From Candidatus Poribacteria bacterium (lineage in GTDB: Bacteria > Poribacteria > WGA-4E > WGA-3G), in NCBI GenBank assembly GCA_026702755.1, contig JAPPBX010000058.1, positions 1 to 64,000 of the forward strand: a stretch of 64,000 nt of DNA, written 5' to 3'. The notes beneath the pieces were generated by a model. It saw only the letters and a program-made list of their open reading frames with translations, searched no databases and had not been told where the DNA came from. Of this stretch, positions 1 through 64,000 are shown piece after piece (the first letter of the stretch is position 1; every line of letters begins with the position of its first letter). Made by a program: the position numbers and the translations under genes.

Positions 1-104
1 CCTGTGTATACCATTTTGCGTAGTCTTCACTACGGGGAACTATTTTATCAAACATTTTTTTAATTATGAGCCTCTGGGCATTGCTCCAAATGTAAAGCAA
101 AGAC

Positions 105-130
105 AAATTATGCCATTTAAGGCATAATTT
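105..130. terminator. Perfect 10-bp hairpin downstream of pgk
   Basis: Arms at 105-114 and 121-130 are exact reverse complements (AAATTATGCC / GGCATAATTT) around a 6-base loop. The hairpin lies about 90 bp beyond the pgk stop codon, so it is a plausible bidirectional terminator, although no strong T-run follows it. The rest of 1-219 shows nothing coding. Confidence 0.45.
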
Positions 131-219
131 CGTTTCGCAACGGTTTTCGGTTAATTCTAATTGCCTTTGTATTATGAAGGGTTTCCTAAATTTTAGGCAC
201 TTTACTGACTTTAGAACAC

Positions 220-1419
220 TCACTCCGTTTCTGAATCCGTTAAAGCAACGATACCGGGTAGCGATTTTCCTTCTAAAAACTCTAAGGAGGCACCGCCTCC
301 TGTTGAGATATGCGTCATCCGATCAGCGACACCGGCTTGTTGTATCGCTGCGACACAATCACCACCGCCGATAATACTCACCGACTCCGAATCGGCAATC
401 TGTTTCGCCACGGCGATCGTGCCTTGCGCGAACTTCTCGAACTCATAGACACCCAAGGGACCGTTCCACACCACAGTTTTGGCTGTTGCGATCTGTTCAC
501 CGAACGCTGCTACTGTTTCGGGACCGATGTCTAACCCCTGCCAGTCATCGGGGATATATCCTTTGTCTACAACCTTAGACTTCGTTTCAGGATCAAAAGC
601 TTTGCCCACAACGTGATCTATCGGCAGTAAGACAGTGTCTGAGAAGTCCTCCCTTTCGACCAACGATTTTGCAACGTCAAGTTTCTCGGTTTCAACAAGC
701 GAATTGCCGATACTGAACCCCATTGCTGATAAAAATGTATATGCCATACCGCCGCCGATGAGGAGTTTATCCACCTGTTCAAGGAGCGTTTCAATGAGTG
801 TAATTTTGTCAGATATTTTTGCACCACCGAGAATAGCGACATAAGGACGTGCAGGGTTTTCCAGGCTCGTACTTAGATAATAGATTTCGCGTGCCATCAA
901 GAATCCCGCGACACACGGATTCAGGTAGTGCGTCACGCCTTCAGTTGATGCGTGTGCCCGGTGTGCTGTCCCGAAGGCATCGTTGACATAGACATCCGCG
1001 AGCGAGGCAAGTTGCTCGGCAAATACCGCATCGTTCTCTGTTTCTTCAGTATAGAAGCGGACATTTTCAAGAAGCAGTACCTCCCCATTGCGCAAAGATT
1101 CCACAGCATTTTGGACCGACTTGCCGATGCAATCCTTGACGTGTGCGACGCGCGTGCCGAGCTTCCGACTGAGAGCTACGGCAATCGGTTCAGTCGAAAG
1201 CACCTCTCGGTCTGCTGACGAACCGACTTCGGGTCTCCCTAAATGTGTCACCAAGATGATTTTAGCATCGGCATTAATGAGGGCTAAGAGCGTCGGCAAA
1301 ACAGCAGTGATGCGGGTTTCATCGGTGATTTTCCCATCTTTCATCGGGACGTTGAAATCCACCCGCACTAGGACGCGTTTTTCGTTAACGTCTATGTCCT
1401 TTAATTCAAGTTTTTCCAT
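220..1419 (-). CDS. pgk: Phosphoglycerate kinase
   Basis: This enzyme transfers phosphate from 1,3-bisphosphoglycerate to ADP in cytosolic glycolysis. The 399-residue length is normal for bacterial PGK. Visible signatures are the N-terminal RVDFNVP substrate loop at residues 19-25, the GGAKISDK stretch mid-protein, and the C-terminal nucleotide-binding STGGGASLEFLEG. The start is an ATG. It lies 175 bp downstream of sucC on the same strand; no other glycolytic gene is adjacent, so there is no gap-pgk-tpi cluster here. Confidence 0.97.
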   Translation of the reverse strand: MEKLELKDIDVNEKRVLVRVDFNVPMKDGKITDETRITAVLPTLLALINADAKIILVTHLGRPEVGSSADREVLSTEPIAVALSRKLGTRVAHVKDCIGKSVQNAVESLRNGEVLLLENVRFYTEETENDAVFAEQLASLADVYVNDAFGTAHRAHASTEGVTHYLNPCVAGFLMAREIYYLSTSLENPARPYVAILGGAKISDKITLIETLLEQVDKLLIGGGMAYTFLSAMGFSIGNSLVETEKLDVAKSLVEREDFSDTVLLPIDHVVGKAFDPETKSKVVDKGYIPDDWQGLDIGPETVAAFGEQIATAKTVVWNGPLGVYEFEKFAQGTIAVAKQIADSESVSIIGGGDCVAAIQQAGVADRMTHISTGGGASLEFLEGKSLPGIVALTDSETE

Positions 1420-1594
1420 ATTTTTTTCAAGTTATTCGTTATCCGTTGTCAGTAACCGTCGGCAGCGGATGGTGTTCTCGCACGGACCTAATCCGTTGAC
1501 ACCACCTATTGATAATCGGAAACTGAAAACCCTTTACCTGTCCAAAACCGGTTTCCTATCAATTCGGACGGTTAGGTTGCCCATTATGTTATTT

Positions 1595-2779
1595 TTATGC
1601 AGGGTTTGCTGCTGTTACTGCCAGTTGTGCCGCTTCAGAGAGTCCTTCTGCTTGTTGAACGTTCAGGTCCGATTCGGCAATAATCTGTTTTCCGAGTTCT
1701 ACGTTTGTCCCTTCTAACCGGACGACGAGCGGAACGTTGAGTTCAACCTGTTTCGCCGCTTCAACGATACCGTTCGCGATTGTATCACATTTCATGATAC
1801 CACCGAAGATGTTAACGAGAACAGCCTTTACGCTTTCGTCTGCAAGAATAAGACGGAAAGCGTGCGCCACTGCCTCAACAGATGCCCCACCCCCGACATC
1901 GAGGAAGTTTGCCGGTTCGCCACCGTTCTGTTTGATAATATCCATCGTTGCCATTGCTAATCCGGCACCGTTCACCATACACCCAATATCGCCATCAAGA
2001 CGGATGTAACTCAAACCAGATTCGCTCGCTTCCAGTTCACTCGAGTCTTCTTCGTGGGGGTCTCGCATCTCAGCAATGTCAGGATGTCGCCAGAGTGAAT
2101 TGTCGTCAAGATTGACCTTGGAATCGAGTGCGACGATCTCTAATTCGTCATCTTTTGATATAATCGCCAACGGGTTAATCTCTACGAGTGAACAGTCGCA
2201 GTTAGTGAATGCATCATAAAGCGATAAAATTAGTGCTGTGGCGTTTGGAATAATTGGGTGATAGGTCGAGTTAGCAATCAGTTTGTATGTGAACTTTCGC
2301 GCTTGAAATTCCGTTAAACCGAAAGCAGGGTCAATTTGTGTTCTAATGATTTTTTCGGGGGTTTGCGCTGCGACTTCCTCAATATTGACTCCCCCCTCTT
2401 CGCTGCCGATTAAGGTGAGCTGTGAGGTTTCACGGTCAAGCAATATAGCGAGGTAGTATTCTTTCTCTATTTTTACGGCTTCGGCGACAAGGACTTTACG
2501 GACCTGTTTCCCTTCGGGACCGGTCTGTGGTGTTACGAGCTGCATGCCGAGAAGAATTCCGGCGTGTTGTTTGACTTCTGCAGTGGAGTTTGCAACTTTG
2601 ATGCCGCCGCCTTTCCCGCGTCCACCCGCATGGATTTGTGCCTTGACAACGTATCTCTCACAATTGAGTTCCTGCGCGATGGCTTCCGCCTCCTCCGGTG
2701 TTTCGGCAACCTCACCGGGCAGCGTATTAACCCCGTAGGATTCGAGAATTTGTTTGGCTTGGTATTCGTGGATATTCAT
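1595..2779 (-). CDS. sucC: Succinate-CoA ligase, beta subunit
   Basis: SucC is the nucleotide-binding ATP-grasp subunit of TCA-cycle succinyl-CoA synthetase. The protein starts [12 protein letters not shown], the family hallmark, contains the glycine-rich [14 protein letters not shown]-grasp loop near residues 51-61, and ends with the CoA-ligase segment containing [11 protein letters not shown]. The length of 394 residues is typical. The alpha-subunit gene sucD, which normally follows sucC directly, is absent; pgk comes next. A good sigma70-type promoter lies upstream at 2869-2897, implying an mRNA leader of about 80 nt. Confidence 0.96.
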
Positions 2780-2868
2780 GTTTTCTGTTTGATTCTTTGG
2801 TAAGACTCCTTCAGCACTGGTAAGAGCGGATGTATTTCGTCAGTATGTCTTGAATTAATATATCAAGA

Positions 2869-2897
2869 ATTATACTATATTTGGGAGAAAATTGCAA
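2869..2897 (-). promoter_or_regulatory. Sigma70-like promoter of sucC
   Basis: On the minus strand TTGCAA (2897-2892) is separated by 17 bases from TATAAT (2874-2869). Transcription would start near 2862, about 80 nt before the sucC ATG. Confidence 0.6.
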
Positions 2898-3019
2898 GTT
2901 TTTCAGGTTCGCTGACCTTGCCTCTAAAGCCTATTTGGACCGCATGCGAAAATTTTACTATCCCTTTTAATCTTGCGGGACTCTATATAAACAACCTGAT
3001 TTCACTGGAGGTGGAAACC

Positions 3020-3325
3020 ATGTTTATGCAGAAATTTAAAACAGGTTTTCGGTTGCTCGGGACTTTTCTTCTGAGGTTCCTACTCGGAATCATGGCTGCT
3101 TACTTATGGATCGCGGGTCTGGCTTTTATGGGTCGTATTACAGTAGGGCGACTCGCTGAACGCTATATGGATGGCCGCTATGACGAACTGAGGGATACGG
3201 TGTTTGACCTTATGTATCCTGTCGGGTGGTATGGTGCTTGGGTGTTGGTGGGTGTAGCCATTATCTGGGGGTTTTCGCAAGGCAGGTTAGATATCCGGAG
3301 GTGGCTAAGGAGGCGGCATGCTTAA
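3020..3325 (+). CDS. Small two-helix membrane protein, unknown function
   Basis: The predicted protein has 101 residues. The ATG at 3020 was chosen because GGAGGTGG lies just upstream; the frame is open for 34 codons before it without a better start. Two hydrophobic segments, roughly residues 10-38 and 68-85, are separated by a charged loop, and the C-terminus is very basic (RRWLRRRHA). It probably sits in the inner membrane with its basic tail in the cytoplasm. The family is not recognised. The next gene on the same strand begins about 80 bp later. Confidence 0.7.
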   Translation: MFMQKFKTGFRLLGTFLLRFLLGIMAAYLWIAGLAFMGRITVGRLAERYMDGRYDELRDTVFDLMYPVGWYGAWVLVGVAIIWGFSQGRLDIRRWLRRRHA

Positions 3326-3402
3326 GAAGTAATGTCGTTTTCACAGACAGACATCCGACGTATATATTTCATCAATAGTGAATCAACAGAAGGAGAAGTA
3401 TC

Positions 3403-3795
3403 ATGAGAACTATTCAATTTTGGCAGAAATTCGTGCAGATTTTTCGGTTACATTGGGAATATCATTGGTCATATCACCATCCGAAAACCAGTCAGCACGT
3501 GCAAACAATGCAGAAAGTAGAGTGTTTTCGGGATAAAGCACGTTTTCGCGTTAATGGGAGTGATGACCCCTTTCATGAGTTCCTCGTTTTTCGTCCAAAA
3601 GGGAGTGAGGAAAACACAGGTTTCTTATTTTTAGTCGATGAAGAGGCTAACGCCTACGCAGATGTACCGAAAGGCTGGCAGATAATTGACTTATACGGCA
3701 CCGAAGCACTTGGTGATGTTGTCGGCCTCTTGGATGGTAAACGCTATTTGTTTGAAGGCGGATCTAACAAGCTGCTCGCTGTAGCAGAAGAATGA
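3403..3795 (+). CDS. Hypothetical protein, 130 aa
   Basis: The ATG is preceded by AGAAGGAGAAG, a strong ribosome binding site. The protein begins with an aromatic-, His- and basic-rich stretch (WEYHWSYHHPK, near residues 18-28) followed by a mixed alpha/beta soluble part. No signal peptide or clear membrane helix is seen, and the family is not recognised. It may be co-transcribed with the small membrane protein upstream. Confidence 0.65.
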   Translation: MRTIQFWQKFVQIFRLHWEYHWSYHHPKTSQHVQTMQKVECFRDKARFRVNGSDDPFHEFLVFRPKGSEENTGFLFLVDEEANAYADVPKGWQIIDLYGTEALGDVVGLLDGKRYLFEGGSNKLLAVAEE

Positions 3796-3810
3796 GATTT
3801 GCCTGTTAGA

Positions 3811-3840
3811 ACAAACAACTTAGAGGTTGTTTTGTTTGTA
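3811..3840 (+). terminator. Possible intrinsic terminator
   Basis: AACAAC (3814-3819) and GTTGTT (3826-3831) form a short stem, and a T-rich tract follows. It sits between two convergent genes. The stem is short and A/T-rich, so confidence is modest. Confidence 0.4.
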
Positions 3841-3928
3841 TCTTCAATCTTCGGTGGATGCGTTTCGTGAGCAGGCATACCTATAGAAACAGACTGCTCT
3901 GGTTCCAACTGTGTTGTTCCTCAAGATG

Positions 3929-5047
3929 TTAAGCAGTGTCATCTGGTAAATATTCCTGTTCGAGTCCGTTCACTATCGGTTTGAATGTGTCTATGATGCA
4001 ATAGTGATAAATTGGGTTGACAATTTCACACATACCGTCAGCACCTTCAACAATAACACCATAAGTAGCAAGTTCGTTGATAATGTCACTGTCCAAGTTG
4101 AAATCCACGCCTTCATCATAAGAGGCGATTTTCATGAGGAGTGCCTCAAACCGGCGATCCCTACGGATATTGGTTATCAGGTGATCAATATTCGTGTGTC
4201 CTTCGCGAAGGAGTTGGATATGTGCTTCTGAAAAATGTGTCATCGTAATCGGTTCGCTTTTCGGGATGTCTAATTCCTCGGTAAGAATTTGCGCGAAACG
4301 ATTGACCAGCACAGGCTGACCGGCAGTCTGTTTGTGGATGGCTTCAATGGTTTCAGGTGCGAAGGGTTGTCCGACTTCGTCGGTATATTGTGAAAAGAGT
4401 TCTTGTACCTGTTCAATTGTGAAATTAGGTAATTTGAATTCGTCTTGTATATTAAAGGGAGAGATGGAGCGATCGTAGTTGAGTTGTGTGATGTTCTTGA
4501 CCCCGACGATGCCGACGCTGTGCGGACACCGAGTCTTCCGAGAAAGGTAAATTTGACGCAGCGAATGCAGGAACCCTCTAATAGCATCCCGTGGAATACT
4601 GTCAAACTCGTCAATAATCACGACAAACCGCTGATTTTCCAGCAGCCCTCCAAGATCTTCAAAAAACTCCCGCATCGAAATAGGTTCAGTTATCTGCGCG
4701 TTCGCCAAAAATCCATTGAGCGCATCAGAAGGACTCTTCCCGCGTTTCTGGAAGACACTCTTAATTTCTTTACACATTTCTTTGCAGAGAGACCTATAAA
4801 AAGCATCGGCATCGCTGTCTACGTACCCTTCAAAATTAAGCTGTATTGGGAAATAGGTGCTACCTTCAGTTTCAAGTGCGTCGAGGGCATTTTGGAAGAA
4901 TGTTGTCTTGCCTGTCTGACGCGGCGCAAAGAGGACGATATATCTGCCTTTTTTTATGCGATCCATAAAATCCGCAAGCTCATCTGTGCGTGCGACAACG
5001 TAGTTATCCTCAACATAGACAGGACCGCGGGTCTCAAACCATCTCAT
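3929..5047 (-). CDS. AAA-like P-loop ATPase
   Basis: The 372-residue protein has a Walker A motif APRQTGKTT (residues 41-49) and a Walker B motif VVIIDEFD (142-149). Its layout resembles the AAA-like ATPases (AAA_35 type) common in cyanobacteria, Chloroflexi and Poribacteria, where an N-terminal ATPase module is followed by a helical/winged-helix region. The segment with KQTAGQPVLVNRF resembles the sensor-2 region of STAND/AAA_14-like ATPases. Substrate and partner are unknown. It lies 56 bp after folK; an extended -10 promoter (TGATATAAT, around 5078-5086) lies just upstream, so it may be independently expressed. Confidence 0.8.
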   Translation of the reverse strand: MRWFETRGPVYVEDNYVVARTDELADFMDRIKKGRYIVLFAPRQTGKTTFFQNALDALETEGSTYFPIQLNFEGYVDSDADAFYRSLCKEMCKEIKSVFQKRGKSPSDALNGFLANAQITEPISMREFFEDLGGLLENQRFVVIIDEFDSIPRDAIRGFLHSLRQIYLSRKTRCPHSVGIVGVKNITQLNYDRSISPFNIQDEFKLPNFTIEQVQELFSQYTDEVGQPFAPETIEAIHKQTAGQPVLVNRFAQILTEELDIPKSEPITMTHFSEAHIQLLREGHTNIDHLITNIRRDRRFEALLMKIASYDEGVDFNLDSDIINELATYGVIVEGADGMCEIVNPIYHYCIIDTFKPIVNGLEQEYLPDDTA

Positions 5048-5103
5048 CTTTCTATTCTCCTTTAAGTGGCTGTGGAAATTATATCAGATTGTGGTGCGGA
5101 AGT

Positions 5104-5619
5104 CTATAAGAAACAGGTTTGAGACAACCTTATGGATTCTGATTTAGATATGGATTTATCATCGTCAAGGTGTTCAAACAAGGTTTGAACAGTTTCTTGA
5201 AAAACTGGGTGCACGACATCCGGGGCGATTTCTGCCAAAGGGACCAGTACGAAACCGCGGAGATGCATCTCCGGGTGCGGAATGACAAGTTTCTCAGTCT
5301 GGAGACACAAATCTCCATAGATGAGTATATCCAAGTCGATTTCTCTTGGACCCCAGCGGATACGGTGTTGTCTACCAACTTCAGTTTCGATGTCTTTTAA
5401 GGTGTGTAGCAAGGAAAGGGGAGAAAGGGAGGTCTGGATGGCAGCAACACCGTTCAGGAACTCTGCTTGCGCTTCATAACCGACGGGGGCTGTTTTGTAA
5501 ACGGAGGAAATTTTTTGTAAGGTGATTCCCTCCGTTTTTGATAAAGCATGAATGGCGTTCTGGATATGCGCCAGTCGGTCGCTGATGTTGCTTCCGAAGC
5601 CGATGTATGCTAAGGGCAT
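5104..5619 (-). CDS. folK: 2-amino-4-hydroxy-6-hydroxymethyldihydropteridine pyrophosphokinase (HPPK)
   Basis: HPPK pyrophosphorylates 6-hydroxymethyl-dihydropterin in folate synthesis. Recognisable features are the N-terminal [11 protein letters not shown], the [17 protein letters not shown] block and the signature [16 protein letters not shown], followed by [20 protein letters not shown]. The ATG at 5619 gives 171 residues and places the conserved YIGFGSN at the N-terminus. An upstream TTG is possible but adds ten unrelated residues. It starts 36 bp after the fabF stop, so co-transcription with the fatty-acid genes is likely. folP and folB are not nearby. Confidence 0.93.
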
Positions 5620-5655
5620 AGCGTTTCCGACACACCTCCAGATGAACAAAGAATA

Positions 5656-6894
5656 TTAACCTGAGAATTTACGGATGGCGATTGAGGTGTTGTGACCACC
5701 GAAACCGAAGGCGTTGGAGAGCGCAACTTCAACGTTCGCGTCACGGCTTTCATTTGGGACGTAGTCCAGGTCACAATCTTCGTCCGGCATATCGTAGTTG
5801 ATAGTTGGTGGTAGGAAACCTTTCTCCATCGCACCCAAGCAAGCGATGAGTTCCACAGCCCCTGCAGCACCGAGTAGATGACCCACCATTGATTTGGTAG
5901 AACTAACGGGAATTTTATATGCTTGTTCGCCGAACAGGGTTTTGATGGCGTTTGTTTCAGCGACATCACCAATCGGTGTAGAAGTGCCGTGAGCATTGAT
6001 ATAATCGACGGCATCTAATGATAATTCAGCATCTTGGAGTGCGAATTCCATCGCTTTCGCCGCGCCTTCACCGTTTTCAGGTGGACTTACCATATCGTGG
6101 GCATCTGAGGTCATTCCGTAGCCGATTATTTCCGCATAGATATAAGCACCGCGTTTTTGGGCATGCGATAGCGATTCAAGGATTAATACACCCGCGCCAT
6201 CACCCATAACAAAGCCGTCCCTGTCCTTCGTAAACGGCCGCGAGGCGCGTTCAGGTTCATCGTTACGCTCTGACATGGCACGCATCGAACAGAATCCGGC
6301 AAAAGCTAAGGGGGTAATCGCTGATTCTGTGCCGCCAGTAAACATCATATCTGCTTCACCGCGCTGAATCATACGGAACGAATCACCCATGGAATGATTC
6401 GCACTTGCACATGCAGTGACAGATGTAGCATTAGGACCTTTGAGATTAAAGTGGATTGATATCTGTCCTGCTGCCATGTTGATAATCATGTACGGTACAA
6501 GGAATGGACTCACGCGTTTGGCACCCTTTTCGGCAAGGATTTTTGCGTTGTCTTCAAGGACACCGATGCCTCCGATCCCAGAGCCGATTTGCACACCGGC
6601 ACGATAAGGATCAACTTTATCAAGGTCCAAACCCGCATCCTCGTGCGCCATGATTGCAGCAGCAAGCGCGTACTGAATAAACAGCGGTAGCCTGGACGCG
6701 GCGCGGCGATCCATGTACTGTTCCGCCTGAAAATCCTTTACTTCTCCGGCGATTTGGGTGCGATGCTCAGAGGCATCAAAATAGGTTAAAGGTCCGATTC
6801 CGTTTTTACCGCTGGCAAGCGCATCCCAATATTCTTCTTTCGTGTTGCCAATAGCATTGACGACACCGATTCCTGTAATAACTACACGCTCCAC
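5656..6894 (-). CDS. fabF: Beta-ketoacyl-ACP synthase II
   Basis: FabF condenses malonyl-ACP with acyl-ACP in type II fatty-acid elongation. The KAS catalytic triad is visible: Cys162 (TACASANHS), His302 ([11 protein letters not shown]) and His339 ([10 protein letters not shown]). The length of 412 residues is typical. It starts with GTG, preceded by an AAAGGA site. acpP lies upstream with a gap of 179 bp filled by 7-bp-periodic inverted repeats. Confidence 0.97.
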
Positions 6895-6916
6895 GAGACC
6901 GATCCTTTTTTTAAGG

Positions 6917-7068
6917 GTTATCAGTTATCAGTTATCAGTCATCGGTCAGAGGTTTCTCTGTAACAATCTATCCCACTTTGGAGTATTCCAGGGTAGGGTG
7001 AATTGTTAGGTCAAAGTCTCTTAACTGAAAACTGACAACTCGTAACTGACAACTGATAACTGATAACT
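6917..7068. repeat. Heptad-periodic inverted repeat in the acpP-fabF gap
   Basis: The left arm is a run of GTTATCA-type 7-mers (6917-6955); the right arm is a run of AACTGAT-type 7-mers (7021-7068). The arms are mutually complementary and enclose about 65 bp. The same design recurs at several other intergenic sites in the window. Confidence 0.7.
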
Positions 7069-7073
7069 AAAAT

Positions 7074-7307
7074 CTACACATGTTCGTCCAGGTAACTCAA
7101 GGCATCTTGGACAGTCTGAATTTTTTCAGCATCGCTGTCAGGGATTTCGATATCGAATTCCTCTTCAAGTGCCATAACTAACTCAACGGTATCAAGCGAA
7201 TCAGCCCCCAGGTCTTCCATGAAAGAGGAATCTGGAGTGACGTTATCTTCATCAACACCGAGTTGTTTCGCAATAATTTCGATAAGGCGTTCTTGGTTTG
7301 TTGCCAT
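7074..7307 (-). CDS. acpP: Acyl carrier protein
   Basis: The 77-residue acidic protein carries the growing acyl chain. Ser37 in [10 protein letters not shown] is the 4'-phosphopantetheine attachment site. It begins with an ATG and is flanked on both sides by heptad repeats within the fab cluster, in the standard fabG-acpP-fabF order. Confidence 0.97.
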
Positions 7308-7335
7308 AAGCGTTTCTCTTATCTCCTATGAAATG

Positions 7336-7418
7336 GTTGTCAGTTATCGGTTATCAGTTAAGGGGTGGATCTGTTGAAGTAGGGTACTCTTTAACTGATA
7401 ATTGACCATTGACAACTA
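7336..7418. repeat. Heptad-periodic inverted repeat in the fabG-acpP gap
   Basis: The left arm is GTTGTCA/GTTATCG/GTTATCA followed by GTTAAG; the right arm is CTTTAACTGATAATTGACC. It has the same architecture as the repeat at 6917-7068, with a shorter centre. Confidence 0.65.
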
Positions 7419-7441
7419 TTAAAGTCGACTACTATTTTGAA

Positions 7442-8218
7442 TTACATCACCATGCCCCCGTCGACCTGAAGTATTTGACCGGTGATATAGCGTGCAGCAT
7501 CTGAAGCCAAAAAACAGGCAGCGTCCGCTACATCTTCTGGATGTCCAAACTCCCGTAGTGGGATTAGTCCAAGCAGTTGTTTCTGATTATCTTCCGAGAT
7601 TTGTGCCGTCATGTCTGTTGTGATGAAACCCGGGGCGATAGCGTTTACGGTAATACCGCGAGCACCAACTTCTTTCGCTGTTGCCTTTGTAAATCCGATG
7701 ATACCAGCTTTCGCCGCAGCATAATTCGCTTGTCCTGCGTTTCCCGTCAATCCAACAACTGACGAGATGTTGATAATGCGCCCACTTTTCTGGCGTATCA
7801 TAGGGCGAAGGACTGCGCGCGTACAGTACATTGTGCCAGTCAGATTCGTCTGTAACACTGCATCCCAATCTTCATCTTTGAGCCGCATGAGCAGCGTATC
7901 GCGGGTGATACCCGCATTGTTCACGAGAATGTCAATTTGTGAAAACTGTGCAATTGTTTTTTCAATAAGTTCTTCAACATCTGCCTTTTGGGAGATGTCG
8001 GCAGCCATTGAGAGTGTGGTGTAGCCTTTCTTCTGCAGCGTTTCAGCAATTTGTGTGACCGCCTCAGCAGAACGTGAGCAGAGAACGACGTTCGCACCGG
8101 CTTCACAGAGTCTCTGTGCAATCGCCGCGCCGATACCTCGCGACGCGCCTGTAACGATAGCCGTTTTGCCGCTGAGTAAATCTTCTCTAAAGGCACTCCG
8201 CTCGGTTGTCGCGTCCAT
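7442..8218 (-). CDS. fabG: 3-oxoacyl-ACP reductase
   Basis: An SDR-fold NADPH-dependent reductase of fatty-acid elongation. The cofactor loop TGASRGIG is at residues 23-30, NNAG at 100-103, and the Ser153, Tyr166 and Lys170 triad is present (ISSVVG, YAAAK). It ends in the usual GQILQVDGGMVM. The N-terminus has about 14 extra residues before the first strand. It begins 5 bp after the fabD stop, so the two are co-translated from one message. Confidence 0.96.
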   Translation of the reverse strand: MDATTERSAFREDLLSGKTAIVTGASRGIGAAIAQRLCEAGANVVLCSRSAEAVTQIAETLQKKGYTTLSMAADISQKADVEELIEKTIAQFSQIDILVNNAGITRDTLLMRLKDEDWDAVLQTNLTGTMYCTRAVLRPMIRQKSGRIINISSVVGLTGNAGQANYAAAKAGIIGFTKATAKEVGARGITVNAIAPGFITTDMTAQISEDNQKQLLGLIPLREFGHPEDVADAACFLASDAARYITGQILQVDGGMVM

Positions 8219-8223
8219 TATGT

Positions 8224-9189
8224 TTATCCACCATTTCCATATTTATCTGTTACGAGAGATAGCGTCTTAACATCTTCAACATTCACTGTGCTACTTTCGG
8301 GAAGTGTTCGTTTTACCAAGCCAGATAGAACCTTCCCGGGACCCACCTCTACAAAATGTGTGATACCGGTTTCCTCAATAGTATACAGTGTCTTTTCCCA
8401 CTGGACGGGTTGTGTTATCTGCTGAAATAAGAGATGTTTAATATTGTCTATGTCTGTTGCAAGTTTGCCCGTCACATTCATCACGATATCCACTTGTGGC
8501 GGATGCAATGTCACCGAGTCAAGCACAGATTGAAACTTTTGTTGTGCAGGTGCCATCAGTGGCGAGTGAAACGCACCACTCACTGGCAAGGGACGACACC
8601 TTCTCTCTCCAATTTCGGCTTTAGCGAGCTCAACGATGTGATTGACTGCCGGGACTTCTCCAGAGATTACCAATTGCCCAGGACAGTTGTAATTGGCAAT
8701 GTTCACAGTCCTTTCAGTGCTATCACAGAGTTGCTGCAATTGCTCCGTTTCCATTCCGAGGATTGCCGCCATTGTGCCTTGTTGTGTTTCACCTGCTTCC
8801 GCCATAAGACTCGCACGTGCGTGCACTAAGCGCAATGCATCTGAGAACGCAAGTACACCTGCCGCCACAAGTGCGGAATACTCACCTAAACTATGTCCGG
8901 CAACCACGTTGGGGACAACATCCTGTTCGTTTAAGGCTCGCAATGTGGCTACACTACAGGTTAAGATCGCAAGTTGTGTATTTTCCGTCTGCTTTAGTGT
9001 TTCTTCCGGTCCCTCAAAACAGAGTTGACTCAAGGTGTGTCCATCTTGCTTAGGTAGACTACGCCAAAAGGTGTCGGCTTCCTGAAAAACAGCCTCGACA
9101 ATCGGAGAGGTTTTCGCTAACTCTGCCCCCATGCCTACCTGCTGTGAACCCTGTCCTGGAAAAATAAATGCCAAACGGTTATCAGTCAT
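8224..9189 (-). CDS. fabD: Malonyl-CoA:ACP transacylase
   Basis: FabD loads malonyl groups onto ACP. It shows FPGQGSQQVGMG at residues 10-21, the nucleophile Ser100 in GHSLGEYSALVAAG, and His208 in GAFHSPLM. The length of 321 residues is slightly above average. It lies between fabH and fabG on one strand. Confidence 0.96.
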   Translation of the reverse strand: MTDNRLAFIFPGQGSQQVGMGAELAKTSPIVEAVFQEADTFWRSLPKQDGHTLSQLCFEGPEETLKQTENTQLAILTCSVATLRALNEQDVVPNVVAGHSLGEYSALVAAGVLAFSDALRLVHARASLMAEAGETQQGTMAAILGMETEQLQQLCDSTERTVNIANYNCPGQLVISGEVPAVNHIVELAKAEIGERRCRPLPVSGAFHSPLMAPAQQKFQSVLDSVTLHPPQVDIVMNVTGKLATDIDNIKHLLFQQITQPVQWEKTLYTIEETGITHFVEVGPGKVLSGLVKRTLPESSTVNVEDVKTLSLVTDKYGNGG

Positions 9190-9249
9190 CAGTTTTAATC
9201 ATCAACTCGTGCCTTAACAAAAGTATCTGTAGACGAGTTGATGTTTAAA

Positions 9250-9345
9250 GTTATCAGAGTTAAGAGTTATCAGTTGTCACGGGTCGGTAGAAGAGTGGTT
9301 TGATCGGATGAGAATCCTCTTTCACTGACTACCGCAGACTGAAAA
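9250..9345. repeat. Degenerate heptad inverted repeat in the fabH-fabD gap
   Basis: GTTATCAGAGTTAAGAG with GTTATCAGTTGTCA faces ACTGACTACCGCAGACTGAAAAC across about 50 bp. It is a weaker member of the intergenic heptad family. Confidence 0.5.
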
Positions 9346-10341
9346 CTATAATCTTAGAAGTGTGCTTCCCCACGTCAAACCTGCGCCAAAAGTCACAAAT
9401 AGGAGAAGATCTCCCGGTTTTGCGCGACCTTCGCGAATTGCTTCATCTAATGCTATGATGATCGTTGCTGCAGAGGTGTTACCGTATTTGTCAACATTGA
9501 TATAAACCTTCTCTCGCGGCACACCGAGCCTATCTCCCACTGCTTCAATGATGCGAAGATTCGCTTGATGGGGGATTAAGAGATCGATCTCTTCTACGCT
9601 GACATCAGCCTCACGAAGCACGCGTTGAGCGGCTTCTGGCATGAGTCGGACACCTAATTTAAAGACTTCTCGTCCATTCATCTGGAGCTTGTCTAACTTC
9701 TGATCAATCGCTTCAGCGGTGACTGGCATTCTGGAACCGCCTGCGGGGATACCGAGAAGGTCGATGTCGGCGTAATCTCCGTCAGAGCCAATATAGGATG
9801 CGAGGATACCTTTGGGTTCGTCTGTGGCTTGCACAATAGCCGCGCCAGCACCGTCTCCAAAGAGGACACATGTGCTTCTATCGTTCCAGTCAATGATGTT
9901 GTTGAAGATCTCACCACCGATGACAAGAATGGTGTCGCATCGTCCAGATTTAATCATTCCGTCAGCTAAATCAAGTCCATAGAGGAAACCTGCGCATGCG
10001 GCAGATATATCCATTGCCGAAGCGTCCTTTGCACCGATACCTTTCTGGACATAGCACGCTGTTGAGGGAAAAAATGTGTCGGGCGTAACCGTCGCGACGA
10101 GAATCATGTCGATGTCAAGCGGATCAATATGTGCATTTTTAATAGCCCATCGTGCGGCATGAATACAGAGATCCGAGGTAGCGACATCCTCTTCAGCAAT
10201 ACGCCTCTCAACAATCCCTGTTCGTTGCTGAATCCATTCGTCAGTTGTATCAACCATTTTCTCGAGATCAAGGTTGGTAACAACCTGTTCAGGGAGATAA
10301 GACCCCGTTCCTGTGATGGCTGCATGTCGAAGTTGCGTCAT
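9346..10341 (-). CDS. fabH: Beta-ketoacyl-ACP synthase III
   Basis: FabH starts fatty-acid synthesis by condensing acyl-CoA with malonyl-ACP. Catalytic residues are Cys116 (DISAACAGFL), His258 (LIPHQANLRI) and Asn288 (YGNTSAA). It is 331 residues with an ATG start. Upstream comes rpmF directly; plsX, which usually separates the two, is not present. Confidence 0.97.
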   Translation of the reverse strand: MTQLRHAAITGTGSYLPEQVVTNLDLEKMVDTTDEWIQQRTGIVERRIAEEDVATSDLCIHAARWAIKNAHIDPLDIDMILVATVTPDTFFPSTACYVQKGIGAKDASAMDISAACAGFLYGLDLADGMIKSGRCDTILVIGGEIFNNIIDWNDRSTCVLFGDGAGAAIVQATDEPKGILASYIGSDGDYADIDLLGIPAGGSRMPVTAEAIDQKLDKLQMNGREVFKLGVRLMPEAAQRVLREADVSVEEIDLLIPHQANLRIIEAVGDRLGVPREKVYINVDKYGNTSAATIIIALDEAIREGRAKPGDLLLFVTFGAGLTWGSTLLRL

Positions 10342-10461
10342 TATGTCTCTCTTAAAATTTTTGGTGTTGTGGGCACCGCTTGCAGGTTTCCTATACTGAA
10401 ATAGACAAGCCGAAACTTGCTGTAAAACATCTATGTTCGCTGATTTCTAAGAGATCTTTAC

Positions 10462-10647
10462 TTATGCCTCGTCCGCGGATTTCAGCACGGGTCGCCCATT
10501 ATAATGTCCACATTCGGAACAGACTCGGTGAGAAATAATCGTCTCCCCACAGTATGAACAGACACTTGTGGCTTTATCATAGAGCGCGTGATGGCTCCGC
10601 CGCGATCTTTTTTTCGCTTTTGACGTTTTCCGTTTTGGGTGTGCCAT
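10462..10647 (-). CDS. rpmF: Ribosomal protein bL32
   Basis: The 61-residue basic protein begins MAHPKRKTSKAKKRSRRSHH and has two CxxC knuckles (CSYCGE and CSECG), so it is the zinc-binding type of L32. AAAGGAG precedes the ATG. It sits between DUF177 and fabH, matching the conserved DUF177-rpmF-(plsX)-fabH arrangement minus plsX. Confidence 0.96.
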   Translation of the reverse strand: MAHPKRKTSKAKKRSRRSHHALYDKATSVCSYCGETIISHRVCSECGHYNGRPVLKSADEA

Positions 10648-10740
10648 GGATTATCTCCTTTGTCTTATTTAAAGGTCGTGATTCGGGAATTGCTCCTAAC
10701 AATTCAAAGATTTATTACAGTTTCAACTGCCCGCACGCCG

Positions 10741-10765
10741 CTGGCGAGGTTTAAAACCTCGCCAG
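10741..10765. repeat. Perfect GGCGAGG palindrome
   Basis: CTGGCGAGGTTT and AAACCTCGCCAG form a perfect 12-bp stem around one base. It lies in the leader between the DUF177 gene and rpmF and belongs to a dispersed palindrome family seen repeatedly in this window. Confidence 0.75.
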
Positions 10766-10793
10766 CAAGGGTGCTGCGTAAGTCCTGATAATT

Positions 10794-11339
10794 TCAACTG
10801 TTATCCAACATTTTTGAAAGGACTGAAAATGGATTAGCGGCAGATACCGGGGTCTCACTCGTTAGCTCACAAGAGCATTCCGCCGTATTAAGTTCGGTGC
10901 CACATTCAGGACATAAACCTTTACAGGCTTCAGAACAAAGGGGCCATGCCGGTATTTCAAGGACAAGTGCCTGCCGGACATCTTCTGAAATATTTAACGT
11001 TTCTCCGTCATAGTATCGCTCCCCGTCTTCCTCCTGTTCCGAGGATTCGTTACCAATGGAGAATAACAGATCAAGTGTCGCCGTTAGGTCCACCTCAAAA
11101 GGATTAATACAGCGTCGACATTCTACCAAAAGCGTTGTGGTAATATCGGCTGTCACATAAATATTGTCGTCCTCTTGGCGAAAAAGAGTAGCTGTACATG
11201 ACAGTGGATCGATAAATTTTGCCTCTTCATAAGTCAAATCAAGGGATGCGGACGGCACAACTGCTTCGTATTCCTTGAAGTCCTCATCTCGAAAGTCTTT
11301 CATATCGAACACTAACGTATTTCTTATGCCTTCCTTCAT
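10794..11339 (-). CDS. DUF177 (YceD-like) protein
   Basis: The family is tightly linked to rpmF in many bacteria and connected with 23S rRNA metabolism, though its exact role is unsettled. The 181-residue protein has the usual CRRCINPFEVDL core near the middle and a C-terminal Cys cluster (CSEACKGLCPECG, then CSC) likely to bind zinc. The ATG at 11339 follows GGGAG; a TTG two codons upstream is less likely. Confidence 0.88.
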   Translation of the reverse strand: MKEGIRNTLVFDMKDFRDEDFKEYEAVVPSASLDLTYEEAKFIDPLSCTATLFRQEDDNIYVTADITTTLLVECRRCINPFEVDLTATLDLLFSIGNESSEQEEDGERYYDGETLNISEDVRQALVLEIPAWPLCSEACKGLCPECGTELNTAECSCELTSETPVSAANPFSVLSKMLDNS

Positions 11340-11459
11340 ATTCAATCTCCCTCAACTATCTGTTAGAGACAGGCTTCAGGTTTCCCCTACCGTTACAGTC
11401 GAACGCCAAGGTCGGATAGGTGAGTCCCCTCGTCCCTACATTATGAATATCGGAACAAC

Positions 11460-12782
11460 TTAGAAATCAACTTCTTCTTCAATTCTGATGAGTTGTGCTT
11501 CGTCTTTCACATCTTCAAGCGTGTAGATCTCAGCGAGCGCGGCTTTCATGTTCTTTTCGCGTGCTTTGTGTGTCAACATAACGAGTGACACCGTCTCCAT
11601 ACCGTGCGGATCTTTTTGAATGACGGAAGCGATACTAATCTGCCAATTCCCCAGAACAGTACCGATTTTCGCGAGAACTCCAGGACGGTCAGCAACAACA
11701 AAACGGAGGTAGTAGCGTGTCTCTATATCGTCAATAGAACATATCCCGACCTCTGCCTGTGAGCCGGCAAACCATGCGCGTGAAATCGGCGTGCTCACGC
11801 CTTGTTGCACAGATTTCGCGGCATCAATGATGTCAGCGACAACAGCACTCGCTGTTGGCATCTCACCGGCACCCTGTCCGTAAAAGAGCGTCGGACCGAC
11901 TGCATCGCCAATGACACAAACCGCATTGAATGCACCGCCGACGTTCGCAAGCAAACTCCGCTCCGGCACGAGTGTCGGATGCACGCGTGCTTCCACACGA
12001 TTCCCATCATTTAACTTCGCAATGGCGAGCAGCTTGATGACGTAACCGAGTTCGCGGGCGTATTGAATCTCTTTTTGGGTAATGTTTGTAATACCTTCGA
12101 CATGGAATTGTGGGAGCGAGATGTTGCACCGATAGGCAAGGGCAATCAGAAGGATGAGTTTCTGCGCAGCGTCAATTCCTTCAACGTCAAGCGTTGGATC
12201 GGCTTCGGCATATCCCATGTCTTGTGCGGCTTTGAGGACTTCTGAAAAGTCCACCGCGCGCTCGTGCATTTCCGTCAAAATGTAGTTACACGTGCCGTTC
12301 ACAATACCGTAAAGGGAGTGAATCTGGTTGCCTGCAAAACTCTCCTGAAGCGTTTTGATAATCGGGATGCCGCCTGCCGTGCTTGCTTCAAAATTAAGGC
12401 TAACTTGATGTTCGGAAGCCAGTTGAAACAGTTCACCACCGTGTTCAGCAAGGAGGGCTTTGTTTGCTGTGACGACATGTTTGCCGTTTTGGAGGGCGCG
12501 CTTGATGAGGGAATGCGCTTCCGTAACACCGCCGATAAGTTCGACAACGATATCGATATCCGGGTTGTCAACGACTTCCGCCGGGTCGGTCGTCAAACAA
12601 TCTATAGGGAGCTCAACGCCTTGACGTGTTGCGGGTAGCGTCCGTTTCACTATTTTTTTTAGGCATAATTCTGTGCCACTATTTTTGGCGATGAGGGCGT
12701 TCTGATTTATCAGAATTTTGGAAACACCGGTGCCGACAGTACCCCATCCTAAGATGCCAACATTAATACACGACTTATCCAC
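11460..12782 (-). CDS. hom: Homoserine dehydrogenase with C-terminal ACT domain
   Basis: It reduces aspartate semialdehyde to homoserine in threonine/methionine synthesis. An N-terminal Rossmann motif (GILGWGTVGTG, residues 9-19) is followed by TANKALLAEHG, the catalytic block containing GIVNGTCNYILTEM and YAEADPTLDVEGIDAAQK, and a C-terminal ACT domain starting near YYLRFVVADRPGVLAKI. The ACT domain suggests allosteric threonine feedback. The start is GTG after GGAGGG. It heads the minus-strand run that leads into rpmF and the fab genes. Confidence 0.96.
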   Translation of the reverse strand: MDKSCINVGILGWGTVGTGVSKILINQNALIAKNSGTELCLKKIVKRTLPATRQGVELPIDCLTTDPAEVVDNPDIDIVVELIGGVTEAHSLIKRALQNGKHVVTANKALLAEHGGELFQLASEHQVSLNFEASTAGGIPIIKTLQESFAGNQIHSLYGIVNGTCNYILTEMHERAVDFSEVLKAAQDMGYAEADPTLDVEGIDAAQKLILLIALAYRCNISLPQFHVEGITNITQKEIQYARELGYVIKLLAIAKLNDGNRVEARVHPTLVPERSLLANVGGAFNAVCVIGDAVGPTLFYGQGAGEMPTASAVVADIIDAAKSVQQGVSTPISRAWFAGSQAEVGICSIDDIETRYYLRFVVADRPGVLAKIGTVLGNWQISIASVIQKDPHGMETVSLVMLTHKAREKNMKAALAEIYTLEDVKDEAQLIRIEEEVDF

Positions 12783-12864
12783 TACTCCAACTCCCTCCCT
12801 TCTTTACTATCTACCGTGCAGCTTGTCCATGCAACGCTTACAAACTAATATTGCGTATCAGAGA

Positions 12865-12938
12865 TCGGGGCGACTGGATTCGAACCAGCGACCTCTTGAA
12901 CCCCATTCAAGCGCGCTTCCGGGCTGCGCCACGCCCCG
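12865..12938 (-). tRNA. tRNA-Pro (anticodon GGG)
   Basis: The minus-strand sequence folds fully: acceptor CGGGGCG/CGCCCCG, D stem GCGC/GCGC, anticodon stem CTTGA/TCAAG with loop ATGGGGT (anticodon GGG, G37 as usual for proline), and T stem GCTGG/CCAGT with loop TTCGAAT. The discriminator is A. CCA is not encoded. Confidence 0.95.
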
Positions 12939-13122
12939 TTAACAAGATTAAATCTTTTTAATTGTACCACAAGTCACTATAGATGTCAAATAAAAAAGAT
13001 TGCCCATTTCAGAAACCGCCGATTTGCATGAAACAAGCCGATCACCTCTATATCTGAGTCTGAAAGGACTGCTATCCGGTTATTCAAAGGGTTGTCCAAT
13101 CTGGTATTTTCTGTAAAAAAAT

Positions 13123-13198
13123 AAGGCGAGGTCTTCGTATCTCACAGGCACTTTAGGTACACGCAGAATGGGTCGTCTACGAAGACTCGCCTCCGTTT
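13123..13198. repeat. Long imperfect hairpin next to the sugar-isomerase gene
   Basis: AGGCGAGGTCTTCGTA near 13123 pairs with TACGAAGACTCGCCT near 13176-13192 with one bulged base, enclosing about 40 bp. It lies just beyond the stop codon of the minus-strand gene at 13217 and may act as its terminator or mRNA 3' end. Confidence 0.5.
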
Positions 13199-13216
13199 GC
13201 TATGAATATAAGACCT

Positions 13217-14002
13217 CTAAGCAAAACCCATCTCTTTCAGGTTTCTGAGGCTGATATCTAAACTTTCAAATGGGTCGCGTTCGTAGCAGGTATCTTGTTC
13301 GATAATATACCACTCGACCTCTGCGTAAATGCAAGCGGTCAGAATAGCTGTCCAATTAAGATTGCCTTCACCAATTTCCGCGAAGCGTTGTGTAGAGCCT
13401 TGCATCGCCATATCCTTGAGATGGATGATGTCAGCGCGTCCCCTTAACTCGCGAATCCACGCGGCTGGGTCGCCACCACCGTGCTGGATCCAATAAGTAT
13501 CCAATTCACTTTTAAAATAATTCGGATCGCTTTCTGCATACAGAATCTCTAACCCGGTACGCCCGTTAAAGCGTTCCAACTCGAAACTATGATTGTGATA
13601 GGAGAAGGTCAACCCACCTTCGGCAAGGCGCGCTGCGACTTCGGATGCTTCCTTTGCGAATTTAGCGTACCCTTCAGCGGTTCGGTATTCACCGGGCAGT
13701 CCGCCGATTGCGGCGTGCTTACATCCCCAGAGTTGATGTTCATCAATAACGGATTGCGGTTCATCGCGCATCCTCTCGTAACTCGTATGTGTTGCGATGA
13801 TACTGATGCCTTCACCATCAACAATGTTTTTCAGAGCAGTGGGTTCGATTGGACCAAGTGCTGAACATTGCACCGCCTCATATCCGAGTTGCCGAACTTT
13901 TTTCATCGTCTCCGCGATGTCAGCTTCGGTTTTGGTGAATTCCCTAACGGTATAAAGCTGCGCGGCAATTTGCTGCGCGGACAGTTCATTTTGTGTTGCC
14001 AT
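13217..14002 (-). CDS. Sugar phosphate isomerase/epimerase family (TIM barrel)
   Basis: A 261-residue AP-endonuclease-2-like TIM barrel. Family marks are YTVREFTKT near the start, SYHNHSFELERF mid-protein, the metal-site region SELDTYWIQHGGGDP, and HLKDM followed by FAEIGEGNLNW. Such enzymes isomerise or epimerise sugars or inositols; the substrate cannot be read from sequence. The ATG at 14002 follows AGAAGGAGATATT; the longer reading frame lacks a comparable site. Confidence 0.88.
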   Translation of the reverse strand: MATQNELSAQQIAAQLYTVREFTKTEADIAETMKKVRQLGYEAVQCSALGPIEPTALKNIVDGEGISIIATHTSYERMRDEPQSVIDEHQLWGCKHAAIGGLPGEYRTAEGYAKFAKEASEVAARLAEGGLTFSYHNHSFELERFNGRTGLEILYAESDPNYFKSELDTYWIQHGGGDPAAWIRELRGRADIIHLKDMAMQGSTQRFAEIGEGNLNWTAILTACIYAEVEWYIIEQDTCYERDPFESLDISLRNLKEMGFA

Positions 14003-14172
14003 AATATCTCCTTCTGTTTGGCATGTACTTTTTCTTGATTGGTAGTGTATCAAAAAAAAGTATAACGGTCAAGTTAATGTACACTAAAGTTTGGACAATT
14101 TGTTTCGATCGAAACATGTAGACGGATTTTCAGAAAAGCAAACGCTCATCGCCGCTTTTACGAAGAATTGAT

Positions 14173-14201
14173 TTGCATATAAAAAACGGGTTTGGTAAAC
14201 T
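14173..14201 (+). promoter_or_regulatory. Possible sigma70-like promoter, potentially leaderless start
   Basis: TTGCAT, 17 bases, then TAAACT. The predicted start of transcription is within a base or two of the ATG at 14209, so the mRNA could be leaderless. Confidence 0.4.
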
Positions 14202-14208
14202 TTAAGGT

Positions 14209-14559
14209 ATGTTTAACTCTTTTTTCTTCGGTGGTAAAAGTCGAGGATCCTTTCGATTTTTCCGCCTCCTTCTTCATCTTCCAAATTTCGTCAAATTGGC
14301 GTGGCGACTGTTTATTGATGAACGCGTTCCGGTCTATCGGAAGGCGATTCTTGTGCTTGCCGAATTATTAGCTGTTATATTCGCTGTTGCGTACTTGCTG
14401 AATCCACTCGATTTTGATTTTCTCCCCATCCTTGGTCGTATTGACGATCTTATCGTTGGTGCTTTTGTGATTCTTGTGCCGGGGGCATGGCTTTTTATTC
14501 GTCTCTGTCCAGAGCACATTGTCCGTGAACATGTAGATCGAATTTCGCGTAAAGAGTGA
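14209..14559 (+). CDS. DUF1232 (YkvA-like) membrane protein
   Basis: The 116-residue protein has the DUF1232 core: a helix containing VPVYRKAILVLA, then a hydrophobic segment and the signature PLDFDFLPILGRIDD, then a second hydrophobic helix. It probably resides in the inner membrane; the family role is unknown. The region upstream (about 14110-14165) carries a degenerate match to the interior of the MITE-like element at 34.6 kb. Confidence 0.8.
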   Translation: MFNSFFFGGKSRGSFRFFRLLLHLPNFVKLAWRLFIDERVPVYRKAILVLAELLAVIFAVAYLLNPLDFDFLPILGRIDDLIVGAFVILVPGAWLFIRLCPEHIVREHVDRISRKE

Positions 14560-14733
14560 AAGAAGGTCATCAGACACGAAGCATTTTTTAGATACCCGTT
14601 TTTTTTTGAACTTTTTTGCAACTTTATTTTCCAATAGGTGTGTCTTTAGGACATAAATACAAAAAAATAAAAATGGTTTCGGTCCGCCTCCGAGAGCGGA
14701 ACCATCCCTGAACTATATTGGAGGTTTTATATC

Positions 14734-16314
14734 ATGTTCAGACTTGGAACCAAATTTCAAATTCCAGTAAGAGTGCTTTTGGTGTTAGTGGCACTCATCG
14801 TCGCGGCGGCACTTGTCATTGACCGAGGGACAGATGAGTTTACATTACAAACCGCAATCGGACAAACGAACGACACACTTGAAAAATCGGAAGATTTTCT
14901 GCACTTAGAACGAGCGAATCAAGCGTTTATTGACTTAGTAGCACAGACGCGACCTGCTGTCGTACAAATTACAACGAAAATGAGACAAAATAGGCGCGAG
15001 GAACCACGAAGAGAACAGATGTCGCCCGAAGAGGAGGACCAGCTTAGACGCTTTTTCGGGGATGAGTTTTTCAGACGCTTTTTTAGAGAACAGGTGCCGC
15101 AGGACAGGAATCCTGAACCCCTTAAAGGTATCGGCTCTGGGGTGATTGTCAGTGATGATGGTTATATCCTTACCAATAACCATGTCATTGAAGGCACCGA
15201 TGAAATTAAAGTTACCTTAGCAAACCAGAAAGAATATCAGGCGAAACTTGTTGGACGAGATGCCGCCGGAACCAAGGTCGGTGGTACTGACTTGGCACTT
15301 CTGAAAATTGATGCTGAAGGACTTCCTATGCTTCGATTCGGCGACTCGGACGCGCTTGAGGTTGGTGAATGGGTTATAGCAATCGGTAATCCGCTTAATT
15401 TCTCACAAACTGTAACGCGCGGTATTGTGAGTGCAAAGGGACGGACAAGGTTTAGCGGCATTCAATACGGTAACTTCATTCAAACGGATGCTCCTATTAA
15501 CCGCGGAAACAGCGGCGGTGCCCTCATAAACATCCGCGGCGAATTAGTGGGTATTAATACGCTAATTGCCACCAGCGGTTTTACCATGGGAAATATCGGT
15601 CTCGGCTTTGCTGTTCCGAGTAATACGGCACAACAGGTCTTGCCACAACTTGTTAAACACGGTAAGGTAGAACGCGCTTGGCTCGGCATTAGTATGGAAA
15701 ATGTTAATCAGGAATTGACAGAAAAATTAAACTTTGACGCGCCGCGCGGTGCCCACGTCACAGCAGTTGGTAAAGGCAGTCCTGCTGAAAAAGGTGGCAT
15801 TCAGCCTGAAGACGTTATTGTTGAATTTAATGGTGAAGCAGTCCAAGATATATATCATCTGACGCTTCTTGTGGGTGCAGCGGAGATAGGCAAGTCTGTT
15901 GATCTGACTGTCCTCCGAGAGGGCAATCGGGAAGAACAGTTAACTGTTAAATTAGAGAAACGCACAGAAGAAGTTCTTACGAGACTCACCGAGGAACAAC
16001 AGGAATTCTTTGCAGGTTTTCAGGTGCAAAACCTGACTCCGTTGTATGCTGAGGAATACGGTTATGCGTCGGATGAAAAAGGTGTGATTGTCAGGGGTGT
16101 TGAACGCGACAGTGATGCGGCGAGGCAGGGTATCAGACCGGGATCCCTCGTTCAAGAAATGGAATGGAGACCGATTGATGACCTTGAGACCTATTCACGT
16201 CTTGTGAATCAATTGAAGCAAGAAAAGAAAGAACAGGTGCTCTTCTATGTCAAATCGCCTCACGGACAGGGTGGTGGGTATGTTACAGTAAAGATTCCCA
16301 CACCTGACCGGTAA
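14734..16314 (+). CDS. HtrA/Deg family periplasmic serine protease with two PDZ domains
   Basis: This Do-family chaperone-protease of envelope quality control has 526 residues. A single N-terminal membrane anchor or signal (residues 11-29) is followed by a trypsin-like domain with triad His150 (TNNHVIEG), Asp186 (GTDLALL) and Ser260 (RGNSGGAL). PDZ1 spans about residues 310-405 and PDZ2 about 435-520. An Arg/Glu-rich linker (residues 84-123) precedes the protease core, in the LA-loop-like region where trimer contacts occur in DegP. TGGAGG precedes the ATG. Confidence 0.95.
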   Translation: MFRLGTKFQIPVRVLLVLVALIVAAALVIDRGTDEFTLQTAIGQTNDTLEKSEDFLHLERANQAFIDLVAQTRPAVVQITTKMRQNRREEPRREQMSPEEEDQLRRFFGDEFFRRFFREQVPQDRNPEPLKGIGSGVIVSDDGYILTNNHVIEGTDEIKVTLANQKEYQAKLVGRDAAGTKVGGTDLALLKIDAEGLPMLRFGDSDALEVGEWVIAIGNPLNFSQTVTRGIVSAKGRTRFSGIQYGNFIQTDAPINRGNSGGALINIRGELVGINTLIATSGFTMGNIGLGFAVPSNTAQQVLPQLVKHGKVERAWLGISMENVNQELTEKLNFDAPRGAHVTAVGKGSPAEKGGIQPEDVIVEFNGEAVQDIYHLTLLVGAAEIGKSVDLTVLREGNREEQLTVKLEKRTEEVLTRLTEEQQEFFAGFQVQNLTPLYAEEYGYASDEKGVIVRGVERDSDAARQGIRPGSLVQEMEWRPIDDLETYSRLVNQLKQEKKEQVLFYVKSPHGQGGGYVTVKIPTPDR

Positions 16315-16360
16315 TTGGGGCAGCGAGTTCTACTTGATTGTGGAATTTGCGAGTTAAAAC

Positions 16361-16389
16361 TTGACGGATAGTTGTTTTTGTGGTATACT
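16361..16389 (+). promoter_or_regulatory. Consensus promoter of the MDR-fusA unit
   Basis: TTGACG (16361-16366), 17 bases, TATACT (16384-16389). The promoter is embedded in the perfect inverted repeat at 16363-16410. Confidence 0.7.
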
Positions 16390-16410
16390 GCCCGAAAACA
16401 ACTATCCGTC
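16363..16410. promoter_or_regulatory. Perfect 16-bp inverted repeat over the promoter
   Basis: GACGGATAGTTGTTTT at 16363-16378 is an exact reverse complement of 16395-16410, with 16 bases between. One arm covers the -35 and spacer, the other the predicted transcription start. It could be a dimeric repressor operator or form a stem-loop. Confidence 0.65.
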
Positions 16411-16436
16411 ATCATATTAAGAGGTTCAGATTGGAA

Positions 16437-17438
16437 ATGAAAGCACAACGGGTCGTTTGGCCTGATCGCGCTAAAGTTGAGGTTGAAACGTTCGCGTTAC
16501 CGCCTGTCGGAGATGATGAAGTACTTGTCGCTACGGAATGCACACTCATCAGTCCCGGCACGGAGCGAGCGTTTTTGTTAGGACTCCCAAATGCCCAAGG
16601 AAGATACCCATCCCGCCCGGGTTACAGTAATATCGGCAGGGTGATAGAGGTCGGCAAAGCAGTCGCCGACTGTGAAATAGGGGATCGCGTTGCTTCGACC
16701 CAAGGACATACAAGCCATTTTGTGACTTCACCGAGTCGTTTGTTGAAGGTGGCATCGCCTGATGTTCCGGCTGAAGAAACCGTCTTTTTTAACCTTGGTG
16801 CGATTGCATTGCAAGGGGTTCGGAAGGCGCGAATCGAATTGGGTGAAGCGACGTTGGTCTTGGGACAAGGACTTATCGGTTTGTTGGCAATGCAGCTCTC
16901 AAAACTGAGTGGTGCACTGCCAGTCATTGCCGCAGACCTCACCGATAGCCGTCTTGACCTCTCTAAACGTGTGGGAGCGGACTACACCTTCAACCCTGAA
17001 GATGCCGATTTCTCCGAACAATTGGGTAACCTTACGGAAGGTAGTGGTCCCGCAGTTGTTATTGAGGCAACTGGACACCCGGATGCGATTAGTACCGCTT
17101 TGGATGTCGCGGGCAGAGATGCACGGGTGGTACTTCTGGCAAGTACCCGCGGCGAGACACCGAGTGTGAACTTCTATCGGGATGTACACAAAAAAGGTCT
17201 TATTCTTTATGGGGCGCACAATTCTATCCGCCCGCGTCAAGAGTCGTCACCGAACTTCTGGACACTTGAAGATGACAGTGTATTACTGTTATCGCTCATT
17301 ACACATAAGCGTTTCGACGTTTCTCCATTGATTAGTCACCGCGTCCCTGGAGAAGACGCACCGAAGGCATATCAACTTCTTATGGAATGGAACCCTGGCT
17401 TACTTGGTGTCGTTCTTCAATGGAACAACAGCATGTAG
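16437..17438 (+). CDS. Zinc-binding-type medium-chain dehydrogenase (MDR)
   Basis: A 333-residue MDR oxidoreductase. It shows a GroES-like N-terminal domain with SPGTERAFLLG and GYSNIGRVIEVGKAV, then a Rossmann motif LVLGQGLIGLLAMQLSK and ATGHPDAISTALD. The usual catalytic-zinc Cys and structural-zinc cysteines are not evident, as in the L-threonine-dehydrogenase-like/BchC-like branch. The ATG at 16437 follows AAGAGG. fusA begins 21 bp after its stop, so the two probably share the inverted-repeat promoter. Substrate unknown. Confidence 0.85.
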   Translation: MKAQRVVWPDRAKVEVETFALPPVGDDEVLVATECTLISPGTERAFLLGLPNAQGRYPSRPGYSNIGRVIEVGKAVADCEIGDRVASTQGHTSHFVTSPSRLLKVASPDVPAEETVFFNLGAIALQGVRKARIELGEATLVLGQGLIGLLAMQLSKLSGALPVIAADLTDSRLDLSKRVGADYTFNPEDADFSEQLGNLTEGSGPAVVIEATGHPDAISTALDVAGRDARVVLLASTRGETPSVNFYRDVHKKGLILYGAHNSIRPRQESSPNFWTLEDDSVLLLSLITHKRFDVSPLISHRVPGEDAPKAYQLLMEWNPGLLGVVLQWNNSM

Positions 17439-17459
17439 GCACGAATCTGCAAGGAAAAA

Positions 17460-19616
17460 ATGGCACGCGAATATCCGATTGAAAACGTACGCAACATCGG
17501 CATTGCAGCCCACATTGATGCCGGCAAAACGACCACAACCGAACGGATCCTGTTCTATACCGGTAAAAAGCATAAGATCGGTGCAGTAGATGATGGGACC
17601 GCTGAGATGGATTGGATGGTCCAAGAGCGAGAACGCGGTGTTACGATTACCGCTGCTGCAACAACCTGTTTCTGGCGAGAACACGCAATTCACCTTATTG
17701 ACACACCCGGACATGTTGATTTCACGGTAGAAGTGGAACGCTCCTTACGGGTTTTGGATGGGGCTATCGCGCTTTTCTGCGCTGTTGGTGGGGTGGAACC
17801 GCAGTCGGAAACTGTCTGGCATCAAGCGGAACGCTATAATGTTCCACGCATCGTTTTCGTTAATAAAATGGATAGGGTTGGCGCGAATTTCGCACGCGTT
17901 CTGGAGATGATGAAAGAACAATTGGGGGCAAACCCGCTCCCGCTCCAATTACCGATGGGCGAAGGTGCCGATTTCTCAGGCGTTATTGATCTACTAACAC
18001 AAAAAGCGATGCGCTGGGATGATTCCGATCTCGGACAGACTTATGTAGAGGTAGAGATCCCACCTGAATTTCAGGATGAAGTGGCATTGGCGCGGGAAAC
18101 GCTTTTTGAGAGTGTTGCTGTTGAAGATGAAACCCTGCTCGAAAAATACTTGGGCGGTGAAGAGATAACCCACGATGAGTTGTTACGGGTTATCCGTGCA
18201 ACGACGCTAAGTGGAACATTAATTCCCGTACTGTGCGGAAGCTCCTTGAAAAATCAGGGTGTTCAACCACTGCTTGATGCAGTCATCGATTTTTTGCCAT
18301 CCCCCGTTGAGGTGCCACCTATAGAAGGGACTGTCCCAAATTCCGCCTCTAACAGCGCACGTTCCAAGCGTGCTGAAGATACGTCCGCCGAATCGGATAA
18401 AGTAACACGTCTCGCAGACGACACTGCCCCGTTCTCGGCGTTAGCGTTTAAAGTAGCAAGTCATCCGACAGTGGATAAACTCGTTTACTGTCGAGTCTAT
18501 TCAGGTGTGCTCAAGCGTGGAGAGGCTATCTACAACGTCCGTTCTGAAAAACGGGAACGCACGAATCGCATCTTACAGATGCACGCCAACAAAGAGGCAG
18601 TGTGTGATGCGGCTTACGCCGGTGATATTGTTGCCCTCGTCGGGCTTAAGGATACCAAGACCGGAGATACTATCACCGATCCAAAGGAGCCTCTTCTGCT
18701 GGAGTCCATCACTTTCCCGGAACCTGTCATCTCCGTTGCTATTGAGCCTGAGCGCGCAAGCGATGCTGATGCATTGGAGGAAACGCTTGAAAAATTGATG
18801 GATGAAGATCCAACGTTCACTGTAGGGATTGACAAGGAGACTGGACAGCGGATTATTTCTGGCATGGGTGAGCTGCATTTAGAGATTCTCGCAGACCGGA
18901 TGATACGCGAATTCGGAGTCAATGCTCGGGTGAGCAAACTTCAGGTGGCGTATCGTGAGACCATCAGTAGTTTTGCGGAGGCTCAGGGTACACACATCCA
19001 TAAAACAGATGAAGAGGGCATCTATGGCGATGTACTACTGACAGTTGAGCCGTTGGAACGTGGCGAGGGGTTTCAGTTTGAGGACAACACGGACGAGACA
19101 CAAATCCCACGACAGTATATCCCGTTTATTGAGAAGGCGTTGGAAGGCGCGATGGGGACAGGTCCCCGCATTGGATACCCGATGCAAGACGTGAAGGTGA
19201 CGCTTACAGGCGGTTCCTATCATCCAACGGATTCTTCGGAGGTGGCATTTGAAGCGGCAGCGATATTGGCGTTTGAAAACGCAACCAGAAAGGCGAACCC
19301 TTTGCTCTTAGAACCAATTATGCGGATGCACATCACTGCCCCCGATGAATATATCGGTAAGGTCATCGGAGATCTCAACGCACGCAGGGCACAGATTAAC
19401 GAGAGCACAACACAGGACCCATCTACTACCGGACACGCCTCACAGTTAACACAAAGTGTTATCAGCACCTTTATTCCATTGTCAGAGACGTTTCAGTACA
19501 CGACGCGGCTCCGATCAATGACCCAGGGACGTGGTGCGTTCACATTAGAATTTTCACATTATGAGGTGGTCCCAGAGTCGCTTGCACCGGGTGCCAAGCC
19601 CATCAGTATGGCTTAG
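17460..19616 (+). CDS. fusA: Elongation factor G
   Basis: This translocation GTPase moves tRNA-mRNA on the ribosome. G motifs are clear: AHIDAGKT (residues 17-24), DTPGHVD and NKMD. Domains II-V follow, including GMGELHLEI and the C-terminal [18 protein letters not shown]. At 718 residues it is somewhat longer than usual. Extra length lies in an acidic/Ser-rich insert before domain II (near residues 290-325) and in domain V before [10 protein letters not shown]. It follows an MDR gene rather than rpsL-rpsG, and ends only 7 bp from a convergent gene. Confidence 0.94.
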
Positions 19617-19623
19617 ACACCGG

Positions 19624-20808
19624 TTAACGCCCGTATGCTTTCATTACTTTTTGTAGTTCCGCCAATGGAATGGCGTACATTGTTCTACCTTTGCGTCCTG
19701 TGGTTGTCGTTGCCATTGTCATCGAATTGACGATAGCCTCTTCTGTGGCTTCAATAACCGCTTGAAACAGCGAACTTAAGCGTCTATTGACGAGCATTTG
19801 GATTTGAAAGGTACCGGTTTCAGTACCGCTTGAAAAGATATTTGCGGTGGAAAATGCGATGACGAATTCACCGCTACCGTCTGTACTCGGTGTACCTGTG
19901 CGGGCAAGTCCGTGTGTTGCGCGGATCGCTAATTGCTTCAGTTGACGGTGTGTTAACGGGGCATCCGTCGCGATGACAATGATGAACGAGCCGTCTCTGG
20001 TCGGTTTTGGTGGGGACCCGGTAATTTCCCTACCAACAGGAACGCCGTCGATTCGCAACTGATGGCGCCGCCCGCCATTGGAATTAACAAGTACACCGAC
20101 TGTCCACCCGCCTTGCTCCTCAGGCAGAACGCGGGAGGCGGTTCCGATGCCAGCTTTGAAACCGTAACATCGCATTCCTGTACCGCCACCAACACTTCCC
20201 TCGGTTACGGGACCGTCGGTGGCGTTCTTAATGGCTTCAATTGCGTGCTGTGCTGTAACATGGAGGCCACTAATGTCGTTCAAACCGCCATCATAGCACT
20301 CCGCTACAATTGGCAGCACAATGTTGTTATTCGGATACCGCTCCACAATGTAGCGCACAACGCCGTCATGGACTGCCCCAACACTGAGTGTATTTGTGAG
20401 CATAATGGGAGATTCAATCCATCCTGCTTGATTAATACGGGCGATGCCGGTTGCTTCACCGTTGCCGTGGATAGTATATGCTGCGCCGAACAGACGTGCT
20501 GTCCAAATGTCGTCACTCGGAAGGATAGCGGTAACACCGGTGCGAATTGAATCGCCTTCATTCAGCGTGACGTGTCCGACCTTCACCCCCACCACGTCAG
20601 TGATGGCATTGTGTGTACCGGTTGCGAGGCTACCGATCTGAATGCCGATATCGCGTGCCCGTGCGCGGATATCTGAGTCTGTAGATTCAATGTTAACACT
20701 GTATATAGAAGAACATGCCCAAAAAATACCTGTGAAAACAACGAGAATCAACAATTTCATGTTGCGCGGGATCTCAGCGTCTCGTATTCTTTTTAATAAT
20801 GTCTTCAT
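19624..20808 (-). CDS. P1 family (S58, DmpA-like) aminopeptidase, probable lipoprotein
   Basis: DmpA-family N-terminal nucleophile hydrolases release N-terminal residues after self-cleavage into two chains. The 394-residue protein has the expected NAITDVVGVKVGHV start, the GSVGGGTGMRCYGFKAGIG block, and the Gly273-Ser274 cleavage pair in RDGSFIIVIATDAPL, Ser being the nucleophile. An N-terminal hydrophobic stretch ending in FWAC (residues 17-32) suggests a signal with a nonstandard lipobox. The ATG overlaps the upstream DUF4416 stop as ATGA, implying translational coupling and supporting this start. Confidence 0.92.
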   Translation of the reverse strand: MKTLLKRIRDAEIPRNMKLLILVVFTGIFWACSSIYSVNIESTDSDIRARARDIGIQIGSLATGTHNAITDVVGVKVGHVTLNEGDSIRTGVTAILPSDDIWTARLFGAAYTIHGNGEATGIARINQAGWIESPIMLTNTLSVGAVHDGVVRYIVERYPNNNIVLPIVAECYDGGLNDISGLHVTAQHAIEAIKNATDGPVTEGSVGGGTGMRCYGFKAGIGTASRVLPEEQGGWTVGVLVNSNGGRRHQLRIDGVPVGREITGSPPKPTRDGSFIIVIATDAPLTHRQLKQLAIRATHGLARTGTPSTDGSGEFVIAFSTANIFSSGTETGTFQIQMLVNRRLSSLFQAVIEATEEAIVNSMTMATTTTGRKGRTMYAIPLAELQKVMKAYGR

Positions 20809-21341
20809 TGTTCCAATTGTTTCCTATAGATTTTGCGAATTTGGTTAAAAATGGTGATGTACCTTGGTAACCGGTAGTCCGGGTAACTCCACTCCCAGGG
20901 TTGAAATGTCTTGCGATGGAAGCGGAGCGTGATTTCGGCATAAATGCCATCGCTGAGGTAGATGCGGTGTGCGTGATCCTTCGTTGATGCGAGCACTAAT
21001 TTTGCCAAGCAGATGTAACCCACATCTAAATTGACGCGCCGTGCGTCACCTGTAGCGGTTCTTACGGCGAAGGCTTGCTCCACTTTATTTGTGAATAACT
21101 TCATCTCCGCGAGTGTACCGCCGTCAATGAGCTTTTCAAAACTGATAAACTGCCGTTGAATATCTGGTCCCATCTCGGTTTCATAATAAGTCGTGCTGGT
21201 GAAAGGCAATAGTTCGCTTGTGAAATCAATGGGACCGAGACGCTGTGTCAACTCCGCATAGACGGTTGACAAGAGGTCGGGGTCCACAGTCAGCACACCT
21301 ATAATGGCTTTAACAGGTTGCGGCATTGTAATTGTTCCCAT
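20805..21341 (-). CDS. DUF4416 family protein
   Basis: The 178-residue protein has the family pattern: MPQPVKAIIGVLT at the start, TTYYETEMG near residue 50, LDVGYICLAKLVLASTKDHAHRIYL, and a C-terminal YPDYRLPRYITIFNQIRKIY. Function is unknown. The ATG at 21341 follows AGAGGACCCC and lies downstream of a good promoter; the frame is open further upstream but past the predicted start of transcription. It overlaps the P1 peptidase by ATGA. Confidence 0.85.
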   Translation of the reverse strand: MGTITMPQPVKAIIGVLTVDPDLLSTVYAELTQRLGPIDFTSELLPFTSTTYYETEMGPDIQRQFISFEKLIDGGTLAEMKLFTNKVEQAFAVRTATGDARRVNLDVGYICLAKLVLASTKDHAHRIYLSDGIYAEITLRFHRKTFQPWEWSYPDYRLPRYITIFNQIRKIYRKQLEQ

Positions 21342-21431
21342 GGGGTCCTCTGTAACGAAAAGGGAATCGGGAATCGGAGTGTTTTCGTCTTTTTCTGAAA
21401 AAACTTGACTTTTGTTTCTCTTTTTGGTATA

Positions 21432-21461
21432 ATTATAGTATCGTGTTGGCAGGCGTGTCAA
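21432..21461 (-). promoter_or_regulatory. Promoter of the DUF4416-peptidase operon
   Basis: On the minus strand TTGACA (21461-21456), 18 bases, TATAAT (21437-21432). Transcription would begin near 21425, well after any start upstream of 21341. Confidence 0.65.
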
Positions 21462-21933
21462 GCGTAGTCACTCGGCTATGTGCCTGCCTCTCACTTGACA
21501 GGGGATAAATACACGATACACGATAGCCAATGCAGTCTATAAAATGCATAAGAAATTGTTCAAAACACACCCTTTGCTGAAGTATACCAGACCGGATGCG
21601 ACTTGTCAATGTTTTGTTTCATGTCCGGTGTATAGCATATCTGTCGCAAACTATAAAGTCTGCGCTACATTTATCAAACTCACATTTATTCTCGCATGAA
21701 CTTAAAAAATTGCTGATTCAAACGTAATAAAGTGAAAAAAATTTTGGTTAAGTCGCAAAAAATGTAATTTTTTCAATTTTTTTCTTGACTTTTCCCGAAT
21801 TATAATATATAATATTCTGTTATGCTGTGTCACCATATTAAGACGGAAAAAGCAGCTGGGAAGCGGGCTTTTTCAAAAGTCTATTTATCAGCTCAAGCTG
21901 CATAACCACCGCCAAATAGGGAGACTTCATTCA
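21462..21933. other. Divergent intergenic region upstream of rpoB
   Basis: No gene is seen in these 472 bp. It holds the rpoB promoter (21785-21813) and a leader with an 8-bp hairpin (GAAAAAGC 21846-21853 / GCTTTTTC 21867-21874). GCAGCT at 21852-21857 can alternatively pair with AGCTGC at 21896-21901, and CAGCT/AGCTG can form a small hairpin near 21890-21900. Ribosomal genes rplJ/rplL, which normally precede rpoB, are absent. Confidence 0.7.
21785..21813 (+). promoter_or_regulatory. Strong promoter of rpoBC
   Basis: TTGACT (21785-21790), exactly 17 bases, TATAAT (21808-21813) in a very A/T-rich stretch. It gives a leader of about 115 nt before the rpoB GTG. Confidence 0.75.
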
Positions 21934-24900
21934 GTGAACAAAAATCCCAGCCAGAAAAATAAGAGAACGTCTTTTGCCAAAACGCAGGTTCGGACCCCAC
22001 TCCCGAATCTCATTGAGACCCAAAAGCTTGCGTATGATGCCTTCTTAAAACGAGATGTCCCACCCACCGAACGTTCAGAAACGGGCCTCCAAGCCGTGTT
22101 TAAAGAAGTGTTTCCGATTTACGACTTTTCGGAGGTCAATAGTCTTGAATTCGTCAGTTACAGCCTTGGCGCACCGAAATATACGCTTCAAGAATGTGTT
22201 GCACGCGGTGTAACGTACCAAGTATCCCTCACCGCACGTATCATGCTTGTTGTGCGTGAAGCAGACTCAGATGCTGATGAACCGCACGTCGTGGATATCC
22301 GGGAATCCGATGTCTATCTTGGCGAAGTCCCTCTAATGACCGAAAATGGTAGTTTTATTGTCAACGGCAGTGAACGTGTCATCGTGAGCCAGCTGCATCG
22401 TTCACCGGGTGTTATTTTCCTTGAAAAATCATTACCAACCGGACGGCGCACCCCGACTGCCCAGATTATCCCCTATCGAGGCGCATGGGTTGAATTTGAA
22501 ATAGACACGAAAGATCAGATTTATGTGCGTATTGACAAGCGTAGAAAACTGCCTGCCACCGTATTACTTCGCGCACTTGGGTGGGATTCAGACGCAGATA
22601 TTCTAAAACTCTTTGCTAAAACAGAACGGCTCGTGCTTGCTGGGTGGCGTGTTATCGATGTAGAAGGACCGGTGAAGCAAGTCAAAGCTGGTGATCTGTT
22701 GGATGCTGCGGACTTTCGGCAGGCAAGCAAAGACTATCCTGATCTTGAGGTGGAGAATTGTTATCGCGTTACTGAAGTAACCGATGAAGACTGCCCGTTA
22801 GAGATTGGGCAGGAGGTTACATCTAAAGAACGTACGAGCCTCCGCAGAAAATGGAAAGGCTTTGAAACCGAGCTTTTCCGACGTGTCATTGATACGCATG
22901 ACAGTGCCTGTGAACTTGCACCCGAACAATTACTAACGGATTCAGAATACCAAGAAGCGCGTTCTCGCTACGGTAGGAAAGCCTTTACAGCTGAACAGAT
23001 AGCTCAAGACGCTCAGGAGAGTGTTGGTAGAGTCTGTGCTGAAGACATCATCCACCCGGAAACTGGTGAAGTGCTCCTCACAGCAAATACGTTGCTCACT
23101 GAAACAGAATTGGAACGGCTCACGGAGGCTGGTGTTGAAGCACTCACAGTTTTAGACGCAGAGGATTGCCAGCATATCCGGTTTCTACGGAATACATTAG
23201 AGCGGGACCGACAGGCAGATTACGAAGAGCCATATACTTTGCAAGATGCTGCACTGCTTACAATCTTTCGCACGCTGAGACCCGGAGACCCCGCTGGTAT
23301 AGAGAACGCTCGTAAACATCTTGCGTGGCTACTCTTTGATGCGCATCGGTACGATTTAGGTGTCGTTGGGCGCTATAAACTTAATCGAAAATTTCAGGAT
23401 ATCCCCATTTACGGGGAGCCACCGGAAGAGACCTTTCGTACGCTCCGTCCAGAAGATATTGCGGCTACGGTGGATTACCTTCTTAAAGTTCACAATGGAC
23501 TTGTCCAGAAAGATGACCTTGACCATCTCGGCAACCGCCGCGTGCGTGTTATCGGTGAACTGCTCGAAAACCAATTCCGAATGGGATTGTTCCAGATTCG
23601 CAGAACGACGCGCGAAAGGTTGAGTACGAACAACGATATCGCTAAAGTCGTTCCGTCTTCACTGGTAAATCCGAAACCTCTGATGATGGCACTCCGCGAA
23701 TTCTTCGGTTCAAACCAGTTGTCGCAATTCATGCAACAGATTAATCCGCTTGATGAATTGACGCACAAACGCCGTATCTCAGCGATCGGTCCAGGTGGAC
23801 TCCACCGAGATAGGGCGACAGCTGCCGTTCGGGACGTACACCCTACGCACTATGGGCGTGTTTGTCCTCTGGAAACACCCGAAGGTCCGTCAATCGGTCT
23901 CATTGTTTCTTTGGCTTGTTATGGGCGGATCAATCCCTATGGTTTTATAGAAACGCCCTATCACAAGGTTGAGGAAGGTTCAAAAGTAGGTTCAGTAGAG
24001 TATCTCACAGCGGATAGAGAAGACACAGCTTACATCGCTGCAAAGGCGGCACCGCGTGCCGTGTCCCAAGCTGCAGAAGGTAATTCGGAGCAGATCCTAC
24101 CCGTCCGTAGTGGAGAGGATATCCTGTCACTTCCGATGGAAAAAGTGGATTATATCGGTGTCTCTCCACAACAGATCGTTGGGATTTCCGCCGCGCTTGT
24201 TCCATTTCTGGAGCATGAGGATGCAAACCGCGCGTTGATGGGTGCGAACCACCAACGCCAAGCTGTACCGCTCATCAGTCCGGAAGCACCGCTCGTAGGA
24301 ACAGGCATGGAAGCACCGGCTGCATTGTATTCAGGTGCACTTATTACTGCGGCCCGTGCTGGCACCGTCACAAGTGTCTCGGCTGACGAAATCCTCATCC
24401 ATACAGGTGAAGCACTTCACGCGGATAAGGGTGAAAACACCTTCAGTGAGATGGGCTACGATGTTTACAAACTCCAGACGTTCAAGCGGAGTAACAGTGG
24501 TACCTGTATCCACCAACGTCCCATCGTTGCGGTGGGTGATAAGGTTGAAGCCGAACAGGTTATTGCGGATGGCACATCCACAGAAGATGGCGAACTTGCT
24601 CTTGGACGGAATATCCTCTGCGCTTACATGCCATGGGGCGGTCATAACTATGAAGACTCTATCCTGATAAGTGAATCACTCATCAAGGAAGATACATTCA
24701 CCTCTATCCACATTGAGGAATTTGAGGTGGAGGCGCGCGAAACGAAAGTGGGTCCAGAAGAAATTACCCGTGACATTCCGAATGTTAGCGAGCAGCGACT
24801 CACACAACTTGATGAAGAGGGTATTATTCGCGTTGGTAGTGTTGTTGGCGCAGGCAGTATCTTAGTCGGAAAAATTACACCGAAAGGTGAAAGCGAATAT

Positions 24901-27189
24901 GGGCCAGAGGAAAAACTCTTACGCGCAATCTTTGGCGAAAAAGTCAAAGAGGTAAGGGATGCTTCGACTTACGTTCGCCCCGGCGTTGAGGGTGTCGTCA
25001 TTGATGTAAAGGTATTTTCCCGTAAGCCAGATGGCGCGTCCCGTCGTGGAAATTGGTCGCAAGGTGACGCAAACGTGTCGATGGCTGATAACTTGCGATA
25101 CGAATCGAAACGCAAGGAAGTTGAAGAGACCTGGCGCAAGCAGATCGCTTCTATCCGCCGTCGAAAAACTGAGGAAATTCACAAAACACTTATAGGGTGT
25201 GAACTTGCTGATTCGCTTTACACAGTTAATGGTGTTAGCGGTAGTCCCGATGCCAAACCCTTTGCTAACGCTGGTGATACCTTGACAGCTGAGGTTTTAG
25301 ATGCCTACGTCTCGGGTTTCACAGCGGATGAATATCATATAGTGACTGAGGATACAGCCTCCGAGGCTTTTATCGCTGAAGCGTGCTATAAAGTGACGAA
25401 CGTCCCTGATCCAGTTCCTACTATTGTGGTTCATCCTCTGGATTCTTCAACTGAGGAACCGATAACTCCCGATAGTGATGAAAGTGAGAATGGTGAACCC
25501 GGAGCAGGGTCTACGATTTCACTCTCGGAAACCCTCAGTGCAGTGCAGGTATATCTTAGCAAAGTGTGTGAACCACTTATAGAGGATACCGAACCCCTTT
25601 CACAAGAAGAGGAGCCTTTAAACGAAGAGATCGCGGATGCTAATGTTGTGCTTCGCGGTTATAACGGAAATGTCGTTGCTATTGTCCTATGTGCAGATAC
25701 AGACACTGGCGACGAATATATTGAAGGTGGCCCCCTTTCTGAACGTCTTTCGGAAATGCTTGTTGCTACGGACGCACGATTCGGTATATTGGTAACCGGT
25801 GCGGACTCAGAACCTGATAACTGGCACTTTTATGGACTGGTAGGCGACACCGTGTTACAACCCTGCGATCGTTCCGAGTTTGAAATCGGCGTTACTGCTC
25901 AACTTGAAGCAGCCGGATGTCCTGTCGTGGAAACACAAAGACTAACGCAGGAGGAGTGGGAGAACTTTAGTGAAACTTACAAGGATTTAGAAGTCGAGTT
26001 ATTTTGGGACATTAAGGAAGTCTTTGATCCAGCCTGTTCATTGATTGAAGGACAAGAGATCACCGATGTCGATTATCAACAGGTATTTAAAGATTTTCCA
26101 GCGCGACCTATACAAGCGGGCCAGCGACTTACTCCAAATGAGTTAGAGTCCCTCACTAAAACGACTAAACACCTGAAGACCGATAACATTTGGCACATTA
26201 CCGCCGTTTTTGATCCAAAGTGTACGCTGTCTGTTGGCGACGATGTTTCCGATGCTGATTATCAGGAAGCACTCAAATCATGTAGTTTGTCCGTTACGGA
26301 CATCCATGTAACCAACGCCGATGCTAAAGAACACATCCAACGTGTTGAAGAGATGGCACAAGGCAGAATAACCACTTATACTGAGGAGAAGGATCGGGCA
26401 CTTCAGCAGTTAGACATGGGTGACGAGTTAAAACCGGGCGTTATCAAACGTGTCAAGGTTTATGTTGCCAGCAAACGACCAATTTCAGTCGGAGATAAGA
26501 TGGCGGGTCGTTACGGTAACAAAGGCGTTGTTGCTAAAATTTTACCCGTTGAGGATATGCCCTACCTTCCTGATGGTACGCCAGTTGAGTTAGTCCTGAA
26601 CCCCCTGGGTGTGCCCTCTCGAATGAACGTCGGTCAGATCTTGGAAATCCACCTCGGATGGGCGTGCCATGAACTCGGCATCTGGGCGGAATCCCCTGTG
26701 TTTGACGGTGCGACAGAGGCAGAAATCTTTGAGATGCTTGGCAAAACCGATCTCCCCGAACGTAGTAAACAGACGGGTAAGAGCATCCTCTTTGATGGTA
26801 GGAGCGGTGAACCGTTTGCCCAAGAAGTGACGGTTGGATACGTTTATTTCCTGAAGCTGAATCACCTTGTTGCTGATAAGATGCATGCTCGCTCTACTGG
26901 GCCTTACTCTCTCGTTACACAGCAGCCATTAGGTGGTAAGGCACAACATGGTGGGCAACGTCTCGGTGAGATGGAAGTCTGGGCATTGGAGGCTTATGGC
27001 GCAGCACATACACTCCAGGAAATGCTTACACTCAAATCAGATGATGTTCTCGGCAGAAGGGAAATCTATGAGTCCGTTGTGAAGGGGCTAAATCCTGACC
27101 CACCCGGTACACCAGAATCGTTCAAAGTCTTGGTCCGTGAACTCCAAACCCTCGGACTCCATGTGTCTCTTGACAAGGATGAAGAATAG
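21934..27189 (+). CDS. rpoB: RNA polymerase beta subunit, enlarged (1751 aa)
   Basis: This is the catalytic-core beta subunit. The conserved beta framework is intact: the rifampicin pocket (FFGSNQLSQFM to THKRRISAIGPGG, about residues 590-625), HPTHYGRVCPLETPEGP, and the C-terminal DKMAGRYGNKGVV and QQPLGGKAQHGGQRLGEMEVWALEAYGA. Typical beta is about 1150-1350 residues. The excess lies in two inserts: about residues 247-349 in the beta lobe (E. coli SI1 region) and about 1089-1460 just before the DELKPGV-KRVKVYVA segment (SI2 position). Both contain the repeat unit that is amplified in RpoC. The second also has an acidic low-complexity stretch. Start is GTG with GGGAGA 10 bases upstream. Confidence 0.97.
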   Translation: MNKNPSQKNKRTSFAKTQVRTPLPNLIETQKLAYDAFLKRDVPPTERSETGLQAVFKEVFPIYDFSEVNSLEFVSYSLGAPKYTLQECVARGVTYQVSLTARIMLVVREADSDADEPHVVDIRESDVYLGEVPLMTENGSFIVNGSERVIVSQLHRSPGVIFLEKSLPTGRRTPTAQIIPYRGAWVEFEIDTKDQIYVRIDKRRKLPATVLLRALGWDSDADILKLFAKTERLVLAGWRVIDVEGPVKQVKAGDLLDAADFRQASKDYPDLEVENCYRVTEVTDEDCPLEIGQEVTSKERTSLRRKWKGFETELFRRVIDTHDSACELAPEQLLTDSEYQEARSRYGRKAFTAEQIAQDAQESVGRVCAEDIIHPETGEVLLTANTLLTETELERLTEAGVEALTVLDAEDCQHIRFLRNTLERDRQADYEEPYTLQDAALLTIFRTLRPGDPAGIENARKHLAWLLFDAHRYDLGVVGRYKLNRKFQDIPIYGEPPEETFRTLRPEDIAATVDYLLKVHNGLVQKDDLDHLGNRRVRVIGELLENQFRMGLFQIRRTTRERLSTNNDIAKVVPSSLVNPKPLMMALREFFGSNQLSQFMQQINPLDELTHKRRISAIGPGGLHRDRATAAVRDVHPTHYGRVCPLETPEGPSIGLIVSLACYGRINPYGFIETPYHKVEEGSKVGSVEYLTADREDTAYIAAKAAPRAVSQAAEGNSEQILPVRSGEDILSLPMEKVDYIGVSPQQIVGISAALVPFLEHEDANRALMGANHQRQAVPLISPEAPLVGTGMEAPAALYSGALITAARAGTVTSVSADEILIHTGEALHADKGENTFSEMGYDVYKLQTFKRSNSGTCIHQRPIVAVGDKVEAEQVIADGTSTEDGELALGRNILCAYMPWGGHNYEDSILISESLIKEDTFTSIHIEEFEVEARETKVGPEEITRDIPNVSEQRLTQLDEEGIIRVGSVVGAGSILVGKITPKGESEYGPEEKLLRAIFGEKVKEVRDASTYVRPGVEGVVIDVKVFSRKPDGASRRGNWSQGDANVSMADNLRYESKRKEVEETWRKQIASIRRRKTEEIHKTLIGCELADSLYTVNGVSGSPDAKPFANAGDTLTAEVLDAYVSGFTADEYHIVTEDTASEAFIAEACYKVTNVPDPVPTIVVHPLDSSTEEPITPDSDESENGEPGAGSTISLSETLSAVQVYLSKVCEPLIEDTEPLSQEEEPLNEEIADANVVLRGYNGNVVAIVLCADTDTGDEYIEGGPLSERLSEMLVATDARFGILVTGADSEPDNWHFYGLVGDTVLQPCDRSEFEIGVTAQLEAAGCPVVETQRLTQEEWENFSETYKDLEVELFWDIKEVFDPACSLIEGQEITDVDYQQVFKDFPARPIQAGQRLTPNELESLTKTTKHLKTDNIWHITAVFDPKCTLSVGDDVSDADYQEALKSCSLSVTDIHVTNADAKEHIQRVEEMAQGRITTYTEEKDRALQQLDMGDELKPGVIKRVKVYVASKRPISVGDKMAGRYGNKGVVAKILPVEDMPYLPDGTPVELVLNPLGVPSRMNVGQILEIHLGWACHELGIWAESPVFDGATEAEIFEMLGKTDLPERSKQTGKSILFDGRSGEPFAQEVTVGYVYFLKLNHLVADKMHARSTGPYSLVTQQPLGGKAQHGGQRLGEMEVWALEAYGAAHTLQEMLTLKSDDVLGRREIYESVVKGLNPDPPGTPESFKVLVRELQTLGLHVSLDKDEE
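22672..22980 (+). repeat. RpoB insert 1: about 2.5 copies of the RNAP repeat unit
   Basis: Within rpoB (residues 247-349). One half-unit (VKAGDLLDAADF to YPDLE), then YRVTEVTDEDCPLEIGQEVT ending KWKGFE, then a unit with HDSACELAPEQLLTDSEY. The pattern matches the tandem units in RpoC. Confidence 0.85.
25915..26283 (+). repeat. RpoB insert 2: about four repeat units
   Basis: Within rpoB (residues 1328-1450). Two fuller units, FDPACSLIEGQEITDVDY and FDPKCTLSVGDDVSDADY, alternate with two truncated ones (CPVVETQRLTQEEW and IQAGQRLTPNELE). The preceding residues 1089-1327 are acidic and lack obvious homology. Confidence 0.8.
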
Positions 27190-27195
27190 CGTATT

Positions 27196-27266
27196 GGCTA
27201 TCGGCTATCGGCTATCGGTTAAGAGACGTTTGGTTAATCTGATACCTCTTAACTGACTGCCGAAAG
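27196..27266. repeat. Heptad inverted repeat between rpoB and rpoC
   Basis: Three GGCTATC 7-mers then GGTTAAGAG face CCTCTTAACTGACTGCC. A second hairpin, GGTTTTT/AAAAACC, follows close to the rpoC ribosome binding site. These could modulate rpoC expression relative to rpoB. Confidence 0.6.
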
Positions 27267-27313
27267 GTTTTTCGCAGAAAAACCGCCCCGATTGCCGACG
27301 GCAAGGAGAAAAA

Positions 27314-30300
27314 ATGAATACTGCATTTGACAGCATCTCCATAAAGATAGCCTCGCCTGATCAGATTAAAGATGAGGCGAAGCAGACCAGTTGTAGACGT
27401 CGAAATCCCTCCCAAGCAACAGATGGCCCCTTTATCTGTCCTGAGAAAGGGACGTGTAGCTGCGGTGAGGTTAAGAAAGCAGAAACTATTAACTACCGCT
27501 CCTTTCGTCCTGAACCGGAAGGTCTCTTTTGTGAGGCTATCTTTGGTCCCCAAAAGGACTGGGAGTGTAACTGCGGTAAGTATAAACGGATTAAACATAA
27601 GGGGATGATATGTGACCGCTGTGGTGTCGAAATCACGCAACAGCGCGTTCGTAGAGACCGACTTGGTTATATCCAACTCGCCGCGCCTGTTTCTCATATA
27701 TGGTACTTCAAAGGTATTCCGTCTCGTATTGGTACTTTCTGTGAACTCTCTTCACGTGATGTTGAACGTGTGCTCTATTTTGAGGGATTTATTGTCGTTG
27801 AGGTGACCGACCCTGATTGCCCACTTGAACCTGGGCAGGTGTTAACTGAGATTGAGTATATTGAACACAGCAACAAGTACTGGGGCGGGTTTCGTGCTGG
27901 CACCGGTGCGGAAGTCATTCGCGAAATTCTGAGTGGTATTGATCTTGAAGAGGAAAAAAAGAAGTTAACCGAGGCATTAGAGGAAACGACGAGCCACCAG
28001 AAAAAACTTAAGATCGCCAAACAGCTGAAACAGATGGCTGACTTTGCGGAAGTGGGGCAACGACCTGAATGGATGATTTTGGATGTTATTCCGGTCATTC
28101 CGCCAGATTTACGCCCTCTCGTTCCACTGGAAGGCGGACGTTTTGCTACCAGTGATCTCAACGATCTGTATCGCCGGGTTATCAATCGGAACAACCGACT
28201 GCGCAAGCTTATACAGCTTCGTTCTCCGGAGGTGATCCTCCGAAATGAGAAGCGGATGCTGCAGGAGGCGGTAGATGCTTTCTTTGATAATGGACGGCAC
28301 GGTAGACGTGTCACCGGTCCGGGTAACCGCCCCCTCAAATCCCTTGCCGATGTTCTCAAAGGTAAGATTGGACGGTTCCGTCAAAATCTTCTCGGCAAAC
28401 GAGTTGACTATTCTGGGCGTAGTGTCATCGTTGTTGGACCCGAATTGGGGTTGCATCAATGTGGAATCCCAAAACGCATGGCAGTGGAGTTGTTTAAGCC
28501 ATTCATTATTGAGCGGCTCCAAGCTTATGGGTATACGCAAACAATTAAGCGGGCAAAACACATCGCTGAACACGTTGACTCGAATTCACCTGTTTGGGAA
28601 GTGGTGGAGGAAGTAATTGCGGATCACCCGGTCTTACTCAATCGCCCGCCAACGTTGCACCGACTCGGCATTCAGGCTTTTCTACCTGTTTTGGTAGAGG
28701 GCAAGTCAATCAGAATTCCGCCGCTTGTTTGTAAGGCGTTCAACGCCGACTTTGATGGCGATCAAATGGCAGTTCATGTGCCACTCACCGTGGAAGCGCA
28801 GGCTGAGGCAAAATTGTTGATGCTCAGTAGCCATAATATCCTCAAACCCTCACACGGGGATCCTGTTACTGTTCCGGAACTTGACATGGTCCTCGGCCCC
28901 AGTTTCCTGACAAAGGTGTTGCCAGAGCACGCAGCGGATGCAGCACTTCTGCATGATGCTTACACAACAAGGGATCCCGCAGCTTTTGAGGCACTCCGTG
29001 AAAAGTCGTGGTTCCATCGTCACTACGCACACCCAGAAGAGGTACTTACCGCGCATGCAGCGGGGCAACTTAAACTGCACGACAGCATCCAGCTCTTCTG
29101 TGCACCTAATGGAAATGGAAAAACCACGGAACCAATTCTCACGACAGTGGGTAGGGTTATTTTTAACGAAGTGCTGCCGTCTGAATTAGAATGGGAAGAC
29201 GAACATTCCCAACAGCATATTCCGTTCTTCAATGCGGAAGCCGGGGGCAGGCAATTATCTGACCTGATCCATCGCTGTTTTAACGAATTGGGTACACGCG
29301 CCACAACTGAAGTCCTTGAGAAGGTACAAAAGCTCGCTTTTGAGTATGCAACGTTGAGTGGCATTTCGCCTGGCATCATGGACTATATCACACCAGACAA
29401 CCGAGACAAACTGGTGAATGATGCCCAGACGCAAATTGATTCCATCCTTGAAGGTGTAGCAACGACCGAACGCGAGGAGCACGAAAACGAACAGATTCGT
29501 ATCTGGCTGAAGGCAATTACGGAAGTTGAGAATGAGATGTTCAACACCTTGCCCGAACTGGAGACATCGCTCGTTGAGCGTGGGGATCCGAGAAAAATTC
29601 ATCCGTATGTCAATCCTGATGGGTCAGAGATAAGTGATAGAAAGGTGGAAGGTTTCAGCCCGGTACATATCATGGCGGATAGTGGTGCGCGTGCACGGAA
29701 AAATCCATTTACCCAAATCAGTGCCGTTATTGGGTTAAAGGCGAAGCAAAGCGGCGAAATCCTCATTCCGCCGATCACTTCCTCTTATCGTGAAGGTTTG
29801 GATGTACTCGACTATTTTAACTCTACCTATGGGTCCCGCAAAGGTCTCGTGGACACGGCGATGAAGACGGCTGCGTCCGGATACCTTACTCGGAAACTTG
29901 TGGATGTCGCTCAAGACGTTCGCGTTACCGTTGAAGATTGCGGCACGTTGAACAACATTCAAAAGTTCGCAACGGAAGGTGGGGAGCTTGCCTTTAAGAT
30001 CAGTGGGCGTACTGCCGCCGAAGACATCGTCACCCCAGAGAACGGTGACGTACTTGTTCCAGCGGGAACCATCATATCTACACAGCATGCTGAGAAGATT
30101 GATGAACTTGACGTGAGAGTGGTGAAGGTACGTTCCGTGCTCACCTGCCAAGCCGACGAAGGGGTTTGCGCTAAATGTTATGGTAACGATCTAACGACGA
30201 ATGACCTTGTTAACGTTGGTGAGGCAGTCGGCATCATCGCAGCGCAATCCATTGGTGAACCCGGTACGCAGCTTACCATGCGGACGTTCCATACTGGAGG

Positions 30301-33016
30301 CGCTGTTGAGGAGGTTGCGGAAGTCCGTCAGCGCAGAATTTTGTCCAAAGCCAACGGCACCGTGCATTTCCGAGATTTCCAACCCGGACGGACAGTCGAG
30401 AAAGAGGGCGGACTCTGGATAGCTATTGAAAACAGAGCAAACCTTGATGGCCCCGCCTACAAGGTGCAACAGGTCAATCACCCGCACTGTCAATTGCGTG
30501 AAGGCGAACTGCTCAGTGAAAAGCAGTATACGGAAAACGCGGAACGCTATAAAGGCTTTGATACGAAGACGTGGCTGTATGAGGTTACAGAGGTCTTAGA
30601 TGATGACTGCAATTTGAGGGTAGGTCAGCGGCTGTCACAGGCAGAGTACGTCAAAGCGCAGATGGAATACGGTTTCCAGAGGTTTGTAACGCCAAAATAC
30701 CGCGTGACACAGGTGCAACATCCTAAACTCTCCCTGACCGCTGGCACTGAGCTTACTGAGGAAGAGATAGAGCAATTGAAAGCGGATACCCGTCAGGGGA
30801 TTGAGGGGGAATGGCACTACTTGGATGCTGAAACAGGCGAGCGTATTGCTGTTGAAAATCTTACAGCAACCCAAGGTAATGCTTCCGCTGAACCCACTGA
30901 TGACGCTGAAAACGAAGCTTCCGATGCGGATACCGCCAACGCCTCCGGGCGAGATGCAAGTTTCAATCGTGTCTATTGTATAACCGAGATAGACAAGAAG
31001 ACAAGCAAAGACTTCGGGTTTAAGGTAGGAGACGAAGTTGAGCCAGAGAAAATCGCGCCATTGCTGAATCCGTTTGAAGTGGATACAAAGCCTGTTTACG
31101 TTGTCAATACAGAAGTTGGCGAATTTGCTGTCGGACAGACGTTAACGGCGCGTGAGTACGAAGATGCTCGCACGGAATATCAGCAACTTGAACGCGCATT
31201 TAAAGTTGAGAAGCAGGATGTTGAAAGACACTATGTGACGGCTGTGTATCACTCTGAATGCCCCCTTGAAGTTGACGAAGAGTTAAGCGGACAAGCCTTA
31301 ACACAGGCACGTAGGCGTTTTACGGGTTTCGATGCCCAAAAATTGCGGCACCGAATAACACAGGTCCACCATCCTGATTGCCCACTCAAACCAGGGGATC
31401 TGATTAGTGAGAGCGAAGTAAAACAGTTTGGTGAGAGTTACCCAGGGTTTATCACGTCTCAGCGTACGAATACTGTAGGTAGTTTTGAAGTGGAACGCTT
31501 ATACCGTGTTACGGCTGTCAATCATCCTGACTGTCCATTAGAAGTTGGCGAGCTTTTGACGCAAAAGGAATCATCCGCAAACCGCCGACAGTACAAAGGA
31601 TTAGAAGTTTCACGTCATTATGAAGTGACACAGATTGATGACGGTACCACGGCGTTAAGTGTCGGTCAACGTCTCACTGAAATTGAGTATAAGGCACACC
31701 GCAAAACGGATGCAGCACTCCCGGACAAGGTCACGAGTTTGTACCATGTCGTTAGCGTACATCACCCAGAGTTAAAGCTGGAAGTTGACACGGAACTTAG
31801 TGACAAGGAGTATCGGACGTATCACCGACAATTCAAAGGGTTTGATGCTGAGCTTGTTTATCGCGTTGTTGACGACCAACGAGATATTGATACACAGCTG
31901 GAACCCGGTACTATTCTATCTTCAAAGGAATACCGTGCCCTTGACAAGGCAAACTTGCAGGTGACTCACACTGTCACCGATATTTATCACCCAAATTGCG
32001 AGTATGCTGTTGGCGACGAATTGTCAGAAGACTATGAAGTCGTGAAGGCGAAGTTCCCTGGATTTGAAATGGATGAACTCGCTTTACGGATGCGTATTGA
32101 AGTCGAAACTGCGGATGGAACTCGTGTTTCGCACGTTATTCCGGCAGACTACTCCTTCTCCTTGGAGGAAGGCGACAGCATGCGGAAAGGGGACACGCTG
32201 GCAGAACTCCATGAGAGAACAAAGAACGATGACATCGTTGCTGGTATCCCGCGTGTTACAGAATTATTCGAGGCACGCCGCCCAAAACGCGAGGTCGCGG
32301 CTCAAATCGCCGAAATCGAAGGTTATGTCCAATCTGCAGGTACAAAGTCAGGTATTCCAGCTTACCGGATTGAACATGAAGGATACCAGAGTCGCCTCTA
32401 TCAGATTCCCGATGAGAAGCGGCGTGTTGCTGAAGGCGATTGGGTGAATGCAGGTGAACCGCTCACTGATGGCTATCTCAACCCACACGATATCTTGCGT
32501 ATCGGGCGCACTACCATCGAAGGCGTGTCTGTTGAGGGTGAGGAGGCAGTCTGGTCATATCTCGTTGATGAAGTCCAGAAGGTCTATCCTAACGGCACTA
32601 TCAATGATAAACATGTTGAGACAATAGTGCGGCAGATGCTGACGAAAATTCGTATCACCGACCCCGGCGACACGAACTTCTATCCGAACGATGAAGTGCA
32701 ACGCAGACAATTTGAACGCATCAATAGTGAAATCGTGGAAAACGGCGGCATACCTGCCACGGGTGAACCAATTCTCCAGAGCATTAGCAAAGCCTCTTTA
32801 AGCACGGATAGCTTCATCTCTGCCGCATCCTTCCAGCAAACGACAAAGGTACTCACAGATGCTGCTGTTGGTGGACAGACCGATAGGCTCTTCGGACTGA
32901 AAGAAAACGTTATTCTCGGTAGACTCATCCCCGCAGGTAGTGGATTCTCTGGTTTTCAGAACTTAGATGTCTCCCCCCTTGAGTCGGAGATTAGCGAAAC
33001 CGGTGATGATGATTAA
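27314..33016 (+). CDS. rpoC: RNA polymerase beta' subunit, giant (1900 aa)
   Basis: The core is intact: zinc site 1 (CNCGKYK ... CDRCGVE), active-site NADFDGDQMA at residues 477-486 with three Asp for Mg2+, bridge-helix region REGLDVLDYF, zinc site 2 (ending CAKCYGNDL), and trigger loop ending MRTFHTGG (989-996). The downstream partner DIVAGIPRVTELFEARRPK begins only at residue 1640, so about 643 residues are inserted in the trigger loop, the place of E. coli SI3. A further insert of about 25 residues near the N-terminus holds Cys27, Cys42, Cys48 and Cys50. It follows rpoB by 124 bp, with AAGGAG before the ATG. Confidence 0.97.
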   Translation: MNTAFDSISIKIASPDQIKDEAKQTSCRRRNPSQATDGPFICPEKGTCSCGEVKKAETINYRSFRPEPEGLFCEAIFGPQKDWECNCGKYKRIKHKGMICDRCGVEITQQRVRRDRLGYIQLAAPVSHIWYFKGIPSRIGTFCELSSRDVERVLYFEGFIVVEVTDPDCPLEPGQVLTEIEYIEHSNKYWGGFRAGTGAEVIREILSGIDLEEEKKKLTEALEETTSHQKKLKIAKQLKQMADFAEVGQRPEWMILDVIPVIPPDLRPLVPLEGGRFATSDLNDLYRRVINRNNRLRKLIQLRSPEVILRNEKRMLQEAVDAFFDNGRHGRRVTGPGNRPLKSLADVLKGKIGRFRQNLLGKRVDYSGRSVIVVGPELGLHQCGIPKRMAVELFKPFIIERLQAYGYTQTIKRAKHIAEHVDSNSPVWEVVEEVIADHPVLLNRPPTLHRLGIQAFLPVLVEGKSIRIPPLVCKAFNADFDGDQMAVHVPLTVEAQAEAKLLMLSSHNILKPSHGDPVTVPELDMVLGPSFLTKVLPEHAADAALLHDAYTTRDPAAFEALREKSWFHRHYAHPEEVLTAHAAGQLKLHDSIQLFCAPNGNGKTTEPILTTVGRVIFNEVLPSELEWEDEHSQQHIPFFNAEAGGRQLSDLIHRCFNELGTRATTEVLEKVQKLAFEYATLSGISPGIMDYITPDNRDKLVNDAQTQIDSILEGVATTEREEHENEQIRIWLKAITEVENEMFNTLPELETSLVERGDPRKIHPYVNPDGSEISDRKVEGFSPVHIMADSGARARKNPFTQISAVIGLKAKQSGEILIPPITSSYREGLDVLDYFNSTYGSRKGLVDTAMKTAASGYLTRKLVDVAQDVRVTVEDCGTLNNIQKFATEGGELAFKISGRTAAEDIVTPENGDVLVPAGTIISTQHAEKIDELDVRVVKVRSVLTCQADEGVCAKCYGNDLTTNDLVNVGEAVGIIAAQSIGEPGTQLTMRTFHTGGAVEEVAEVRQRRILSKANGTVHFRDFQPGRTVEKEGGLWIAIENRANLDGPAYKVQQVNHPHCQLREGELLSEKQYTENAERYKGFDTKTWLYEVTEVLDDDCNLRVGQRLSQAEYVKAQMEYGFQRFVTPKYRVTQVQHPKLSLTAGTELTEEEIEQLKADTRQGIEGEWHYLDAETGERIAVENLTATQGNASAEPTDDAENEASDADTANASGRDASFNRVYCITEIDKKTSKDFGFKVGDEVEPEKIAPLLNPFEVDTKPVYVVNTEVGEFAVGQTLTAREYEDARTEYQQLERAFKVEKQDVERHYVTAVYHSECPLEVDEELSGQALTQARRRFTGFDAQKLRHRITQVHHPDCPLKPGDLISESEVKQFGESYPGFITSQRTNTVGSFEVERLYRVTAVNHPDCPLEVGELLTQKESSANRRQYKGLEVSRHYEVTQIDDGTTALSVGQRLTEIEYKAHRKTDAALPDKVTSLYHVVSVHHPELKLEVDTELSDKEYRTYHRQFKGFDAELVYRVVDDQRDIDTQLEPGTILSSKEYRALDKANLQVTHTVTDIYHPNCEYAVGDELSEDYEVVKAKFPGFEMDELALRMRIEVETADGTRVSHVIPADYSFSLEEGDSMRKGDTLAELHERTKNDDIVAGIPRVTELFEARRPKREVAAQIAEIEGYVQSAGTKSGIPAYRIEHEGYQSRLYQIPDEKRRVAEGDWVNAGEPLTDGYLNPHDILRIGRTTIEGVSVEGEEAVWSYLVDEVQKVYPNGTINDKHVETIVRQMLTKIRITDPGDTNFYPNDEVQRRQFERINSEIVENGGIPATGEPILQSISKASLSTDSFISAASFQQTTKVLTDAAVGGQTDRLFGLKENVILGRLIPAGSGFSGFQNLDVSPLESEISETGDDD
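27785..27900 (+). repeat. Canonical single copy of the repeat unit in RpoC
   Basis: Residues about 158-195 (VVEVTDPDCPLEPGQVLTEI) match the position of the ordinary beta' element that in E. coli reads [20 protein letters not shown]. This is the likely ancestral copy of the amplified unit. Confidence 0.75.
30458..32068 (+). repeat. Tandem array of about 12 repeat units in the RpoC trigger loop
   Basis: Residues 1049-1585. Each unit runs about 35 residues: a strand like YxVTxVxHPxC, then PLExGxxLT, an E-Y helix, and an aromatic-G-F-(D/E) end. Clear units include those with NHPHCQL, DDDCNL, YHSECPL, HHPDCPL, NHPDCPL, HHPELKL and YHPNCEY; about three others are degenerate. An acidic Ala/Asp/Glu-rich linker interrupts the array near residues 1190-1215. 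Confidence 0.88.
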
Positions 33017-33019
33017 GTA

Positions 33020-33141
33020 GTTGTCAGTTATCAGTACGGAGATCTGCCACGCGGATGCTCTTTCGGTTGTCGGTTAAAATGTGGTCTGGTTAAGTCAACA
33101 CCAACCTCTTTAACCGACGACCGATAACTGATGACTGAAAA
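33020..33141. repeat. Heptad inverted repeat between convergent rpoC and fumC
   Basis: GTTGTCAGTTATCAGT plus GGTTGTCGGTTAA face CTTTAACCGACGACCGATAACTGATGACTGAAAAC. It lies between two convergent genes, so it may serve as a bidirectional terminator. Confidence 0.65.
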
Positions 33142-33144
33142 CCA

Positions 33145-34536
33145 TTACCCCAAATTCGGTCGTGTCATATCCCCCGGCACGACGAGTTCATCAAAAGCCT
33201 CCCCTGTCAGGACTTCAAGTGCAATAGCAGCCTCACGCAGTGTGCAGCCCTGTTCATGTGCGTGTTGGGCGACTTTCGCTGCCGTATCATACCCAATATG
33301 TGGGGTCAACGCTGTCACAAGCATCAAGGATTCCGAAAGGTGCTGCGCTACCGCTTCAGTGTCCGGCACAATGCCTTCTACACAATTCACCCGGAACGAT
33401 TCGCACGCATCACCGAGAAGTTGTATGGATTGTAAAGCGTTATACGCCATCACAGGCATAAATACATTTAGTTGTAATGCCCCGTTTGCCCCCGCAAACG
33501 CTAATGTGGTATCGTTTCCTATTACCTGTGCACATACCATTGTGACGGCTTCGCATTGGGTCGGATTTACCTTTCCGGGCATAATTGAACTTCCGGGTTC
33601 CATCTCAGGTAACTGCAGTTCACCGAGACCACATCGCGGTCCTGAAGCGAGCCATCGGATGTCGTTTGCAATCTTGAAGAGTGCAACCGCTAATGTTTTC
33701 AGGGAACCACTTGCGCTAACAACCGCGTCCCGACAGGCGAGTGCCTCAAACGCGTTTGGTGCGCGTTGGAGTTGATGGTATCCTGTTATTTCCGAGAGCC
33801 GCGCCACGACTCGTTCTGTGTAATCCGGGTGTGTGTTCAATCCCGTGCCGACAGCTGTCCCACCAATCGGCAGTTCAGAGAGGTGGGGCAGCGATGCCTT
33901 GATGCGTTGTTCTGCAGCAGTGAGTTGTTGTGTGTAAGCACTAAATTCCTGTCCAAGTGTGAGAGGTGTTGCATCCATCAGATGCGTTCGTCCAATCTTA
34001 ACGATCCCTTTGAACGCGGATGTCTTTTCGGCAAATGCTTCTCGCAATGTATTCAGGCGCGGTAAGAGATGTTCGTGAATCTGTCGGACCATTGCCAGAT
34101 GTATCGCAGTCGGGAAAATATCGTTTGTCGATTGGGACTTGTTGACGTGGTCGTTCGGATGGATCGGATCCTTACTCCCCATTTCACCGCCAAGCATTTC
34201 AATTGCCCGATTTGCGATGACCTCATTGACATTCATGTTCGTCTGAGTTCCACTACCCGTTTGCCAGATACGGAGCGGAAAATGGTCGTCTAATGTGCCA
34301 TCAATAACTTCTTGTGCTGCTGTGCTAATTGCCTCTGCCAGCCGATTTTCAAGCAAGCCGAGGTCTGCGTTGATCTGCGCCACTGCCTGCTTGATGGTAC
34401 CGAGTGCCCATATAGCTGCGCGTGGCAAGCGTTCTTCGCCAATCTTAAAATTTTGGAGCGCACGTTGGGTTTGTGCCCCCCAATATCGGTCGTCCGGGAC
34501 ATGAAGTGTCCCCATACTATCTGTTTCGCTTCGCAT
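33145..34536 (-). CDS. fumC: Fumarate hydratase class II
   Basis: FumC interconverts fumarate and malate in the TCA cycle. The 463-residue protein begins [20 protein letters not shown] and contains [13 protein letters not shown], the [12 protein letters not shown] segment and the superfamily signature [13 protein letters not shown], whose Ser is the catalytic base. The ATG follows GAAAGG. It is convergent with rpoC; the upstream gap contains the MITE-like element. Confidence 0.96.
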
Positions 34537-34556
34537 TATATATTTATGCCTTTCAT

Positions 34557-34674
34557 TATAGTAAAACCTGAAAATATGTAGACGGGTGTTTAGCGATGAG
34601 AACGCTCACCGCCGCTGGCGAGGATTGTATCCTCGTCCTTTCACAATATCTAATGAGTAATAGGTTTTACTATA
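34557..34674. mobile_element. MITE-like element with 13-bp terminal inverted repeats
   Basis: TATAGTAAAACCT at 34557-34569 is an exact inverted repeat of 34662-34674. The 118-bp element encodes nothing and contains the GGCGAGG-type hairpin near 34615. A degenerate relative of its interior lies at about 14110-14165. No clear target-site duplication is seen. The rest of 34675-34861 shows no gene. Confidence 0.55.
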
Positions 34675-34861
34675 ACATAGAATTTTGGTAATTCGCGTTC
34701 TGTTACCTTATGCAGTATAGGCAAATTTTATCATATTTTAGACAGATATTTCAACCTCAATCGCGGTGGATGCAAGAGGTATTCAGTCGCAGGGCAATTT
34801 ATATCTTTTCCTCAAGGTTTTCGCTGTAAGAACACCACTCCGTCTAAAGTACGCTTAAAAT

Positions 34862-34890
34862 TTGCTATTTTCTTTTAGACATGGTATAGT
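34862..34890 (+). promoter_or_regulatory. Promoter of the aldolase-like operon
   Basis: TTGCTA (34862-34867), 17 bases, TATAGT (34885-34890), about 80 bp before the start at 34969. Confidence 0.55.
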
Positions 34891-34968
34891 TAAAGAATGG
34901 GAAAATGTCGAGATCTGGGATCGCACGACAAATTAAATCTTGATTCTGACTGAGGAGTGAAATCGCGG

Positions 34969-36021
34969 GTGGATTCAACATTAACCAATCCATATCTGAT
35001 AAACGCCTTAACACCACCACCGGCGCAGAGTTATCGCTATAAACGCTGGCAAGAGAGAGGCTATCACCCGAACCTACATCCGATTTCGTCTGACAGCGAA
35101 TGTGGAACGTTAATAGGACAGATGGGCTGGGTAGGGGCACATGCACACGCTCGGGAATACCTATGGGCAACTGCTGGCAATATGGGCGCAGTTTTAACTG
35201 AAGCGATTGAAGAGGCGTGCCTCATCCCTTACGAGGCATCGCCGCGCTACCAATTACCACCGCAGATTGTTGTTAAAGGGTTAGCAGGAAGACACGTACT
35301 GCTTACGAAATCAGGTTCACGTCTGGACATGATTGGCATTGAGCATCCTGCCCTTAACTTAACCATTATTGAGGTTGAACCCGATGGCGTACATTATCGA
35401 ATGCGTTTCGGCACACCGGATCAGGCAATTTTGGATCAGAACCGAGATGGCATTACGCCGCCAGCACCGACGAGTGAAATGTTCCATTACATGCTTATTT
35501 TCGACCAGTTAGAGGAACAAGGTTTTAACGCACTTGTTCACTTGCAACCGAAGTTTTTGAATCTCATTTCTCGTACGGAGCATGGCGCACCAGATCGATT
35601 TTACAACTTTCTCAGAGGATATGAACCGGAGACACCTATTATATACGACGAATCCAGCGGTATTGGGTTCGTAGAAGAACGAGCACCCGGCATTCCAGAA
35701 CTATCTTATGAAAGCTTACGGCTTTTCCAAAATGGCGGAAATGCGGAGCGTCATATTCTCTATTGGGTGGGGCACGGGACGTTTTCACGCGGTAGGGATC
35801 TTCTTGATGCCTACAAACATGCGGAGTACTTTGAAGCCGCTGCGCGAATGGCGTGGGAGGCGAATCAGCAACGTGTTGATGCGCAAGCCTATACGGAAGA
35901 GATCGTCAGTTGTATCTTACGCGAGTTCAACGCAAACCGCGAAGCATCTGCTAAAATAGATTCAGATTTCGAGGATGTTGAGACCCCAATGCAGTCTGAG
36001 AACGTCTATAATTATCCTTAG
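34969..36021 (+). CDS. Divergent class II aldolase/adducin-like protein
   Basis: The 350-residue protein has motifs suggestive of the zinc-dependent class II aldolase fold: a His in HLQPK near residue 208, and late in the chain the block ILYWVGHGTFSRGRDLLDAY followed by KHAEYFEAAARM, which resembles the C-terminal metal-His and helix of fuculose/rhamnulose-phosphate aldolases. The N-terminal third is not recognised. The substrate is unknown. The GTG at 34969 was chosen because TGAGGAG sits 11 bases upstream; a GTG at 34957 overlaps that site. First gene of a three-gene run. Confidence 0.6.
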   Translation: MDSTLTNPYLINALTPPPAQSYRYKRWQERGYHPNLHPISSDSECGTLIGQMGWVGAHAHAREYLWATAGNMGAVLTEAIEEACLIPYEASPRYQLPPQIVVKGLAGRHVLLTKSGSRLDMIGIEHPALNLTIIEVEPDGVHYRMRFGTPDQAILDQNRDGITPPAPTSEMFHYMLIFDQLEEQGFNALVHLQPKFLNLISRTEHGAPDRFYNFLRGYEPETPIIYDESSGIGFVEERAPGIPELSYESLRLFQNGGNAERHILYWVGHGTFSRGRDLLDAYKHAEYFEAAARMAWEANQQRVDAQAYTEEIVSCILREFNANREASAKIDSDFEDVETPMQSENVYNYP

Positions 36022-36029
36022 ACAGGACT

Positions 36030-36056
36030 TCGCTAACGAGGTTTCTAACCTCGCCT
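36030..36056. repeat. GGCGAGG-family hairpin
   Basis: ACGAGGTT and AACCTCG form an imperfect palindrome in the gap between the aldolase-like gene and the coiled-coil gene. Confidence 0.5.
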
Positions 36057-36105
36057 GTAAAGCGGATCGAACACATATACCCTCAGTAGGGGAGGAGTAT
36101 CCTAT

Positions 36106-36771
36106 ATGCAATCACCTATAGATATCCAAGACTCGGAACAGGAACATGACACTACAACAGAAACAGATTTAGAGCGACAGCAGCTGGAAATGCATCTTCG
36201 CGACAGCGTCATTGGAAGATATATTCGGAATTATAACAAACGCTTGCGGACTCTCAGCCAAGAATTGGAGCAAACTCGACAGCAGATTGATGATAAGATT
36301 AGAGATATAGAAAAACGCTTCGCCCAAGGAATAACAGAGATTAAAACCGATCTCCGCAACCTCTCTGCTAAACTTGAAGATGACAATTCGGCGTTAACGT
36401 TAGAGAAAATTGAAACACTTATTAACGCGCGGATTGATGTCCGATTGGATGGAATTACCGGACGTGACGAGGCAGATCTTCAGAGGTTGTCAACACTAAT
36501 AAACGAGTTTGCCAGTGAATTCCAAGCACAAATTGATCGGATCAGCAACGAGACGAAACTCTTGCGAGAACAGAATCGCCAAAGCCAGGAGTCTTTGCGA
36601 GCCGATGTAGCATCTGAAACTGAAGCACTTGAAGCCGCGAAAGTTGACCGAATCGCCTTATCTGAAACCCTCATTATGCTTGGGGTGAAACTCAAAGAGG
36701 ATAACCTACTGGATGAATTGGACACGGACCTAACGCTTGATGATGTCTTAGACGGTTCAGAAGAATCATGA
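36106..36771 (+). CDS. Coiled-coil protein, unknown function
   Basis: The 221-residue, highly charged protein has long heptad-patterned helices from about residue 40 to 190 (for example LSQELEQTRQQIDDKIRDIE), with an acidic, Thr-rich N-terminus and an acidic C-terminus (LDELDTDLTLDDVLD). No signal peptide or membrane helix is seen, so it is probably cytoplasmic and oligomeric. GGGGAGGAG precedes the ATG. Its TGA overlaps the start of the CapA gene as ATGA, so the two are translationally coupled. Confidence 0.75.
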   Translation: MQSPIDIQDSEQEHDTTTETDLERQQLEMHLRDSVIGRYIRNYNKRLRTLSQELEQTRQQIDDKIRDIEKRFAQGITEIKTDLRNLSAKLEDDNSALTLEKIETLINARIDVRLDGITGRDEADLQRLSTLINEFASEFQAQIDRISNETKLLREQNRQSQESLRADVASETEALEAAKVDRIALSETLIMLGVKLKEDNLLDELDTDLTLDDVLDGSEES

Positions 36772-37928
36772 AAATTAAATATGCTGAAAGCTCTGTATGT
36801 GTATTACAACGTCACAGGTTTCAATTCTCTCTTTTGATTTGTAGTCTGTTGTGCATCATAATCTTCGGGGCATCGCTCGTGGAACTCCGAGCGAGTAATA
36901 CAACTTCCGTTGATGAAATTTCAGTGCTTGCTGTCGGCGATATTACTGTGAGTGCTCGTATGACACCTTTGATTGAAAGCGAGGGAGCTGGTGTGTTTTT
37001 TCAAGGAACAGCCGCCCTAATTCAGTCCGCGGATGTCGCGACCGCTTCCTTAAACACCAGCATCTCGGAAAGAGGTGAACCGCGATACGGCATTGAAAAA
37101 CCATTTCAGGCAGCACCGGGACTTGGCAGAGCCATCGCGAATGCAGGGTTTGATGCTGTTTCCTTAGCCACACCCCACATAATGGACTTCGGTCTCGAAG
37201 CGTTGGAGGATACAATCACCGAGTTGGAGTGGTATGATGTTAAACCGATCGGTGCTGGTCTGGATGCCGAAACGGCAAAGCTTCCGGTGTGGGTGCCAAT
37301 CAGGCTCAAGGAATCCAAACCTACACAGGTTGCGTTGTTAGCATATTATCGGATGAATGAGTTCACACGCTACACCAACGATCCACTTGCTTACGCTGTT
37401 TATAGTGAAATGACAACTGCTGTTGAACAAGCGAAGGCAGAAGCGAAACTCGTAATTGTCTGGCTACATTGGGGAAGCAAGGAAAAATCTGGCGATGATG
37501 CAATCGGAAGGCAACGAATTTTTGCACAGGCATTGATTGACGCGGGCGCGGACATGGTGTTATGCCAGCAGCTTCATACGTTTGGTGGTATTGAGTTGTA
37601 TCAAGGCAAACCGATTGTTTACAGTCTCTCGGATTTTATCTATGATACTTACGATAAACAACACTCACACATAGTTATCCCGAAGGCGACGTTCGAGTCC
37701 AGACTTCTGAAGTCCATTGAGTTAATTCCGATTTTGACGGATCCGGCGAAAACGCCGGTGCGCCCTGGAAAACCGACGGAAACCTCAACAACACCCGACA
37801 TTGGGAAGCAGTTCCCGAGCGTTCTAACGGGAGAAGCGGCGGTAGAAACCTTGCAGGACTATCAACGACGTTGCGCAGAATTGGGGACGGAGGTGTTCAT
37901 TGAAGGTGAACGTGGGTGGATTCGATAG
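36768..37928 (+). CDS. CapA family metallophosphatase-like protein
   Basis: The 386-residue protein has an N-terminal signal or anchor (about residues 20-42) followed by the CapA/PgsA-like calcineurin fold: LAVGDITVSARM, then SADVATASLNTSIS, LATPHIMDFGLEALEDT, IVWLHWGSKE and LCQQLHTFGGIELYQGKPIVYSLSDFIYDTY. Known homologues act in poly-gamma-glutamate capsule formation; no pgsB/pgsC gene is nearby, so that role is not shown. The usual first-motif acidic residues and the NH pair are partly altered. Its 3' end lies in a 54-bp tandem duplication. Confidence 0.82.
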   Translation: MKIKYAESSVCVLQRHRFQFSLLICSLLCIIIFGASLVELRASNTTSVDEISVLAVGDITVSARMTPLIESEGAGVFFQGTAALIQSADVATASLNTSISERGEPRYGIEKPFQAAPGLGRAIANAGFDAVSLATPHIMDFGLEALEDTITELEWYDVKPIGAGLDAETAKLPVWVPIRLKESKPTQVALLAYYRMNEFTRYTNDPLAYAVYSEMTTAVEQAKAEAKLVIVWLHWGSKEKSGDDAIGRQRIFAQALIDAGADMVLCQQLHTFGGIELYQGKPIVYSLSDFIYDTYDKQHSHIVIPKATFESRLLKSIELIPILTDPAKTPVRPGKPTETSTTPDIGKQFPSVLTGEAAVETLQDYQRRCAELGTEVFIEGERGWIR

Positions 37929-38009
37929 TTAATAGGAATAGACATGGTTTCCCGAGAAGGTGAACGCGGGTGGATTCGATAGTTAATAGGAATAGACATG
38001 GTTTCCCGA
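37902..38009 (+). repeat. 54-bp tandem duplication at the CapA stop codon
   Basis: 37902-37955 and 37956-38009 are the same 54 bp with a single T/C difference. The first copy includes the last codons and stop of the CapA gene; the second repeats them downstream. Expansion is in phase (18 codons) but stops at the first TAG. Confidence 0.85.
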
Positions 38010-38140
38010 TCATAACGCTCCGATAGAAACAAGAGTCAAAGATATGACAAGCAATGAGGGGAAGGTAGGAGTGATCTCCCAATAAAACGCGTAAGCCCAA
38101 GCAACGCGCTGGGAAACCGGATATACGGAGAGGGCGTTTT

Positions 38141-40099
38141 TTGCAAGACTTACCTGAACGAAGTGCAAGGAACATTAGAAGTGGTGAACGCGGGTTAACG
38201 CCTAAAGCTTTTCTCATTGCGCTGCTCCTGATCCCTCTTAACGTCTTCTGGATTATCGAATTGGAGGTCGTCCGTTATACACATCCGACGCTGATTCATC
38301 CGCTTTCCAATGTCATTTTTATCATTTTCTGGCTGATGGTGTTCAGCGCGGCGTTGGGAAAATTGTCCTCGAAACTGCGATTGACGCCGGCGGAATTGCT
38401 CACAATCTACGTCATGTTGTGCATCGTTTCCTCGCTCTGTTCGCACGATATGATGGAGATCCTGGTCACTATCCTTGGACATCCGTTTCGATTTGCGACA
38501 TCCGAGAATGAATGGCAGCAACTTTTTTGGAAGGAGCTTCCGACGTGGCTAACCGTTCAAGACGCGAGCGTTTTGTCAGGCTATTATGAAGGGCAATCAA
38601 CGCTATATCGGGAGGCACATCTTACCGCTTGGGCACTACCTGCTGCATGGTGGATACTTTTTATTCTCGTGTTGATGTTTGTTATGTTGTGCATCAACAC
38701 GCTCCTGCGCATTCAATGGACTGAGCGAGAACGGCTGACGTATCCGATTATCCAGCTGCCGCTCGCAATGACAGAGACGAATACAAGCTTTTTCAAAAAT
38801 AAACTGATGTGGTTGGGGTTCAGCATTGCGGCAGCCATTAGCATCCTGAATTTGCTGAATTCGATTTATCCGGCAGTTCCGTATCTGCCAGTTAAACGAC
38901 AGAACATCCATCAGTATTTCACTGGTCGTCCGTGGAACGCGATGGGCGGTGTGCGTCTCTCGTTTTATCCTTTTGCGATTGGGATAAGTTTCCTTATTCC
39001 GCTGGACCTGCTTTTTTCGTGTTGGGCGTTCTATTGGGTGTACAAATTTGAGTTAATGGCGGGCAGTATCCTTGGGGTACGGAATTTACCCGGGTTCCCT
39101 TATGCCGACGCGCAGAGTTTCGGAGCATATATGGTACTCCTCGGTACCGCTGGATGGGTTGGAAGGACGCACCTCAAACGAATTTTTACCGGTGTTATGG
39201 AGGGTCTTAGAGGGACTTCTCGGATAGATATGCAGCGTGAGCCGATGCCGTATCATATCGCTTTCCTCGGCATTGTGGGTGGAATGCTGTTTTTGACCGT
39301 ATTCTCCTATAAGGCGGGGATGTCGCTCTGGGTGATTCCCATTTTTTTCGGGCTTTACTTTCTGCTCGCGACGATGATTGCCCGACTTCGTGCGGAATTG
39401 GGGTTCTTGGTCCACGATTTGCACAGGGTTGACCCACACGGATTAATCGTGACGGCGTTCGGTACCCAGCGGTTGACGACGGGTACGAAGACGGTTTTTT
39501 CGTTGTATATGTTCTTTAACAGAGCATATCGTGCGCACCCGATGCCACAGGAATTGGAAGCATTGAAGATTTCAGAACGGCGGCAGATACGTCCGCAGCA
39601 CACCGCCGCTGCAATCCTCATCGCTACCTTAGTTGGTGCGGTTGTTATATTCTGGTTGCTCTTGGATAGTTATTATAGGCATGGTGCAGAGACCGGCTAT
39701 TACGGTCCTTGGGCGTTAGGATTCGGCAGAGGTGTTTATCGGCAACTTGAAAACTGGTTGAATTATCCACAAGGCACTGATGTTCCTGCTCTTATCTTTA
39801 CGGGCGGTGGCGCAGGAGTTGCTCTGGGATTAATGCTATTGCGAACCCGATTTCTCTGGTGGCCCCTGCACCCACTCGGTTATGCCATGGCAAATAGTTG
39901 GGGCATGTACAACCTCTGGAGTTGTCTCTTCGTCGCATGGATAGCGAAGGCAATTGTATTACGTCAAGGAGGGCTTAAAGCCTACAGAAGGATGGTGCCC
40001 TTCTTTCTCGGACTCGCACTCGGAGACTACATCAGTGGAAGTTTGTGGAGTATTGGCAGCATCTTAGCGAATACCACATTGTATCAATTTTGGCCTTAA
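38141..40099 (+). CDS. Large polytopic membrane protein (DUF6785/DUF6784-like)
   Basis: The 652-residue protein has at least a dozen hydrophobic helices spread along its length, with the cytoplasmic-looking motif RIQWTERERLTYPIIQLPLA near residue 190. This resembles the DUF6785/DUF6784 family abundant in Poribacteria and Planctomycetes, distantly reminiscent of OPT-type transporters. Transport function is inference. The start is TTG about 10 bases after GAGAGGGCG. The gene is not visibly in an operon: CapA ends 212 bp upstream and lon begins 207 bp downstream. Confidence 0.78.
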   Translation: MQDLPERSARNIRSGERGLTPKAFLIALLLIPLNVFWIIELEVVRYTHPTLIHPLSNVIFIIFWLMVFSAALGKLSSKLRLTPAELLTIYVMLCIVSSLCSHDMMEILVTILGHPFRFATSENEWQQLFWKELPTWLTVQDASVLSGYYEGQSTLYREAHLTAWALPAAWWILFILVLMFVMLCINTLLRIQWTERERLTYPIIQLPLAMTETNTSFFKNKLMWLGFSIAAAISILNLLNSIYPAVPYLPVKRQNIHQYFTGRPWNAMGGVRLSFYPFAIGISFLIPLDLLFSCWAFYWVYKFELMAGSILGVRNLPGFPYADAQSFGAYMVLLGTAGWVGRTHLKRIFTGVMEGLRGTSRIDMQREPMPYHIAFLGIVGGMLFLTVFSYKAGMSLWVIPIFFGLYFLLATMIARLRAELGFLVHDLHRVDPHGLIVTAFGTQRLTTGTKTVFSLYMFFNRAYRAHPMPQELEALKISERRQIRPQHTAAAILIATLVGAVVIFWLLLDSYYRHGAETGYYGPWALGFGRGVYRQLENWLNYPQGTDVPALIFTGGGAGVALGLMLLRTRFLWWPLHPLGYAMANSWGMYNLWSCLFVAWIAKAIVLRQGGLKAYRRMVPFFLGLALGDYISGSLWSIGSILANTTLYQFWP

Positions 40100-40306
40100 T
40101 ACCTTCGACGATGTTATCTTGTTTGTTGCCTGTTAAACAGATATTGAGACTGCACGTTTATAAAAAACTGCTGGTCGATGAAAAAAACTAATTGTAGCAA
40201 GAAATCCTCGCTAAAAATACCGAAACGAACAATTCGCATCAAAAACTGACGACTGACTCAGCGGTGCACTCATAACGATATATCCATTATAAAAAGGAGA
40301 AAAAAC

Positions 40307-42730
40307 ATGGAAACCAAAGAGAAAGAAGAAAACATAGACGAAAATACTGCTGAAGAAGAGGAAGAAGAACGTACACAGGAACTTCCGCTCCTTCCCTTAG
40401 ACGACCTTGTGGTTTTCCCGTACATGCCACCGGTCCCGCCATTCCCGCCACATCATGTCGCACTCTCTGGCAAGATGGCGACCACGGCTGTTGAGGATGC
40501 TATGGAGCATGACAGGGGACTTTGTATCTTTCGCCCAAAAAGGGATCTCTCTAAGGAAAAAATTAAAGAGATTAAAAAGAACGACCTCAGCCCAGTCGGG
40601 AGTTTGATTCACATCCTTCGTTACAAAACTGATGACGAAGATGTGTTGTTTCTTGCACATGGCCGAGAGCGCGTCGAAATAGAAGAGATTTTACATACAG
40701 AGCCGTTCGTTAAGGCGCGCGTCGGCATCATTGGTAGCGACGATGAAGATCCGGTTGCTAACGCCGAAATCGACCTGGAGGTGGAGGCACTCGTTCGCAG
40801 CAATGATGAGATGTTCCAACGCATTGTTCAGATGTCGTCGCGCTACCAAGAGGAGTATGGCAGCCTGACCAAAACCATGATTGATGAACCGGGCCGCCTT
40901 GCTGATTATATCGCCGCTATGCTGGATCTGAAACCCCACGATAAACAGCGTATTTTGGAGGCAGTGTCTGTTCATGAACGCTTAAATACACTTGCTGTTA
41001 TTCTCGCGAAAGAACTTGACCTGCACGAATTAGAAAGCAAAATCCAAAATAACGCACAAGCCGTCATTAACAAGGGACAGCGTGAATACTATCTCCGGGA
41101 ACAGCTCAAGGCGATTCAAACCGAACTTGGTGAAGCGGACGACCTTGGGCTTGAGATCGATGAAATGTGGGAGCAGCTGCGCGAAACTGAAATGCCTGAC
41201 AAAGCGAAACAGGCGGCGGAAAAAGAATTGAAACGACTCTCCAAAATGCAGTCTTTCTCACCTGAATCAACCGTTTCGCGAAATTATCTGGATTGGTTGT
41301 TAAATCTTCCTTGGTCTGTCAGTACCGAAGATGCTTTGGATATTGCCTCGGCACAAAAAATTCTTGATGCGGATCACTACGATTTGGAGAAAGTCAAAGA
41401 ACGGATTTTGGAATATCTCGCTGTGTGCATGCTCAAAGACGATATGAAGGGACCCATTTTCTGCTTTGTTGGCCCTCCTGGTGTCGGGAAAACATCGCTC
41501 GGTAGGTCTATTGCTCGTTCAATGAACCGGAAGTTTGTCCGTATCTCATTGGGCGGTATGCACGATGAAGCTGAAATCCGTGGGCATCGACGTACCTATA
41601 TCGGATCAATGCCCGGACGAATTGTCAAGGGGATTCGGCAGGCTGAGTCGAACAATCCTGTCTTTATGCTTGATGAAATTGACAAACTCGGTTCTGATTT
41701 TCGTGGTGACCCGGCTTCCGCACTTTTGGAAGTCCTTGATCCCGAGCAGAATCATTCGTTCACGGACAACTACCTTGATGTGCCGTTTGATCTCTCGAAA
41801 GTGATGTTTGTCACGACAGCGAATCAACTCCACACCATTCCACCGCCGCTCCGTGACCGAATGGAAACAATAGAGCTTCCTGGCTATACTGCCAACGAGA
41901 AGCTGATGATCGCCAAGCAATATCTGATACCGCGTCAATTGGCAGAAAACGGTCTGAAGAGTAAGTTAATTACTATCAGGAATACTGCAATCAACAAAGT
42001 CATCGGTGAGTATACTCGCGAGGCGGGTGTGCGAAATTTAGAGCGTGAACTCGGCACCCTCTGCCGAAAGGTCGCACGCGGTGTTGCTGAGGGGAATACT
42101 GAGCGAACAACGATTGGGGCGAAGGATATTCAAGGGTATTTGGGACCAGCGAAGTTTGATTCCGAAATCGCGAGTCGTAAAGCCGACGTTGGTGTGGCGA
42201 CAGGACTATCTGTCACGCCTGCAGGTGGCGAAATCCTCTTCATTGAAGTCGCGACGACTAAGAAAGTGAATGCCCAGACGCAACTTCGTGTTACTGGACA
42301 GATCGGTGAGGTGATGCAGGAATCCGCACAAGCCGCGCTCAGTTATGTGAAATCCCAATCCGACGCACTCAAATTTGACCCGATTCTATTGGAAAACGAT
42401 ATTCATATTCATGTGCCAGCAGGGGCGATCCCGAAGGACGGTCCTTCGGCGGGTATTACCATTGCAACCGCCCTTGCTTCCATTGCCACACAGCAACAAG
42501 TCAATCCCGAAGTCGCCATGACAGGTGAACTCACGCTCAGAGGGAGAGTGTTACCTATCGGCGGCGTGAAGGAAAAGATCCTTGCCGCGAAGCAGGCAGG
42601 TATCAAGAAAGTCATTATGCCAAAAGGCAACAAAAAACACTTCATTGAAGTACCTGAAGACATTCAAGCTGGTCTTGAGTTTCGGTTTGTAGGACATGTC
42701 ACCGAAGTTTTCAAGGAGGTTTTCAGATGA
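40307..42730 (+). CDS. lon: ATP-dependent protease La
   Basis: Lon degrades misfolded and regulatory proteins in the cytosol. The 807-residue protein has an N-terminal LON domain starting PLLPLDDLVVFPYM, Walker A GPPGVGKTS (389-397), Walker B VFMLDEIDKLG, and a Ser714/Lys757 catalytic dyad (KDGPSAGIT; GGVKEK). An acidic Glu-rich N-terminal extension of about 25 residues is present. AAAAGGAG precedes the ATG. Its TGA overlaps the next gene's ATG. Confidence 0.97.
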   Translation: METKEKEENIDENTAEEEEEERTQELPLLPLDDLVVFPYMPPVPPFPPHHVALSGKMATTAVEDAMEHDRGLCIFRPKRDLSKEKIKEIKKNDLSPVGSLIHILRYKTDDEDVLFLAHGRERVEIEEILHTEPFVKARVGIIGSDDEDPVANAEIDLEVEALVRSNDEMFQRIVQMSSRYQEEYGSLTKTMIDEPGRLADYIAAMLDLKPHDKQRILEAVSVHERLNTLAVILAKELDLHELESKIQNNAQAVINKGQREYYLREQLKAIQTELGEADDLGLEIDEMWEQLRETEMPDKAKQAAEKELKRLSKMQSFSPESTVSRNYLDWLLNLPWSVSTEDALDIASAQKILDADHYDLEKVKERILEYLAVCMLKDDMKGPIFCFVGPPGVGKTSLGRSIARSMNRKFVRISLGGMHDEAEIRGHRRTYIGSMPGRIVKGIRQAESNNPVFMLDEIDKLGSDFRGDPASALLEVLDPEQNHSFTDNYLDVPFDLSKVMFVTTANQLHTIPPPLRDRMETIELPGYTANEKLMIAKQYLIPRQLAENGLKSKLITIRNTAINKVIGEYTREAGVRNLERELGTLCRKVARGVAEGNTERTTIGAKDIQGYLGPAKFDSEIASRKADVGVATGLSVTPAGGEILFIEVATTKKVNAQTQLRVTGQIGEVMQESAQAALSYVKSQSDALKFDPILLENDIHIHVPAGAIPKDGPSAGITIATALASIATQQQVNPEVAMTGELTLRGRVLPIGGVKEKILAAKQAGIKKVIMPKGNKKHFIEVPEDIQAGLEFRFVGHVTEVFKEVFR

Positions 42731-45009
42731 AACGCATATTGACCCTGAATTCAATTTCCACTATCAGAAATCTGTTTGTATTCTTTCTGTGTGTCGTTCT
42801 GTTCACAGCGTATGCGAACACAGCAGACAGTGCAAACCTCACAACCACAACGACACCCCCTCCAATTGGTGAAGTTGATGAATCAGAACCTGCCGTCAGA
42901 TTTCTAAAGGATATCGCACCTATCCTCGATAAACATGGGTGTTCAGCCGGTATGTGCCACGGAAAATTTGGCGGGCAGGGTGGGCTAAATCTCTCTTTGT
43001 TGACCTTGAATCCGGAATCGGATTACGCGCCAATCGTCCATCATAGTCGTGGCAGACGCATCAATCTAATTGAACCGGATCAGAGTCTCTTTTTTCTCAA
43101 ACCCACTGGACAGATCGTACATGAAGGTGGCTTGCGATTTGACCCCAGTTCAGATGAAGCACTAACGATTCTCCGCTGGATTGAAGCGGGTGCTCCCTTT
43201 TCTGAGGACGAACCGCGTCTTAGGAAACTTGAAATTGAGCCGAGCACCTTTGTCCTGTCTGATGTCGGAGAGACAGCACAACTGAAAGTACTCGCCTATT
43301 TTTCTGACGGATCCGTTGAGGATGTAACTGAAAAAGCCGTCTATGAGTCTAAGGATACACCGGTCGCTGAGGTATCCGCTACCGGTGAGGTGACGAGTGT
43401 CCGCTGGGGAGGAACCGCGGTTATTGCGCGCTTTTTGGGGGTTGTGGACGCATCATTTGTAACAATTCCACGGGTTTCCAAGACAGATGTGGTATCACAA
43501 GCCTCAGAATTCACACCCAATAACTTCATTGATGAGTTTGTCCTTGCCAAACTTAAAAAGTTGAATATTCGTCCCTCCGCTCTGACCACCGATGATGCAT
43601 TCATGCGTAGAGTCTATTTGGACACTATCGGTCGGCTGCCAACGTCTGATGAGGTGAAGGCATTCCTTGCAGATACAGATTCAGACAAACGCTCGCAACT
43701 CATTGATACCCTTCTTGACACGCCAGAGTGGGTGAACTTACGCACGTTAAAGTTAGCCGATATGTTGCGCGTTCATCCGCGTCAGTTGGGGAACGGAGCG
43801 TTCGGTGAACGCGGTGCGACGCTCTTCCACGAGTGGGTACGTGAGGCTGTCGCGCAGAATAGACCCTACGACGCAGTTGTTCAAGAACTCATCACGGCGC
43901 GAGGGAGCACTTATCAGCACGGTCCCACAAACTACTATCGCATTGAGCAGCAACCTGCTGGCAGAGCAGAGACGACCGCACAGGTATTCCTGGGTATCCG
44001 TCTGAGTTGTGCGCGATGTCATAAACATCCGTTTGACCAATGGACGACGGACGACTATTGGAATTTCGCCGCCTTCACTGGGAAGGTGGGTGTCCGTGGT
44101 GGTGAACTCTACAACGAGCAGGTTATTTATTATGACCCGACCGGACGTGTTATCAATCAATCCGTGCAAGGCAACCGAGGCGAAGTGGCGCTGCCAACCT
44201 TCCTTGGCGGTGAGTCGCTCGATGCGGATTATCAGGGAGATGTCCTGCAGGTACTGGCAGACTGGATGACCTCCTCAACAAATCCGTACTTTGCGACAGC
44301 GACTGTGAATCGTATCTGGAGTCATTATTTTAGTAGAGGTATTGTTGATCCTGTTGATGATATGCGTGCGACGACACCACCGAGCGTTGAAGGACTCTTG
44401 GAGGCGTTGGCAGACGATTTTGTGCAGAGTGGTTTTGATACGAAACACGTCATTCGACGAATCCTCAATTCACGGACGTACCAACTCTCCGCCGAACCGA
44501 ATGAGACGAACCAATTGGATGACCGATTCTTCTCACGTTTCTATCCGCGCCCCATGGTGGCACAGGTGTTATTGGATGTCTTAAACGATGTCACCGGTAC
44601 CGAGGAGAAGTACGGACGCTATCCGCTTGGCACGCGTTCTGTTGAGTTACCGCTGCCAGTGAGTTCACGCTTCTTGTCACTCTATGGACGTTCCGATCGG
44701 GAGTTCCTTGGCGATTTGGATCCTAAGTTGGAGCCGACGCTCACACAGGCACTCCACATGATTAATTCCAGTTATGTGAATAAAAAGTTGAAGAGTTCTG
44801 ATGGCTCGCTCAGTCGACTGATTCAAGCGAAACTTGGAAATCAGGAACTTATCAACGAGTTGTATCTCAGCACGTTAAGTCGATTTCCGACTGATATGGA
44901 GCTCCAGACAGCTGAGGCTTACATTGCAGAGAGCCCCAAACGCCGCGCAGGATGCGAAGATCTTTTATGGGCACTCATTTCATCGCGTTCGTTTATCTTT
45001 ATCCGCTAA
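42727..45009 (+). CDS. Secreted DUF1549/DUF1553 protein with PSCyt1-like and Ig-like domains
   Basis: The 760-residue protein has a signal peptide (about residues 1-35), then a cytochrome-like segment with CSAGMCHGK near residue 72, a bacterial Ig-like domain (about 165-250), DUF1549 with FIDEFVLAKLKKLNI and MRRVYLDTIGRLPT, a c-type heme motif CARCH in LSCARCHKHPFDQW, and DUF1553 with NRIWSHYFSRGIVDPVDD and SRTYQLS. It belongs to the planctomycete-type secreted cytochrome family of unknown function; the usual partner DUF1501 gene is not adjacent. ATG overlaps the lon stop as ATGA. Confidence 0.9.
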   Translation: MKRILTLNSISTIRNLFVFFLCVVLFTAYANTADSANLTTTTTPPPIGEVDESEPAVRFLKDIAPILDKHGCSAGMCHGKFGGQGGLNLSLLTLNPESDYAPIVHHSRGRRINLIEPDQSLFFLKPTGQIVHEGGLRFDPSSDEALTILRWIEAGAPFSEDEPRLRKLEIEPSTFVLSDVGETAQLKVLAYFSDGSVEDVTEKAVYESKDTPVAEVSATGEVTSVRWGGTAVIARFLGVVDASFVTIPRVSKTDVVSQASEFTPNNFIDEFVLAKLKKLNIRPSALTTDDAFMRRVYLDTIGRLPTSDEVKAFLADTDSDKRSQLIDTLLDTPEWVNLRTLKLADMLRVHPRQLGNGAFGERGATLFHEWVREAVAQNRPYDAVVQELITARGSTYQHGPTNYYRIEQQPAGRAETTAQVFLGIRLSCARCHKHPFDQWTTDDYWNFAAFTGKVGVRGGELYNEQVIYYDPTGRVINQSVQGNRGEVALPTFLGGESLDADYQGDVLQVLADWMTSSTNPYFATATVNRIWSHYFSRGIVDPVDDMRATTPPSVEGLLEALADDFVQSGFDTKHVIRRILNSRTYQLSAEPNETNQLDDRFFSRFYPRPMVAQVLLDVLNDVTGTEEKYGRYPLGTRSVELPLPVSSRFLSLYGRSDREFLGDLDPKLEPTLTQALHMINSSYVNKKLKSSDGSLSRLIQAKLGNQELINELYLSTLSRFPTDMELQTAEAYIAESPKRRAGCEDLLWALISSRSFIFIR

Positions 45010-45030
45010 ATGAACGCTGAAAACCCCTTA

Positions 45031-45054
45031 CGGCGAGGTTTCCATGCCTCGCCG
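45031..45054. repeat. GGCGAGG-family palindrome
   Basis: CGGCGAGG and CCTCGCCG flank a short loop just after the DUF1553 gene stop. A second imperfect copy lies at about 45070-45090. Confidence 0.6.
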
Positions 45055-45146
45055 TTTCCACCTGTTGCTGGCGGGGTTTGCAACCCTACCAACCATTGAA
45101 ACACCCTTAAAAAAACCAGAAATTTATTTCGACTCTGGAGGACCCA

Positions 45147-45938
45147 ATGATCATGCACTTGGAACGCTATTTCATATTCAGTTTCTCTGTGCTACTTCTG
45201 CTCGGTTTAGTGCTACCTGTGTTTGGACAAGCAGAGAAAAAGGAGGACCTCATTGGGCACTGGACCTTTGAGAAAGGTGCCGAATTGGAGGATTTAACGG
45301 GCCATTTTAGCGAGATTGATCTCTTGGATGCTGAGGTCAAGGACGGGAAATTGCACATCGGCAATAATGAATGGGCAATGACTACGGGGTATAAAGGACC
45401 TGACATCGGACCTGATAAGACATTAGTGACGTGGCTCTATTTAGACGATTTGAACGTCACAAGAGGTGCCACATTGGCGGTCAATAAGAGTAGTGCAGAT
45501 ACCTTTGACGCTATCGTCTATGCGGAACGTCAACCGAAACGCTGGATGGCTGGTAGCAGCTTCTTTAGACGTACACAGGATGCCAACCCCGGATTTGAGG
45601 AGAAAGAAACGGGGAAGTTGATTCAGCTAGCGATCTCGTATGAGGACGATGGCGGGAACGCGAAGATTATGATATACCGGAATGGCAAAGTAATTGGCGA
45701 TTATACGAAGGGTCCCATCGTATCTTGGAAAGCCGGTGATGTGGAAGCACTGTTCGGCCCGCGCGCTCTCATCGGCGGGACTGCCTATGGTTGGGTTGTT
45801 GCTCGTGTGGAGGATGCAAGAATCTACAACGCCGTCCTCGACGAGAAAGAGATTAACAACTTGGTTGCGGACACGCTGGATGTTGAAGCGCGTGGTAAAC
45901 TCACAACGACATGGGGTTGGTTAAAGCTCTCCAAATAG
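45147..45938 (+). CDS. Secreted LamG/concanavalin-like protein
   Basis: The 263-residue protein has a signal peptide ending near VFGQA (residue 29) and one LamG-like jelly roll beginning LIGHWTFEKG, the typical opening of LamG_3 domains. The final residues GKLTTTWGWLKLSK resemble the tail of the secreted protein at 58006 (GKLATVWGHLKLNNW), suggesting a shared C-terminal element. Two ATGs are possible; GGAGG lies 4 or 10 bases away from each. The substrate is unknown. Confidence 0.8.
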   Translation: MIMHLERYFIFSFSVLLLLGLVLPVFGQAEKKEDLIGHWTFEKGAELEDLTGHFSEIDLLDAEVKDGKLHIGNNEWAMTTGYKGPDIGPDKTLVTWLYLDDLNVTRGATLAVNKSSADTFDAIVYAERQPKRWMAGSSFFRRTQDANPGFEEKETGKLIQLAISYEDDGGNAKIMIYRNGKVIGDYTKGPIVSWKAGDVEALFGPRALIGGTAYGWVVARVEDARIYNAVLDEKEINNLVADTLDVEARGKLTTTWGWLKLSK

Positions 45939-45989
45939 CGACTTGCAACGTTCAAAACGACACCGCTTACTCGCAAGGAATAATTAAAG

Positions 45990-46466
45990 ATGGTTATCCG
46001 TTTCAAAAAGGGGAAAAACCAGTCGAAACACAAACCCGACACGCTTACTTGTATTCGGGACGACGGTAGTGTGACGTGGACATACCTTCATCGCGAGTTT
46101 GCAATCCAAGATTTGGCACACTACGTTGTCGAAACAACACTCGGGCTTGAAAACGCTTTTTTGGGCCTCATAGCAAAAGGATACGACATCTCTGATTTCA
46201 ACCAACCTAAAGCAGAACGCCCTTTTGAAATTCCCGAAGAAGCACTAAACACTGAGGTAATTGTCGGACTCTTACAGACAGATTTGTTGGAGAGTTTAAG
46301 AGGGAATGCAGACCGTTGCGAACTGCTTCGCGACTACGGAGCACTACTGCCAGTGAAGATCGCAGATGCGCAGCTTGAGACTATGCAGCAGAAATTGCAA
46401 GCCCTGTTACAGAAGTGGCACGATTTACAGCCCGGTGAGTCCATGACGTTGCAGTTTAAAATATAA
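45990..46466 (+). CDS. Hypothetical protein, 158 aa
   Basis: A cytosolic-looking protein of 158 residues with a basic N-terminus (KKGKNQSKHK), a mid-region around HREFAIQDLAHYVVETTLG, and a helical C-terminus (LETMQQKLQALLQKWHDL). The family is not recognised. GCAAGGA precedes the ATG. It follows the LamG gene by about 50 bp but has no signal peptide, so a functional link is uncertain. Confidence 0.65.
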   Translation: MVIRFKKGKNQSKHKPDTLTCIRDDGSVTWTYLHREFAIQDLAHYVVETTLGLENAFLGLIAKGYDISDFNQPKAERPFEIPEEALNTEVIVGLLQTDLLESLRGNADRCELLRDYGALLPVKIADAQLETMQQKLQALLQKWHDLQPGESMTLQFKI

Positions 46467-46555
46467 AACGCCATAAGATATAGTGGTAGGCACACTCCGT
46501 TGTGCCGTAACAAGAATACCCTACGGCGTTTCGTTGTTTTTCCGTAAATAACAAC

Positions 46556-47092
46556 TTATCCACCGTTCTTTATCAACCGCGCAACAATTTCCTCAACGGC
46601 ACCTTCCGCGCGTTCCCGAATCTGCTCCGGTGTCAGACTCTGGATTGGATGCGGGACGGTGAGCGGTTCCAAATCGCTGTGTCCGAGGACACGTGCTTGG
46701 ACTTTCCCCGCAGCGAAGAAGACTTCCGTACAAACCGCGACGCTTGGCACACCGCGTTCCTCTAAAGCACTCCCGTCGTGCATACTGCACGATATGCAGG
46801 AGCCTCAGTCGGCGAGCCCTTCAATGACAAAGTCTGCTTCTTCCGCGAGTTCAACGAGCAGCTCTGTTGGTGCGGGACGCGAGAACGTCGGTTTCTTGAC
46901 GTGAACCACTTCGGCAAGGTCGAACCGTTCCTGCATCAATTCAGCAATACGGTCGAGAAAAATATCACTGCCATTCTTTGTGATGTTCAGTAAACCCATC
47001 ACTTTCCCATCAAGGCTATCGAGTCGCGGTGCGAGAAATTTTGCGGACACATCGCCTTGAGAGGTGGGATCGAGTAAGGTAGTATTTGGCAT
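46556..47092 (-). CDS. UGSC-family selenoprotein with in-frame TGA (Sec96)
   Basis: Read through the TGA at 46807-46805, the frame encodes 178 residues. It starts MPNTTLLDPTS at 47092; Sec96 lies in GLAD-U-GSCISC, after which the same frame continues with MHDGSALEERGVPSVAVCTE to the stop at 46556. The U-G-S-C motif matches the UGSC family known among bacterial selenoproteins; its biochemical role is unknown, but a U/C-x-x-C motif suggests thiol or peroxide redox chemistry. A stem-loop follows at bSECIS distance. Conventional callers would split this into two ORFs. TAGAGG precedes the ATG. Confidence 0.88.
46770..46802 (-). promoter_or_regulatory. Candidate bSECIS element
   Basis: On the minus strand TCGTGCA (46792-46786) and TGCACGA (46782-46776) form a perfect 7-bp stem with loop GTA. 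Outside it CTCC (46802-46799) pairs with GGAG (46773-46770). The loop is 19 nt past the UGA and starts with G, both in line with the bacterial SECIS consensus. Confidence 0.75.
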
Positions 47093-47105
47093 TATGAAAA
47101 CCTCT

Positions 47106-47182
47106 ATATTCTTTCGCTGGCGAGGTTTGCAACCTCGCCGATTTCCAATATTCTTTCGCTGGCGAGGTTTGCAACCTCGCCA
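47106..47182. repeat. 42-bp tandem repeat with two palindromes
   Basis: A 42-bp unit starts at 47106 and again at 47148. Each contains GGCGAGGTT-TGC-AACCTCGCC, a perfect 9-bp-stem hairpin. It lies between the TPR gene and the selenoprotein gene. Confidence 0.8.
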
Positions 47183-47195
47183 ATCCTTCAAGTCA

Positions 47196-47528
47196 TTATG
47201 TAGATGAATCGGATGCCTCCATCTGCAACTGCTGCGACTTTGCCATCGCATCCTCTGCTTCTTGGATCATCCCTTTTCTTTGGTAACACATGGATAAACT
47301 GGTATATACAAGCGGATCCTTTGGGTTGATTTCTATCGCTTTCTGGATAGCCTCAATGGCTTCATCGTATAGACTCATCCGTTCATAAGCATGTCCTAAC
47401 CCAAGGAATCCTTCGATGTAGTCAGGGTAGGTGTCAATCAATACTTTAAAGGCATTAACAGCCGCTTCGAGATCGTTTTCAGCGAAATGCGTGAGTGCGG
47501 CATCGTAAAGTTCCGTTTCGGTTGGCAT
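47196..47528 (-). CDS. Tetratricopeptide-repeat protein
   Basis: The 110-residue protein consists of about three TPR units: AALTHFAENDLEAAVNAFKV, then GLGHAYERMSLYDEAIEAIQ with KAIEINPKDP, then SLSMCYQRKGMIQEAEDAM. Such small TPR proteins mediate protein contacts. It is directly upstream of the selenoprotein gene on the same strand, separated by the hairpin repeats. AAAGGA precedes the ATG. Confidence 0.88.
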   Translation of the reverse strand: MPTETELYDAALTHFAENDLEAAVNAFKVLIDTYPDYIEGFLGLGHAYERMSLYDEAIEAIQKAIEINPKDPLVYTSLSMCYQRKGMIQEAEDAMAKSQQLQMEASDSST

Positions 47529-47686
47529 TTTATGTGTCCTTTTAGGATGTAAGGTTTAACGAAATTCTATCAGAAAAGGTGCTAAATGTCAAACAGAAAA
47601 CGGTTCTGACAGAGGCATTCAGTTATCAGTTAAATTGGTTTTTATTTTTCTGAATCGCGGATGACTCTGGATTCTAAAAAAATCGG

Positions 47687-47714
47687 TTGACACCCGACCA
47701 TTTTACGATATGCT
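47687..47714 (+). promoter_or_regulatory. Promoter of the AstE-like / enolase-superfamily pair
   Basis: TTGACA (47687-47692), 16 bases, TATGCT (47709-47714), about 43 bp before the TTG start. Confidence 0.55.
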
Positions 47715-47756
47715 ATACACATATCCTTTGCTAACCTTGTTAAGGAGCTCCGAAGT

Positions 47757-48482
47757 TTGCGCAATTATGTAGAAATCACCGAACGCCTGAAAAATTTAGA
47801 AGTACCAATAGAACAAATTGGTATTGCACACGGTTATCCGATACATCAAATTCGTTTAACATCGTCTGCACCTATGCCTTGTCCGGTACTTATTACTGGT
47901 GGTATGCACGGCGATGAGCCTGCCGGTGTTGAAGCGGTTTTGCAGTTCCTTGAACGTGACAACACCACACTCCTGAAAAACTCTTCGTTTTTGGTAATCC
48001 CGTGTATCAATCCCTACGGTTATGTTCATAACACACGCGAGACGCTTGACGGTATAGACATCAATCGCGCTTTTGAGACGGACGATGTTGCCGAGGTTGC
48101 TATCCTCAAGAAAGCCTTGGGGCAAACCCAATTCTCGCTTGCGATAGACTTCCATGAGGACTACGATGCAACCGGGTTTTACCTCTACGAGGGCAAACGG
48201 GACGAGAAATACATCGGTCCTCGGCTTGCCACCACTGCTAAAACAATCGGTCCATTGGACCCAGATGATCCCGGCGAAGATGCACCAGATCTTGCTGAAG
48301 GGGTCTACAAAGTTGCCACTTCATGGGGAACGCAAGGCTTGACACCTTACCTCTTGCATTTTCATAGCGAACATGTTATTATCTCTGAAACACCGACAGT
48401 CTGGCAACTGGAACAACGCGTAGCACTCCATCTAACAATACTGGATACCGCACTCGACATTATCTCTGGAAAGGACGTATAA
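47757..48482 (+). CDS. AstE/aspartoacylase-like zinc hydrolase (M14 superfamily)
   Basis: The 241-residue protein has the zinc triad of the succinylglutamate desuccinylase/aspartoacylase group: His51 and Glu54 in GGMHGDEPAG, and His133 in IDFHED. NPYGY and DINRAF match the substrate-binding Arg region. It likely deacylates an N-acyl amino acid or peptide. Start is TTG, chosen for AAGGAG 10 bases upstream. The enolase-superfamily gene begins at the next base after its stop. Confidence 0.85.
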   Translation: MRNYVEITERLKNLEVPIEQIGIAHGYPIHQIRLTSSAPMPCPVLITGGMHGDEPAGVEAVLQFLERDNTTLLKNSSFLVIPCINPYGYVHNTRETLDGIDINRAFETDDVAEVAILKKALGQTQFSLAIDFHEDYDATGFYLYEGKRDEKYIGPRLATTAKTIGPLDPDDPGEDAPDLAEGVYKVATSWGTQGLTPYLLHFHSEHVIISETPTVWQLEQRVALHLTILDTALDIISGKDV

Positions 48483-49742
48483 ATGGAAGATCAACAGATA
48501 CAGTCAAATGTCAATACGGCTTCTCAACCTTCAGCACTAAAGATCACCGACATGCGTATCGTTCGGACCCAAACGGGTGGTCCCATTTTGAAGTTGGACA
48601 CGAACCAAGGCATTTACGGTCTCGGTGAGGTTCGCGATGGTGCGAGTCCGACGTACGCACTGATGCTCAAAAGTCGGATTCTGGGTGAAAATCCGTGTAA
48701 CGTCGATAAAATCTTTCGGCAGATTAAACAGTTCGGTCACCACGCGCGACAAGGCGGTGGTGTCTGTGGGATTGAAATGGCACTGATGGATTTGGCAGGT
48801 AAGGCTTACGGTGTGCCGTGTTATCAACTCGCTGGCGGCAAATTCCGAGACAAAATTCGATGCTATAGCGATACACCGTCCCTCAGAGACCCCGAAGAGA
48901 TGGGTAAAATACTCCAAGAACGTATGGACAGGGGATTCACCTTCCTGAAGATGGACATCGGTGTTGGGCTGCTTCGCGGAACTCCCGGTACGATTTCTGC
49001 ACCGGCGGGGAATTTAGAAACCTCTAATCTGATGCATCCGTTTACCGGCATCCGCTTGACCGAAAAAGGTATCGGTATACTCTGCGAATATGTGGAAACC
49101 GTTCGGGGCATTATCGGCTATGAGATTCCGCTCTCGGTAGATCATTTTGGGCATATCGGTATTGAGGATTGTATCCGTCTTGCAAGAGCGTTAGAGAAAT
49201 ACAATCTCGCGTGGTTGGAGGATATGGTGCCATGGCAGTATACTGACCAATATGTGCGTCTCTCGAATTCGTGTGCGACCCCCATCTGCACCGGCGAGGA
49301 CATCTACTGCAAAGAGGACTTCATGCCGCTGTTTGAGAGCCGAGGGATCGCCATTGCTCACCCCGATATTGCGACATCAGGCGGGATCTTGGAGACGAAA
49401 AAGATCGGCGATTTGGCGGAGGAGTACGGCATCGCGATGGCACTCCACATGGCAGGCACACCTGTTTGCGCGATGGCGAGCGTCCACTGCGCCGCAGCGA
49501 CATCGAACTTTATGGTGTTAGAAAATCATTCTGTTGACAATCCGTGGTGGGATGAAATGGTCACAGGCTTGCCGAACCCAATTATTCAAGACGGTTATAT
49601 CAATGTTCCAGAGACACCGGGGTTAGGTATCGACTTGAATGAAGAGGTTATCCGGGAGCATCTCCACGCAGAAGAGACGGGCTACTTCTCACCGACGACA
49701 GAATGGGGTTCGGAACGTTCGCATGATAGGCTGTGGAGTTAA
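48483..49742 (+). CDS. Mandelate racemase/muconate lactonizing enzyme family protein
   Basis: A 419-residue enolase-superfamily enzyme. An N-terminal capping domain is followed by the barrel with Lys156 (FLKMDIG, so K-x-D rather than K-x-K) and metal ligands Asp220 (SVDHFG), Glu246 (WLEDM) and Glu272 (TGED). A His in ALHMAGTP supplies the general acid/base. An insert with Gly/Pro/Ala lies around residues 160-195. It probably dehydrates or epimerises a sugar acid. It directly abuts the AstE-like gene, so the two are co-translated. Confidence 0.9.
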   Translation: MEDQQIQSNVNTASQPSALKITDMRIVRTQTGGPILKLDTNQGIYGLGEVRDGASPTYALMLKSRILGENPCNVDKIFRQIKQFGHHARQGGGVCGIEMALMDLAGKAYGVPCYQLAGGKFRDKIRCYSDTPSLRDPEEMGKILQERMDRGFTFLKMDIGVGLLRGTPGTISAPAGNLETSNLMHPFTGIRLTEKGIGILCEYVETVRGIIGYEIPLSVDHFGHIGIEDCIRLARALEKYNLAWLEDMVPWQYTDQYVRLSNSCATPICTGEDIYCKEDFMPLFESRGIAIAHPDIATSGGILETKKIGDLAEEYGIAMALHMAGTPVCAMASVHCAAATSNFMVLENHSVDNPWWDEMVTGLPNPIIQDGYINVPETPGLGIDLNEEVIREHLHAEETGYFSPTTEWGSERSHDRLWS

Positions 49743-49757
49743 AGTTTTGGTTGTAAG

Positions 49758-49779
49758 GGCGGATCTCCATATCCGCCCG
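49758..49779. terminator. Perfect hairpin between convergent genes
   Basis: GGGCGGAT and ATCCGCCC form a perfect 8-bp stem between the stops of two convergent genes, a likely bidirectional terminator. Confidence 0.55.
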
Positions 49780-49791
49780 ACTTCTATAATC

Positions 49792-51792
49792 CTATTGTCC
49801 GAACTGATTTGCTACCTGTACCAAGTCCAAAATGTTCACAACCCCATCGCCATTAACGTCCGGTTCATCAGTACCGAATCCATTAGCAACTGCCACCAAG
49901 TCCAGTATGTTTATAGTGCCATCTCCGTTCACATCCACTGTAGGAGGGGTTTGTAATCCCGATTTCAGATAAATCTCACCGTCTAAATCAGGAATAACAT
50001 GGGTGGTATTTCGCAATCCACTTTCTACGCCCGTTGCCTGTTCTGGTAGGCGAATTTTTTGTGCCTGTCCGCTGCGATTGTAAACTGCCCAGCCGTTGGT
50101 AAACTCACGCATGAAGATGCCATCGCGGTTTTCGTATTGTCTCCCTTTTTCACCAATAGGGCGACCAAGGGGGGCATCCCAGAACGGATACCAGTAATTG
50201 AGTGTATCATCAAGCCATCTCTGCCAAAAGTTCGCTACATATCCCACACAGACATAACCATCAGAAAGTGTGAGACCTCTCGCTGTGAGTAGACGCATGC
50301 TACGTTGATTATCAGTGCTGTCAGGGGGTTCTGATGGATCTAAAGGTCCATGTGCCCAGTTAACAATAGGTTCTCTGAAATTTTCCTCGTTCCATGTCAA
50401 GACTTCGTCGAATAACTGAAGCCGCTTATAGGTTTCCTCACCGCTCCCTAGAGAATCCTTTCCATATTCCATAGCGGAACCATTGATAAACTCGGCATAG
50501 TGTCTAAGTTTCGTATGATTTCCATTTAATATTAGTAAAAAGTCATCTCGTACCTGCGCGCGAACCTCACGTAATATTCGGATGTATGCCGCAATTATTG
50601 CTTCTTCTGGTTCTCCAGGGGCACCGACACAACCGACCCCGTGACCAAGGAAACAATCTAACAAGACTCCATCAAAAATACCACACTTTGCAAAACCGAC
50701 TATTCGTTCAATCAGTAGATCTTGTAAATCCGGGTTCAAAATATTCATGACATATTCTCCATTGTTGTTCCTGAGAACCTCACCACTACTATCCCTCAGG
50801 AAAAAATCAGAATCTATTGGAAAATAAGCAGATGCCTCCTTTGAAGGACGATGGTTGTGAACTCGGACTTCAGGAACAAGGAGTGTGTTGGGATTGTCTT
50901 TAAGAAGTTGTTGACGGATTTCTCTTGCTTTCTGAATATCACCGGTAAGATGAGTGGCTAAGCCCTGGTATAGAAAATGATTCCAATACAGACCCAAAAA
51001 AGAACCATAATGGAAATCGTATTTAGATGAATTTTCAGCCCAGAAGCCGATTATTGATGGAAAATCCCTATTCTGAATACGTTCCGTGACAGAGGGTCCC
51101 GATGGCGAAAAATCACAAATGGTATCGTAGGAAAATTCCGAAAGATTCAGATCTGAAACTGGAGAGATATCCTGGATATTATTGTACTTTACATGTAAGC
51201 TACGGAGTTTCTTCAGGTTAGACAACGGACTTATATCCATAATCCCATTACCTTCGAGAAAAAGTATTTCTAAATTGATGAGTCCCGCGAGCGAATGAAC
51301 CTCCTCGATCCGGTTATTTGTGAGATTTAACTCGCGGAACTTCTTCAGTCCTCCCAGCGGGGTTATATCTGAGATACCGTTCCCTTCAAAAGAGAGAACT
51401 TCTAAGTTGATGAGAGATGCCAAAGGACGCAGGTCAAGATTTGTAGAATTTCCGGGGAAGTGCCAGAAATGGAGCTCCACCAATTGTATCAAATTAGACA
51501 ATGGACGCAAGTCTGTTATAGGATTCTGACTAATGTCAAGTTCCCTGAGATTCGCCGCAAACTCCAAGCCCGTGATGTCAGAAATTCCCCTGTTTTTCAG
51601 ATATAGAGACTCAATCCATGGCATTTTATCTTTTGTCAAAAGTTCGTTCACAGGAAGCTTTAAAGTCTCGCGTACGACTTGCTGCAAATTCGCATCTGGC
51701 ATCCACTCCTCTTGTGCCAATACAGCACCACACGCAATGAAAAGACACACGCATGCTGTAAAAACGTTAGAAAACAGCCTCTTTTTCGTCAC
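49792..51792 (-). CDS. Secreted LRR - glycosidase-like - dockerin protein
   Basis: The 666-residue protein has a signal peptide (residues about 8-27), about seven internalin-like 22-residue LRRs (for example GNGISDITPLGGLKKFRELNL) to about residue 215, then a TIM-barrel-like region with FDGVLLDCFLGHG resembling putative glycosyl-hydrolase-like (GHL15-type) domains. It ends in a type I dockerin-like pair of Ca loops (DVNGDGTINILDLVAVAN and DVNGDGVVNILDLVQVAN). No cohesin is seen in this window. GTG at 51792 is 7 bases after AAGGAG; a TTG one codon earlier is less well placed. Confidence 0.85.
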   Translation of the reverse strand: MTKKRLFSNVFTACVCLFIACGAVLAQEEWMPDANLQQVVRETLKLPVNELLTKDKMPWIESLYLKNRGISDITGLEFAANLRELDISQNPITDLRPLSNLIQLVELHFWHFPGNSTNLDLRPLASLINLEVLSFEGNGISDITPLGGLKKFRELNLTNNRIEEVHSLAGLINLEILFLEGNGIMDISPLSNLKKLRSLHVKYNNIQDISPVSDLNLSEFSYDTICDFSPSGPSVTERIQNRDFPSIIGFWAENSSKYDFHYGSFLGLYWNHFLYQGLATHLTGDIQKAREIRQQLLKDNPNTLLVPEVRVHNHRPSKEASAYFPIDSDFFLRDSSGEVLRNNNGEYVMNILNPDLQDLLIERIVGFAKCGIFDGVLLDCFLGHGVGCVGAPGEPEEAIIAAYIRILREVRAQVRDDFLLILNGNHTKLRHYAEFINGSAMEYGKDSLGSGEETYKRLQLFDEVLTWNEENFREPIVNWAHGPLDPSEPPDSTDNQRSMRLLTARGLTLSDGYVCVGYVANFWQRWLDDTLNYWYPFWDAPLGRPIGEKGRQYENRDGIFMREFTNGWAVYNRSGQAQKIRLPEQATGVESGLRNTTHVIPDLDGEIYLKSGLQTPPTVDVNGDGTINILDLVAVANGFGTDEPDVNGDGVVNILDLVQVANQFGQ

Positions 51793-52066
51793 CAAATGTC
51801 TCCTTCTTTTAATTATGTAAGTTTGAAAAAAGTTTTAGAAGTTAAAAGGCATATTTATCAAGCTCACGTTACAATCATTAAAGACACAATTTTTTCGCCA
51901 AACGTTACATCCTGTGAAAAAATCATAAGACAGTGGTTTACAATTGCGGGATGGAGTTTCTATTCCCAACGCTTCTCTGGTAATTGACCTCCCAAAAATA
52001 AACCTGCTGTCAAAATTTGCCTTTTCTCAAACTCATGTTGTAAAAATATATTTCATATCTCCAACC
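51793..52066. other. Intergenic region, no gene seen
   Basis: About 270 bp of A/T-rich sequence between two minus-strand genes. No ORF, RNA gene or clear repeat was found; it presumably carries the promoter of the LRR-dockerin gene, but no convincing -35/-10 pair was recognised. Confidence 0.5.
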
Positions 52067-53194
52067 TTATGGAATCAAAGCAACGTAAACCTGTGAATGC
52101 CCTGATACATCCGATGTATACACGACAGCGGTCTCGTCTGGGCTGAAAGAGGGATGCGGGTGTGTCCATTGCGGTCCGTAAACGGTGTCCACCTTCATCT
52201 CCATCCAACTGAGAGATTTTTCTCTGTCGCCTGCTTGTTGTGCTGCTGCCCAATCCTCGGCGAGTGCGTACCGAGATGTTTTCCACTGGCTGCCACTTGA
52301 TGAACTTTGCGGATGACAGATAGGCGTATGCTTACCAGTTTCCACGTCAACCAAACGCAGACCGATATCGGGGTGGACGGTGTCACACAACACCTTTGTC
52401 CCATCGCGATTGCTGGCGATGTGCCACGCGTTAAAATCAGCAATCGTCTGCATCTGTAAGGTTTCCAAAGACATCCGCCGAAGGGCGTAGGGCCAATGCG
52501 TCACAATCAATTCATCTAACGCGCCGAGGAAGGTTTCGTGGACAAGAAACTCGTTATTGTCGTGCTGATAGAGCGAACGGTTTTCTGTGCCATCCCGTTT
52601 GATGGTCCACATCCGGGGTGCAGGGTCGCCGGAATATGCGATGAGATCAGGGTGTTTCGGATGAAACTGCGGATGGATAATCGTCTGATCTGGAGACGTA
52701 TAGATAACCTCGCCGCCGCTGCCATCTGTAGCAGTCACGGTGATATGCGATTTGTCGTCGCGTTTCATGGCTGTTACGATAAACCGCTCATCCGCACTGA
52801 CGCTACATTCGCCGAGACTTCCATTGAGAAATTCTGCAAGCACACGTTCCTCAAAAGTATTGAGATGGATTGCCTTTATAGCGTCTGCTTGCGTGTAAAA
52901 GAGTTCGGTGCCGTCTTTGGAAATCACGCCGGAGTAGCCGTGAACCTCATCGGCATCCGTCAGCTGCACAATATCGCCGTTGGGAAATTCCAGTTTGAAA
53001 AAATTCGGTTTTCCTGAACGGTAGGAGGTAAAGATAAGATGTTCTTGGTCAGGCGTGAACGAGGAGGTAAGGAAGTAAAGGTTATGGTTGATAGAAGTAT
53101 CGTTTGTAAGTTGATAAATATGCGCGCCCGTTTGGTCGTCTTGAAATTCACGTAGTTCTGAGGGATGAACGGACGCTTTGGCATAGCTCGTCAT
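52067..53194 (-). CDS. Oligogalacturonate lyase-like beta-propeller protein
   Basis: The 375-residue protein resembles PL22-type oligogalacturonate lyases: an N-terminal HIYQLTNDTSINHNLYF, repeated propeller blades with xSxDG motifs, HPQFHPKHPDL, NAWHIASNRDGTKVLCDT, and a final HPHPSFSPDETAVVYTSD block carrying the Mn-site His pair. Some members are merely TolB-like propellers, so activity is not proven. ATG at 53194 was chosen for AAGGAG 5 bases upstream. No signal peptide is evident. Confidence 0.8.
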   Translation of the reverse strand: MTSYAKASVHPSELREFQDDQTGAHIYQLTNDTSINHNLYFLTSSFTPDQEHLIFTSYRSGKPNFFKLEFPNGDIVQLTDADEVHGYSGVISKDGTELFYTQADAIKAIHLNTFEERVLAEFLNGSLGECSVSADERFIVTAMKRDDKSHITVTATDGSGGEVIYTSPDQTIIHPQFHPKHPDLIAYSGDPAPRMWTIKRDGTENRSLYQHDNNEFLVHETFLGALDELIVTHWPYALRRMSLETLQMQTIADFNAWHIASNRDGTKVLCDTVHPDIGLRLVDVETGKHTPICHPQSSSSGSQWKTSRYALAEDWAAAQQAGDREKSLSWMEMKVDTVYGPQWTHPHPSFSPDETAVVYTSDVSGHSQVYVALIP

Positions 53195-53229
53195 AATCAC
53201 TCCTTGTAAATCTGTTTATGAGGTAAATT

Positions 53230-54063
53230 TTACGAATTGAAAAGATAGTTTAGCAGCTGCGTGCCTTCTCGGAAATCGCGGATGATGATGTCTGCACCGG
53301 CACGGATCAAACGTTCTCGTTTATCGGCATTCATATTATAGATATTATCTTCTACGGACGCGACACCAACAGCGATTGCTCCGACCGTTTTAGCGTTTTC
53401 GATCTCCACGTATCCGTCTCCGATGATGAGCAATTCGCTGCCACTCAACTGGAAGTCTGCGATGATTTTCTGGATAACCATGGCTTTGGAAAACTTCTTA
53501 TATTCCCGCAACGCACCGAAAATGCCACCGTCAAAATACGGGGCAACACCGAGTAGCGACGCTTCATTTTTGACGAATTCAACGTCTGTTCCACTGGCAA
53601 GATAGCAGCTTATCCCCATCTCACGCAGCGTTTGGAGAAATTCAAGGGACATCGGCACCCGAAGTGGGTCGGCAGGCAGTGTTCCTGCTGCGAGTCCAGC
53701 AATCCGTTCCTCAACAATAGGCAGCAATCGGCGGTTATATTCATCTTTGTAAGCAAGCGGTTCTTTCGGTGCGCCGCCACGTTTCTCAATTTCTTCGCTT
53801 AACTGCATCATCTGATAGATCGTCTGTTTACCGGTCAACCTATCCACAAATTCAACGACAATCGCCTCAAGTTCCGCTTCTGTCTCGGGGGCATCCGTTT
53901 CCGTTTGAAGGTATTCAACCATCATCGGTACCATCACGTTCTGCCAACCGTCTCGGATAAGCGAGATTGTCCCGTCGAAATCGAAAACGACGTGACGGAT
54001 GTTCCCGGTTTGGATTTCACGATGGATTTCAATTGAAGTATTATCCAAAAAAACGTTTTGCAT
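53230..54063 (-). CDS. HAD superfamily hydrolase
   Basis: A 277-residue phosphatase-like protein. Motif I VVFDFDGT contains Asp28 and Asp30; motif II is CYLASGTD, motif III the Lys in KAMVIQKI, motif IV LIIGDGYVEIE. A helical cap lies between motifs I and II. The fold suggests phosphate-ester hydrolysis of a small substrate, perhaps a sugar phosphate. It is next to the propeller gene on the same strand. Confidence 0.88.
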   Translation of the reverse strand: MQNVFLDNTSIEIHREIQTGNIRHVVFDFDGTISLIRDGWQNVMVPMMVEYLQTETDAPETEAELEAIVVEFVDRLTGKQTIYQMMQLSEEIEKRGGAPKEPLAYKDEYNRRLLPIVEERIAGLAAGTLPADPLRVPMSLEFLQTLREMGISCYLASGTDVEFVKNEASLLGVAPYFDGGIFGALREYKKFSKAMVIQKIIADFQLSGSELLIIGDGYVEIENAKTVGAIAVGVASVEDNIYNMNADKRERLIRAGADIIIRDFREGTQLLNYLFNS

Positions 54064-54296
54064 TATGTATCCTGAAATTGGCTATCGGCTTTCAGCCGTC
54101 GGCAAAGAAAATATCCGGCAATGACCTAAATTGTGTCTCCACACACTGACCGCTGACCACCAATAAACATTAAAAAGGCATTGAACCCTCTATTTTTTCG
54201 TGATAGTATAATGGTATTGCCATAGTTAAGCAAGTCTTTTCCCTGATACTTGCAGTCTCCAACTTGCTATAAAAGATTACAGCAGGAATACAATCG

Positions 54297-55172
54297 GTGA
54301 ACGAAAAAGAGATAATCAAAAAAATCCAACGTATCGAAATATTTACCAATCGTCTTGTTAACACCGTCTTTGCTGGAGAGTATGAGAGTGTTTTCAAAGG
54401 ACAAGGGATCACCTTTGATGAAGTCCGCGAGTATCAGGTAGGCGATGAAATCCGGACGATTGATTGGAATGTCACCGCACGGATGGGACAGGCTTACATC
54501 AAAAAGTACGTAGAAGAACGCGAACTCGTGATGATGTTGGTTGTGGATATGAGTGCCTCAACCAGTTTCGGTAGTATCGCCGAAACGAAGGCAGAAATTG
54601 CCGCCGAAATTGCGGCACTCCTCGCCTTTTCCGCCATCAAAAACAACGACAAAGTCGGGCTTATCTGCTTTACAGATACTGTTGAACACTTCGTCCCACC
54701 ACGCAAAGGGAAAAGACACGTCTTACGCGTCGTTCGGGACATTCTCCATTTTCAACCGAAACAATCCAGAACAAACATTGAAACGGCGTTGTCGTTCGTT
54801 GATCGTGTGCTCAAACCGCACAGCGTTGTGTTTCTCATATCAGATTTCAAGGATATAGGGTATGAAAAGCAGTTACGCTTGAGTGGCAAGCGACATTCGC
54901 TTATCGCGATTACCTTGCAGGACAGACGTGAGGTGGAGTTGCCGGATGTCGGGCTCATCGAATTGGAGGACGCTGAGAGCGGAGAAACGGTCATTTTAGA
55001 TACGCGTTCCGAGAAGGCACGACGAATGTATACGGAACTTAATCAGCGTGCCGATGCGGAACGTCGGCAGATTTTTCGAGCAAGTCAGGTCGATTCTATT
55101 CATATCAGGACAGATGAGTCGTATGTGAAACCGCTTATCCGATTTTTCCGTCAACGTGCCGCGCGAGGTTAA
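54297..55172 (+). CDS. DUF58 domain protein
   Basis: The 291-residue protein shows the DUF58 hallmark EYESVFKGQGITFDEVREYQ followed by GDEIRTIDWNVTARMG, then a vWA-like fold with VVDMSASTSFG (a MIDAS-type DxSxS). Family members usually accompany a MoxR AAA ATPase; none is adjacent here, and a single GTG start follows CAGGAA. Probably cytoplasmic or peripheral. The following 130 bp contain no convincing gene. Confidence 0.9.
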   Translation: MNEKEIIKKIQRIEIFTNRLVNTVFAGEYESVFKGQGITFDEVREYQVGDEIRTIDWNVTARMGQAYIKKYVEERELVMMLVVDMSASTSFGSIAETKAEIAAEIAALLAFSAIKNNDKVGLICFTDTVEHFVPPRKGKRHVLRVVRDILHFQPKQSRTNIETALSFVDRVLKPHSVVFLISDFKDIGYEKQLRLSGKRHSLIAITLQDRREVELPDVGLIELEDAESGETVILDTRSEKARRMYTELNQRADAERRQIFRASQVDSIHIRTDESYVKPLIRFFRQRAARG

Positions 55173-55306
55173 AGTCCGTATAGATTATGAGCAAATTAGT
55201 GGTAAAATTTAACACAAACCTTTGTTCAGAAAGACCCCCGACTGTAGATGCTGGACGATTTAGACTTCACCGTTGATGAAGACATTTTACGGGCTTTCGA
55301 TGCAGA

Positions 55307-56203
55307 CTAATCCTTTTCCGTTTCCGAATCTTTTGTCAATGTCCGCCAAAATGAACGCGAGGGACGGTTCATGTTGTCAAACATCTCATAATTTTCGTTC
55401 TTACAAAACTCGTAGAGTGCTTCGGTTAGCGGAATCTCAAACCCCGCGGCTTCCGCTGCTGCAAGGAAATAGGGCAATTCTGGATATTTGACGACGAGTG
55501 TTCCACCTTCTCCGTCTATGATACGTTTGGCGATTCTATCGAACTGTCCACGCCAACCATCGCCCATACCGATCGCTTCACGGATTGCGGTTGGATCCAC
55601 GCCTGCACAAACACCATAAGCCATTGCCTCCATGAAGGCTGCGTCCCCAAGTCCCATCGCCAGTTGGTTTACGCCTTTGACGATCTGCCCGGAGCCGCTC
55701 GGACCGCAATAGACCACGTATTTCGGTTCTCCGAGAACTTCTAAGATCGGACGGCACCTTTTGACAGCTTCTGCCTCGCCACCGACAAAAATCCGAAGTG
55801 TGCCTGTTTCGGATCCATGTGGTCCACCGCTCACGGGAGCGTCTATCAGTGTGGCACCCTTTTCGGCGAATGCTGTCGCCAGTTCCTTTGTTTTCTCTAC
55901 TTCTGTCGTGCCTAAATCAATAAAGATCTGATCCTCGTTTGCATTGGGGATGAAGTGTTGTTCAGCAACGCTGCAGAAGACATCGGAGGAACGCAAACTG
56001 GTCATGACGACAGCGCTGTTTTTAACAACTTCGGCAGTATCGTTCCCCGCAGTTGCTCCGGTTGCAGTGAGTGCTGTGCATTTTGCGGCATCAATGTCGT
56101 ATCCGATAAGCGGATATCCGGCGTTATGGAGGTTTTTCGCCATCCTTCCGCCCATACTTCCGAGTCCAATAACGCCTATTGTTGGGAGTTGTTGAAGTGT
56201 CAT
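55307..56203 (-). CDS. NAD(P)-dependent beta-hydroxyacid dehydrogenase
   Basis: A 298-residue 3-hydroxyisobutyrate dehydrogenase-like enzyme. The Rossmann motif IGVIGLGSMGGRMAKNL is at residues 9-25, the substrate motif DAPVSGGPHGSETG mid-protein, and the catalytic Lys is in GQIVKGVNQL. It oxidises a small beta-hydroxy acid such as tartronate or hydroxyisobutyrate; the substrate is not resolved. AGGAAAATT precedes the ATG. It lies just downstream of the GH32 gene on the same strand. Confidence 0.92.
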   Translation of the reverse strand: MTLQQLPTIGVIGLGSMGGRMAKNLHNAGYPLIGYDIDAAKCTALTATGATAGNDTAEVVKNSAVVMTSLRSSDVFCSVAEQHFIPNANEDQIFIDLGTTEVEKTKELATAFAEKGATLIDAPVSGGPHGSETGTLRIFVGGEAEAVKRCRPILEVLGEPKYVVYCGPSGSGQIVKGVNQLAMGLGDAAFMEAMAYGVCAGVDPTAIREAIGMGDGWRGQFDRIAKRIIDGEGGTLVVKYPELPYFLAAAEAAGFEIPLTEALYEFCKNENYEMFDNMNRPSRSFWRTLTKDSETEKD

Positions 56204-56228
56204 AATTTTCCTGAGACTGTTGACATAA

Positions 56229-57746
56229 TCATGTTACAGTTGGGGTGATTGTCCATGCGTCTAAACTGTCTAAAATTGCTTCGTCGCCGCGTGCGAAGAT
56301 TGAGACACCCAGACTATCCTCGCGCGTCGGATAGATACGCTGCGTGAGACACAGCCGACTGTTGACAAAAACTTCCATTACAGATTTGTCTAAGAAGATA
56401 TGGAGTTTCAGGGATTCACCTTCAGCCAGTTTGAAAGGTGCTTCCTGCGAGTTTGTGTAACGTTCGCCGCCATCTTCGTCTCGTGGTGTGAAGCGTGGAT
56501 ATTGGACTTCATCGTCTAAAGTTGATTTCGTGAGATCGATTTTAAGGCGTTCGTCGGTTGGTGAAAAGGAAATGGCGGTTTCTTCTTCGCCGTCCGGTGA
56601 CCTGCGTACCTTCACACCGAATTCTGTCGCACTTCGCGGAGCGATTTCTAACCGCAGTTCGAGGCAGTCGCCGCTTACGGCTTCAATATTGCGTTCTGTA
56701 TCAGCCTTGAGTTGAATCGTTTCTTGGTGATGATGCTTGGTGCGGAGTTTTTCGAGTTCTGGCACGGGTTCAACACAGAGGTCTCCATCTTCATTTAACG
56801 ATAGCAGCCGCGGTAGCGTCATCACAGAAGCCCAGCCGTGTTTCTCCCAAGGACGGGCTTCACGAATCCAACCGAAGAAAATGCGCCGTCCTTTGTCGTC
56901 AAGGAGCGTTTCAGGTCCAGAGAGCTGTCCACCCTGCCAGTTCATACGTCCATGTGCTTCGGGATAAAACTGCTCATCGGTATAACGTCCGAGGTAGTAG
57001 TGCGCCATACCGTAAGGACGGTGCCCGTGCATCAGGAGCATATATTTGTCACCGAGTGGAAAGAAATCGGGGCAGGCGCAATCCTCAACTTCATCTGTCC
57101 AACGGCGCGAGGATTTATAGAATGGACCCAAATATTCCCACTGGATACAATCGTCCGATCGGAAAAGACTGGTCGCATCCCCTTCGTATCCGGGTCGGCT
57201 GTTTTTGTTCCCTATGAGCGCGTAATAGGTCCCGTTTTCATACCAAGCACACGGATCGAAGACATGATATTCTTGTGGTTCATCAGGGATCGGAATAACC
57301 GGATTTGCAGGCGAAGGGGTCCACTGAATTAAATCGTCATCATCGCTGGTTGCGATACAAGTGCCCTGATTCGGCACATGATAAATTAGCGTTGGAACTG
57401 GTGCGTTTTCAATAGCGTCTCCGCTGTATACCCCGCGTGGCATTGAGTTGTCAGTGACCGGTTTTATCGCGGGCGGGTGGTGTATCCAATGCACTAAGTC
57501 GTAGCTGGAGGAGTGGTCGAGAACAGGGAGCCATTCATCTGCATTCGGATTTGGCATCCGTCCGAGGTAGAAGACATGGTATCGTCCATTCCAAAAAATG
57601 GTGCAGTTTGCGTCGTTGAAAAACCCTTCGGGTGGGATTAGGTGATAGCGCGGTCGGTGCGGATCTGCCCACAGCAATTCTCGCAATTCACGCGCGTTTC
57701 CGATGTATTCTTGTAGATTTTTGATCGTCATTTCTGGATTCATCAT
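56229..57746 (-). CDS. Glycoside hydrolase family 32 protein
   Basis: The 505-residue protein has a five-bladed propeller then a beta-sandwich. The nucleophile motif is altered to FFNDAN (Asp45) from WMNDPN; the RDP-type motif reads FDPCAWYENG; the acid/base motif appears as EDCACPDFF. The last 170 residues, with SVMEVFVNSR, form the sandwich domain. It would act on beta-fructofuranosides such as sucrose or levan, though the altered motifs leave specificity open. ATG at 57746 is 8 bases after GGAGCG. No signal peptide, so it appears cytoplasmic. Confidence 0.88.
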   Translation of the reverse strand: MMNPEMTIKNLQEYIGNARELRELLWADPHRPRYHLIPPEGFFNDANCTIFWNGRYHVFYLGRMPNPNADEWLPVLDHSSSYDLVHWIHHPPAIKPVTDNSMPRGVYSGDAIENAPVPTLIYHVPNQGTCIATSDDDDLIQWTPSPANPVIPIPDEPQEYHVFDPCAWYENGTYYALIGNKNSRPGYEGDATSLFRSDDCIQWEYLGPFYKSSRRWTDEVEDCACPDFFPLGDKYMLLMHGHRPYGMAHYYLGRYTDEQFYPEAHGRMNWQGGQLSGPETLLDDKGRRIFFGWIREARPWEKHGWASVMTLPRLLSLNEDGDLCVEPVPELEKLRTKHHHQETIQLKADTERNIEAVSGDCLELRLEIAPRSATEFGVKVRRSPDGEEETAISFSPTDERLKIDLTKSTLDDEVQYPRFTPRDEDGGERYTNSQEAPFKLAEGESLKLHIFLDKSVMEVFVNSRLCLTQRIYPTREDSLGVSIFARGDEAILDSLDAWTITPTVT

Positions 57747-57889
57747 ATTGTACACGCTCCGCACCTTTTTGTAGTTTTAAACATTTCAAACATAGGATAC
57801 AGTGTCAGAGTATAGCATGTTGAGAAAGCGTCCACAAGTAAAATCGGAAAAATGCCAAGTCCGTTTTGGTGTGCCTAAAAAAGTTTTCC

Positions 57890-57918
57890 TTGAGGTTTTT
57901 TATTCTCTCTGATATACT
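57890..57918 (+). promoter_or_regulatory. Promoter of the secreted-protein gene at 58006
   Basis: TTGAGG (57890-57895), 17 bases, TATACT (57913-57918), giving a leader of about 80 nt. Confidence 0.55.
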
Positions 57919-58005
57919 CCCTCTGATTGTTTTCGATGTCACTTGAATGGGTGAACTTCGCCTCGTTTCCATAATTCTAATGAATATTAACAAAGGAGTT
58001 AAGAA

Positions 58006-58758
58006 ATGATGCGTATAATCGGATATGCCTTGATTCTGACGATGCTCGTTTTTGGAACGTTTGACGCGGCAGCGGAAATCTTGTTGCAGGAAGACTTTGA
58101 GGGAGATTTGGATTTAACCACTAAATGGCGGACAAACACTCCCAAATTTGTCTACCCGAAGGATGGTATTCTCTATTTGGACCAGGGAAAATCTGGCGGG
58201 GACTACGTAAGTCTTCGGTCTGCTCAACATTTCAATGATATCATCATTTATTATGAGTGGTTCATCATAGAATGGAGTGGACAGGGAGACGGTGGCGGCG
58301 CGTTACGGCAGACACCGAACGGTTCTTATTGGATGCGCTGGTGGGGACGAAGTAATGTCAAGGTAACCACGAATAAAGCTGGACCTGTTAACGCTTGGCA
58401 ACCCTTTCCAGTGAAAGGCGGACAAGCACAGGCGAACTACGCGCAAGGATCAGATCGTTTCATACTGAAAGCGGCGTTAATGACGCAGGAAAAGCGGGTG
58501 ACTATTCATATCTGGGATGTCACTGATAAAAAGATACAGGTCGCCGAATGGGAAATCAAGGACAATACTTACAAGTCGGGAAATATCAGTTTTGACTGCT
58601 GGAAATTCGGTATCTATGGCGTTGATAACGTTATTGTAGCCACGCCTGAGCACGAGGCGGAAATCTTCGCCGAAAACTTTGATCCGCACGGACTTGCCGT
58701 TCAACCTGAAGGAAAACTCGCGACTGTGTGGGGACACCTAAAATTGAACAATTGGTAA
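58006..58758 (+). CDS. Secreted DUF1080-like/concanavalin-like protein with shared C-terminal tail
   Basis: The 250-residue protein has a signal peptide ending near FDAAA (residue 23) and a single jelly-roll-like domain starting LLQEDFEGDLDLTTKW. Its C-terminus GKLATVWGHLKLNNW matches the end of the LamG protein at 45147. It is an extracytoplasmic protein of unknown ligand. AAAGGAG precedes the ATG. The Gfo/Idh/MocA gene begins 18 bp after its stop and is probably co-transcribed. Confidence 0.72.
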   Translation: MMRIIGYALILTMLVFGTFDAAAEILLQEDFEGDLDLTTKWRTNTPKFVYPKDGILYLDQGKSGGDYVSLRSAQHFNDIIIYYEWFIIEWSGQGDGGGALRQTPNGSYWMRWWGRSNVKVTTNKAGPVNAWQPFPVKGGQAQANYAQGSDRFILKAALMTQEKRVTIHIWDVTDKKIQVAEWEIKDNTYKSGNISFDCWKFGIYGVDNVIVATPEHEAEIFAENFDPHGLAVQPEGKLATVWGHLKLNNW

Positions 58759-58776
58759 ACAGAAAGGAATTTAGTC

Positions 58777-59757
58777 ATGACGAAATGTGCACTTATCAGC
58801 GGTAGAGGTATGGGAATGATGCACGGCGGAAACTTTCACGCCCATCCGGATGCGGAGGTCGTGGCTGTCTGCGATATGGATACTGAACTCCTCGCGAACG
58901 CGAAAGAACACTTTGGGGTACCGGGGTACCCAACGATTGAGGAGCTCTTAGCGAATTGTGACCCGGATCTTGTGCTTCTCATTGTCAATGAGACCCGACG
59001 TATCCCACCACTGCGCGAATTGCTCGCAGCCGGACAGAATGTATTTACTGAGAAACCACTCTGTGGATTAGAGGGACAGGATCGTGTCCGTGAAGAGGAC
59101 CTCGGCATTGCGGCACCTGCTATCGCAACGTGGCGCGACTCCAACCTCAAATTCGGGATTGATTTCAACTACCGATTTATGCACCATTTCCGTAAATTGC
59201 ACGACGATGTCGCCGAGGGACGGTTGGGTGAGATTCGCATGGTACACGCGCGTGCACACTTCAACTGTTGGTCTCACGTGATTGATCAGATTCTCTGGAC
59301 AGTTGGGAGACCGGAGTGGGTAAGCGTTGTCGGTGATCCGAATGAAAGTGGTGGTTGGAGACGTTTGATTCATATCGGTTGGGAAAACGGGGTCATAGGC
59401 TCCTTGAGTGGCACAAATCTCTGGGGCTACGACGACCATCCCCTTCGAGTTAAGGTCCTCGGCGATGAATTTTATGCAGAGGCAAAAGGGTTGGAAGGCT
59501 CCTACTCCCGCAGAAAAGCGAATAGTTCAGAAGTAGAAGAAGTGTGGGAAGCAGAAGAGGGGAACCCAGAAATGCCGGAGTCTTTCAAGCGGATGGCTGA
59601 TGGTGTGATCAAAGCGATGCATGCCGATACAGCCTTCCCCGCAGATGGTGAAGCGGCATGGAATGAACTTGTGTTTGAGGCGGCTCTGCATAGATCCGCT
59701 TTGCAGAATAATGCGCGTGTATTTCTGAATGATGTGGAAGAGGACGCATTTGCCTAA
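58777..59757 (+). CDS. Gfo/Idh/MocA family oxidoreductase
   Basis: A 326-residue NAD(P)-dependent sugar or inositol dehydrogenase-like protein. The nucleotide-binding start is CALISGRGMGMMHGGNF, slightly unlike the usual GxGxxG; TEKPLCG is the conserved EKP motif, and the His in HFNCWSHVIDQILW fits the catalytic helix. The substrate is unknown. AAAGGA precedes the ATG. Confidence 0.9.
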   Translation: MTKCALISGRGMGMMHGGNFHAHPDAEVVAVCDMDTELLANAKEHFGVPGYPTIEELLANCDPDLVLLIVNETRRIPPLRELLAAGQNVFTEKPLCGLEGQDRVREEDLGIAAPAIATWRDSNLKFGIDFNYRFMHHFRKLHDDVAEGRLGEIRMVHARAHFNCWSHVIDQILWTVGRPEWVSVVGDPNESGGWRRLIHIGWENGVIGSLSGTNLWGYDDHPLRVKVLGDEFYAEAKGLEGSYSRRKANSSEVEEVWEAEEGNPEMPESFKRMADGVIKAMHADTAFPADGEAAWNELVFEAALHRSALQNNARVFLNDVEEDAFA

Positions 59758-59768
59758 ACAGGGCTGCA

Positions 59769-59790
59769 GGCGCGGTTTTTCAGCCGCGCC
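59769..59790. terminator. G/C-rich hairpin between convergent genes
   Basis: GGCGCGG and CCGCGCC form a 7-bp stem just after the oxidoreductase stop, likely a terminator. Confidence 0.5.
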
Positions 59791-59837
59791 CACGACTTAA
59801 GATATAGCAGCTTATGCGAGAGGTTTATAGCCCCGAA

Positions 59838-60893
59838 TTACCCAGCAACACCGCCTTGAACAGCGATCTTAATCGCGTCCTTGCCGTCTAAGTGATAGCT
59901 GCCGTGGAGAGCGTCGAACCCCTTGGATACATCCTCTAACGGAAGAATATGACTGACGAATCCATCAAAAAGGGACGCATGTTTCTCAAGCATTGGAATG
60001 GCACGTAGGAAATGCTTCCTTTCAAAACCCCATCCGGCTTCCAATCGAAGGTTTTTGCGCATTAACATCTGGTTTGGATTGCAGTCAAAGCTGCCAACAT
60101 CCACGAAATGCCCGTATACAACGTAAGTTCCACCGTACCTGATATAGTCCAAGCCTTCAGGGATAGCAGCGAGAAAACCAGTGCATTCGTAGACGACATC
60201 CGCACCTTCGCCTTGTGAGGTATTTTCTCGGACGATCCGCTTTCGTTCTTCAGGATCAGGCACTTCGGCGATGTCAATGATGAGATCTGCCCCCAACCTT
60301 TTCGCCATTTCAAGCCTTCCCGGAGGTCCACCGACGACGATGAGTCTTCCGGCACCAGAGACTCTTGCCCAATTAAGCGCGAGCAGACCGATGGGACCGG
60401 TCCCCTGAATCACAACAGTATCCCCGAATTCGATTTTGCCGCGGGACACACAGTGCGCTGCACACGAAGCCGGTTCGGCGAGAACGGCGATTTCGGGTGG
60501 CAGATCGGTTTTGAGGAACATATTTGTTGATGGATTTGAAAGGTAGATGTATTCACTGAAGCCACCGCGCAGATACGGTGCTTCTTCCGACGGAGAAAAT
60601 CCGAGACCACCACTGGGCGAGAGCGCAACTCTGTCCCCTACTTTAACGGGGTTTCCGAGGTAGTCCGTTTCGACTCCTTCCCCTAAAGTCTCAATCACGC
60701 CGACATTCTCGTGTCCGAGAATAATATCATGGTTGATGCGCTGAAATTCCCAGTTGTGGAGGTCAGTGCCGCAAATACCGCCTAACTCCTGACGCACGAG
60801 TACTGTGCCGGGTTCAGGCTTAACTATCGGATATTCTCGGATTTCAAAATCTTTGCCACTCATTACTGTGGCACGTGCAGTTCTGGTTCCCAT
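59838..60893 (-). CDS. Zinc-dependent alcohol dehydrogenase (MDR)
   Basis: The 351-residue protein has catalytic-zinc residues Cys41 (GGICGTDLHNW) and His61-Glu62 (LGHENVG). The four-Cys structural-zinc lobe is replaced by a SPSGGLGFSPSEEAPYL loop. The Rossmann segment is VIQGTGPIGLLALNW. Substrate unknown; the sorbitol/threonine dehydrogenase branch is likely. ATG at 60893 follows AAAGGAG by 7 bases, rather than an upstream start in the same frame. Confidence 0.92.
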   Translation of the reverse strand: MGTRTARATVMSGKDFEIREYPIVKPEPGTVLVRQELGGICGTDLHNWEFQRINHDIILGHENVGVIETLGEGVETDYLGNPVKVGDRVALSPSGGLGFSPSEEAPYLRGGFSEYIYLSNPSTNMFLKTDLPPEIAVLAEPASCAAHCVSRGKIEFGDTVVIQGTGPIGLLALNWARVSGAGRLIVVGGPPGRLEMAKRLGADLIIDIAEVPDPEERKRIVRENTSQGEGADVVYECTGFLAAIPEGLDYIRYGGTYVVYGHFVDVGSFDCNPNQMLMRKNLRLEAGWGFERKHFLRAIPMLEKHASLFDGFVSHILPLEDVSKGFDALHGSYHLDGKDAIKIAVQGGVAG

Positions 60894-60924
60894 TGTAAAA
60901 CTCCTTTTTTTAGCGCTATCGGAG

Positions 60925-60988
60925 ACCATCAGCCATCAGTTAAAAAACTCTCGTTTAGTGGAAGTCTCTTTGCTGACTGCTGACTGCC
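60925..60988. repeat. Short heptad inverted repeat upstream of the zinc dehydrogenase
   Basis: CTATCGGAGACCATCAGCCATCAGTTAA faces TCTCTTTGCTGACTGCTGACTGCC. It is the last recognised member of the heptad family in the window. Confidence 0.5.
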
Positions 60989-61025
60989 ATTTTGCCAATG
61001 CCGCCTCAACAAACCGCAAGGAACA

Positions 61026-62015
61026 TTAAGAAACTTTGACGATGATCTTGCCGAGTTTCTCGCCTGTGAAAAGCGCGATAAACGCCTTTGGTGCATTCTC
61101 TAAGCCCTCTATGATCGTCTCTTCCCACTGTATTTTACCTTCAGTTATCCACTGCCGCATATCGCTGTAAAATTCAGAGTTCCGCTCCATGAAGTCGGTA
61201 ACGATAAACCCTTGTAACCGGATCCGTTTGCCGATGGCAGAACTGAGGTTTGTCGGACCGGGCGTAGGTTCAACATCGTTGTATTGAGAAATCATCCCAC
61301 ACAGAGGGATACGTCCATGCATGTTCATTACGGCGAGTGCTGCTTGGAGATGTCTGCCTCCCACATTCTCGAAGTAGATGTCAAGCCCGTCTGGACAATG
61401 CTTCCTAAGCTCGGCTTCCAAATCGTCGACATTTTTATAGTTAAATGCAGCATCAACGCCTGCTGTTTCAAGTAGCCACGCGACTTTCTGATCAGAGCCT
61501 ACACTCGCGACAACTCGACACCCTTTGATTTTGGCAATCTGACACACAATTGAGCCAACCGCACCCGCTGCGGCGGACACGAAGACTGTTTCGCCTGCTT
61601 TCGGTTGACCGATCTCCAGAAATCCGAAGTAAGCGGTGCGTCCCGGCATACCAACCGCGCCTAAAAACGATTGGAGGGGTGCGATCGTTGTGTCAACGGC
61701 GGTGACGCTCCCTGCTGGTGCGACGTAGTGGTCCCGCCATCCTAACATTCCTGTCACATAGTCCCCGACCTGAAATTGACCGCTATTTGATTGTACAATT
61801 TGACCTGCACATCTACCTTCCAATGGTTTACCGAGTTCAGCGGAGCGCATGCCGCCGCGCATATACGGGTCTACTGATGTGTAAAGGTTTTGGACGAGGA
61901 CCTCTCCTGCTGCGGGTTCGGGAAGGGGTGCCTCTACGAGTTCAAAGTCGCTTTCCTTGGGCATACCCACGATCCGGTTCTTAAGACGAATTTGTTGGCT
62001 TACAAGATTCGACAT
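61026..62015 (-). CDS. NADP-dependent MDR oxidoreductase (prostaglandin-reductase/YfmJ-like)
   Basis: The 329-residue protein starts LVSQQIRLKNRIVGMPKESD, contains YTSVDPYMRGGM and the GVSxxAAGAVGS-type cofactor motif VSAAAGAVGSIVCQIAK, then YFENVGG and GMISQYN. This places it with the leukotriene-B4/curcumin reductase branch that reduces alpha,beta-unsaturated carbonyls. No zinc ligands are present, as expected. GAAAGGA precedes the ATG. Confidence 0.93.
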   Translation of the reverse strand: MSNLVSQQIRLKNRIVGMPKESDFELVEAPLPEPAAGEVLVQNLYTSVDPYMRGGMRSAELGKPLEGRCAGQIVQSNSGQFQVGDYVTGMLGWRDHYVAPAGSVTAVDTTIAPLQSFLGAVGMPGRTAYFGFLEIGQPKAGETVFVSAAAGAVGSIVCQIAKIKGCRVVASVGSDQKVAWLLETAGVDAAFNYKNVDDLEAELRKHCPDGLDIYFENVGGRHLQAALAVMNMHGRIPLCGMISQYNDVEPTPGPTNLSSAIGKRIRLQGFIVTDFMERNSEFYSDMRQWITEGKIQWEETIIEGLENAPKAFIALFTGEKLGKIIVKVS

Positions 62016-62217
62016 TCTTTTTTCCTTTCTATTGATAACTTGATTTATTTGATCGGCGTTAATGTAATGATAGCATATCTGAGAAAAAAGTCAAGATCGG
62101 AGCGATAAAGAATTCGCTTGACAGCCGTTTGTGAATGTGGTTTGATTTAGTGACTTAAGTAAGTTCCAATAATGGGTTTTCCATAGTGGCTGAAAAGTGA
62201 TAGCGACAGGAGCAAAC

Positions 62218-63057
62218 ATGAAAGTCGAAAAACGGAAAGAGAAATACGATCAATTAATCGCTGACGGGTACTGTGTCGTTGCGGATGTCTTGAAGGAAGA
62301 GATGCTTACGCAACTTCGGACGGTGACTGATGAATTGCTTGACGCACAAACGGAAGACCAACGCGAAGCCTATCGCTCCTCTGGCAGCATGATTAGCGTG
62401 TATATGCATTCACTGTTCGCGGAACTCGTTGTTTATCCTCGGACACTGGAGGCTCTTGAGGCTTTGGGGTTCTTGAGACCGAAATGGTCGTCAGGGTATG
62501 TCATCAGCAAACCACCTCAGAGTCCACCGCTATTTTGGCATCAGGACTGGTGGGGTTGGAACGATCCGTGCAGCTACACGGCATTGCCTCAGCAACTGTT
62601 CCTCATGTATTATTTGGTTGACACAACACCTTATAATGGGTGTCTCCGTGTGATTAAAGGTTCACATCTCAACCGACATCCGCTGCACGATATACTGCCC
62701 GATGCCCACGGCGAAGCACTCCAGCGTGTTGATGATGCTAACCATCCGGCATATCAACACTTTTCGGGTGAGGTTGACATACCCGTGAAGGCAGGAGATT
62801 TGGTTATTGGGGATTCTCGGCTGCTACATGCTTCACACGGCAATCAATCGGATAAACGTCGGACTGTGATTACGCTCTGGTATCATCCGTTTTTTGCGTT
62901 GTTGCCAACACCAATGCAGGCACATATCGGACGACTCCGGCAGCGTCTCGCTTGGTCGGAGGCAGATTGGAAACGGATCGCTGAACTTGCGCCGGTCTGT
63001 GAAAGTGATGTCGAACCGCTAAAATGGAATCGGAACCCGGGACCTGAACTGAAATAG
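62218..63057 (+). CDS. Phytanoyl-CoA dioxygenase (PhyH) family protein
   Basis: A 279-residue Fe(II)/2-oxoglutarate oxygenase. The iron triad is His108 and Asp110 (FWHQDWWGW) plus His204 (RLLHASHGN), followed by a 2-oxoglutarate-binding Arg in DKRRTVIT. Hydroxylation of a small organic substrate is likely; the substrate is unknown. ATG at 62218 follows CAGGAG. PhyH paralogs are numerous in Poribacteria and a second one begins at the window end. Confidence 0.92.
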   Translation: MKVEKRKEKYDQLIADGYCVVADVLKEEMLTQLRTVTDELLDAQTEDQREAYRSSGSMISVYMHSLFAELVVYPRTLEALEALGFLRPKWSSGYVISKPPQSPPLFWHQDWWGWNDPCSYTALPQQLFLMYYLVDTTPYNGCLRVIKGSHLNRHPLHDILPDAHGEALQRVDDANHPAYQHFSGEVDIPVKAGDLVIGDSRLLHASHGNQSDKRRTVITLWYHPFFALLPTPMQAHIGRLRQRLAWSEADWKRIAELAPVCESDVEPLKWNRNPGPELK

Positions 63058-63104
63058 CAGTATTTCAACACCGACTGAATTTCATTTGAAAACAACAGAA
63101 TTTC

Positions 63105-63797
63105 ATGATATACTTTGCAGCGGAGAAACCGAAAGTCTATATTGAGACGACGGTTGTGAGTTATTTAGTGTCACGGCCCAGTGCTGCTGCAACCGTAGCG
63201 TCTTGGCAACAAGCAACTCGGCGGTTGTGGGAGGAGTCTACGGATAGGTTTGAGTTTGTTGTTTCAGATGTAGTTCTTGATGAAGTCAAGGAAGGCGATG
63301 TAATCGCAGCCCAGCAGCGACTTGAAGTTTTATCGCTTTTAAGGGTATTGGAAACATCACCGGAGACAGATTTGCTTGCACAAAAATTGCTGAATGCTGG
63401 TGCTGTGCCACAAAGATCGGCTCCGGATGCAGAACATATTGCTATCGCCACGGTACACAGTATTGAATACCTTGTATCGTGGAACCATAAGCATATCGTG
63501 AATGAAAACAAGCGTGATCATATCAATCAAGTCTGCCAAGAAGCAGGGTTTAATCCAATAACTATTTACACACCTATAGAGTTAATGGAGGAATTTCACA
63601 TGAAAGAGATCCCTGAAGACTACACGGATCCCATCCTTGAGGAATGCTATCGGATGAAAGAGGCATTCGCTGCCAAGTTCAATTCTATTGAGGAACTCTC
63701 TGCGTATCTGAGAGCACGGCAGGAAGAGCGTAAACGGCAAGGCGTAAAATACGTCTCGTACTACAAGCCTCCAGAAGAATCTGACAAAGATGTTTAA
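63105..63797 (+). CDS. PIN-domain (VapC-like) toxin fused in frame to an antitoxin-like tail
   Basis: Residues 1-160 form a PIN nuclease domain: VYIETTVVSYL at the start and DAEHIAIATVHSIEYLVSWN near the end carry the acidic site. The frame continues without a stop into about 65 residues (DPILEECYRMKEAFAAKFN, then KRQGVKYVSYYKPP) resembling the small acidic protein usually encoded as a separate neighbour. An internal ATG at 63600 has GGAGG eight bases before it, so the tail may also be made separately. The ATG at 63105 has only a weak binding site. Confidence 0.75.
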   Translation: MIYFAAEKPKVYIETTVVSYLVSRPSAAATVASWQQATRRLWEESTDRFEFVVSDVVLDEVKEGDVIAAQQRLEVLSLLRVLETSPETDLLAQKLLNAGAVPQRSAPDAEHIAIATVHSIEYLVSWNHKHIVNENKRDHINQVCQEAGFNPITIYTPIELMEEFHMKEIPEDYTDPILEECYRMKEAFAAKFNSIEELSAYLRARQEERKRQGVKYVSYYKPPEESDKDV

Positions 63798-63813
63798 AGG
63801 GAGGACTTCTGCG

Positions 63814-64000
63814 ATGCCACACCCCCCCATTTTTCATCCGTATACGTTTGGTGAAGAAGAACGAAAAAAAATGGATCAGGATGGACATTTCGTTTTGTCT
63901 GGCTTGCTCACGCCGGATGCACAGGAGCAATTGACGAACTCACTCTCCTATATTCATGAACTCTCCCGTACACCAAGAGAAGGACATGAACCGAACCGTT
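63814..64000 (+). CDS. PhyH-like protein, truncated by window end
   Basis: The first 62 codons of a probable phytanoyl-CoA dioxygenase are present: an FGEEERKKMDQDGHFVLSGLL opening, typical of this family, and then the window ends. GGGAGGAC precedes the ATG. The active-site residues lie beyond the window, so the call rests on the N-terminal pattern and local paralogy. Confidence 0.6.
   Translation, partial: MPHPPIFHPYTFGEEERKKMDQDGHFVLSGLLTPDAQEQLTNSLSYIHELSRTPREGHEPNR

Follow-up and report, generated by a model that had tools for sequence, protein, structure and literature searches.

The window, a 64,000-nucleotide stretch of a contig from a Candidatus Poribacteria bacterium, harbours on its minus strand a 178-codon gene of the UGSC selenoprotein family (46556..47092). 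The bacterium is sponge-associated, and a protein search found its close relatives under the name Candidatus Poribacteria. The frame, running from 47092 to 46556, is interrupted by a single TGA at codon 96 (46805..46807, minus strand), and no coding frame was found on the plus strand over the same interval. Without recoding, the frame splits into two unrelated entries of the open reading frame list; with TGA translated as selenocysteine (Sec, U), a continuous protein of 178 residues is obtained that carries ADUGSCISCS around the Sec, which confirms the first-pass annotation that both halves share one frame and that the junction reads U-G-S-C-I-S-C. This protein passed the cut-offs of both NF041046 (UGSC family (seleno)protein; 158.2 bits versus 125) and PF24696 (UGSC; 173.8 bits versus 25, E = 4.5e-51), and only one UGSC copy was found in the source genome. 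Judged from its sequence, the gene is a genuine UGSC-family selenoprotein, a new member of a family already published.

Directly upstream of UGSC, 103 bp away and on the same strand, lies a gene for a TPR-repeat protein (47196..47528), the repeats of which were recognized by eye. Related ORFs were found in 14 poribacterial UGSC loci, making it a conserved neighbour within the family of the source genome. The stretch that separates the start of UGSC from the TPR gene contains two copies (47113-47139 and 47155-47181) of a 27-bp palindromic repeat, TTCGCTGGCGAGGTTTGCAACCTCGCC, which is present in 35 copies genome-wide at up to two mismatches (reversed control, 0) and looks like an interspersed hairpin element.

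Downstream of the UGA is a bacterial SECIS-type hairpin (46776..46792, minus strand) with a stem of 5-7 bp and a loop with a conserved GU; in the window, the stem is UCGUGCA/UGCACGA and the loop GUA. The 46-nt region folds at −19.5 kcal mol−1 (z = −3.2; 1 of 200 shuffles as good), and the hairpin pattern was found in none of 100 shuffled windows. Across 57 poribacterial sequences, synonymous entropy at codons +5 to +9 (TCG TGC AGT ATG CAC) is 0 to 0.13 of the maximum, with most flanking codons at 0.5 to 1.0, and a similar drop at the hairpin was observed in other phyla. In 25 diverse sequences, pairing holds in 95% of stem cells; one change is two-sided and compensatory, three are G-U changes, and RNAalifold retains the five central stem pairs. 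A hairpin under RNA-level constraint thus directly follows the UGA. At gathering thresholds, Rfam reports no SECIS in the window. Of the earlier description, which placed a 7-bp stem with a G-starting loop 19 nt past the UGA, the stem and loop stand, yet the count of 19 nt reaches the loop G; the stem begins at 12 nt. The outer CTCC/GGAG pairing also described there occurs in the window, but relatives do not conserve it: among 25 of them, one of its four pairs forms in 2 and two others form in 11. The full outer helix has 63% of its cells paired, does no better than shuffles and was rejected as a conserved SECIS part.

The source genome encodes the machinery for Sec decoding. A tRNA-Sec (78 bits; anticodon UCA, ARAGORN) is located just after selB, selA is on a different contig, and selD (G000:C96:159939-160862) has one in-frame TGA in its own frame, so the selenophosphate synthetase SelD is probably itself a selenoprotein. 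With selA, selB, selC (tRNA-Sec) and selD all located, the earlier proposal that this organism decodes selenocysteine is supported.

UGSC was found in 63 of the 85 genomes of the phylum. Each poribacterial match that spans the Sec site contains exactly one TGA, and none has Cys there; the remaining matches are fragments at the ends of contigs or on contigs that are split. All 57 distinct poribacterial sequences keep the TGA, as do all 27 from Acidobacteriota, Rokubacteria, Binatota and Pseudomonadota. The window alone shows just one in-frame stop, which might be taken for a nonsense mutation, that is, a pseudogene or a sequencing error; given that TGA is retained in every complete homologue of this and other phyla, that the adjoining hairpin has almost no synonymous changes and that the full Sec machinery is in the genome, this reading is refuted and its probability negligible. 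Equally remote, and also refuted, is an alternative code by which the organism would read UGA as an ordinary amino acid, for which no support was found: tRNA-Sec with a UCA anticodon and SelB are present, the single conserved UGA occupies an active-site position taken by Cys in other lineages, and a PrdB-like gene of the phylum likewise has a single UGA, at the position where the PrdB family is known to carry Sec. Decoding of UGA 96 by SelB and tRNA-Sec, with the hairpin just downstream as the predicted aid, is strongly supported.

Cys forms of UGSC were found on plasmids of haloarchaea (Natrinema, Halorientalis), Arthrobacter and Roseovarius, and Sec forms on plasmids of Acidovorax and Paracoccus. 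In an alignment of 38 members, U/C96 and C99 are invariant, and a third Cys, C102, is nearly so, being missing in some plasmid-borne forms. Sec or Cys at residue 96, the alignment check suggested in the first pass, was held in all redox-type homologues seen; with the site conserved and the Sec genes in place, neither a lack of selB and selC nor homologues without Sec or Cys, the two findings named there as contrary to a selenoprotein, bear against it. UGSC-like domains of Sporomusa termitida (L250) and Vibrio europaeus (L251) carry DMGTSS and DMGTSV, respectively, in place of U/C-G-S-C; these members without Sec and Cys indicate that a non-redox role is possible for the UGSC domain. Both are located near genes for aconitase X and DUF126 and are fused to a second protein, here termed U1. 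In one genome of the same class (L070:534-2222), the UGSC domain reads HUSTCAP and is also fused to U1; tRNA-Sec was not found in that genome, which is 79% complete.

U1 is an unnamed protein of 320-360 residues. Of 27 loci in other phyla, 26 have its gene ending immediately ahead of UGSC, and in 12 of 12 plasmid loci it is directly up- or downstream of UGSC or fused behind the UGSC domain. In Poribacteria it is mostly unlinked to UGSC, the copy in the source genome being at G000:C90:89649-90458. Over the 85 poribacterial genomes, 61 have both genes, 20 have neither, 2 have UGSC only and 2 have U1 only; with kinship ignored throughout, this co-occurrence has a Fisher p of 3.6e-15, as against 1.6e-5 in the window's own family and 6e-13 among tRNA-Sec genomes, and that of UGSC with tRNA-Sec is not significant (p = 0.31). 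Some of the single absences of UGSC or U1 would fit genome incompleteness. Supported by adjacency, fusion and co-occurrence, UGSC most likely works together with U1.

Several plasmid loci bear on the arrangement of the pair. On two haloarchaeal plasmids (L206 and L253), a Cys-form UGSC lies between U1-type genes on both sides, which suggests two U1 paralogues per UGSC. On the conjugative IncP plasmid p2-T1 of Acidovorax sp. T1 (L204), a Sec-type UGSC is fused to U1 and, because of the TGA, is annotated merely as a short hypothetical protein. On the Paracoccus plasmids pTAV4 and pFER4 (L207 and L257), a Sec-type UGSC and U1 share the plasmid with selB, at a distance of ~3 kb in pFER4; UGSC, U1 and selB may here constitute a mobile Sec-decoding module.

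No Pfam or NCBIfam family matched U1, nor did any PDB sequence, and in these comparisons U1 was not detectably a pyruvoyl proprotein of the PrdA/GrdE type. Its structure model is of middling confidence (pLDDT 76) and has no good structural match; a match to class I fumarase (E = 0.004, TM < 0.3) was not accepted. In Poribacteria, U1 is followed in 11 of 18 loci by CBS-domain proteins and by genes resembling subunits of 2-oxoacid oxidoreductases; they were not taken as parts of the system, since they are absent after U1 in the other loci.

Links to thioredoxin were observed both within U1 and around the pair. An N-terminal thioredoxin-type domain with CxxC is carried by U1 in five loci, namely L069 (Poribacteria), L177 and L182 (Acidobacteriota) and L198 and L201 (Pseudomonadota); the domain of L177 is matched by Pfam Thioredoxin_2 (E = 8e-6, just under the curated cut-off), and the other four were recognized by the CxxC-bearing sequence they share with it. 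The gene order is trxB-trxA-U1-UGSC in Arthrobacter and U1-UGSC-trxB in Roseovarius, and in Variovorax SRS16 trxB is three genes ahead of U1-UGSC. The TrxB proteins of these three score above the TIGR01292 equivalog cut-off; near the pair in Haloterrigena and Variovorax boronicumulans, TrxB-like proteins were found that fall short of it. In Poribacteria, no thioredoxin gene was seen beside UGSC or U1. Other neighbours in other taxa include TRAP and tricarboxylate-type transporters, CoA transferases, a CoA ester lyase, SDR and aldehyde dehydrogenases, and LysR or IclR regulators. These transporters and catabolic enzymes suggest that an organic acid, or a small molecule related to one, is catabolized.

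The UGSC protein itself shows remote similarity to the B proteins of glycine and D-proline reductases. TIGR01917 (GrdB) weakly matched residues 82-152 of the window protein, Sec included (E = 0.0087; 15 bits versus a curated cut-off of 602), and, when scanned singly, 24 of 38 UGSC proteins (best E = 8.5e-4); GrdF, GrdH, TIGR01918 and PrdB were matched more weakly. Profile-profile comparison by hhalign, with diverse UGSC sequences against PrdB/GrdB from Clostridia, Lactobacillales and Proteobacteria, gave a probability of 92-93% (P = 3e-7 to 6e-7) over 68-74 columns, with Sec aligned on Sec, whereas controls (reversed, unrelated and 100 column-shuffled profiles) reached at most 1.4%. The same outcome was obtained when plasmid-derived and genome-derived UGSC halves were run separately. 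An earlier comparison using narrow alignments was weak, and none was detected against the poribacterial PrdB-like alignment taken by itself; the signal emerged only with diverse sequences and clostridial PrdB/GrdB. At the site itself, the GrdB of Photobacterium has U-G-T-C-T-R-C where UGSC has U-G-S-C-I/T-S/T-C. Together these comparisons support UGSC as a minimal remote relative of the GrdB/PrdB Sec domain, in which U96-x-x-C99 is the predicted redox pair at the helix start; as all Grd/Prd cut-offs were missed, it is a relative rather than a member. The source genome has a second Sec gene, which encodes a PrdB-like protein (G000:C98:1862 onward; motif FLTPVUPMC) with ~160 residues before the Sec and 85-90 after it; it was found in 30 loci of the phylum (L094-L123) and scores below the TIGR04483 cut-off.

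PMC2398784 calls the UGSC protein likely Trx-like, and PMC13188914 lists it among selenoproteins with a Trx-like fold. The corresponding reading, that UGSC acts alone as a general antioxidant or thiol-disulphide oxidoreductase with a thioredoxin-like fold, agrees with the UxxC motif and with the lack of a UGSC-U1 operon in Poribacteria. Yet the AlphaFold model (38 sequences; pLDDT 92) has five strands in the order E-H-E-H-E-H-E-H-E-H, with Sec right after strand 88-94 and ahead of helix 97-112. A thioredoxin fold is not supported by this alternating parallel alpha/beta arrangement, and the best PDB matches by Foldseek are flavodoxin- or Rossmann-like domains (TM about 0.4-0.5). By sequence and profile, searches of PDB with UGSC, U1 and PrdB returned chance matches only, and no PrdB relatives were found there by sequence. 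Since, moreover, the profile homology leads to Grd/PrdB, the tie to U1 is close and relatives have separate thioredoxin genes near the pair, a lone thioredoxin-like oxidoreductase is considered rather unlikely.

The overall explanation that we favour, and hold to be fairly probable, is that UGSC and U1 form a thioredoxin-coupled enzyme related to Grd/PrdB, with Sec decoded at UGA 96. More specifically and more tentatively, with a chance we would put a little short of even, the two may be subunits of an unrecognized class of thioredoxin-coupled reductases acting on a small organic substrate, in which a trimmed Grd/PrdB Sec domain is combined with a new subunit that binds the substrate and replaces the pyruvoyl proprotein, and which would be distributed among diverse bacteria (Sec or Cys) and haloarchaea (Cys), partly on plasmids. 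Starting from the Sec gene, the hairpin constraint, the remote homology and the linkage, we infer complex formation, chemistry, electron donor and substrate. By analogy, U1 would bind the small substrate, which the gene neighbourhoods point to as an organic acid or related small molecule, and the selenolate of U96 would attack it, resulting in reductive cleavage or reduction. The ensuing selenenylsulphide between U96 and C99, the putative resolving Cys, would be reduced by thioredoxin, which in turn would be re-reduced by NADPH and thioredoxin reductase. For D-proline reductase, the proposed mechanism has the Sec of PrdB attack proline at its alpha-carbon while the substrate is bound to the pyruvoyl group of PrdA; the selenide-sulphide left behind has to be reduced. 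In glycine reductase, NADPH supplies the electrons, which arrive by way of thioredoxin reductase and thioredoxin (PMC3091704). As no relation of U1 to PrdA/GrdE was found, substrate activation may differ from that by PrdA/GrdE. Several findings weigh against the favoured explanation: most Poribacteria keep the two genes apart and show no thioredoxin gene next to them, U1 has no recognized relatives and a model of middling confidence, UGSC shows no similarity signal with the poribacterial PrdB-like proteins by themselves, and the Sporomusa and Vibrio members have lost Sec and Cys.

The functional coupling of UGSC and U1 is known here from genomes alone, so the complex could be something other than a catabolic reductase, for example a redox sensor, a carrier or an assembly factor. 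The Sporomusa and Vibrio members without Sec or Cys would accord with such a role, as would the poribacterial U1, which is without a C-terminal segment of about 35 residues. Against it, U1 resembles enzymes in its large number of invariant polar residues, and the neighbours elsewhere are small-molecule transporters and catabolic enzymes with their own regulators; we regard a complex of this kind as unlikely.

A thioredoxin-coupled enzyme of UGSC and U1 would, through the link to Grd/Prd chemistry and a named partner, make a testable enzyme of two components out of an orphan selenoprotein, and model organisms with the Cys form (haloarchaea, Arthrobacter and Roseovarius) could be used for knock-outs. 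In the passages on UGSC of the open-licence literature, no statement of the U1 partnership, the Grd/PrdB kinship or a non-Trx fold was found beyond the fusion in PMC2398784; the partner, the kinship and the corrected fold might be new to specialists.

Compared with its own family (NF041046/PF24696; the UGSC-containing protein of PMC2398784), the window protein differs in nothing essential: it shares the UGSC motif and has the Sec form with a hairpin, Cys forms occurring elsewhere, and its stand-alone position away from U1 is typical of Poribacteria. The same source reports a UGSC/Unknown_1 fusion, and U1 is probably that 'Unknown_1' fusion domain; in the present analysis, U1 was traced across phyla as a separate gene, as a fusion and as an unlinked co-occurring gene. 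With the thioredoxin-fold selenoproteins (Trx-like, Prx-like) UGSC has the UxxC redox motif in common, but its fold in the model differs. Like GrdB, GrdF/GrdH and PrdB (TIGR01917, TIGR01918 and TIGR04483), UGSC has UxxC, the following helix, a G-I-P-T-V strand and an H-P motif, and, as in the Grd systems, its relatives are linked to thioredoxin genes. Unlike GrdB/PrdB, it is only 178 residues long and is without most of their N-terminal part; its partner U1 is, as far as tested, unrelated to PrdA/GrdE; and it extends beyond the classical anaerobes of the Grd/Prd systems to haloarchaea and other taxa.
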